Below, piece by piece: positions 1 through 34,823 of a stretch of DNA of 34,823 nucleotides. The notes under the pieces are model-generated. The model did no database searches. It was not told the origin of the DNA and was given only the letters and a program-made list of their open reading frames with translations. A program made the position numbers and the translations under genes. Source of the stretch: a bacterium (GTDB lineage: Bacteria > UBP6 > UBA1177); assembly GCA_016290135.1 (NCBI GenBank), contig JAEESW010000025.1, forward strand, positions 1-34,823, in the 5' to 3' direction. Every line of letters begins with the position of its first letter. Position 1 is the stretch's first letter.

Positions 1-1614
1 CTCGTGCGCCTTCTCGATCTCGTCAAGCAGAACGATGGAGTAGGGTTTTCTCCTGACCGCTTCGGTGAGCTGTCCCCCTTCGTCGTAGCCGACGTATCCT
101 GGAGGCGCGCCGATAAGTCTCGAAACGGAGAATTTCTCCATGTATTCGCTCATATCGATACGAACCATGTTGTCAGCCGTGTCGAAAAGCTGTTCCGCCA
201 GTTTTTTGGCAAGTTCTGTTTTGCCGACACCCGTGGGGCCTACGAAAATGAAGGAACCGAGCGGCCTGTTCGGGTTGGTAAGACCTGCACGCGATCTCAG
301 GATCGCCCTCGTGATACTTTCGATTGCTTCGTTCTGACCGATTATCTCCTCTTTCAGCCTGTTCGAAAGATTGAGGATCCTCTCTTTTTCGGTCTGGGTC
401 ATGCTCGAAACCGGAATGCCTGTCCACTTGCTGACGACTTCTGCGATCTGCTTTTCGGTAAGGACTTCGGTAACCATGACATTTTCGTTTTTGGTGATCT
501 CCTGAGCCTCTTTCAGCTTTGCTTCAAGCGTTCTCAGCTTTCCGTACTGGAGTTCGCCCACTTTGTTGAAGTCGCCTTCGCTCTGAGCCCTTTCGATCAT
601 GGTCTTGACCTCGTCGATCTCTTTTTTGAGTTTTTTGACCTCTTCGATCGAAGCCTTTTCCTTCTGCCAGATCTTGTACTGTTTGTCGTACTCGTCAGTT
701 GTCTCTTTCAGACGTTCCTCGACGTTTCTGATTTCCTCTTTTGTCGCACCCGAATCCTTTCTGCGGAAACCTTCGAACTCGATCTGGAGCTGAAGTTTCT
801 TACGCTTGAGGTCGTCAAGCTCTGCCGGCATGCTGTCGTTGTCTGTCCTGAGCATTGCGCACGCTTCATCGATAAGGTCTATCGCCTTGTCGGGCTGGAA
901 ACGGTCTGAAATGTAACGGTTCGAAAGTTTTACCGCCGCCACGATCGCTCCTTCAGAAATCGTGATACCGTGGTGGATCTCGAAACGCTCACGAAGACCA
1001 CGCAGAATTGATATCGTCTCGTCTTCATCCGGCGGCTGGACGATAAGAGGCTGGAACCTTCTTTCAAGGGCGGCATCCTTTTCGATGTACTTCCTGTATT
1101 CGTCGAGAGTCGTAGCTCCGATGCAGTGCAACTCGCCTCGTGCCAGCATAGGTTTGAGCATATTCGCCGCATCCATGCTGCCGTCGGTTTTGCCCGCTCC
1201 GACGATCGTGTGAAGTTCATCGATGAAAAGGATGATTTTTCCTTCCGATTCCTTGACCGCTTTAAGGACGTCTTTCAGCCTTTCCTCGAATTCGCCGCGG
1301 TATTTCGCTCCCGATATAAGGGCACCCATATCGAGCTCGAAGATCTCTTTGTTCTGAAGGCTTACAGGCACGTCGCCGCGGACGATCCTCCGTGCCAGAC
1401 CTTCAACGATCGCCGTCTTGCCGACACCGGGCTGACCGATGATGACCGGGTTGTTTTTGGTCCTTCTCGAAAGGATCCTGATGATCCTTCTGATTTCACC
1501 GTCACGCCCGATCACAGGGTCGAGTTTCCCCGCTTTGGCAAGATCGACAATGTTTCTTCCGTAGTTTTTCCACGAATCTTTGTTCGTTTCATTCTCGTTC
1601 ACATTGTAATCCAT
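1..1614 (-). CDS. clpB: ClpB-type disaggregase, N-domain absent, 3' end outside window
   Basis: AAA+ chaperone that solubilises aggregated proteins with DnaK. 538 residues are visible. NBD1 starts almost at once: the conserved LDPVIGRD stretch is at residues 31-38 and Walker A GQPGVGKT at 60-67. A charged coiled-coil middle domain (Lys/Glu-rich, about 260-380) follows, then the second Walker A GPTGVGKT and Walker [11 protein letters not shown], where the window ends. Usual ClpB has about 145 residues before this NBD1 stretch; here there are about 15. The start at 1614 has a GGAGG 5 nt upstream, and an in-frame TAA lies 4 codons further up (an alternative ATG is at 1626), so the short N-terminus is real in this sequence. 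Divergent from the aminotransferase gene. ClpB identity is certain; the missing N-domain is read directly. Confidence 0.97.
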
Positions 1615-1642
1615 AGCAACCTCCATTTAAAATCCGGCATCT

Positions 1643-1669
1643 GTTATAAACAACTTTTCGCGGTTTCAA
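1643..1669 (-). promoter_or_regulatory. Putative clpB promoter
   Basis: On the minus strand, TTGAAA (1669-1664) and TATAAC (1648-1643) are separated by 15 bp, about 30 bp upstream of the clpB start. The preceding C makes a CTTGAAA, which also resembles a heat-shock sigma32 -35 box, but no matching CCCCAT-type -10 is seen. The short spacer lowers confidence. Confidence 0.4.
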
Positions 1670-1780
1670 GGGGGAAAGCCGGAAGATTTTTTTTGATTCC
1701 CGAAAATACTTGCTTTCCCTAAATTATAAGTCTACATTAGGCCGTTGTTTGTTTTATTAACCTAATTATCGGAGGAAATC

Positions 1781-2989
1781 ATGTATTCAAATCTTGACAG
1801 TTATTTTTCAGACATGTCCAAAAGGGCGAAAAAATCGGCTATCAGAGAGTTGCTTAAACTTACGAAGGAACCCGGAATCATTTCTTTTGCAGGCGGTCTT
1901 CCGGCTCCGGAAACTTTCCCGGTAGAGGAACTTCGCGAAGTTACCGAAGAAGTTCTTAAGAACGAAGCTGCTTTCGCACTGCAGTACGGCACGACCGAAG
2001 GTGACGACCTTCTGAGAGAACAGCTTGTAAAACGCTACCGTGAGATGGGTCTCGACATCACGAAGGAAAATCTTGTCATCACGACCGCAAGCCAGCAGTC
2101 GCTCGACTTCCTCGGCAGAGTTTTCATCAACAAGGGCGACAAAGTCATCGTTGAGTTCCCGAGCTACCTCGGCGCACTTCAGGCTTTCAACGCTTTCGGC
2201 GCAAGCCCCATCGGAATTCCTTCCGACGAACACGGTATGGATCCGAAACTTCTCGAAGCAAAACTTGCAGAGCTTCAGGCTAAAGGCGAGCAGGTAAAAT
2301 TCATGTACATCATCCCCGATTTCCAGAACCCGTCGGGTGTCACGATGCCGGAATTCAGAAGAAAAGAGATCATAGAGATCGCTCACAAATACCACGTTCT
2401 CATCGTTGAGGACAGCCCCTACAGAGAACTTCGTTTCGAAGGCGAGGCTCAGCCCACGATCTATCAGCTCGACAAGGAAGGAACGACCATCACGCTCGGA
2501 ACTTTCTCGAAGATCTTTGTTCCGGGATTCAGGATCGGCTGGGTAATCGCAGATCCGAAGATCATTGACAAGTTCGTCACCACGAAACAGTCAGTCGACC
2601 TCTGCACACCGCCTTTCGTTCAGAGAATTGCTGGCAGATACATGGAAAAAGGCCTTTTCTCGACCAAACTCGGCGACATCATCAAACTTTACAAACACAA
2701 AAAAGACCTCATGATGGACTGCTTCGAAAAATACCTTCCGGAAGGGGTAAAATGGACGAACCCGGAAGGCGGTCTCTTCCTTTTCGTTTACCTTCCTGAG
2801 CACATGGATGCTGAGAAACTTTTCAAGATCGCGATCGCAAACAAGGTCGCATTCGTTCTCGGAACGGTCTTCTACTGCGACGGCAGCGGAAAGAACACCC
2901 TCAGGATCAACTTCTCCTACTGCAAAGACGAGCAGATCATCGAGGGCGTAAAGAGACTCGGTCAGGCTATCAGAGAATACAAAGACTAA
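1781..2989 (+). CDS. PLP-dependent class I/II aminotransferase (2-aminoadipate/MocR-like fold)
   Basis: Fold-type I aminotransferase of 402 residues, of the stand-alone group that includes LysN-type 2-aminoadipate and aromatic/branched-chain aminotransferases. Seen: the family start ISFAGGLPAPETFP (34-47), QYG at 69-71, the NPSG turn at 183-186, the cofactor aspartate D211 in VEDSPYRELRF, the Schiff-base lysine K244 in GTFSKIFVPGFRIGW, and a C-terminal LRINFSY segment. There is no N-terminal GntR DNA-binding domain, so this is an enzyme rather than a MocR regulator. ATCGGAGGAAATC precedes the ATG. It is a single-gene unit ended by a strong terminator. Substrate cannot be fixed from sequence; 2-oxoglutarate as amino acceptor is a family expectation. 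Confidence 0.93.
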   Translation: MYSNLDSYFSDMSKRAKKSAIRELLKLTKEPGIISFAGGLPAPETFPVEELREVTEEVLKNEAAFALQYGTTEGDDLLREQLVKRYREMGLDITKENLVITTASQQSLDFLGRVFINKGDKVIVEFPSYLGALQAFNAFGASPIGIPSDEHGMDPKLLEAKLAELQAKGEQVKFMYIIPDFQNPSGVTMPEFRRKEIIEIAHKYHVLIVEDSPYRELRFEGEAQPTIYQLDKEGTTITLGTFSKIFVPGFRIGWVIADPKIIDKFVTTKQSVDLCTPPFVQRIAGRYMEKGLFSTKLGDIIKLYKHKKDLMMDCFEKYLPEGVKWTNPEGGLFLFVYLPEHMDAEKLFKIAIANKVAFVLGTVFYCDGSGKNTLRINFSYCKDEQIIEGVKRLGQAIREYKD

Positions 2990-3015
2990 TTAAATCAGTC
3001 AGTTATTCTTTTTAC

Positions 3016-3042
3016 GGGCTTCCTTCGGGAAGCCCTTTTTTT
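3016..3042 (+). terminator. Rho-independent terminator after the aminotransferase
   Basis: Perfect 8-bp stem GGGCTTCC / GGAAGCCC closed by a TTCG tetraloop and followed by seven T residues, 26 bp after the stop codon. Textbook intrinsic terminator. Confidence 0.95.
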
Positions 3043-3097
3043 CTACTGCCTCTTTGTGCGGGCCTTTTTTAGCCGGTCTATTATTAAAAAACTACTT

Positions 3098-3126
3098 TTG
3101 ACTAAATTATTTCTTTGGTATATAAA
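3098..3126 (+). promoter_or_regulatory. Promoter of the 5'-nucleotidase-like gene
   Basis: TTGACT (3098-3103), 17-bp spacer, TATAAA (3121-3126), 30 bp before the start codon. Both boxes match sigma70 consensus in five of six positions. It lies between the upstream terminator and the GGAGG site of the next gene. Confidence 0.65.
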
Positions 3127-3155
3127 ACCGCGTCTGAATTTTTGGAGGTTTCAAA

Positions 3156-4697
3156 ATGAAAAGAAATTTTTTGGTTTTCCTCTTTGTCTGCGGTCTCAGT
3201 TTTTCGCTTTTCGCGGAGCCGAGACTCCTCACGATCCTTTTTACAAACGATTCTCACGGTATGGCATGGGCGTTTGACGCTCCCGACAGTCCGAAAACAG
3301 GCGGTCTCGCGGCGCAGAAAACTCTTGTCGAGCAGATCAGGAACGAAGTCCAGCTCACGAACGGCGATGTTGTCGTCCTCAGCAGCGGAAACGTGACGAT
3401 GGGCGATCCCAGAAGCAATGTCTGCGAAAACCTGCCGATGATCTCGGGTATGAACCTGATCGGTTACGACGGGATGCTTATCGGAAGCCACGAATTCGAC
3501 TTCGGGATGAAAACTTTCGAAAAAATGCAGAAAGAGGCGAGATTCCCGTTCATGTCTGCCAATCTTTTCTACAAAAATAACAAGCAGGTCGGCAAATCGT
3601 TCATCCAGAAAGAGATGATAAACGGCGTGAAAGTCGCTTTCGTCGGTATCACGACTCCTGAACTTGAGAAGATCTCCAACGCCGGCGTCGAGGGTCTCGT
3701 AAAGGTCCAGGATCCGATCGAAGCTGCGAAAAAAGCAGTCGAAGAACTCAAGAAAAACAATGATTTCGTAGTCGTTCTTTCGAACCTCGGCTATTCAGAC
3801 AAGGAAGTCGATGCTGACGGCTATCCGAGCGACATCAAACTTGCAAAAGAAGTTCCCGGGATCGATCTCATCATCGGAGGAAGGACGAAAGTCCAGATGA
3901 ATGAGCCTGTTTACGTCAACAATGTTCCGATAATCCAGACAGAAGGGCTCGGAAAATGGGTCGGCAGATTCGACTTCTACTTCGAAGGCAAGGAGCTCGT
4001 CCAGAAGAATTTCAAGCTTTACCCGATAAACATCAAGGAAAAGATAGTTAAAAGCAACGGAAGCGTAACCTACGAAAACCGCGGCAAAGACCTTGTTGAA
4101 AATGAGGCTATGCTGAAAATGCTCAACGATTTCAACTGTGAATTTTCGACTCAGGTCGTAGGCGAACTTGCAGACTCTTTCAACGGCGAAAGGAATTTCG
4201 TACGCAACAATCCTTCGACTCTCGGCGTTTTCATCGCATCTGTCATGAAGGAAAGAGCAAATGTCGACATCGCTTTTGCAAACGGCGGCGCGATCAGGCA
4301 GGGGCTCAACCGCGGCATAGTCAACGAGATGGATATCTACAGCGTTTTCCCGTTCGAAGACACGATCGTCACAGGTTCGATCAGCGGCTCGCAGCTTGAG
4401 GAAGTCATCAACCTTTCGCTCAAAAACAAAGGGCAGGGCGGTTTCCTCCACTTCTACGGCGTTGAATTCTCCGTTTCCGGCGGAAAAGCATCGAACATCA
4501 AAGTAAACGGTGCCGCTCTCGATGCAGGCAAGACCTATACTTTCGCAGTAAATTCCTTCGTTGCGGGCGGCGGCGACGGCTTCGAAATGATGCCGAAACT
4601 CAAACTCAACGACACAAAGATCTCCGTTCCTGCGGCAGTCATCGAATACATCAAACGCGAAAAATACATCGAACCCCCGAAAGTTTCTGGCAAATAG
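3156..4697 (+). CDS. Secreted 5'-nucleotidase (UshA-like) family protein with degraded metal site
   Basis: 513 residues: Sec signal peptide (1-20, likely cut after FSLFA), N-terminal metallophosphatase-type domain (about 24-270) and C-terminal 5'-nucleotidase domain (about 330-500). The family normally hydrolyses nucleotides in the periplasm with two metals. Here the first metal motif is kept (NDSHG, D32 and H34), as are the catalytic pair H112 and D115 in SHEFD. Four other sites differ: N79 in SSGNV replaces the bridging Asp, S111 replaces Asn of GNHE, N210 in VLSNLGY replaces a His, and R243/K245 in GGRTK replace the His-x-His/Gln pair. The second domain looks intact (NGGAIRQGL, VFPFEDTIV, NSFVAGGGDGFE). 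Start chosen at the ATG after TTGGAGG. I infer a binding protein or altered enzyme rather than a normal nucleotidase. Confidence 0.9.
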   Translation: MKRNFLVFLFVCGLSFSLFAEPRLLTILFTNDSHGMAWAFDAPDSPKTGGLAAQKTLVEQIRNEVQLTNGDVVVLSSGNVTMGDPRSNVCENLPMISGMNLIGYDGMLIGSHEFDFGMKTFEKMQKEARFPFMSANLFYKNNKQVGKSFIQKEMINGVKVAFVGITTPELEKISNAGVEGLVKVQDPIEAAKKAVEELKKNNDFVVVLSNLGYSDKEVDADGYPSDIKLAKEVPGIDLIIGGRTKVQMNEPVYVNNVPIIQTEGLGKWVGRFDFYFEGKELVQKNFKLYPINIKEKIVKSNGSVTYENRGKDLVENEAMLKMLNDFNCEFSTQVVGELADSFNGERNFVRNNPSTLGVFIASVMKERANVDIAFANGGAIRQGLNRGIVNEMDIYSVFPFEDTIVTGSISGSQLEEVINLSLKNKGQGGFLHFYGVEFSVSGGKASNIKVNGAALDAGKTYTFAVNSFVAGGGDGFEMMPKLKLNDTKISVPAAVIEYIKREKYIEPPKVSGK

Positions 4698-4736
4698 GTC
4701 AATTTAATTATTTCAGTAAATAGTTCAGGTATTGTC

Positions 4737-5123
4737 ATGAACATGTTTCAGGCTGTAAAAAGTGTTTTTTTAAAGTATTTTGAGTTCAAAGGGCGCGCAG
4801 GCAGAAGCGAGTACTGGTATTTCGTTTTGTTTAACCTCATTGTTTTCGGGATACTTATCGCTATCGGAGGATTCCCGGGCAAAGGTCACCGGAATATCCT
4901 GTTGAGCATATACTGTCTGGCAACTCTCTGTCCCTCTATGGCTCTGAGGTGGCGGCGCCTTCACGATATCGGGAAATCAGGGCTCTGGTGGTTCGTTTCT
5001 CTGATCCCGGGAATAGGAAGCTGGATCTTTCTGTATTGGGCTGCCCAGCCCGGCGAGATCGGGCCGAATCCATACGGTCCCGATCCGGAAATTCCGGATC
5101 AGAGAGAGGATATTATCGGATAA
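4737..5123 (+). CDS. DUF805 family inner-membrane protein
   Basis: 128 residues with the family signature: FKGRAGRSEYWYFVLFN near the N-terminus, a first membrane segment about 26-45, RWRRLHDIGKSGLWWF at about 71-86, a second hydrophobic pair about 50-65 and 83-101, and a C-terminal G(E)IGPNPYGPDP tail. The function of DUF805 proteins is not established; they are small polytopic membrane proteins. It follows the nucleotidase-like gene by 39 bp with no terminator between, so it may be co-transcribed. The SD (CAGG) is weak. Confidence 0.92.
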   Translation: MNMFQAVKSVFLKYFEFKGRAGRSEYWYFVLFNLIVFGILIAIGGFPGKGHRNILLSIYCLATLCPSMALRWRRLHDIGKSGLWWFVSLIPGIGSWIFLYWAAQPGEIGPNPYGPDPEIPDQREDIIG

Positions 5124-5243
5124 CCGGTAGTTGCTGGCGATCGCCCTCTTTTTAAGTAGTCATTTTAATTTAAATATTGCATTTAGGTTGATAATGCCTA
5201 TAATTCTGCGTTTTTTTCGGGTTTTGTGACGATGAAAGCAGGG

Positions 5244-5272
5244 TTGACAAACAAACAAACCTCTTCTACTTT
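5244..5272 (+). promoter_or_regulatory. Possible promoter and leader of the DUF1566 lipoprotein gene
   Basis: The 253-bp gap 5124-5376 holds a consensus -35 TTGACA (5244-5249) with a weak -10 TACTTT (5267-5272) at 17 bp. Just downstream is an inverted repeat GAAAAAC-CGTC-GTTTTTC (5282-5299), then a very AT-rich stretch and AAGGAGG before the ATG. A GGCGATCGCC palindrome plus a CTCTTTTT run at 5136-5152 may weakly terminate the upstream gene. The -10 is poor, so the exact promoter is uncertain. Confidence 0.35.
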
Positions 5273-5376
5273 AATACTACAGAAAAACCGTCGTTTTTCA
5301 AGGAAATTCTTAATAAAATTCAGTAATTATACAAATTTTTATAAAAATATTCTGTCAACTTTTTAAGGAGGAAAAA

Positions 5377-5871
5377 ATGAAAAGATTTGCTCTGTTACTT
5401 TTTGCCGCTTTTGCTTTGGTTTCATGCGGCGGTACTGAAGAAACTCTAGAAGATAACCCAACTTCTGATTGGTCAAAAAGGGCTTTGGAAGTTATGACGT
5501 GGGAAGATGCACAAAAATATTGTGATAAACTTTCGGAAAACGGCTACGACGATTGGCGTTTTCCTACAATAGATGAACTCCGAAGTTTAATTATAAACTG
5601 TAAAGAAACGGAAGTTGATGGAGAGTGTCCGATTTCAGAGAAAAACAATGAGCTTCCTTTCGGTACTGCAACGGAGATCTCAGAGCACTGCAAAGGCTGT
5701 GAAGACGGCAAAAATCACAGCAAATTTGGAGATAAAGGATGGTATTGGTCTTCTTCGGAAAGATCGGAAGATGCAACGGTCGCTTTCCGGGTAAATTTCG
5801 ATACAGGAGAGGTCGTAAATTACAATAAAGACCATAAATACAACGTCCGCTGTGTCAGAACCGCTGATTAG
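5377..5871 (+). CDS. Small lipoprotein with one DUF1566 (Lcl C-terminal) domain
   Basis: 164 residues. Signal peptide with lipobox LVSC (Cys17), followed by GG, which favours outer-membrane sorting if the E. coli rule holds. The DUF1566 hallmarks are in order: MTWEDAQKYCDKLSENGYDDWR (about 40-61), FPTIDELRSL, WYWSSSE, and a terminal RCVR. Four Cys lie between the two halves (NCKETEVDGECP, HCKGC). The domain is found in secreted or surface proteins of many bacteria; its binding partner is unknown. Perfect AAGGAGG 6 nt before the ATG. Two longer relatives are in this window (32444-34114 and 34270-34823), so the genome uses this fold repeatedly. Confidence 0.85.
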   Translation: MKRFALLLFAAFALVSCGGTEETLEDNPTSDWSKRALEVMTWEDAQKYCDKLSENGYDDWRFPTIDELRSLIINCKETEVDGECPISEKNNELPFGTATEISEHCKGCEDGKNHSKFGDKGWYWSSSERSEDATVAFRVNFDTGEVVNYNKDHKYNVRCVRTAD

Positions 5872-5902
5872 CGTACGGGCTCACAAAACAAGAGCTTGAT
5901 TT

Positions 5903-6727
5903 TCAACAAGTTTTCCCTGAATTTTTATCTGTTAGCAGTCGTTGTTCAGCGACATTTTCAAGTATTTGCATCTGCTGAATGGCGATTTTGTTGAGTTTTT
6001 CTATACGCTCGGACTGCGGAAACCCGTCATTTATGAAAACTGCGTTCAAATTTTCCATATTTGAAAGGCAGATCAGCTGATTTATCGTGGCATAATCGCG
6101 GATATTGCCGGAAAGTTCCGGATTGCTATCGCGCCACTCTTTTGCAGTCATTCCAAAGAGCGCGACATTAAGCATATCGGCTTCATCGGCATAGACAAAA
6201 GACTTTTGAGCCGCTGTAAGTTCAGGCGGGATCAGGTTACGGCTGACTGCGCTCGTGTGAATGTGATAGTTTATCTTCGCAAGTTCGCGTTTTGCGCTCC
6301 AGCCGAGCTGTTTCTGTTCTTCTGCTTTAAGACGCTGAAAATCTTTGACCATATATATCTTGAATTCCGGGCTGATCCACATCGCAAATTCAAAGGCTAT
6401 GTCTTTGTGAGCGTAAGTGCCGCCGTAACGCCCCGCCTTTGCCTGCAGACTTACAGCGTGTGTCCGTTCCACAAACTCTTTTACGCTTATCTTGAAACTG
6501 TTCAGACCTGACCGGCTTTTAATTGTGGCGAATTCGCTATAATTAAAATTTGGATTGTAAACTTCCTCCCAAATACCGATATACTCCAAAGTGTTTCTAT
6601 TTCTAAGCCAGTCGCTGACAAAAAAATCACCGTCTTTTGCTTTCAGCATATCAGTCAGACAAAGATAATCCTCGTTGTTCACACGAATTACCGAAATAGT
6701 CTCACCTTTCACTGTTAACTTTTGCAT
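5903..6727 (-). CDS. KilA-N domain protein, chromosomal orphan
   Basis: 274 residues from the ATG at 6727, chosen because GGAGGTTCAA precedes it; upstream in-frame codons (to 6805) read through the promoter region. The N-terminal third is a KilA-N domain: ISVIRVNNEDYLCLTDML, then SRSGLNSFKISVKEF, and the diagnostic GRYGGTYAHKDIAFEFAMW followed by ISPEFKIYMVKDFQRLK. The C-terminal part (about 150-274) is a conserved companion region (RELAKINYHIHT, FVYADEADMLNVALFGMTAKEWR) ending in a helical tail. KilA-N is a DNA-binding domain of phages and large DNA viruses, also found alone in many bacterial chromosomes. No phage genes are near. It converges on the DUF1566 gene with only 31 bp between. Function unknown; regulator or phage remnant. 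Confidence 0.88.
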   Translation of the reverse strand: MQKLTVKGETISVIRVNNEDYLCLTDMLKAKDGDFFVSDWLRNRNTLEYIGIWEEVYNPNFNYSEFATIKSRSGLNSFKISVKEFVERTHAVSLQAKAGRYGGTYAHKDIAFEFAMWISPEFKIYMVKDFQRLKAEEQKQLGWSAKRELAKINYHIHTSAVSRNLIPPELTAAQKSFVYADEADMLNVALFGMTAKEWRDSNPELSGNIRDYATINQLICLSNMENLNAVFINDGFPQSERIEKLNKIAIQQMQILENVAEQRLLTDKNSGKTC

Positions 6728-6767
6728 TTGAACCTCCAAAGATATCAAAGAAAATTTTCTGATAAAT

Positions 6768-6796
6768 AGAATAGAAATTTTGACAGACAAGTCAAA
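6768..6796 (-). promoter_or_regulatory. Promoter with overlapping inverted repeat for the KilA-N gene
   Basis: Minus-strand TTGACT (6795-6790), 16-bp spacer, TATTCT (6773-6768), about 40 bp before the start. The -35 box lies within an inverted repeat TTTGAC-AGACAA-GTCAAA (6779-6796), a plausible operator for repression, possibly by the KilA-N protein itself. Boxes are seen; the operator role is inference. Confidence 0.45.
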
Positions 6797-6966
6797 TTTT
6801 ATCATATAAAATTTATCATAAATTCTAATTGTTTAGTGATTCGTCTCTTTTTCAAAGGTATTTACTTCAATTTTCAAAAAATATTGCTAAGATACTTCGC
6901 TTTTGCGTTTTTGTGCTTATATGGAGTCGCAAGCTCTTTTATGTGTGAAATTTTTGGGAGAAATAT

Positions 6967-8799
6967 ATGAGATTCAATTACAGGACTTTGATCGTTTGGC
7001 TTTTTATCGCAGTTCTCGCTTTTGTGGCCATAAGTCTTTCAAGAATGACGGAATCGGCTCCGGTCAGCGAAATCAACATGACCGAGTTCAGGCAGAAAGT
7101 TAAAAATCAGGAGATCAAAGAGGTTTTTATCGACGGGATCGAGTTCAGCGGCGTTCTCAACGACGGAAAAGACACCAAATTCACTGTTATCGGCCCGAGC
7201 GGAGAAAGGATGTCGGAATTTCTGGCAGAAAACAATGTCCCGGCGACCTACAAGAAGCCGGAAGACGATTCGCTTTGGAAGACTCTCCTCATTTCGTGGC
7301 TTCCGATGATCGTTTTCGTCGCGATCTTCATCTTTTTCCTGCGTCAGATGAACGGCGGAAACAACAAGGCTTTCTCTTTCGGGAAAAGCAAGCACAGAAT
7401 GATCTCGAAGGACCAGAACCAGATCCGTTTCAAGGATGTTGCGGGAGTGGATGAGGCGAAAGAAGAGCTCGAAGAAGTCGTTGATTTCCTCAAAAAACCG
7501 TCGGTTTACACAAAGATCGGCGCGAAGATCCCGCACGGAGTCCTTCTTGTGGGGCCTCCCGGAACAGGCAAGACTTTGCTTGCAAAAGCAGTTGCGGGGG
7601 AAGCTGATGTTCCTTTCTTCATCATAAGCGGTTCCGATTTCGTCGAAATGTTCGTCGGTGTCGGTGCAAGCAGAGTCAGAGATTTGTTTGAAAGCGCGAA
7701 GGCAAAGGCTCCGTGCATAATTTTTGTCGATGAGATCGATGCGGTAGGGCGGCAGCGCGGAGCAGGTCTTGGCGGCGGAAACGACGAGAGAGAACAGACT
7801 TTGAACCAGCTTTTAGTCGAAATGGACGGTTTCGGAAGCGATCTCGGAATAATCGTTATCGCAGCTACCAACAGGCCTGACGTCCTCGATCCGGCGCTTC
7901 TTCGTCCCGGCAGATTCGACAGACAGGTCTACGTGCCGCTTCCTGACATCAAAGGGCGCGAACTCATTCTCAAAGTCCATGCTGAAAAGATAAAAACCGC
8001 ACCTGATATCAATTTTGCAGATATAGCGAAAGGAACTCCGGGGCTTTCGGGCGCCGATCTCGCCAACCTTCTCAACGAAGCGGCCCTGATCGCGGCTTCA
8101 CGATCTGAAAACGAAGTGACGATGGCCGATATCGAAGACGCGAAAGACAAGATATTCATGGGAAAAGCGCGCAAAACGATGGTTCAGACTCCCGAAGAAA
8201 AGAAGGATACCGCTTACCACGAGGCGGGTCATGTCGTCGTCGGGCTCTATTCGAAATATGCCGATCCGGTGCACAAAGTTTCGATCGTGCCGCGCGGAAG
8301 GGCTTTGGGCGTAACGCAGCAGCTTCCCGAAAAGGACAAGTATTCCTATCACAGAGCCGAGCTCATCGACAGGATCAAAGTCCTCATGGGCGGAAGAGCG
8401 GCGGAAGAAGTCTTCATCGGCAGGATCACGACCGGTGCAGGAAACGATATCGAACGCGCGACGCAGATCGCCCGTAATATGGTCATGCAGTGGGGCATGG
8501 GCGAGGATCTTGGTCCTATCAGCTACGGTGAAAAGGAAGAACAGGTCTTCTTAGGCCGCGAGCTCGGAAAGAGGACGCAGGTGAGCGAAGCGACCTCGCA
8601 GAAAATCGATGAGGAAGTCCAGAAGATCATCGAAACAGCCTATGCTGATGCTAAAAACATGCTTGAGACCCACAGAGACGGCGTTGAAAGGCTCGTAGCC
8701 GCGCTTATCGAGAAAGAGACTCTGGAGCGCGATGAAATAATGGAAGCGGTTGAGCCAAAATCGCAGACGGAAGCAGCCGAAGAGGAGAAAACGGAATAA
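6967..8799 (+). CDS. ftsH: ATP-dependent zinc metalloprotease FtsH
   Basis: 610 residues, normal length. Membrane-anchored hexameric protease that degrades membrane and regulatory proteins. Two membrane segments (about 7-25 and 104-125) flank a periplasmic loop. AAA+ module: Walker A GPPGTGKT 196-203, pore loop MFVGVGA 228-234, Walker B IFVDEID 252-258, and a second region of homology from [20 protein letters not shown]. Peptidase: HEAGH 418-422 with D494 ([10 protein letters not shown]) as third zinc ligand. The C-terminus is Glu-rich. The start has GGGAG upstream. It leads a tight operon with the transglycosylase (3-bp gap) and pgsA, so the operon links envelope protein quality control, peptidoglycan cleavage and phospholipid synthesis. 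Confidence 0.98.
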
Positions 8800-8802
8800 A
8801 TA

Positions 8803-9405
8803 ATGCGCCTGGCGGTATTTTTTCTGACAATTTTTTCTTTTTTTCTGATTTTTGCCGACACGGTGAAAATATACTACCTTTACGAGCCGCTTTCAGACCG
8901 TTACACATTCACGAATCAGTGTTCCGATCTCAGGTCCTGCAAGCCGCTTTATGTGACGAAAGGCGAAGTTAAGCACAAAGCTGGCTACAAGATAAATCCC
9001 GGGAAGGAAAATCAGTATGACGCGATCATCAGACGAGCTTCGGAAAAGCACGGAGTCGATTTTTTCCTCATTAAAAGCGTGATAAAGGCTGAATCGCTTT
9101 TTGATCCGAAAGCAGTCTCAAGCGCCGGTGCGAAAGGGCTCATGCAGCTTATGCCCGATACGGCTGCTGAAGTCGGAGTGAAGAACGTTTTCGATGCCGA
9201 GCAGAACATCATGGGCGGCACGAAATATCTCAAAAAAATGCTGAAAAAATTCAAAAACAACGCCAAAAGCGCAGTTGCCGGATACAACGCCGGACCTGCT
9301 GCTGTCGTTTATTACGACGGAGTGCCTCCTTTTGACGAAACGATGGATTATGTCGATAAGATACACGGTTTTTATAAAGTTTATACGGGGAAAGAGCCAT
9401 GGTAA
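8803..9405 (+). CDS. Lytic transglycosylase (SLT domain)
   Basis: 200 residues. N-terminal signal peptide (1-18, ending FLIFA), a short region with two Cys (40 and 46), then an SLT lysozyme-like domain from about 70. Hallmarks: catalytic E97 in IKAESLFDP, GLMQLMP 112-118, AGYNAGP 159-165, PPFDETMDYV 175-184. It cleaves the glycan strand of peptidoglycan, forming 1,6-anhydro ends, in the periplasm. It lacks a LysM or other binding module. The stop overlaps the start of pgsA by 7 bp, and the start is 3 bp after ftsH, so it is translationally coupled to both. Confidence 0.94.
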   Translation: MRLAVFFLTIFSFFLIFADTVKIYYLYEPLSDRYTFTNQCSDLRSCKPLYVTKGEVKHKAGYKINPGKENQYDAIIRRASEKHGVDFFLIKSVIKAESLFDPKAVSSAGAKGLMQLMPDTAAEVGVKNVFDAEQNIMGGTKYLKKMLKKFKNNAKSAVAGYNAGPAAVVYYDGVPPFDETMDYVDKIHGFYKVYTGKEPW

Positions 9406-10025
9406 AGAAAGCTAAAAATGCAGGAAAACGTAAAATTATGGATAAGCTGCGCAACTTCAAGAAAGACATTCTGACATTCCCCAATCTTTTGACTTCGATC
9501 AGAATAATCCTTGTTCCTGTCGTTCTTCTTTTCATCTGGCTCAATACGCCGGTAATGCGTCTCTGGTCGTGGATCTTCTACACGATAGCGACTGTCACCG
9601 ACTTTTTTGACGGCTATCTTGCGCGTAAATCAGGCACGGTTTCTGTCTCAGGCAAGCTGCTTGACCCGCTTGCAGACAAGTTCATCGTCAATCTGACACT
9701 GGTTCTCCTCGTTTCGATGCAGGAGATCTCGGCCTGGCCGGTCATTATAATTCTGGGAAGAGAATTTTATATTTTCGGCATCCGCTCGCTTGCAATGGAG
9801 CACGATTTAGTCATCGCGGCCGATATCTGGGGCAAGACAAAGACCATGCTTCAGATGTTCGCTCTTCCTTTTTTCATGATAAACCAGAAAACGCTGCTTG
9901 CTCTTGTAAATATCGACTGGGATCCGACAGGAGTAGGTTACTTCCTCATCTGGTCGTCGATAGTTTTCAGTCTTATCAGCGCATTCACCTATACCCGTGA
10001 CGTCAAGAGGAAAATATTCGGATGA
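9399..10025 (+). CDS. pgsA: CDP-diacylglycerol-glycerol-3-phosphate 3-phosphatidyltransferase
   Basis: 208 residues, polytopic. Makes phosphatidylglycerophosphate from CDP-diacylglycerol and sn-glycerol 3-phosphate in the inner membrane. The CDP-alcohol phosphatidyltransferase motif is complete: D68, D71-G72, A75-R76, G85, D89 and D93, in TDFFDGYLAR followed by GKLLDPLADK. The N-terminal Lys/Arg-rich stretch precedes ILTFPNLLTSIRI, typical of PgsA. The ATG at 9399 overlaps the preceding gene by 7 bp; a second Met at residue 14 is a possible alternative start. Other CDP-alcohol transferases share the motif, but length and N-terminus fit PgsA. Confidence 0.9.
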   Translation: MVKKAKNAGKRKIMDKLRNFKKDILTFPNLLTSIRIILVPVVLLFIWLNTPVMRLWSWIFYTIATVTDFFDGYLARKSGTVSVSGKLLDPLADKFIVNLTLVLLVSMQEISAWPVIIILGREFYIFGIRSLAMEHDLVIAADIWGKTKTMLQMFALPFFMINQKTLLALVNIDWDPTGVGYFLIWSSIVFSLISAFTYTRDVKRKIFG

Positions 10026-10053
10026 TTGACAATTGAACCTACATCTTTAGAAT
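10026..10053 (+). promoter_or_regulatory. Promoter of the leuC-like operon
   Basis: Consensus TTGACA (10026-10031) directly after the pgsA stop, 16-bp spacer, TAGAAT (10048-10053), 32 bp before the start. GAGGAG lies 6 nt before the ATG. Confidence 0.65.
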
Positions 10054-10084
10054 ATTCCGCTTATGTTTTTTTGAGGAGAAAAAT

Positions 10085-11296
10085 ATGGGAAAAACAATCA
10101 TTGAAAAGATTTTTTACAACCATCTGATCGACAAAAACGAGCCTGTTACTCCGGGTTCGATCGTTTGGATCAATATCGACTACAAAAGTGCGAGGGATTT
10201 CGGCGGAGCAAACGTCGTCAACAACCTCGAAAGCAGTTTTTCCGGCTCTTTGATAGCTGACAGAGAGCGCACGATGTTCACTTTCGACTGCGTTGCCCCT
10301 GCAAAAACGATACCTTATGCCGTAAACCAGCAGAGATGCAGGGTCTTTGCGAGAAAGGAAGGACTCAAGGTATACGATGTCGATTCGGGGATCGGTTCAC
10401 ACATCCTCATCGACGAATACGCAAAGCCGGGAATGACGATCGTCAGCACCGACAGCCACTTCAACATCATGGGTGCAATAAGCTGCTTCGGCCAGGGAAT
10501 GGGCGATGTCGATATTTCCTACATCTGGAAGACGGGCAGGACCTGGTTCGAAGTGCCGGAAAGTGTGAAACTCACTCTCAAAGGCAGACGCAAAGCCGGC
10601 ATCAAAGCGAAAGACATCGTTCTTTTCATGCTCAAAAAGTTCGGTTCGCGCACTTTCTTAGGTCAGGTCGTCGAGCTTTATGGCGCTGAAGCTGAAAAAC
10701 TCACTCTTGACGAGAGAGTCACGATCGCGAGCATGGGGACGGAGATGGGTGTTATTTCGATAATGATCCCGACGACAGGGCTTGAAGGTCTTGAAGAGAT
10801 CAAGGCCGATCCTGACGCGAAATATGCTGCTGAATACGAGCTCGATCTTGATGCGCTCACGGAGCCTTTAGTTGCTGCTCCGCCGCATCCGCACAATGTC
10901 CATAATGTCAGCGAATTCGCAGGAAAGGCGGTTGATACAGTCTTTATCGGAAGTTGCACGAACGGCAGGATATCCGATTTTGAAGATGTCGCGGCGATCG
11001 TAAAAGGCAAGAAGATCAAGACGAACGGATATATTGTTCCTTCCTCGCGCAGGATCTACGGCGAACTTATGAAATCGGGCGTTCTCGAAACGCTCTTCGA
11101 TGCAGGTTTTGTAATCGCAAATCCTGGTTGCGGCGGCTGTGCTTCAGGCCAGATCGGCATGACGGGCGACGGTGAAGTCATTGTTTCGACTTCGAACCGC
11201 AATTTCAAAGGCAAACAGGGGAACGGTGAAGTTCATCTGGCCAGCCCTGCAACGGCAGCATATTCTGCTTTGAAAGGGGAGATCTGTGGATTCTGA
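10085..11296 (+). CDS. leuC: LeuC/aconitase-family dehydratase, large subunit
   Basis: 403 residues. Large subunit of a two-subunit aconitase-family hydro-lyase (isopropylmalate, homoaconitate or related). 4Fe-4S ligands: C291 in GSCTNGR, C349 and C352 in NPGCGGCASG. TDSH 122-125 and the substrate-site NRNF (371-374) are present. Two departures from the common pattern: D68 is followed by Cys (FDCVAP) where the family usually has Asp-His, and the NRNFxGR arginine is Lys377. The FGQGMGDVDI...KTGRTWFEVPES block is family-typical. The small subunit leuD lies three genes downstream in the same direction. No leuA or leuB is visible, so leucine synthesis is likely but not proven. Confidence 0.85.
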   Translation: MGKTIIEKIFYNHLIDKNEPVTPGSIVWINIDYKSARDFGGANVVNNLESSFSGSLIADRERTMFTFDCVAPAKTIPYAVNQQRCRVFARKEGLKVYDVDSGIGSHILIDEYAKPGMTIVSTDSHFNIMGAISCFGQGMGDVDISYIWKTGRTWFEVPESVKLTLKGRRKAGIKAKDIVLFMLKKFGSRTFLGQVVELYGAEAEKLTLDERVTIASMGTEMGVISIMIPTTGLEGLEEIKADPDAKYAAEYELDLDALTEPLVAAPPHPHNVHNVSEFAGKAVDTVFIGSCTNGRISDFEDVAAIVKGKKIKTNGYIVPSSRRIYGELMKSGVLETLFDAGFVIANPGCGGCASGQIGMTGDGEVIVSTSNRNFKGKQGNGEVHLASPATAAYSALKGEICGF

Positions 11297-12701
11297 GAAT
11301 TTACTGTCGGTCCTTTTTGTTCTGGATTCGTCTCCTCAGAGCGGCGCCTCACTGGCGTTTTTCAACAGTTTTGTCGAGCAGCTTGCCGACTGTATGTCCG
11401 AAAAGGCGGCTCTGACTCTCTTTTATCCCGAATTTTCAGATAAGGAAGAACATTTTTCGCTAAGCATAACGCAGTCGCCAAAATACCGCAGGATGGTGAC
11501 GTACATTCCTACCAGGCTCGATTCTTTCAGCGAGACTTACCTGAACGAAAAAATGGATGACATCTTCAGTTTTATTCTGAAAGACGCCCACTTCGACGCG
11601 ATCCACATCTGGAGTCTCAAAAACCATTCATTCAACTATCCGGCAATCGCTAAGGAACGCGGTATACCGGTGGTTTACACTTTCTGTGACGGATTTCTTT
11701 TTTCAAATTCTCTTTTTGAAAAAGGACTTGGAGAAAGTATGGAAAAAGTGAGAGTCTCCAATTTCGTGAATTCATCGATAACTTCTTTTGTGCGCAGACT
11801 GATCTCAGCCGTAAAGCCTAAGTCGCGCTCTTACTGGTTTGAAAATATCGGCAGGTTCAGCAGATACTACAACCGTGTTTCTGAAAGCGGGATCGATCCG
11901 GCAGTGTTCGGTGAGCGCGCCGAAATGGCTGACGAAGTCATATCTTTCTGCGACAAGTTCGTGTTTTTTTCGGAACTTGAATACAACCTTTTCTACCGTC
12001 CGCTGATCGCTGAAAACAAGGCGGTCTTTATGGAACAGGGGATCATGAGGGAACTCGATTTTTGGAACCGGCCTTTTGAGATCGAGGGTGCCGTGAAATT
12101 CTGCTTTATGGGCGAGATTCTGCCGGAAGAAGGGATCCTTGAGCTTGTCGAAGCGTTCAATATCCTTTATGAGGAAGGTTATCGCAACGAGCTGCATATC
12201 TACGGCGAGACGCATGAAAATTCGCCTTATTTCAACAGGCTTAAACAGCGTGTCAAAAGTCCGGACATATTTTTTCACGGTCTGATCCAGGGCGGAAGGA
12301 TGAATGCAGTCCTCAACACGGCCGATGTCCTGATAATTCCGGCAAAATGGCCGCGCAACGACACTTTTCTGGTGAACAATGCCGTTTCCGAAAGAAAGGC
12401 TCTGATCGTTTCCAGCAAAAACGCTATTGCGGAAAAAGTAAGAAGGTCAGGAAGAGGGATCGTGCTCGATGAGATCACACCGAGGGCGATAGCTGAGGCT
12501 GTTTCGGAACTTGAGCGCAACAGAAAGAGGCTCTACTACTTCATGCGCGTAACCGATGATTTCAGAGTCCCGGATATAAGCGAAAACTGCGGATCCCTGC
12601 TTTCTCTTTACAGCGAGATCGCAGGAAATTATAAAGAGGCGGATCCGCTTCTGCTCGCAAAAAGACTTAACAGAAGAAGAAAAGAGAGGCAGCGTGGATA
12701 A
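11286..12701 (+). CDS. GT4-like (GT-B) glycosyltransferase, family motif weakened
   Basis: 471 residues. Two-domain GT-B layout: N-terminal half with FDAIHIWSLKNHSFNYPAIA then RGIPVVYTFCDG; C-terminal half with VKFCFMGEILPEEGILELVEAFNIL, LHIYGETHENSPYF, IFFHGLIQGGRMNAVLNTADVLIIP and KALIVSS. The usual EX7E motif before that last strand is not conserved (Asn where the second Glu is expected, in FLVNNAV). The Lys/Arg-rich C-terminus may touch the membrane. The start is GTG at 11286, with GGGGAGA upstream, overlapping leuC by 11 bp, and the stop abuts the next ATG. It probably builds a surface glycan; donor and acceptor are unknown, and inactivity is possible. Confidence 0.8.
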   Translation: MDSENLLSVLFVLDSSPQSGASLAFFNSFVEQLADCMSEKAALTLFYPEFSDKEEHFSLSITQSPKYRRMVTYIPTRLDSFSETYLNEKMDDIFSFILKDAHFDAIHIWSLKNHSFNYPAIAKERGIPVVYTFCDGFLFSNSLFEKGLGESMEKVRVSNFVNSSITSFVRRLISAVKPKSRSYWFENIGRFSRYYNRVSESGIDPAVFGERAEMADEVISFCDKFVFFSELEYNLFYRPLIAENKAVFMEQGIMRELDFWNRPFEIEGAVKFCFMGEILPEEGILELVEAFNILYEEGYRNELHIYGETHENSPYFNRLKQRVKSPDIFFHGLIQGGRMNAVLNTADVLIIPAKWPRNDTFLVNNAVSERKALIVSSKNAIAEKVRRSGRGIVLDEITPRAIAEAVSELERNRKRLYYFMRVTDDFRVPDISENCGSLLSLYSEIAGNYKEADPLLLAKRLNRRRKERQRG

Positions 12702-13529
12702 ATGAAGAACAACGGCGATTTTACTCCGGCTTTGATAGTAAAACTTATACTCGTTCTGGTCTTTCTCCTTACAGCCGCATTCGTAAGCGGTGTCGTGATA
12801 GGAAAAAACGGCCGCCGCAATGTCGACAGGACCAGCTCTGATGAAGAGGGGATCAACGAGAAACTCTCTGTCTGCATCTTCAATTCTGACGAACTTCGCG
12901 GAAAATATCTTAAACTCAGAGACGCGGCGCGCCAGAAAGGGCTGATGGATGAAAACGATGTTATAAATATGGACATCGTTTGTTCGGATAACGTATCAGC
13001 ATCTGCCGAAAGACCTGGATCTGTAGAAAAAAGCGACGATCCCGGACGACCCGCGGAGACCTCCCCTGAGACATCCGTACAGGAACCAGAAAAACCTGAA
13101 AAAGCTGAAAAAGTTGAAAAGGATGATGATCTTAAACCCGCACAGAAACCGGCCGAAAACGTAGAGACGTTTCATGAAACGTCTCTGCAGGAAAAACCTG
13201 AACCAGCCGAACCGAAACCTGCCGGACCGAAACCTGCCGAAAACAAAACGATAGACGATATTTTGAAAGAAAAAAGTGCGGCTTTGAAACAGGAGAAGGC
13301 TGCAAAATGCCGTTTCTCGATACAGATCGCCTCTCTGGACAGCGCTGAACAGGCCGCTGCGTCAAAAAAACAGTTCAGATCTTTGGATCCGAGGGTCGTA
13401 GAGAGTGAGAGCAAAGGTAAAAAATTGTTTAAAATCAGGACCGGATGTTTCGATTCCCGCGAAGCTGCAGAAGCCGAACTTCCAAAAGTCAGAAATTTAA
13501 AAAAGGATGCGTTCATAGTCTCTGAATAA
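12702..13529 (+). CDS. Membrane-anchored SPOR-domain protein
   Basis: 275 residues: short cytoplasmic N-terminus, one membrane helix (about 11-33), a periplasmic region with a few helices, a long Pro/Glu/Lys-rich linker (about 100-180), and a C-terminal SPOR domain (about 198-275; CRFSIQIASLDSAEQA, then LFKIRTGCFDSREAAEAEL). SPOR domains bind denuded glycan strands at division sites, so a role in septal peptidoglycan is expected. The linker contains a perfect 24-bp DNA palindrome, described separately. It starts directly after the glycosyltransferase stop, and leuD follows by 20 bp. DNA repeats of AAACCTGCCG type also build the linker. Confidence 0.85.
   Translation: MKNNGDFTPALIVKLILVLVFLLTAAFVSGVVIGKNGRRNVDRTSSDEEGINEKLSVCIFNSDELRGKYLKLRDAARQKGLMDENDVINMDIVCSDNVSASAERPGSVEKSDDPGRPAETSPETSVQEPEKPEKAEKVEKDDDLKPAQKPAENVETFHETSLQEKPEPAEPKPAGPKPAENKTIDDILKEKSAALKQEKAAKCRFSIQIASLDSAEQAAASKKQFRSLDPRVVESESKGKKLFKIRTGCFDSREAAEAELPKVRNLKKDAFIVSE
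13163..13186. repeat. Perfect 24-bp palindrome inside the SPOR protein linker
   Basis: AGAGACGTTTCA is followed immediately by its exact reverse complement. It is read in frame as part of VETFHETSL. The sides carry GT on the left and GC on the right, so near-symmetry ends there. It looks like a dispersed palindromic repeat inserted in a tolerant linker. Confidence 0.8.
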
Positions 13530-13549
13530 TAATTTTTAAGGAGGAATCC

Positions 13550-14056
13550 ATGGCAATCATCAAAGGAAAAGTTTTTGTTTACGGACACGATGTGAACACC
13601 GATGTCATTTTTCCCGGAAAATACACCTATACGGTCACCGATCCGAAAGAGATCGCATCTCATGCTCTTGAGGATGAAGACCCTGATTTTATCAAGGAAG
13701 TGAAACCGGGAGATATTATTATCGCCGGCAAAAATTTCGGCTGCGGTTCTTCGAGAGAGCAGGCTGCATTCTGCTTCAAATACCTTGGAATGGGGGCGGT
13801 CATCGCTGAATCATACAGCAGGATCTACTTCAGGAACTGCATCAATGCCGGACTTCCTGCGCTTGAGATCAAAAACCTTCTCGGCAAAGTAAAAAGGGGA
13901 GATACAGTTGAGATAAACACTGAGACAGGCACCGTTATTCTTCCTGACGGTTCTACCGTGTCGTTCCCTCCGCTTCCTCCCGAAGTCGACGAGATCATGC
14001 AGAAAGGCGGCCTCGACGAATACATCAAAGCAAAACTCGCTGCGAAGAATCAATAA
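13550..14056 (+). CDS. leuD: LeuD-type dehydratase small subunit
   Basis: 168 residues, the length of archaeal/LeuD2-type swivelling subunits. Signatures: GHDVNTDVIFPGKYTY (12-27), GKNFGCGSSREQAA (60-73) and the SRIYFRNCINAGLP segment. It supplies the substrate-specificity loop and the swivelling domain to the LeuC-like partner. In this family the YLRT/YLRL-type loop sets the substrate; here the corresponding short loop around KYTYT does not let me choose between isopropylmalate and related acids. AAGGAGG lies before the ATG. Last gene of the operon; an octamer-repeat element follows 30 bp after the stop. Confidence 0.9.
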   Translation: MAIIKGKVFVYGHDVNTDVIFPGKYTYTVTDPKEIASHALEDEDPDFIKEVKPGDIIIAGKNFGCGSSREQAAFCFKYLGMGAVIAESYSRIYFRNCINAGLPALEIKNLLGKVKRGDTVEINTETGTVILPDGSTVSFPPLPPEVDEIMQKGGLDEYIKAKLAAKNQ

Positions 14057-14085
14057 TTAAATCAAAAAAACAGCCGCTGAATAAC

Positions 14086-14148
14086 GGTCGCCGCTCTCGA
14101 AATATCGGAATATCGAAATTACGAAATATCGACACAAATTGGCGGCGG
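14086..14148 (+). repeat. Octamer-array intergenic element, copy A
   Basis: Four exact-period 8-bp units (CGAAATAT, CGGAATAT, CGAAATTA, CGAAATAT; 14098-14129), then CGACACAAATT. They are flanked by inverted CGCCGC (14089-14094) and GCGGCG (14142-14147). It fills the gap between the convergent leuD and AgmX-like genes and could serve as a bidirectional stem. Copy B at 17501-17563 is an inverted relative. Confidence 0.75.
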
Positions 14149-14152
14149 AAAT

Positions 14153-14959
14153 TTACAGGCTCAAAGATTTTCTCGGTTTTTCAGGTCTCGGATTGTCTGA
14201 AGTTGCGGTGAAATCGAAATTGATCTCGACTTCGTCATCACTGTCGCCTTTAGGAAAAATGGTGTCCTCGAGTTTTTCAACAGCGCAGTTTATCACATAT
14301 TTATCGGTGAAAGTGTTGTTTCTCAGTTTGATGTCATAGACTTCGCCGTCTTCTGAAAGCATGAATTTAAGGGTGAATTTCCCCTGGAGTTTCGGATTCT
14401 TCGCCCTGCGTGCATCAAAACAGTCTTTAAATTTCTTCATTTTTGCAAGAGAGGCTATCGTCTGCGAACGAAGGTCGTTCATGCGGCCGTGTTTTTCGCT
14501 GCGTTTCACCTTTTCCTTCGTGACACGGTAGGAGAGACTGAACTGGACGCGGCGCGGATTTCCGGGCCTGACACCGATCATCTCCATCTCCTTTTTGATG
14601 CATTTGGCGATCTTCATTTCTTTTTTTGACTTCATTTTCGCTATTTCGATCATTTCGAAGAATCCGTCGCTGTCGACTTCGATATCAAAGTCTATATTGA
14701 CGTTTTCAGCTTCGCCGATCTTTACGGAATCCTGATAACATTCGAAGAAATCCTCCTCGAGCAGCTTCATTTTGCGTGCTACTTCCTTGTCTCTCGAGTA
14801 TCCTGAGACTTTCAGCGTCTCGCCGCCTTCGATCTCGACCAGACCTATTTCTGAATCGTCGCTTTTTTTCGGACCTTTTGAAGATCCGCCTTTTCCCGAG
14901 GAGCAGGAAACCGCAAACGATATGCAGATCATGGAAAAAATAATGAATAAATTCTTCAA
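14153..14959 (-). CDS. Lipoprotein with two AgmX/PglI C-terminal-type domains
   Basis: 268 residues. Start is TTG at 14959 with GAGG 5 nt upstream; no in-frame ATG would keep the signal peptide. Lipobox AVSC (Cys19), then a Ser/Gly/Lys-rich tether. Two similar beta-rich domains follow (about 68-147 and 174-251). Each has a Cys pair (C74/C120 and C180/C225) and a pattern like that of TonB-C/AgmX domains: a Cys-anchored helix, an internal strand with xxDGxxxxxxI, a second Cys helix, then a final strand (VQFSLSYRV; VEINFDF). AgmX domains occur in Myxococcota gliding and secretion proteins. Last gene of a three-gene operon, 1 bp after the HAD gene. Exact role unknown. Confidence 0.75.
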   Translation of the reverse strand: MKNLFIIFSMICISFAVSCSSGKGGSSKGPKKSDDSEIGLVEIEGGETLKVSGYSRDKEVARKMKLLEEDFFECYQDSVKIGEAENVNIDFDIEVDSDGFFEMIEIAKMKSKKEMKIAKCIKKEMEMIGVRPGNPRRVQFSLSYRVTKEKVKRSEKHGRMNDLRSQTIASLAKMKKFKDCFDARRAKNPKLQGKFTLKFMLSEDGEVYDIKLRNNTFTDKYVINCAVEKLEDTIFPKGDSDDEVEINFDFTATSDNPRPEKPRKSLSL

Positions 14960-14960
14960 A

Positions 14961-15593
14961 TCAACCTCTTATTTTTATAAGTTCGCTTATGGAATTGAAG
15001 ACCGGAGCACCAGTGTTCCTCAAGATTTCAGCAGTGTTGTGTCCGCGTGAAACCAGAGCGATGTCGCATCCTATGGCCTTCGCCGTTTCGTAATCGTGAC
15101 AGGTGTCGCCGACAAAGAGGAGCTCTTTTTCGGAATATCCCGATTTTTCGAGGATCTTTTTGCAGAGATGGGTCTTTCCTTCGGCGTAGTGGTTTTCTAT
15201 TCCTTCGATGAAGCGGAAATATTGTGAGATACGCAGCATTTCGACATGTCTGTTGAGGGTATTGTGCTCCATTGCCGAGAAGATCCCCGCTTCTATGCCT
15301 GCTTTCCTGAGTTCTTCAAGCGAGGGGATCACATCGGGGAAAAGTTTTACCTTCTCGATGCCGGACATATAGAGATTTCCGAATTCTTTTGCGATATCAT
15401 CCCATTCTTTCAGGTCGAGTCCGAGTTCTTTATAGAAAATTGAGACTGGAAAACAAAAATTTTCCTTGTAATATTCGATTGTTATCGGTTTGATGCCGCG
15501 CTTTTCCAAAACGCCGTTTATCGCGTTCAGATTGAGCCAGACATCGTCGATCAGAGTGCCGTTCCAATCGAAAATTATCATTTTTTTAGTCAT
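14961..15593 (-). CDS. HAD-superfamily hydrolase, phosphoglycolate-phosphatase-like
   Basis: 210 residues. Motif I is FDWNGTL with nucleophile D9; the usual second Asp of DxD is Asn, a variant known in a subset of HAD proteins. A helical cap (about 15-85) follows, then motif II FSAMEH, motif III Lys near CKKILEKSG, and motif IV VGDTCHDYE. Family members remove phosphate from small molecules; substrate unknown. The start overlaps the region of the preceding lipoprotein's stop (GGAGTAGGAAATG: the SD spans that stop, 3-bp gap), and the next gene starts 1 bp after its own stop, so the three are co-translated. Confidence 0.88.
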   Translation of the reverse strand: MTKKMIIFDWNGTLIDDVWLNLNAINGVLEKRGIKPITIEYYKENFCFPVSIFYKELGLDLKEWDDIAKEFGNLYMSGIEKVKLFPDVIPSLEELRKAGIEAGIFSAMEHNTLNRHVEMLRISQYFRFIEGIENHYAEGKTHLCKKILEKSGYSEKELLFVGDTCHDYETAKAIGCDIALVSRGHNTAEILRNTGAPVFNSISELIKIRG

Positions 15594-15596
15594 TTC

Positions 15597-16184
15597 CTAC
15601 TCCACGGCATAACTTACAAGTTCTGTCGTCGTCTGCGGTATCATCTTGTTTTCACGGACATCCTCGAGAACTGTAACTATCTTGACGATGCCGACTTTGA
15701 GCGCGAAATAGTGGTATGAGTGAAGCACTTTTTTACCGGGAAGTTCGACCTGAGTGTGGACTTTGATCGTTCCTTCGAATGTTCCTGCCGGGACGGTTAC
15801 AGTCTCATCAACTCCTTCAGTTTTTCTGATCTCACGGGTATTCCGCTTGATTATCGTGATCCAGGACTCTCTCTGGAGCGGGAACATCAGGATATATCTC
15901 TCCGCGTCGCGTATTCCGTGCCTGTCGGTTTTGAGCCTGCCGCCTTTGTTGTCAAGGAACCAGTCTCCGTCAGTTCCGACGATGCTGATCTCCTGCTCTC
16001 CGCTCTGACCGAAGTAGTTGACCTTGTATTTCCAACTGTTGCCCACTGCGAGCGGAAGGTAGCGCATAGCAGATTCCTTGTAGTCGGAAAGATGGTATTT
16101 TTCATCTTTCTTTTTGTCCGCGCTGCCGCATGAAACCGCGAAAACCGCAACTAAAACCATAAAAACCAGAAGTGCTTTTTTCAT
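15597..16184 (-). CDS. Lipoprotein of unknown function (DUF-like beta domain)
   Basis: 195 residues from the ATG at 16184, chosen because GAGGG lies 5 nt upstream; an ATG four codons earlier (16196) is possible. Lipobox AVSC (Cys19). The body begins with MRYLPLAVGNSWKYKVNYFG and contains VTVPAGTFEGTIKVHT and a closing YHYFALKVGIVKIV; this PLxxGxxWxY...VPAGxF pattern is shared by many secreted beta-rich proteins of unknown role. No enzyme motif is visible. First gene of the operon with the HAD and AgmX-like genes. Confidence 0.8.
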   Translation of the reverse strand: MKKALLVFMVLVAVFAVSCGSADKKKDEKYHLSDYKESAMRYLPLAVGNSWKYKVNYFGQSGEQEISIVGTDGDWFLDNKGGRLKTDRHGIRDAERYILMFPLQRESWITIIKRNTREIRKTEGVDETVTVPAGTFEGTIKVHTQVELPGKKVLHSYHYFALKVGIVKIVTVLEDVRENKMIPQTTTELVSYAVE

Positions 16185-16225
16185 AATTGCCCTCATTTTT
16201 TTAAACTCCCAAAAAATGCCGCGGA

Positions 16226-16254
16226 ATTATAGTGATTTATCTGAAAAGAGCAAA
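16226..16254 (-). promoter_or_regulatory. Promoter of the lipoprotein-HAD-AgmX operon
   Basis: Minus-strand perfect TATAAT (16231-16226) with a weaker -35 TTTGCT (16254-16249) at 17 bp, about 40 bp before the start. Divergent from the aminopeptidase promoter. Confidence 0.55.
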
Positions 16255-16308
16255 AGAAACGCGATTTTTTTAGGTAAAGAGGAAAATCAGGCCTCTGAAA
16301 CTCTTTAT

Positions 16309-16336
16309 TTGACTTAAAAACCGCCGCAAATAAACT
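16309..16336 (+). promoter_or_regulatory. Promoter of the M29 aminopeptidase gene
   Basis: TTGACT (16309-16314), 16-bp spacer, TAAACT (16331-16336), 39 bp before the ATG, with a T-rich leader and GGAGGG between. Confidence 0.55.
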
Positions 16337-16375
16337 TTCCCGTTTTTTTGTTTTTATTTAACTTTGGAGGGAAAA

Positions 16376-17497
16376 ATGAAAGATCCGAGAATCGCAAAGG
16401 TCGCGAAAAACCTTATTCGTTACAGCACTCACATTCAACCCGGTGAAAACATTCTCATCGAGCTCAGAGACCACTGGCCGCTTCCTTTGGTGCACGCTCT
16501 GATCGAAGAAGTCAAAGCTGCCGGCGGCAGAGCTTTCGTAAACTACACCGACTATCAGCTTCAGAGGAAACTCCTTCTCAATGCGGACGACGAATGGTTC
16601 GATACGATGTGCGAAGTCGACCTTCTCAGAATGAAAAAGATGCAGGCTTACATTTCGATCAACGGCAGAAACAACAGCTACGAACTTTCTGATGTTCCGG
16701 CTGAGATCCAGAAGAAAAACGGCGAAAAATACCTTATTCCGGTCCACTTCAAACAGAGAGTAAACCACACGAAGTGGTGCATCCTCGCATACCCGAACCC
16801 GAGCTACGCACAGGCTTCATCGATGAGCACGGAAGCTTTCGAGGACTTCTATTTCGATGTCTGCTCGCTCGACTATGCAAAGATGGACAAAGCGATGGAT
16901 CCTTTGAAGGAACTTATGGACAAGACTGACAAAGTCCGCCTGCTCGGACCCGGAAGGACAGACCTCACGTTCTCGATCAAAGGGCTTCCCGGCATCAAAT
17001 GCTCCGGTCAGTGCAACATTCCTGACGGCGAAGTCTACTCGGCTCCGGTCAAGGATTCGGTAAACGGCGTCATCGAATACAACACCCCGACAGTTTACCA
17101 GGGCTCGAAGTTCGACAAAGTCATCCTCACTTTCGAAAAGGGCAGGATCGTCAAGATCGAAGGCAGCGATGTTCCGAAACTTGAAAAAATCTTCAACACC
17201 GACGAAGGCGCAAGGTATGTCGGCGAGTTCGCTATCGGCGTAAACCCGTATGTCACGAAGCCGATGGTCGACATCCTCTTCGACGAAAAGATCTGCGGAT
17301 CGATCCACTTCACTCCGGGCGAATGCTACGAAGACTGCAACAACGGCAACCAGTCTGCGATCCACTGGGATCTCGTCATGATCCAGACTCCGGAATACGG
17401 CGGCGGCGAGATCTATTTCGATGACGTCCTCATCAGAAAGGACGGCCGCTTCGTTCTGCCCGAACTTGAAGCTTTGAATCCTGAAAACCTCAAGTAA
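16376..17497 (+). CDS. M29 family metallo-aminopeptidase
   Basis: 373 residues from the ATG at 16376; a TTG four codons earlier overlaps the GGAGGG site and is unlikely. M29 (AmpS/AmpT/PepS) enzymes remove N-terminal residues using two metals. Expected ligands are all present: E219 in IPDGEVYSAP, E284 in YVGEFAIGVN, H311 in GSIHFTPGECY, and H330/D332 in SAIHWDLVM. Length is slightly below the usual 400-410. No signal peptide, so cytoplasmic peptide turnover is expected. Single-gene unit with its own promoter; an octamer element begins 3 bp after the stop. Confidence 0.94.
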   Translation: MKDPRIAKVAKNLIRYSTHIQPGENILIELRDHWPLPLVHALIEEVKAAGGRAFVNYTDYQLQRKLLLNADDEWFDTMCEVDLLRMKKMQAYISINGRNNSYELSDVPAEIQKKNGEKYLIPVHFKQRVNHTKWCILAYPNPSYAQASSMSTEAFEDFYFDVCSLDYAKMDKAMDPLKELMDKTDKVRLLGPGRTDLTFSIKGLPGIKCSGQCNIPDGEVYSAPVKDSVNGVIEYNTPTVYQGSKFDKVILTFEKGRIVKIEGSDVPKLEKIFNTDEGARYVGEFAIGVNPYVTKPMVDILFDEKICGSIHFTPGECYEDCNNGNQSAIHWDLVMIQTPEYGGGEIYFDDVLIRKDGRFVLPELEALNPENLK

Positions 17498-17500
17498 TTT

Positions 17501-17563
17501 CCGGCCGCCGCTGAATTTTGTCGATATTACGGTATCTCGGTATAACGATATCCCGGCGGCGGC
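17501..17563 (-). repeat. Octamer-array intergenic element, copy B (inverted)
   Basis: Four 8-bp units in phase (CGATATTA, CGGTATCT, CGGTATAA, CGATATCC; 17522-17553) between CCGCCG (17505-17510) and CGGCGG (17554-17559). Read on the minus strand, its last 28 bases match the last 28 of copy A at about 22 positions. It sits in the 175-bp gap between the aminopeptidase and the ankyrin gene. Confidence 0.72.
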
Positions 17564-17603
17564 ATCAAGAACCGGAATCCCGTGCGGCGGCTATGCAAAA
17601 AAA

Positions 17604-17632
17604 TTGATAAAATTTATTCTTTTGTTTATAAA
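17604..17632 (+). promoter_or_regulatory. Promoter of the ankyrin lipoprotein gene
   Basis: TTGATA (17604-17609), 17-bp spacer, TATAAA (17627-17632), 40 bp before the ATG at 17673. Both boxes match consensus in five of six positions. Confidence 0.65.
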
Positions 17633-17672
17633 GCACCGTTTTTTTGTGTTTAACTATTTTTTGGAGTCAGAA

Positions 17673-19283
17673 ATGAAAAAATTTTTCATGCTTATGATTT
17701 GCCTGCTTTCAATGATCGCATGCGGAAACGGTCACGATGTGATGATGCAGAAAATGGAAGAGGCGGCTGAAAGAAACAAAGCCTATAAAGAGGCTGAAGA
17801 GGCTAAAAAGAAAGAAAAACCGAAATTCGTAGACGATGAGATCAAAGAAGAGCTTCCGGCGATCATCGAGGCTGCGACAAAAGGTGATCTGGCTGCAGTA
17901 AAAGCTGAGATCGGCAAAGGAACTCTCGTCGATACCAAAGACGGACGCAGCAGAACTCCGCTTTATATGGCTGCTTCTGAAGGCAAAAAAGACCTTGTCG
18001 ACTACCTCATCGAAGAAGGTGCCAATGTCAACACGAAGCGCGACGACGGCGACACTCCGCTTATGGCTGCGGCAAGAAAGGGCGACAAAGCTGTCGTTGA
18101 AGCGCTTATCAACGCAAAAGCCGACATCGCTCAGGCGGACAACTTCGGCAGAACTCCTCTTATGATGGCGGCTCAAAGCGGTTCGAAAGAACTCGTTGAC
18201 TATATGCTTGCAAACGGTGCAGACCTCAACGCGACCGACAAATACGAGCTTTCGGCCCTTATTTTCGCGATGAAGGCCCACAAAATGGACCTTGCAAAAT
18301 ATCTCCTCGGCAAAGGTGCGAAAGTCTGGAAACAGAAACCTCTCGTTATCAAGGAAAAGCCCCTTGTACTCAAGATCGAAGGCAAAGTTCAGCCCGGAAT
18401 GGAAGAAGTTATCGAGAATCTTGATAAAAAAGACGTTCATCTCCGTCAGAAGACTGAGCTTTTCTACGCTGTCGAAACCGGTGACCTTGATCTCGTAAAA
18501 CTCCTCGTCCAGAAAGGTTCGCCTGTTCTCGTTGATGATGTCGAGCAGAGCCGTGAAACGATAATCTATGAATTCGGCCAGGGCAAGGAAGAAGAACGCG
18601 ATATGCTTTTCCAGAGAAAAGTTACGAGAACTTCCTACGACCGCGACCAGAAGAACCTTCTTCACTACGCTGCTGAAGGCGGATACGTCGACATCATGAA
18701 GTTCCTCATCTCCAAAGGCGCAAGACTTGAAGAGACCGACGGCGAAAATGTCAGAGGTCCGCTTTTCTATGTCGTTGCTCAGGAAGTCGACCCGAAAGAT
18801 CCGGGCAAAGAGGCAAGACTTGTCGCAACTGCAGACTACATCATCGAAGAGGGCAAAAAGACCTGGACGAAGAGAGTCAGACTCACCAAAAAAGAGCTCG
18901 ACAAGATGAGAGAACAGGAAAAATCGAAAAACTGGTGGGAAAAGAACCCGTTCGACACCGAGTGGAAAGACGTTACGGCTCCGAAAGTCGATATCGAAGA
19001 ATATGACTACGAAGGCTGGCACGTTCTTGCACTTGCTGCGAAATACGGTCACACCGACCTTGTGAAACTTCTCATCAACAAAGGTGCCAACATCAATCAC
19101 AAAGAGAGAAAGATGGGCAACACCGCGCTTATTTACTCGAGAGTCGGCAAATTCAAAGAGATGGAGCAGTTCCTTCTTGCAAACTGTGCAAAAGAAGGGA
19201 TCAACTTCGATCACGAAGAGCTTGCAAAACAGGGCTGGAAATGCGTTGACGGAAAGGAAGTCTTCGAAAAACCGGCTGAATAA
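17673..19283 (+). CDS. Ankyrin-repeat lipoprotein
   Basis: 536 residues from the ATG at 17673 (TTGGAG upstream; the longer reading adds 23 residues and disrupts the signal peptide). Lipobox MIAC (Cys17), then a charged coiled-coil tether (AERNKAYKEAEEAKKKEK). At least four consecutive ankyrin repeats (about 65-205; RTPLYMAASEGKKDLVDYLI, DTPLMAAARKGDKAVVEALI, RTPLMMAAQSGSKELVDYML), a spacer, further repeats near 265-300 and 330-360 (KNLLHYAAEGGYVDIMKFLI), and two near the C-terminus (HVLALAAKYGHTDLVKLLI). A protein-binding scaffold facing the periplasm or surface; partner unknown. Probably first gene of an operon with the next two lipoproteins. Confidence 0.92.
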   Translation: MKKFFMLMICLLSMIACGNGHDVMMQKMEEAAERNKAYKEAEEAKKKEKPKFVDDEIKEELPAIIEAATKGDLAAVKAEIGKGTLVDTKDGRSRTPLYMAASEGKKDLVDYLIEEGANVNTKRDDGDTPLMAAARKGDKAVVEALINAKADIAQADNFGRTPLMMAAQSGSKELVDYMLANGADLNATDKYELSALIFAMKAHKMDLAKYLLGKGAKVWKQKPLVIKEKPLVLKIEGKVQPGMEEVIENLDKKDVHLRQKTELFYAVETGDLDLVKLLVQKGSPVLVDDVEQSRETIIYEFGQGKEEERDMLFQRKVTRTSYDRDQKNLLHYAAEGGYVDIMKFLISKGARLEETDGENVRGPLFYVVAQEVDPKDPGKEARLVATADYIIEEGKKTWTKRVRLTKKELDKMREQEKSKNWWEKNPFDTEWKDVTAPKVDIEEYDYEGWHVLALAAKYGHTDLVKLLINKGANINHKERKMGNTALIYSRVGKFKEMEQFLLANCAKEGINFDHEELAKQGWKCVDGKEVFEKPAE

Positions 19284-19324
19284 CTATCTTTTTTCTTGAT
19301 TTTTAATCAAAAACAGAGGCTTTT

Positions 19325-20371
19325 ATGAAAAAAACGATCATTCTTCTTTTTGCGCTTTTTTTGATTGTTTCATGCGGAGACGACCCTGTCACTGAAGCCG
19401 AAACCGGCACTTTGGGCGGAAACTGCTATCCGAACAGGACTTGCAACGACGGCCTGGAGTGTTCCGCGGCCGGTGTCTGCATTGATAAGGCGGCTCAAAA
19501 CGACAGTCCCGATGATGACGGCTCTGACGGCGGTACTGCTGACGATACGGATAGTGCCGCTGACGATACGGATAGTGCTGCTGACAGCGATACGACTGAC
19601 ACTTCCGATACTGTTCCCGACGACGATCCTGCCGGAGAAGACGGTGCAAAGTGCGGCAACGGCACTGTTGAAGACGGTGAGATCTGCGAGATAGGGGATA
19701 CGAGACCTTGTTCTGAAATCGACAGTTCATATAAAAGCGGCAATGTCGAGTGCAACGACCACTGCAACGGCTGGCTCACGGTAAACTGCATGGCTTCTGA
19801 ACTCGAACCGCTTGCGACTTTCCCGGCAAGAACACACAAACTCGACTACCTTTACAACGGATTCGATGCCTTCCAGGAAAGCAGCAATCAATTGGATGAA
19901 CTCTGGACGGCGGCGCTGTTCAATGCATCGATAACCATGAACGGCGAAACATATTCGATCCCGCATCCGCAGGCCAACACGCACTGGATCGCTGCTTACT
20001 ACGACTCTTCTTCTTTATCTTTCTACCAGAATTCATATTCCTGTGACGATGAGATGGAGTGTCAGTATACGACTCCGGCGGTCATGTTCGGTGCCGCTTT
20101 ATCCTCTCTGAAGGCAGGAAACGAGCTTTCGATCGGCATTTCTGATGAAAATCAGGTCAACATGATCATTGAAGACTTTGTCGGGGAAGATGACTGTGTA
20201 ATGCTTGTCGGATACGGCACGCTCAAAGTTGATTCTGCAAACATCTCCGCAGGCAGTGCCGGAAACTTCAAGTTCACGACTTCGAAAATAGGGCTTTATC
20301 TTCCGGCGGCGACTCCGGAAGGCGACATGAGCGGAGAACTTGAGATAGCGGGGTTCAAAATATGCAAATAA
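19325..20371 (+). CDS. Cys-rich lipoprotein with acidic low-complexity linker
   Basis: 348 residues. Lipobox IVSC (Cys17). First Cys cluster GGNCYPNRTCNDGLEC...GVC (about 31-52), an Asp/Ser/Thr-rich linker (about 60-105), a second Cys region CGNGTVEDGEICEIGDTRPC resembling Myxococcus-type cysteine-rich modules, then a beta-rich C-terminal domain (about 165-348) with a Cys pair (SCDDEMEC) and a terminal KICK. No enzyme motif seen. The gap from the ankyrin gene is 41 bp and holds a small inverted repeat TTGATT-TTT-AATCAA; the stop overlaps the next gene by 10 bp. Probably a surface adhesin or binding protein, by analogy only. Confidence 0.8.
   Translation: MKKTIILLFALFLIVSCGDDPVTEAETGTLGGNCYPNRTCNDGLECSAAGVCIDKAAQNDSPDDDGSDGGTADDTDSAADDTDSAADSDTTDTSDTVPDDDPAGEDGAKCGNGTVEDGEICEIGDTRPCSEIDSSYKSGNVECNDHCNGWLTVNCMASELEPLATFPARTHKLDYLYNGFDAFQESSNQLDELWTAALFNASITMNGETYSIPHPQANTHWIAAYYDSSSLSFYQNSYSCDDEMECQYTTPAVMFGAALSSLKAGNELSIGISDENQVNMIIEDFVGEDDCVMLVGYGTLKVDSANISAGSAGNFKFTTSKIGLYLPAATPEGDMSGELEIAGFKICK
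19538..19579 (+). repeat. 21-bp in-frame tandem repeat in the acidic linker
   Basis: Two copies of a 21-bp unit (19538-19558 and 19559-19579) differing only at the last base, encoding ADDTDSA twice. A third, degenerate copy follows. Its length is a multiple of three, so copy-number change keeps the frame. Confidence 0.8.
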
Positions 20372-21669
20372 AATCTAAAACATCAATAATATTCATGCTT
20401 TTTGTTTGTCTGACCTTTGTCGTTTCGTGCGGCGGATCATCGAAGAAGGATGAAGGATCCGGCAATGATGCGGACAATGCGGAGATCAGGGATGACGAGG
20501 AAACAGGCGATGCTGAGGAAGCGGAAACGGCGGATGATGCCGAAGCTGAGAGCGGCGATGCAAGCGTTTCTTCGATAAAGTTCACGGTTCCCGAAGAGGC
20601 TTCGACAGTCGCCGAATTTTCGGGCCATTTTGCGTTTCCCGATGTAGTAAGGCTCCAAAACGGAAAGCTCATGGCGGTCTACAGGAACGGCAGCACGCAC
20701 GCCGACAAAAGCGGAGCGATAGTCTATTCCATGTCTGATGACGGTATAAACTGGGAAGAAGCCGATATCCTGCTGGATGACACTTCGATCGATGACAGAG
20801 ATCCTTCGATCACCGTTTTGTCTGACGGAAAAGTGGCGATGAACTGGTTCAAATACCGCTATCCCGCTGATTATTCCGAGCCGTGGGTGCATCATCTCTT
20901 CTTTGCGGTATCTGACAAAAGCGGGCTCAATTTCGGCGAAGAGATCCAGGTCGACAGCGGCGTTTTCGACTATTCTGAAACGGCGGAGATGAATGAAGCA
21001 GGGATCTGGCTTGATGAAAACGGCAGCGAAGTCACTGTGGCGGCATCTTCAAGTTCCGCTGTTGAACACGAAGGAAAGATAATAATTCCGGGCTATTTCG
21101 GCAATGCGCTCAACTGGCAGTCGATGTCGAAGACACCGAAGACGAAAGTCGTTCTTTATGAAAGTTCCGACGGCGGCGCGACCTGGACCCCGAACGAAGT
21201 CGATGCTGAGATCGATGAAAAGACATGGCTCCAGGAACCGGCACTGCTCAAAGTTACCGACAAACGCTGGATCATCCATGCGAGAACAGGTGTCGGTGCA
21301 AGCCCGAGCAATAAAGGCGATCTTGTGCAAAGTGTCTCGGAAGACGGCGGCAAAACGTGGTCGGCGTATAAAAGTCTGGGGTTCGTAGCTCATGCGCCTG
21401 AACTGCTGAAACTTGAGAACGGCGTTCTTGTAAGCTCTTTCCGCTGGCTCGACTGGGGCACGAGTGTAAACAGGGAAGCGGTTTCGATGGTATATTCGCT
21501 TGACGGCGGGAAAACATGGTCGGATGTCATCGAGATCCTTGACTGCGGCAAGGTGGAATGCGGTTATCCCGGCATGGTCGAACTCCCTGGCAACAAGATC
21601 CTTGTCGTTTACTACACCCCGGGCGCCACAGGGATCGAATCCAAGATCATCACTTTCGAAGCTGAATAA
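20362..21669 (+). CDS. Sialidase-like (BNR/Asp-box beta-propeller) lipoprotein
   Basis: 435 residues. Lipobox VVSC (Cys23), then an acidic Glu/Asp/Ala linker (about 30-68) like that of its neighbours. The rest is a six-bladed-propeller type domain with four Asp-box motifs: SMSDDGINW (123-131), SSDGGATW, SEDGGKTW and SLDGGKTW. FPDVVRLQNGKLMAVYRNGSTH (92-113) and a late LVSSFRWL supply Arg candidates for the carboxylate-binding triad. It may cleave or bind sialic acids or other glycans outside the cell; activity is not proven. Its start lies inside the last codons of the previous gene, so the two are coupled. Confidence 0.85.
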   Translation: MQIKSKTSIIFMLFVCLTFVVSCGGSSKKDEGSGNDADNAEIRDDEETGDAEEAETADDAEAESGDASVSSIKFTVPEEASTVAEFSGHFAFPDVVRLQNGKLMAVYRNGSTHADKSGAIVYSMSDDGINWEEADILLDDTSIDDRDPSITVLSDGKVAMNWFKYRYPADYSEPWVHHLFFAVSDKSGLNFGEEIQVDSGVFDYSETAEMNEAGIWLDENGSEVTVAASSSSAVEHEGKIIIPGYFGNALNWQSMSKTPKTKVVLYESSDGGATWTPNEVDAEIDEKTWLQEPALLKVTDKRWIIHARTGVGASPSNKGDLVQSVSEDGGKTWSAYKSLGFVAHAPELLKLENGVLVSSFRWLDWGTSVNREAVSMVYSLDGGKTWSDVIEILDCGKVECGYPGMVELPGNKILVVYYTPGATGIESKIITFEAE

Positions 21670-21670
21670 A

Positions 21671-21698
21671 TTGCTTTATAAATTTTTATAATTATAAT
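21671..21698 (+). promoter_or_regulatory. Promoter of the Cys-repeat lipoprotein gene
   Basis: TTGCTT (21671-21676), 16-bp spacer, perfect TATAAT (21693-21698) in a very AT-rich gap; another TATAAT overlaps just upstream (21687-21692). 43 bp before the ATG. Confidence 0.5.
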
Positions 21699-21741
21699 AA
21701 TTTGTTCATGTTTTTTGTAACTTTAATTTACGGAGTCAAAA

Positions 21742-22602
21742 ATGAAAAAAATTTTGTCAGTCATGCTGATTTGTTCGCTGGTCTTCGTTTTCGCATGCGG
21801 CAGCAGCGAGAAAAAAGACGGGAAAACATCCCTTATCGAAAAAAAGATCGAAATGGTAAAGAATGACAATCAGAACAAACCGGTAAAACAGATGGTAGAG
21901 ATCCTCAAACTCAAAGGCGAGAACGAGGAAGCTGTCAAAAAAGCGGTTATGAAGATCTATTCCGAAGTGACTGAGAAAGTCGCTCCGCACCAGCTCGCAG
22001 AGTTCAAGGAATCTCCGAACAGAAACATTCAGGTCCCCGGAAACATTTCGAGGATCCACATCAAAAGCGACTATATCTCCAGCGCGAACGTAATGCTTTT
22101 CCTCATGAAGGGCAAAGAACCTGTCATTTGGGACGAGCTTGAGTTCAACACCGAGAAAAAATACGATTTCGCTCCGGGCAGCTACGATTTCATCATGATC
22201 GTTGACAGACCGGACAACGGAAATGTCTATGTTTTCAAGTATGACCGCAACTTCAAAGGCGGCGAGCTTTACCTCGGCGAATTCAAGATCATCGGAAAAT
22301 ACAGCAACTCCGGCGAATGCGCGAAAGGTTATCTCCGTGACGACGCAGAGACCTGCATTGCTCCTTCGTTCAAAATTTTCGACAACTGCGATGCCGGAAC
22401 ACATCTTGTTGAGCACCTCTGCTGCGAAGAAGGATTCAACTTCATCATGGAAGGACAGTGCTCGAGATACAGCGACACGGTCGAAAACGTTATCTGCCCG
22501 GCAGGCTACCACGAGGCAGGAAAGGGAAGATGCTGCCCGACAGGCCAGCTTTTCATCGACAACAAATGCCAGGTCCCGCCGAAAGAAGAGCCTGCAAAAT
22601 AA
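21742..22602 (+). CDS. Lipoprotein with C-terminal duplicated Cys-rich module
   Basis: 286 residues, family not recognised. Lipobox VFAC (Cys19), a Lys-rich helical region (about 30-90), a beta-rich middle (about 95-190; GSYDFIMIVDRPDNGNVYVF), then about 90 residues rich in Cys. Two similar blocks of about 25 residues can be aligned: CDAGTHLVEHLCC...GFNFIMEGQC and CPAGYHEAGKGRCC...GQLFIDNKC; a shorter related piece (CAKGYLRDDAETC) precedes them. The paired CC suggests stacked disulfides and a periplasmic or surface location. It has its own promoter and heads a stretch with the next three genes. Confidence 0.75.
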   Translation: MKKILSVMLICSLVFVFACGSSEKKDGKTSLIEKKIEMVKNDNQNKPVKQMVEILKLKGENEEAVKKAVMKIYSEVTEKVAPHQLAEFKESPNRNIQVPGNISRIHIKSDYISSANVMLFLMKGKEPVIWDELEFNTEKKYDFAPGSYDFIMIVDRPDNGNVYVFKYDRNFKGGELYLGEFKIIGKYSNSGECAKGYLRDDAETCIAPSFKIFDNCDAGTHLVEHLCCEEGFNFIMEGQCSRYSDTVENVICPAGYHEAGKGRCCPTGQLFIDNKCQVPPKEEPAK

Positions 22603-22613
22603 CTTGATCCCTT

Positions 22614-22952
22614 ATGGTTCAGAAACTTTTCCCCGAAATAGAAATCTTTAAAGAGCGTTTTCGTGAATTTTTTGAAAACGAAGCCGCCCTCAACGGAAAA
22701 CTGCTCGTTCGTGAGCTTATTTACCGCTTTGCCATGGTGCAGTTCCGCGATACGCACGGTTTCACGGCAGGAAAAGTCGAATACATTGCCAAGGTCTTTG
22801 ACGAGGCTCAGGCGGAGTTGGGGAACATTTTCGAAGAGTTCGCTGTTTTCTGCATTGAAAACGGTTTGGACGAGACTTTTGTAAACTCAGAGATGAAGCG
22901 ATGGCTGACCGGGATTTCGGAAGAAATGGAGCTCGAAAAGGCGGAAGGCTGA
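22614..22952 (+). CDS. Small helical protein of unknown function
   Basis: 112 residues, no recognised family. The sequence is acidic, predicted helical, and without a signal peptide or membrane segment (FKERFREFFENEAALNGK, KVEYIAKVFDEAQAELG). It begins 11 bp after the upstream lipoprotein and has no clear SD. Its last 52 bp overlap the TonB-type gene in another frame. Codon use resembles its neighbours, and the length and placement favour a real gene, but this call rests on weaker evidence than the others. Confidence 0.55.
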   Translation: MVQKLFPEIEIFKERFREFFENEAALNGKLLVRELIYRFAMVQFRDTHGFTAGKVEYIAKVFDEAQAELGNIFEEFAVFCIENGLDETFVNSEMKRWLTGISEEMELEKAEG

Positions 22953-23980
22953 TCCTTTTCATTCTGCTTTCTGTGCTTCTTCACGGGCTGGTCTTCCTGA
23001 TAAAGATCGATCTTTCGACCGATAAAAGCGAAGAGGAGAGCCTTGTCTCGATAAAGTATTACGATGATTCGGCCGCGAAACTCCCGGCAGCTCCGGTTCT
23101 GCCGCCGAAACCCGAGAAGAAGAAAGAGGATACTAAGCCGAAAGGACAGGTCGTGGACATTGCCAAGCCGAGTATCGAGAAAAAGCCTTCAAAAAGCCGT
23201 TTCCTTTCTGAATTCGACAGCTCGGTCGAGAATGAGACCGCAGCAAAGGAGCATGACGACAACATCAATGTCCGCGGCGAAAAACTGAAAAGGCAGCTTT
23301 CAAAAAAAGCTGAAAATGTGAACGCCGAGTCCGATGAAAACATGGTCGTGCCGCTTCAGGCCAGCAGCAATGAGAAAAATGAACCTGCCAAAGAGCAGAA
23401 GATAAAAAAAGGAGAATTTAAAGGTTTTGAAGGCGAAGACGGGAACTATGCGGCGGGAAAGGACAAAGAGATCGCCGGAAAGCTCGATGCAAAGGACGAT
23501 AAGGACGAGGAAGGACGCGTGAATGTCGGAGGAAGGTGGATCCCGAAAAAGCTTCTGCCTTATCTCAACGGCTCAGACGCTGTCCTTATGAGCCCTTCAA
23601 ACGACTTTCTTGAAGATGTCAAAAAGGGGAATGAGACTTATCTCAATACGCAGAAATTCGCTTATGCGGCATACTTCAACAAGATCAAGCAGGCGATATC
23701 GAGAAACTGGAGTCCCAATACTGCGATGATAGTGAACGATCCTACCGGCAGGATGTATCCGAGAAAGACCAGATTCACGAGGCTCAAGGTCTTTATTTCC
23801 GACAAAGGAAAACTGGTCAAAGCCAAAGTCATCGTCAGCAGCGGAGTCGATTTCCTCGACAGAGAGGCGATAAACGCGTTCAAAATGGCTGCTCCCTTTG
23901 CTCCGCCGCCCGAGATCCTTCTCAACGAAGACAGACAGCTGGAAATACGGTTCGGATTTATTTTGGAGGTAAATGAATAA
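22901..23980 (+). CDS. TonB C-terminal domain protein (energy transducer type)
   Basis: 359 residues. Short basic N-terminus (RKGG), one membrane helix (about 17-34, LILFILLSVLLHGLVFLI), a long Lys/Glu/Pro-rich periplasmic region (about 40-235), and a C-terminal TonB-type domain (about 260-355): YFNKIKQAISRNWSPN, LKVFISDKGKLVKAKVIVSSG, FLDREAINAFKMAAPFAPPP and a final RFGFILEV strand. TonB couples inner-membrane proton flow to outer-membrane transporters; no ExbBD or receptor gene is near, so it may instead belong to the AgmX/gliding-type branch. It overlaps the upstream gene by 52 bp and queC by 8 bp. Confidence 0.82.
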   Translation: MADRDFGRNGARKGGRLILFILLSVLLHGLVFLIKIDLSTDKSEEESLVSIKYYDDSAAKLPAAPVLPPKPEKKKEDTKPKGQVVDIAKPSIEKKPSKSRFLSEFDSSVENETAAKEHDDNINVRGEKLKRQLSKKAENVNAESDENMVVPLQASSNEKNEPAKEQKIKKGEFKGFEGEDGNYAAGKDKEIAGKLDAKDDKDEEGRVNVGGRWIPKKLLPYLNGSDAVLMSPSNDFLEDVKKGNETYLNTQKFAYAAYFNKIKQAISRNWSPNTAMIVNDPTGRMYPRKTRFTRLKVFISDKGKLVKAKVIVSSGVDFLDREAINAFKMAAPFAPPPEILLNEDRQLEIRFGFILEVNE

Positions 23981-24659
23981 TTCAAGAAAAGCGGTCGTCC
24001 TGTTCAGCGGCGGCCTTGATTCGACAACGGTCCTTGTTTATGCGCTGAAGCATGGTTACGATGTCTGGCCGCTCACTTTTTCTTATGGTCAGAGACACGC
24101 AATTGAGATAAAACAGTCAGAAAGGACGCTCGAAAAATACGGTCTTCTGAACAGGCAGACGGTGTTTTCGATCGATCTGACGCCGTTCGTCAACTGTTCG
24201 CTCATCAACAAGAATTTAGAAGTGCCCGAATTTGCCGAAAACAGGATCCCGTCGACTTACGTGCCTTCGAGAAACATAATCTTTCTATCGATCGCATCCG
24301 GTTTTGCCGAGACTTTAGGCGCGGAAAAGATCTTTATCGGCGTCAATTCTGTCGATTATTCCGGTTATCCAGACTGCCGCCCTGAATTTGTCGAAGCATT
24401 CAATAAAACTATCGCCGTCGGCACGAAACAGGGGGTCGAAAGCGGGATAAAGGTCGAAGCGCCGATCCTCAACATGTCGAAGAAAGAGATAATCGAACTC
24501 GGAATGTCGCTCGGAGTCGATTATTCGCTCACGCACAGCTGCTATAATCCGACTCCTGACGGGCTTTCATGCGGCGTCTGCGACAGCTGCCGCCTTCGTC
24601 TTGAGGGTTTCAGACAGGCAGGATACCAGGATCCGCTGAACTATGCGGCGCGCCGGTAA
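23973..24659 (+). CDS. queC: 7-cyano-7-deazaguanine synthase
   Basis: 228 residues. ATP-dependent enzyme that turns 7-carboxy-7-deazaguanine into preQ0, on the path to queuosine in tRNA. PP-loop SGGLDS at 12-17; QRHAIEI; PSRNIIFLSIA; GVNSVDYSGYPDCRPEF; four zinc ligands C190, C200, C203, C206 in HSCYNPTPDGLSCGVCDSC. Normal length. The start overlaps the TonB-type gene by 8 bp with GGAGG upstream. No other queuosine gene is in the window, so it seems placed here by operon shuffling. Confidence 0.96.
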   Translation: MNNSRKAVVLFSGGLDSTTVLVYALKHGYDVWPLTFSYGQRHAIEIKQSERTLEKYGLLNRQTVFSIDLTPFVNCSLINKNLEVPEFAENRIPSTYVPSRNIIFLSIASGFAETLGAEKIFIGVNSVDYSGYPDCRPEFVEAFNKTIAVGTKQGVESGIKVEAPILNMSKKEIIELGMSLGVDYSLTHSCYNPTPDGLSCGVCDSCRLRLEGFRQAGYQDPLNYAARR

Positions 24660-24701
24660 CTCATCGATATTTTGCCCTGACAGCGTTACCTGAAAAGATT
24701 T

Positions 24702-24729
24702 TTGATTTTTTTCCAAAGAAAACTAAAAT
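24702..24729 (+). promoter_or_regulatory. Promoter with C-tract at the start site
   Basis: TTGATT (24702-24707), 16-bp spacer, TAAAAT (24724-24729). A run of seven C (24730-24736) follows directly, spanning the expected transcription start. AGGAGG lies 6 nt before the ATG of the lipoprotein gene. Confidence 0.6.
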
Positions 24730-24763
24730 CCCCCCCGGTGTTGACCTTTTTTAGGAGGAAAAA

Positions 24764-25882
24764 ATGAAAAAAATTTGGTTGGCTATTTTAACAATTGCAT
24801 GTCTCTTAGTGCTTTCAAGCTGCGGCGGTGACGACAAAAAACCGGCGAAAGCGGAAGATCCGGATTCAGAACAGGAAGAGACCTCGGACGCTGAGCCGGC
24901 TGAAGATCCGACTGACACGGAAGAAGAACCGGCTGAACAGCCTGATGAAAACACGACTCCCGAGAATTTCAATCCTGAAAATCCGGGTTACTTCGTTGAA
25001 TTTATGATCATTGACGTAAACATGGCAAACCAGCCTCAGACGATGGCGATAGGCTATTTCATGAAGGCTGCCCGCGAAGATCTCAATCCGCACAGTTTTG
25101 ATGAATCGACGCTTGATACCTGCACTTTCGGGGAGGCTGTCGAAAGCGTTCCTCAGTGTGCTTCCAAAGATGACTGTGCTCCGGAACAGGATTGTGTTCC
25201 TGAATACGACGACAACGGCAATGCGTATCCGAATTCAGAGCACTGCGAAACACTCGGCAGAGAATCGCTTGATGTCGGTCCTGTTATGATCTCAGGCTTC
25301 AACGGCGGTCCCTATCAGTTTGCTTTCGAGCCCGGTGATCAGGCTTACAAACTTAACGGAACGGGAGACGGTTCCATTCCGGGCGACATGATCGCTTACG
25401 GTGTCGACTACACGATCACCGGTGAAAACATGCTTCCTGAGGATCTTACTTCTCTTTCGGCGACCTTCACGATGCCGCCTTCATTTGCTATTTCGGAACC
25501 TGCTCCGCAGACGAATACGGCCGGCGGTTTCGGTGATATCATCAACGTTACTCCGGGTGAGCCCCTTACGATCAAATGGGCCGGAAACAACGGATTCGGA
25601 TATATCGATGTCAATTTTGTCGTAATGAAGAGCCTTATGGAGCAGGTATCGATCACCTGCAGAATGATTGATGACGGCGAATTTACGGTTCCTGCTGAGT
25701 TTACAAGCGAAATGCAGCTTTCACAGGGCGGCGATTCAGGCAACCCGTTCGGCGATATGCTCGGTATGATGAATATGATTACTGTAAACCGCCATGTCGA
25801 GTCTCCGATCACCGGCAAAGGGATCACGGCTGGATCATTCTCGGCTGAGCAGATGGTCCTTTACACACTCGGCAACAACTAA
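24764..25882 (+). CDS. Lipoprotein of unknown function, acidic linker
   Basis: 372 residues, family not recognised. Lipobox LSSC (Cys20), then an Asp/Glu/Pro/Thr-rich tether (about 24-70), a region with several Cys (about 125-165; CASKDDCAPEQDCVPEY and a later EHC), and a beta-rich remainder with FNGGPYQFAF, LTIKWAGNNGFGYIDVNFVV and a Met-rich stretch (FGDMLGMMNM). The LTIKWAG segment recalls Ig-like secreted domains, which is only a resemblance. Own promoter; AGGAGG start signal. Likely surface-exposed. Confidence 0.75.
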   Translation: MKKIWLAILTIACLLVLSSCGGDDKKPAKAEDPDSEQEETSDAEPAEDPTDTEEEPAEQPDENTTPENFNPENPGYFVEFMIIDVNMANQPQTMAIGYFMKAAREDLNPHSFDESTLDTCTFGEAVESVPQCASKDDCAPEQDCVPEYDDNGNAYPNSEHCETLGRESLDVGPVMISGFNGGPYQFAFEPGDQAYKLNGTGDGSIPGDMIAYGVDYTITGENMLPEDLTSLSATFTMPPSFAISEPAPQTNTAGGFGDIINVTPGEPLTIKWAGNNGFGYIDVNFVVMKSLMEQVSITCRMIDDGEFTVPAEFTSEMQLSQGGDSGNPFGDMLGMMNMITVNRHVESPITGKGITAGSFSAEQMVLYTLGNN

Positions 25883-25934
25883 TGCTTTCGGTCAGATAAC
25901 GTCTTTTAATCACTGAATATTTTCTCAAAACATC

Positions 25935-26486
25935 ATGAAAACTGAAATCTTAAGGATCTCGGAAGATCTCTATCTGAAGTCGCTTGAACTCGATGATGCG
26001 GAACACATTTTCAAAGCGGTCGATTCGCAGCGTGAATATTTGGGGGAGTGGCTTCCGTTCGTCGAATTTACAAAGAGCGTCAAAGATTCCCTCGATTACG
26101 TCAATTCAGTCGTGACGATGCCGGAAGAGTGCAGGGAATGGCAGTTCGCTGTTTTCTGCGGCGGCTGTTTTGCGGGACTTGCCGGATTCAAAGGAACAGA
26201 CAGACTCAACCGGAAAAGCGAGATCGGTTACTGGCTCCGTGAAGAGTTTCAGGGCCGCGGCATAATGACTGAATCGGTGCGCGCTTTGATAAATTTCGGC
26301 TTTTCGGAGATCGGTCTCAACAGGATCCAGATAAAATGCGCTCCCGAAAATCTCAAAAGCAACAGGATCCCGCAAAGACTCGGATTTACCCTTGAAGGGA
26401 TCGAACGCGACAGCGAATTTGTGCGTGAAGGCGTTTTTCGTGACGCCAATGTCTGGAGTCTTCTGAAAAAAGACGTCACGCCGTGA
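25935..26486 (+). CDS. GNAT N-acetyltransferase, RimJ/RimL type
   Basis: 183 residues. Acetyl-CoA transferase of the ribosomal-protein N-terminal acetyltransferase group. Seen: IGYWLREEFQGRGIMTESVRALINFGF, with the acetyl-CoA-binding QGRGIM loop, then NRIQIKCAPENLKSNRIPQRLGFTLEGI, the family-typical end. Substrate may be a protein N-terminus or a small molecule. No obvious SD before the ATG. The last residues (KKDVTP) and the stop lie in an octamer-repeat array shared with the end of convergent lipA, 2 bp away. Confidence 0.88.
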   Translation: MKTEILRISEDLYLKSLELDDAEHIFKAVDSQREYLGEWLPFVEFTKSVKDSLDYVNSVVTMPEECREWQFAVFCGGCFAGLAGFKGTDRLNRKSEIGYWLREEFQGRGIMTESVRALINFGFSEIGLNRIQIKCAPENLKSNRIPQRLGFTLEGIERDSEFVREGVFRDANVWSLLKKDVTP

Positions 26487-26526
26487 CGTTAATTCGTAAC
26501 GTCGTTACGTCGTGCCGTCGTCACGT
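26479..26526. repeat. Octamer array, copy C, spanning the ends of the GNAT gene and lipA
   Basis: Six 8-bp units in phase: CGCCGTGA, CGTTAATT, CGTAACGT, CGTTACGT, CGTGCCGT, CGTCACGT. It includes palindromes ACGTCACG-C-CGTGACGT (26473-26489) and CGTAACG-T-CGTTACG (26495-26509). Both convergent stop codons lie in it; the stems could end transcription from both sides. Confidence 0.72.
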
Positions 26527-27373
26527 TTTCAATCATATTCTGGTGGATCTCTTTTGCATTGAAGGAGCTTCTGACGAATCTGCCTGAATAAACTTCTTTG
26601 AAACCGATAGAAAGTCCGTAGTCGCGAAGTGCGTCAAATTCAGCCTGAGTGTAGTCCTTTTCGACCGGGATGTGCTGCAATGACGGGCGGAAATACTGCC
26701 CGATCGTCATTATGTCGCATCCGACATCGCGGAGATCGCGCATCAGAGCATGCACTTCATCGACTGTTTCGCCGACACCGAGCATTATGCCAGACTTCGT
26801 GATGAAACCTTTGCGCTTCATGTAGCAGAGAACGTCAAGCGAACGTTTGTAGTCAGCCTGCGGACGAACTTTCGGATAGAGTGAGCAGATCGTCTCGACA
26901 TTGTGGTTGAAGACGTCTATCGGCGAGTCTGCAACGATATCGAGATTCTCCTTTATTCCGAGAAAATCGGGAGTGAGAACTTCTACCAGCGTGTCTGGAG
27001 ACAACTCTTTGACCTTTTTGACTGTTTCGGCAAAGTGCGCCGCTCCGCAGTCGGGCAGATCGTCTCTTGTTACCGATGTTATGACGGTGTAAAGCAGGCC
27101 TAGATCTCTTACGGCAAGCGCAAGGTTCATCGGCTCGTCCGGGTCTGGAAGGGGAATGTTTTCATTGTGGACGATATTGCAGAAGCGGCAGTTGCGTGTG
27201 CAGCTGTTTCCTAAGATCAGGAAAGTTGCCGTTTTTTTCTTAAAGCAGTCGCCGATATTCGGACAGTGCGCCGATTCGCAGACCGAATGAAGGTGATGCA
27301 GACGCAGGATCTTTTTCATTTCGGCAACGAACGGAGATTTGAAAGTCGATTTTTTAAGCATTTCTTCAGCCAT
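26489..27373 (-). CDS. lipA: Lipoyl synthase
   Basis: 294 residues. Radical SAM enzyme that inserts two sulfurs into octanoyl groups on lipoyl-domain proteins. Auxiliary cluster Cys C32, C37, C43 (VCESAHCPNIGDC) and radical SAM cluster C58, C62, C65 (CTRNCRFC); the serine ligand is in the RSSFNA tail (268-273). HNVET and GIMLGVGE are present. Beyond the conserved end, the last residues (about 282-294, ENVTTARRNDVTN) are encoded by the octamer repeat and are probably not needed for function. Last gene of a six-gene operon; no lipB is visible. Confidence 0.97.
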   Translation of the reverse strand: MAEEMLKKSTFKSPFVAEMKKILRLHHLHSVCESAHCPNIGDCFKKKTATFLILGNSCTRNCRFCNIVHNENIPLPDPDEPMNLALAVRDLGLLYTVITSVTRDDLPDCGAAHFAETVKKVKELSPDTLVEVLTPDFLGIKENLDIVADSPIDVFNHNVETICSLYPKVRPQADYKRSLDVLCYMKRKGFITKSGIMLGVGETVDEVHALMRDLRDVGCDIMTIGQYFRPSLQHIPVEKDYTQAEFDALRDYGLSIGFKEVYSGRFVRSSFNAKEIHQNMIENVTTARRNDVTN

Positions 27374-27391
27374 GACAAGCTCCTTTTCGAT

Positions 27392-28060
27392 TTATCTTTG
27401 TTCTTTCGGCACAACTGCGCCGCTGCCTTTGTATATTGAATTTTCGGGGATCACTCCGCGGACATTCGAAAGAGGGTAGACTACAGAATTTCTTCCGATC
27501 ACAGTCCCGGGATTGAGGACGGAGTTGCAGCCGACTTCAGCGTTATCACCGAGTATGGCCGAAAATTTGCGAAGACCTGTCTCGATCGTTTCTGTGCCGC
27601 AGTGGATCTTTACGTTCCCCGGGATCGAGCGGACATTAGAAAGTATCACGCCGGCACCGATGTGGGCATGAAAACCTAAAACAGAGTCTCCGACATAGTT
27701 GAAATGAGGGGTCTGGACTTTGTTGAAGAGAAAGCTGTTCTTGATCTCGGTCGAATTTCCGATGACGGAGCCGTCGCCGATGACAGCGTTTCCGCGGATG
27801 AATGCGCTCTGTCTGATCTCGACGTTGCGTCCGATTATCGCAGGGCCTTTGATGAAGGCTGTTTCCGCGATTTCGGTTCCGGCCCCGACCCAGACGTTCT
27901 CCTTTATCATTTTATAGTCGCTCCCTAAAGCCGGACCCTTTTTCAAAATGTAGTCCTTGATGAGCGGCAGTATCTCGTGCGGATATTCGAGACCTTCAAA
28001 AATATCGGCAAATTCGGTCTGCGTTAAGTCCAAAAGTTCGTTGATCCTGATTTTTTCCAT
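27392..28060 (-). CDS. Left-handed beta-helix hexapeptide-repeat protein (GlmU C-terminal-like)
   Basis: 222 residues. An N-terminal helical part (1-45; FADIFEGLEYPHEILPLIKDYI) is followed by about ten hexapeptide coils (about 50-215) such as AIIGRNVEIRQSAFIRGNAV and TVIGRNSVVYP, with the loop QTPHFNYVGDSVLGFHAHIGAG. This loop and helix are typical of the acetyltransferase-side domain of GlmU-like and sugar-phosphate nucleotidyltransferase proteins, but no nucleotidyltransferase domain is present. Probable acyl- or acetyltransferase for a sugar nucleotide, or a non-catalytic partner. Within the rlmB-lipA operon, 18 bp before lipA. Confidence 0.85.
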   Translation of the reverse strand: MEKIRINELLDLTQTEFADIFEGLEYPHEILPLIKDYILKKGPALGSDYKMIKENVWVGAGTEIAETAFIKGPAIIGRNVEIRQSAFIRGNAVIGDGSVIGNSTEIKNSFLFNKVQTPHFNYVGDSVLGFHAHIGAGVILSNVRSIPGNVKIHCGTETIETGLRKFSAILGDNAEVGCNSVLNPGTVIGRNSVVYPLSNVRGVIPENSIYKGSGAVVPKEQR

Positions 28061-28067
28061 GATTCAC

Positions 28068-28721
28068 CTAACCAAAAAATATTAAATTCGGAAGATAGAG
28101 AAAAAGCTTGAGTATAAGCCGTGCAGGGATAAGCAGCACGCTGAAGGCTCCCGTGACGACTAAAGCCATGATTATCAAAAAACCGTATCTTTCAAGCGTT
28201 ATGAAGATCCTGTCGTATTCCCGCGGCAGAAAACCCATCAGGATCCTGCTGCCGTCAAGCGGAGGTATCGGAACGAGGTTGAAGAAGCAAAGGAGGATGT
28301 TGAACATAAGCGAGATCTCGAAAAATGTTATAACGATCTCGTTGGGGAAAAACCGGTATGCCGCGACATAAAGAAAAGCGCTTATAAGTGCGAGTGCAAG
28401 GTTGCTGAGCGGGCCGGCAGCCGCGACGATCATCATTCCGCGTCTCATCTCGATATGCTGGTAAAAGCGGTAGGGATTGACAGGAACGGGTTTCGCGCCG
28501 CCGAAGAAAACTCCTGCGAGAAAATAGCTTAAAAGCGGAACTACGACCGACATCATCGGGTCGAGGTGCGCGATCGGATTGAGTGTCAGTCTTCCGGCGT
28601 CCTTTGCAGTCGAGTCGCCGAGTTTCAGCGCAGCGAATCCGTGTGCGACTTCGTGGACGACCATTGAGAAGAGGAGCGGGATTATACCGATCGCAATGTA
28701 GAATATCTTATTTTTTATCAT
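28068..28721 (-). CDS. Site-2 protease family (M50) membrane metalloprotease
   Basis: 217 residues, mostly membrane helices. Zinc-binding HEVAHG (H23, E24, H27) lies in the first helix; the third ligand Asp is in NLVPIPPLDGSRIL (about 147-160). The GGAKPVPVNPYRF segment and AAAGPLSNLALAL are typical of the short bacterial M50B group. It lacks PDZ and CBS domains. Such proteins cut substrates inside the membrane; the target here is unknown. Tightly packed: 9 bp after maf and 7 bp before the hexapeptide gene. Confidence 0.92.
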   Translation of the reverse strand: MIKNKIFYIAIGIIPLLFSMVVHEVAHGFAALKLGDSTAKDAGRLTLNPIAHLDPMMSVVVPLLSYFLAGVFFGGAKPVPVNPYRFYQHIEMRRGMMIVAAAGPLSNLALALISAFLYVAAYRFFPNEIVITFFEISLMFNILLCFFNLVPIPPLDGSRILMGFLPREYDRIFITLERYGFLIIMALVVTGAFSVLLIPARLILKLFLYLPNLIFFG

Positions 28722-28730
28722 GTTTTTCTC

Positions 28731-29303
28731 CTATTTTTCCAAAAATCCAAGTTCCTGCAGTTTTTCTACCACTTCGCAGACCGGAAGCCCCACGACATTC
28801 GAATAAGAGCCGTTTATCCGTTTCACCATGAACGATGCTTTGCCCTGGATAGCATAAGCTCCTGCTTTGTCGTAAGGTTCGTCGGTATCGCAGTATGAGT
28901 CGATCTCCCGTTTTGAGAGAGTTTTGAACTCGACATCGGTCTTTACCGAAAAAACGGAAGTTTCGCCGCGGTAAAAAATCGCGACGCCGGTGTAGACCTG
29001 ATGGATACGTCCGCTCAGTCCGGAAAGGATCTTTTCCGCGTCGTTCCGGTCTTTCGGTTTGCCGATGACTTTGCTGCCCAATGCCACAACAGTGTCTGCG
29101 GCTATGACTGGTGTGTTAGTGCAACCGATTGAATTTATTACGGCTTTGCATTTCTGTTCTGCTAAAGACTCAACAGTCTCTGAAGGGCTCAAGCCTTCTT
29201 GGACCACTTCTTCGCACTCAGGTCTGACCACTTCAGGAGCAAAACCGGCGGCCGAAAGCAGTTCGAACCTTCTCGGCGATGATGATGCAAGGACTATTTT
29301 CAT
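28731..29303 (-). CDS. maf: Maf-like nucleoside triphosphate pyrophosphatase
   Basis: 190 residues, normal for Maf/YhdE. Hydrolyses dTTP/UTP or modified nucleotides to monophosphates, a house-cleaning role. Seen: the N-terminal ASSSPRRFELLSAAGF, the AADTVVALG motif, KPKDRNDAEKIL, and the C-terminal YDKAGAYAIQGKASFMVKRINGSYSNVVGLPV with conserved Lys and Asp. The YDKAGAY form fits the dTTPase/UTPase branch. In the rlmB-rnc-maf operon, 31 bp after rnc. Confidence 0.94.
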   Translation of the reverse strand: MKIVLASSSPRRFELLSAAGFAPEVVRPECEEVVQEGLSPSETVESLAEQKCKAVINSIGCTNTPVIAADTVVALGSKVIGKPKDRNDAEKILSGLSGRIHQVYTGVAIFYRGETSVFSVKTDVEFKTLSKREIDSYCDTDEPYDKAGAYAIQGKASFMVKRINGSYSNVVGLPVCEVVEKLQELGFLEK

Positions 29304-29334
29304 TTTTTCTCCTGTCGTCTCTGGAAAGAAAGAT

Positions 29335-30048
29335 CTATAACACGCGCATTTCTTTAAGGATCTTCATTGCAGCATCCTGCTCGGCAGCTTTTTTGTTCCT
29401 CCCGAAACCTTTTGACGTGAAGCCCATGGAAGAACATTCTATGACAAAAACGAGGTCGTGTTCCGGCCCCAGTCTGTCGATGACCGTGTATGTCGGAACG
29501 GGAAGGGCGAGCTCCTGTGCTATTTCCTGCAGACGCGATTTGTAGTCGCGGTTGATATGGTCCAAAAGGTCGATTATATCTGGAGAAGCGTCAATGAGCG
29601 GGGTGAAGATCCCTGTGATTATGCGGAGAACTGTCATCCAGCCGGCCTCAAGAAATATCACCGCCATGAGCGATTCGAAAACATCGGAAAGGATGGATTC
29701 TTTTTCTCTTCCGTACATTTTTTCTTCGCCTTTCCCCAAAATTATCAGATCTCCGAGCTCAAGCCCTTTCGCATTGTAGGCCAGCCCCTGTTCGTCGATC
29801 AGGTTGCTGCGGGCTTTGGAGAGTTTGCCTTCTTCGGCATCGGGGAACGTGAGATAGAGCAGACGCGATACGGCGAGTCCCACAACTTCGTCTCCCAAAA
29901 ATTCAAGTCTTTGATAATTCTTGCCTTTTTCAACAGTTTCAGCACTCGGATGTGTGAAGGCAGTTTCGAGGAGTTCAAGATCTGAGAATTTGTAATTGAG
30001 CTTCTTTTCGAGTTCTATAACTTTGTTTCTGTCAAGCAGCGAAGTCAT
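29335..30048 (-). CDS. rnc: Ribonuclease III
   Basis: 237 residues. Cleaves double-stranded RNA, including rRNA precursors. The RNase III domain has the signature QRLEFLGDEVVGL with E49 and D53, and SDVFESLMAVIFLEAG with D122 and E125. The C-terminal dsRNA-binding domain (about 168-235) has DYKSRLQEIAQELALPVPTY and GRNKKAAEQDAA. All four metal-site acidic residues are present. ATG with AGGAGG upstream; its ATGA overlaps the stop of rlmB, so translation is coupled. Confidence 0.97.
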   Translation of the reverse strand: MTSLLDRNKVIELEKKLNYKFSDLELLETAFTHPSAETVEKGKNYQRLEFLGDEVVGLAVSRLLYLTFPDAEEGKLSKARSNLIDEQGLAYNAKGLELGDLIILGKGEEKMYGREKESILSDVFESLMAVIFLEAGWMTVLRIITGIFTPLIDASPDIIDLLDHINRDYKSRLQEIAQELALPVPTYTVIDRLGPEHDLVFVIECSSMGFTSKGFGRNKKAAEQDAAMKILKEMRVL

Positions 30049-30779
30049 TGTTGTCCTCCTAAAGCATACATCGCGATACTTGCGGCAACTGAAGCGTTGA
30101 GTGAGTTTATTTTGCCGAACTGCCTTATCGAAACAACGAAATCAGCGCAGTTCAGAATATACTGACCGACAGATTTGTCCTCTCCGCCGATGACGAGGAG
30201 TATTTTTTCCGGATCCGCCGCTGCGACATCTTCAAATGAACTTTTGCCGGCACCGTCAAGAGCTATTACCGTATATCCGTGTTTTTCCTGAAGATTTTTG
30301 ACATAAACATTCGAACTTGATTCCCTTACGATATTCAGGTGCTCGCTCGCTCCGGCACTCACTTTGATGACGGAAGGATAAATTTCGGGAACGCCGCGCA
30401 CAGGCATGAGGATCGAATCGAAGCCGAATATCTCGGCACTTCTAAGGATCGCGCCGACATTGTGCGGATCTTCGACATTGTCGAAAAGAAGTATGCGCTT
30501 TTTGCCGATGATCTCTTCAAGTTCTGCGTATTTGTAGACCGAAGCGCGGATGACTGCGCCCTGATTGTCGGTCGAGCCCGAAAGCTGATTGAGCCGCTCG
30601 CGGGAGACCCATTCAAGTTTTATCTCTTTTTTCTCAATAAATTCGGCAAGTTTTTTGATACGCGGATTGTTCGACGATTTTTCGTTGAGGTAAGCCTGAT
30701 AGATTTTTCTTTTTCCTCCGCGGATGACTTCAAAGCACGAATTTATGCCGTAGACATATTCGATAGATGATTTTGCCAT
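30045..30779 (-). CDS. rlmB: 23S rRNA (guanosine-2'-O-)-methyltransferase RlmB-like, SpoU family
   Basis: 244 residues from the ATG at 30779 (GGAAGG upstream; a longer reading to 30839 crosses the promoter). N-terminal substrate-binding domain (about 1-75; YVYGINSCFEVIRGGKRKI), then a SPOUT domain: motif 1 NVEDPHNVGAILRSAEIFG, motif 2 LLVIGGEDKSV, motif 3 INSLNASVAASIAMY. It methylates a ribose 2'-OH of 23S rRNA using SAM, if RlmB; a tRNA TrmH-type target cannot be fully excluded. First gene of the six-gene operon and coupled to rnc. Confidence 0.9.
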   Translation of the reverse strand: MAKSSIEYVYGINSCFEVIRGGKRKIYQAYLNEKSSNNPRIKKLAEFIEKKEIKLEWVSRERLNQLSGSTDNQGAVIRASVYKYAELEEIIGKKRILLFDNVEDPHNVGAILRSAEIFGFDSILMPVRGVPEIYPSVIKVSAGASEHLNIVRESSSNVYVKNLQEKHGYTVIALDGAGKSSFEDVAAADPEKILLVIGGEDKSVGQYILNCADFVVSIRQFGKINSLNASVAASIAMYALGGQQ

Positions 30780-30811
30780 AAAAACCTTCCAAAAATAACT
30801 TTTCCCGCGCG

Positions 30812-30839
30812 ATTCTAATAGTGTAAAGGCGATAGTCAA
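30812..30839 (-). promoter_or_regulatory. Promoter of the rlmB-rnc-maf-M50-hexapeptide-lipA operon
   Basis: Minus-strand TTGACT (30839-30834), 16-bp spacer, TAGAAT (30817-30812), about 32 bp before the rlmB ATG. Confidence 0.65.
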
Positions 30840-30868
30840 AAAAAATGACCAATTCGGCGGCGGAGTTT

Positions 30869-32443
30869 TTAATTTGCCTGCCCTGATCCTGCGCTTTCGG
30901 AGAGTTTTCTCATGAAGAATTTGCCGAAACAGAAGAGCGTTACCGGCGTGAGAAGTGCCATCGCACCTATCCAGAACCAGATCATCGCATGGTCCGGAGA
31001 AGCGGGAAGGGGATGTCCGTTCTCAAACGGAGTGTAGATCTTGATGAGTAGTCCCGACATCGGACCTACGAAGAATTTAGCCGCAAACCACGGGAGGATC
31101 GAAAGGGCGATGTAGGTCCCTTCCTTTCCTTTCGGCGCGATCTCTGCTGTAAACTGCATGAGTCTGGGCGACCAGATCGATTCGCCGATCGTGAATACGA
31201 AGATGAAGAATATCATCGGCCAGTATTCAGCAACAGCTGTTATCCCCGACATTTTTTCAGGAGAATCGACAAGCCCCAGCCACTTTATGAAGACGAGTTC
31301 TCCGAGCGGAGTATTCGTCAGACCCTCGAAAAATGAGGGCGGGATGACTGCGATGAAGCATGCGAGCGAGGAAACAACAGAACCGATGATCATCATTTTG
31401 TAGGATGAAGTCTTCTTCGTGATGTAGGAGACTATCGGAACCGCGAAAATGATGAGGACTGAGTTCAGAAAGCCGTAGATGTTGCCGATCGGAGCGCCTT
31501 CGCCCAGAACACTGATGCCGTATTTCGGGAAAGTGTAGGAGAAGTGGAAGAATACGCAGCGGACGAAAAGGGTGAGGGCGAGGATCCCGATGTAGATCCA
31601 GAAAGTCTTTTCGACAACGACGTTTTTGAGCATCGTCGCTACGTCGATCGCCGAGTTCTTGACCGATTCGAGACCGCTTCCGAGCTCTTTTTTAGGCGTT
31701 TTGACGACTTCACCTTCATCGTTGAGCTCGATATTTCCGCGGATGAAGAATGCGACTATCAGACTTATGATCGTAAAGCCGAAACCGATGACGAAGACCA
31801 TCTGGTAAGTCGTGAAATGCAATCCTAAAAACATCGTCCCGGCGTTCTCGTTTACAGCTCCGGCAGCGTCAGTGACAGAGAAAAAGCCTCTGATCTTGTC
31901 AAAAAGCATGGAACCTATCGCGTATCCTAAGTTCATGAGAACGTAGAAAAGGCCGAATCCCATCGCAGCCGTGTCCTTCGTCGTGTATTTTTTTATCGCG
32001 ATCGAAACGAGCGGGCCGACAACGGCGAAACCTATCGCCATCGGGATGAAACCGAGGACGAAAATAAGTGCCGGATTTGTGACGAACGACATGAAAAAGC
32101 GCGAGAAAAGGAGGAAGAAAATGCTGATAAGAAGCGTTTTTCTTATGCCGATCGTGTCAACGACGGCGCCTGTCAGCATGCCTATGATCGAAAGGAGTAT
32201 CGACCACACCATGATGTATGAGCCTGCTCCGAGGTCGCTGATCCCGCAGTCTGCCGTGAGCCAGAGCGTCAGAGTGAGGTTCATCGCCATGTAGGCGGTG
32301 TATTCGATTATGTTGTAGATGAAAAGAAGCCACATGTCGCGCGGACTTTTGCGCAGACCTTTCGCGTAGCTCCAGATGATCCCGCCGAAAGCCAAAACTG
32401 CTCCGACGATAAGCGAATAGGTAATGATCTCAGTGACTTGCAT
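30869..32443 (-). CDS. MFS transporter, POT-like
   Basis: 524 residues with at least 12 membrane helices. The loop after helix 2-3 reads GAVVDTIGIRKTLL, a form of the MFS motif with Asp and Arg. The second half has long hydrophobic helices separated by a loop near residue 255 (FIRGNIELNDEGEVVKTPKKELG). The overall look recalls proton-dependent oligopeptide transporters, but the POT signature motifs are not clear, so substrate is open. It starts immediately after the upstream lipoprotein stop (0-bp gap) with an AGGAGAATAA start signal, so the two are co-expressed. Confidence 0.85.
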   Translation of the reverse strand: MQVTEIITYSLIVGAVLAFGGIIWSYAKGLRKSPRDMWLLFIYNIIEYTAYMAMNLTLTLWLTADCGISDLGAGSYIMVWSILLSIIGMLTGAVVDTIGIRKTLLISIFFLLFSRFFMSFVTNPALIFVLGFIPMAIGFAVVGPLVSIAIKKYTTKDTAAMGFGLFYVLMNLGYAIGSMLFDKIRGFFSVTDAAGAVNENAGTMFLGLHFTTYQMVFVIGFGFTIISLIVAFFIRGNIELNDEGEVVKTPKKELGSGLESVKNSAIDVATMLKNVVVEKTFWIYIGILALTLFVRCVFFHFSYTFPKYGISVLGEGAPIGNIYGFLNSVLIIFAVPIVSYITKKTSSYKMMIIGSVVSSLACFIAVIPPSFFEGLTNTPLGELVFIKWLGLVDSPEKMSGITAVAEYWPMIFFIFVFTIGESIWSPRLMQFTAEIAPKGKEGTYIALSILPWFAAKFFVGPMSGLLIKIYTPFENGHPLPASPDHAMIWFWIGAMALLTPVTLFCFGKFFMRKLSESAGSGQAN

Positions 32444-34114
32444 TTATTCTCCTGAATTTCTGACGCACATTACATTGTTCTTGCCGGTTTTTGCCGAAGG
32501 AGCCGTAAGACCTGTTTTTGTCGCTATTTTCCATGCGCTTGTTGAAGTGCCTGTCTCATTTTTCGGGGTTTTGGAAGTCGAACTCCAGAGAGAAATGTTG
32601 TCAATGTCGGGGAAAACAGTTGCAGGATTATATTTTGTGTAATCCATAATGGAAATGAGTTCATTTATATTCGGAAGTCTCCAGTCGGTATTGCCGCCGA
32701 AAGTGAGGTTTTCGCAGTACTCAAGAGCTTCGAGCCATGTTTTTCCGGTCACATTCGATTTTGTCCACTGAAGTCCGCTTGCCGTATCTGTTACGACGAT
32801 TCCCCCGTCAAGCTGTTCTGACTCAAAAAGGATCATTCCTTTTCTGAAAACGTCGCCTCTGACGCATACTGCGTAATTGGTTTTTGTTTCCGCATAGTTG
32901 TAGATTCCCGTCGAATTGGTCGGAGAGAAGTTTATTCCGAGACGGGAGACTGTGCTCGAACCCGAAGCATAGAGGGTGTTAGACCAGAAAGCGCCGCTCG
33001 TCGGGAAATCCGGGAAAACTGAATCATCGACAAAATAGTAGAAAGAAAAATCTATGATCGTTGCAAGTTCATGGATTTCCGGAAGTCTCCAGTCATCATG
33101 ACCGCCGTATTCGAGATTTTCACAGTAATTTACAGCTTCTTCAATCGTTGCAAGCGTGCCGTTATAAGTTCGCTGCCATTCAAGACCGGTGTTTGCATCA
33201 ATGTTGGTCGGGTTGCTATCGGTACCGCCTGTCGTGAAATTTCTTGCCGCGCAGGAGCTGCTATGCTGTGCATCCTGTCCGAAATATCCCGATTCAGGGT
33301 CTGAGTCGCACTCTTCGAGCGGCTTGTTGTCTGTTCCGTAACAGAGTGCCTGACCGGTGCAGGAAAGAGTGTAGGGTTCCTGAATCACTTCGGGTTCCTC
33401 TGTCGGTTCTTCGGTAGGTTCCTCTGTCGGATCGTCAGTCGGTTCTTCCGTAGGTTCCCCGGTAGGTTCATCCGTAGGTTCTTCCGTCGGCTCGTTGGTC
33501 GGGTCTTCGGTCGGTTCTATCGGAGCAGTGCCGGTTTCAACGAGTATGAAAGCGTAACTTGAGAAGTGTCCTGCGTTCATCATGATCGGGTCTCCTGCCA
33601 TGATCGGGTCGCCTCCCATGATCGGGTCTCCGGCCATGATCGGGTCTCCTGCCATTATCGGATCTCCGCCCATGATCGGGTCTCCGCCTGCTTCGCGGTG
33701 AGACCACTTCGTCCCTGCGAGGAATGCCGGAACTACGGCCATGCCTTCAGGAACAGCCGTATATTCCGAATCGACTGTCAGAGTGATCGTTACGTCCTTG
33801 TTGAAGACAAGTCCCGAAGGCTCGAAAGTTACTACTTTTGAAACGAGTTTTCCTTCATCCGGAAAGCCTTTCTTTTCATAAAGAGTCATCGTGATCTCTG
33901 TATCTTCCTCGAGAGCTCCGGCCGGTATCTCTATCTTAGCGGAGCCGTCGTCTGTTGAGATCGTGCCGCCTTCACTTGCAGACACAGCCATTTTGGCGGT
34001 AGCGATCTGCTGCTTTGTGCCGTTGTTTTCCGGCTCTTTTTCCTTTTTGCTTCCGCCGCATGCAGAGAGTGTAAGAATCAAAACCATGAAAATTGAGATC
34101 AGAAACTTCTTCAT
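32444..34114 (-). CDS. Repeat-rich lipoprotein: ZU5-like domain plus two DUF1566 domains
   Basis: 556 residues from the ATG at 34114 (GGAGG 5 nt upstream; an ATG four codons earlier at 34126 overlaps that site). Lipobox LSAC (Cys19). A ZU5-like domain (about 47-190) has ISTDDGSAKIEIPAGALEED and VVTFEPSGLVF; it is interrupted at 143-178 by six copies of (G/A)GDPIM just before the usual HFSSYAF strand. A linker of about ten EPT(E/D/N/G) units (200-241) leads to two DUF1566 domains (about 295-420 and 430-556), each with the WRLP and CVR hallmarks. Probably a long stalked surface protein that displays two binding domains. In an operon with the MFS gene. Confidence 0.88.
   Translation of the reverse strand: MKKFLISIFMVLILTLSACGGSKKEKEPENNGTKQQIATAKMAVSASEGGTISTDDGSAKIEIPAGALEEDTEITMTLYEKKGFPDEGKLVSKVVTFEPSGLVFNKDVTITLTVDSEYTAVPEGMAVVPAFLAGTKWSHREAGGDPIMGGDPIMAGDPIMAGDPIMGGDPIMAGDPIMMNAGHFSSYAFILVETGTAPIEPTEDPTNEPTEEPTDEPTGEPTEEPTDDPTEEPTEEPTEEPEVIQEPYTLSCTGQALCYGTDNKPLEECDSDPESGYFGQDAQHSSSCAARNFTTGGTDSNPTNIDANTGLEWQRTYNGTLATIEEAVNYCENLEYGGHDDWRLPEIHELATIIDFSFYYFVDDSVFPDFPTSGAFWSNTLYASGSSTVSRLGINFSPTNSTGIYNYAETKTNYAVCVRGDVFRKGMILFESEQLDGGIVVTDTASGLQWTKSNVTGKTWLEALEYCENLTFGGNTDWRLPNINELISIMDYTKYNPATVFPDIDNISLWSSTSKTPKNETGTSTSAWKIATKTGLTAPSAKTGKNNVMCVRNSGE
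33392..33517 (-). repeat. 12-bp tandem repeat (Thr-Pro-acidic linker)
   Basis: About ten degenerate 12-bp units encoding EPTE/DPTN/EPTD/EPTG in the lipoprotein linker. All are multiples of three, so length change keeps the frame. Confidence 0.85.
33581..33688 (-). repeat. 18-bp tandem repeat, six copies
   Basis: Six uninterrupted 18-bp units (108 bp) encoding (G/A)GDPIM. Units differ at a few positions, mostly the first codon pair, and one unit (33653-33670) has three or so changes. Confidence 0.9.
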
Positions 34115-34143
34115 TTTTGCCTCCATTAAAAAAATGACGGAAA

Positions 34144-34171
34144 ATTATATTGAGAAAAGAGTTTAAATCAA
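34144..34171 (-). promoter_or_regulatory. Promoter of the ZU5/DUF1566 lipoprotein gene
   Basis: Minus-strand TTGATT (34171-34166), 16-bp spacer, perfect TATAAT (34149-34144), 30 bp before the ATG at 34114. Upstream at 34214-34227 is a short palindrome GAACGA-AG-TCGTTC of unclear meaning. Confidence 0.65.
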
Positions 34172-34269
34172 GAAGTGCGCTTTGTGAAAGTATAGGAGAC
34201 GAGAGGATCAAAGAACGAAGTCGTTCCCGGATACAACGACGTTTTCAAAGTTTTGTTCGGGTAGATTCC

Positions 34270-34823
34270 TTACTCAATATTCCTGACACATTTGACTAAA
34301 CCGACATCTTTCTTTATATCGCGGAAATCCAGGACATAGTTATCTCTGTAAAGTATTATAACTTTTTCAGGATCATCTGATTTCAAAGAGGATGACCATA
34401 AATCCGTGTGGTAATAACTATATTCGCTTACTCCGGATTCAAAGGTAAGAGAAAGGCTTGCGCATTTACACTGAGAGATGCATTCTGCCGAAAGACATCC
34501 GTTTTTTTCACTCGCTTCACATGATTCTTTAGGCAGATTATCGCATGATTTCGCGAAAGTCCAGAGGTCCTCGACCTTCGGAAGTCGCCAGTCGGTGTAT
34601 CCGGCTTCTTCAAGATCTTCACAGTGTTTTTTTGCGTCTTTCCATTCAATTGTATGCTCGAAAGTGGAAGACCACATTATGCCGGCGACATCGTTGACAC
34701 ACGCATTGTCGGTATAATCGATGAAGCAGTCGTTCGAATTGACGGCAATGCATTTGTTCGATTTGAGATAGTATCCTTTTTTGCATCCGCATGTGAAGCT
34801 GGAAGCGCCTGTCGGAACACAAG
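34270..34823 (-). CDS. DUF1566 protein, 5' end outside window
   Basis: Open from the window edge to the stop at 34270, about 183 residues visible. The N-terminal visible part is Cys-rich (FTCGCKKGYYLKSNKC, NDCFIDYTDNAC), EGF-like in spacing, then IMWSSTFEHTIEWKDAKKHC and GYTDWRLPKVEDLW, and a closing DLWSSS and KCVRNIE: a complete DUF1566 domain. Extra Cys lie inside the domain (SCEASEKNGCLSAECISQCKC). A Met at 34677 exists but is internal to the domain, so it is not the true start. Probably another secreted or lipid-anchored surface protein, as with its neighbours. Confidence 0.82.
   Translation of the reverse strand, partial: CVPTGASSFTCGCKKGYYLKSNKCIAVNSNDCFIDYTDNACVNDVAGIMWSSTFEHTIEWKDAKKHCEDLEEAGYTDWRLPKVEDLWTFAKSCDNLPKESCEASEKNGCLSAECISQCKCASLSLTFESGVSEYSYYHTDLWSSSLKSDDPEKVIILYRDNYVLDFRDIKKDVGLVKCVRNIE

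Follow-up and report, generated by a model that had tools for sequence, protein, structure and literature searches.

A conserved UshA-type protein of the uncultured phylum UBP6 with most metal ligands replaced: a probable nucleotide-binding pseudoenzyme

Introduction

In UshA of Escherichia coli, a bifunctional UDP-sugar hydrolase/5'-nucleotidase (family model NF007109), metal site 1 is formed by D41, H43, D84 and Q254 and site 2 by D84, N116, H217 and H252. Three arginines of the clamp in the C-terminal domain hold the phosphate of the substrate, and D504 holds the ribose. The nucleobase stacks between F429 and F498, and H117 plays a catalytic role (PMC7922932); the substrate is bound on the C-terminal domain and is then brought to the dimetal site by a rotation of 96 degrees (PMC8475336, PMC7922932).

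Here we analyse a homologue encoded in a stretch of 34,823 nucleotides (contig JAEESW010000025.1 of assembly GCA_016290135.1; hereafter, the window) from the uncultured phylum UBP6, also named Candidatus Asafiota (PMC11382960). The nearest named relatives of this genome are MAGs from rumen and gut. Annotation would label the protein a nucleotidase. The CD73 and CpdB families share with it the superfamily fold and the mechanism class, but their characterised members have a dimetal site, unlike the window protein. A phosphoesterase-type domain that was kept after losing metal ligands, as here, is the PHP domain of E. coli DNA polymerase III (PMC3666897), although the fold there is unrelated and the domain plays a structural part in the polymerase. 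Our literature searches found no description of a metal-free pseudoenzyme branch (pseudo-5'-nucleotidase) of the UshA/CD73 family.

Results

Gene, homology and gene context

The features of the gene are collected in Table 1. Besides a match to E. coli UshA over nearly the whole length (PDB 1ush, E=2e-69), the window protein shares with this enzyme the two-domain fold, the C-domain clamp, the His-Asp dyad and a signal-peptide-like start. It is also recognised by NF007109 (E=4e-96, 322.8 bits), below the equivalog cut-off of 600 bits, which the intact paralogue of the same genome (384.5 bits) does not reach either. The Metallophos family PF00149 gave no match in the window protein at E up to 1. 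The score of this profile drops stepwise, from 50.9 bits in the intact paralogue to 24.5 in another altered copy (L020) and to none in the window protein; this order parallels the stepwise loss of ligands described below, and the fold is still recognised by PDB and Foldseek comparison.

Table 1. Features of the pseudo-UshA gene and of its product, in window coordinates
Feature	Position	Strand	Basis
Intrinsic-terminator-like hairpin with T run, between the upstream aminotransferase gene and the pseudo-UshA gene	3016..3042	+	Consensus match only; such sites in the region no commoner than expected by chance
Shine-Dalgarno GGAGG, strong, 7 nt 5' of the ATG	3144..3148	+	Sequence
Pseudo-UshA CDS, 513 aa	3156..4697	+	ORF translation, profile and PDB matches
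Putative Sec signal peptide MKRNFLVFLFVCGLSFSLFA, residues 1-20	3156..3215	+	Positive n-region, hydrophobic core; N-terminal helix in the model
D32 and H34 retained (UshA D41, H43; site 1 ligands)	3249..3257	+	Alignment
N79 where UshA has the bridging D84	3390..3392	+	Alignment
S111 where UshA has N116; H112 and D115 dyad retained (UshA H117, D120)	3486..3500	+	Alignment
N210 where UshA has H217	3783..3785	+	Alignment
R243 and K245 where UshA has H252 and Q254	3882..3890	+	Alignment
5_nucleotid_C substrate-binding domain (PF02872)	4158..4592	+	109.7 bits against a cut-off of 23.6
R346 and R350 retained (UshA R375, R379)	4191..4205	+	Alignment
R381 retained (UshA R410)	4296..4298	+	Alignment
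Base-stacking F400 retained (UshA F429); D402 (UshA N431; Asp in intact paralogues too)	4353..4361	+	Alignment
Base-stacking F468 (UshA F498) and D474 (UshA D504) retained	4557..4577	+	Alignment

The terminator-like hairpin that follows the upstream aminotransferase gene, of a kind that occurs in the region no more often than chance would give, suggests that the pseudo-UshA gene is its own transcription unit. Downstream of the altered copy in genus g1 lie ftsH, a lytic transglycosylase gene and pgsA, in some loci interrupted by DUF805 or further ORFs. The neighbours of the altered copy in genus g4 and family f3 are unlike those of g1, and the ftsH neighbourhood is not conserved there. When neighbours were compared across nine enlarged loci of altered copies, no gene context common to the families was found, nor any clear role from context. 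A PfkB/adenosine-kinase-like gene (named by eye from its translation) accompanies the intact paralogue in a conserved neighbourhood, which the altered copy does not have.

Metal site

The sequence-only reading had described a 5'-nucleotidase homologue in which most metal ligands are replaced, and every residue cited for it proved exact, as the ORF, the coordinates and the alignment to E. coli UshA all agree. Five of the seven ligand positions (D, H, D, N, H, H, Q/H) are changed in the window protein, unlike UshA, to N79, S111, N210, R243 and K245, and only D32 and H34 are kept. From the site assignments in UshA it follows that site 2 is left without any of its four ligands, whereas site 1 keeps two and gains a Lys. 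The catalytic dyad H112/D115 is present and is invariant across the clade of altered copies. No alternative residues were found in the metal site: the motifs are free of gaps and the structural model is confident, which rules out misplacement of the site residues by the alignment.

The replacements were compared with a control set of 70 rows, formed by UshA, homologues from the same genome and homologues from other phyla. At every ligand position, 62-68 of these rows retain the ligand, and most of those that do not are themselves degenerate copies. Moreover, 82 positions are invariant in 23 non-pseudo paralogues and UshA; seven of them are changed throughout the window's subclade, and four of these seven are metal ligands (hypergeometric p about 1e-4). 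The replacement of ligands in this subclade is thus more than chance.

Substrate clamp and predicted structure

The C-terminal substrate domain, whose persistence had also been claimed, is present with its PF02872 match and its clamp residues: R375/R379/R410/F429/F498/D504 of UshA are all kept in the alignment, as R346/R350/R381/F400/F468/D474. The clamp is kept through the whole UBP6 clade of altered copies; at position R346 the clade keeps the residue, with Lys in family f3, and most intact copies of the genus lack it.

A structure prediction, proposed earlier as a check, was obtained with AlphaFold2 from 31 aligned window and locus sequences, and it gave a UshA fold predicted with high confidence (mean pLDDT 89.6, pTM 0.84). 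The best Foldseek matches are UshA structures, with a TM score of 0.85 to the closed adenosine-phosphate complex 1ho5_A and of 0.63 to the open form 1hp1. The model, predicted without ligand, is near closed UshA and so agrees with, but does not demonstrate, an ability to close the domains.

A conserved clade beside an intact paralogue

The same genome carries a UshA-type paralogue (L002, C1:127671-129173) that is about 50% identical to the window protein and has the same architecture, but only the paralogue has every metal ligand. The altered copy is present in 18 of 28 UBP6 genomes: in the genus 12 of 15 have it, in the remainder of family f1 one of four, and in family f3 all five. N79, N210 and K245, together with D32, H34, H112 and D115, are invariant in all 18 members of the clade. 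S111 and R243 are found in the members of family f1, while family f3 retains N111 and H243, which indicates that the ligand losses came stepwise. In family f1, every genome with an altered copy also has the intact paralogue. The near-complete genomes G013, G016 and G018 do not have the altered copy, and thus the gene is dispensable.

The altered copies group together in a tree with outgroups (support 98/96; 99/95 with wider outgroups). When the site columns are masked, a branch with support of 98/100 parts them from all non-pseudo UBP6 copies, as an unrooted split. With masked sites and UshA alone as root, p-AU is 0.41 for holding the UBP6 altered copies together, and UshA sits on a branch too long to place the root; their strict monophyly is supported when the wider outgroups are used.

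Among the ten closest genomes, within the genus, dN/dS averages 0.051 in the altered gene and 0.074 in the intact paralogue. The altered gene is therefore under purifying selection at least as strong as that of the enzyme copy. A pseudogene, or an error of assembly or sequencing, is ruled out by these values and by the same residues in 12 MAGs of the genus. The conserved pseudoenzyme clade that the sequence-only reading had asked for does exist, with 18 members, fixed loss of ligands, tree support and a dN/dS of about 0.05.

In the family f3 genomes the other UshA copy (L060, L062, L063, L064) keeps the metal ligands and has GNHDLFFG, with Phe in place of the dyad Asp; a complete standard site is thus lacking from both UshA-type copies of these genomes. 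In the family f2 genome G019, the single close UshA-type copy (L023) has Gln for the first His of the metal site (TNDGQGM).

Independent loss of the metal site in another phylum

The control survey yielded a second set of metal-less UshA-like proteins (L108, L115, L116) in family f51 of another phylum. A search of this family found relatives in all nine of its genomes, with a degenerate copy in eight and a nearly intact copy (L138) in one. In the resulting metal-less clade (L137, L139-L145), the metal site and the substrate clamp are lost to varying degrees, and two members have the same replacements as the window's clade, R243/K245 in L137 and N79/S111/N210/K245 in L143. A common origin was rejected, as a joint clade of the UBP6 and f51 copies has a p-AU of 1.5e-4, and the same residues were thus reached independently. 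Metal-less UshA homologues that arose independently in another phylum are new here. Unlike the window's clade, the f51 clade is without the Arg and Phe residues of the clamp, and often without the dyad. Its present role is, for this reason, probably different from that of the UBP6 altered copies, and metal loss there need not imply nucleotide binding.

Discussion

We think that the window protein is probably a secreted, non-hydrolysing, nucleotide-binding pseudoenzyme with a metal-free site. This is what the sequence-only reading had suggested, and it now finds support in the conservation of the clade, the strong purifying selection, the C-domain residues for nucleotide binding that are kept, the signal-peptide-like start and the confidently predicted UshA fold. 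In this view, a UshA-type 5'-nucleotidase would have been duplicated long ago, giving rise to a secreted (periplasmic) protein that, having lost the two-metal centre, would no longer hydrolyse phosphate esters. The Asp-to-Asn and His-to-Asn changes would strip the site of charge and of the ligands that hold the metals, and Lys and Arg would bring positive charge there. K245, with R243 in the window's family, may take over the positive charge that the metals once provided and form a pair with D32 or with the phosphate of the ligand. The C-terminal clamp would still hold nucleobase, ribose and phosphate. The likeliest ligands would be nucleotides or similar molecules, for example UDP-sugars or CDP-alcohols, on which both domains would close without cutting. 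With the clamp and H112 present, the phosphate of the ligand would be held by K245/R243 in place of metals, and not attacked. Likely roles would be the capture or sensing of extracytoplasmic nucleotides, or the modulation of the active paralogue. The kept D32, H34 and H112-D115 dyad could still allow a little chemistry or the weak binding of one metal.

The constant company of an intact paralogue in family f1 would also suit a catalytically dead scaffold whose ligand is not a nucleotide, that is, a structural or protein-binding partner, such as one that regulates the active UshA paralogue or envelope proteins. The position of the gene beside ftsH, a lytic transglycosylase gene and pgsA in genus g1 points in the same direction, and the f51 clade shows that the scaffold can lose its clamp too. 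However, genus g4 and family f3 do not share that neighbourhood, and the clamp residues are kept in the entire UBP6 clade, so we regard a scaffold of this kind as unlikely.

Less likely still, and in our opinion quite improbable, is a protein that remains an enzyme with a different substrate, using either one metal on D32/H34/N79 or a metal-free acid-base chemistry of H112-D115 and K245. Calcineurin-like folds are capable of other chemistry, as exemplified by MslH, a metal-dependent epimerase (PMC10406935), and D32, H34 and the dyad are invariant in the clade. Against this, site 2 no longer has the bridging Asp or either of its His ligands, Lys and Arg at the site should repel a metal, and Pfam Metallophos fails to recognise the domain. 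Finally, the absence of the copy from several relatives would agree with a decaying, functionless duplicate, but this is extremely improbable for a gene with an unbroken frame in 12 of 12 genus copies, a dN/dS of about 0.05 and replaced residues that are invariant across families.

If the preferred reading of a protein that binds without cutting is true, the clade would represent an extracytoplasmic nucleotide trap or sensor evolved from an enzyme. It is conceivable, though we hold it as a rather doubtful extension, that bacteria have on more than one occasion derived periplasmic nucleotide-binding receptors from UshA by converting its metal centre into a fixed Lys/Arg 'cation mimic', so that a former hydrolase would capture or sense its ligand alongside the active paralogue. 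As the same substitutions occur in two phyla, the idea of Lys/Arg standing in for metal in a phosphoesterase is directly testable. Counts of UshA-like genes should be taken with caution, since they include copies that are presumably inactive.

Other features of the window

Near the pseudo-UshA gene there is an ORF with a KilA-N domain, which is common in phages (5903-6805, minus strand); it is absent beside the gene in the other loci compared. The window also contains LeuC-like (10085-11296) and LeuD-like (13550-14056) genes, named by eye from their translations as subunits of isopropylmalate isomerase, and glycosyltransferase-like and SPOR-like ORFs stand between them. A lipoprotein-like ORF at 32444-34126 (minus strand) carries tandem repeats of the GGDPIMAGDPIM type together with Lcl_C/DUF1566-like repeats.
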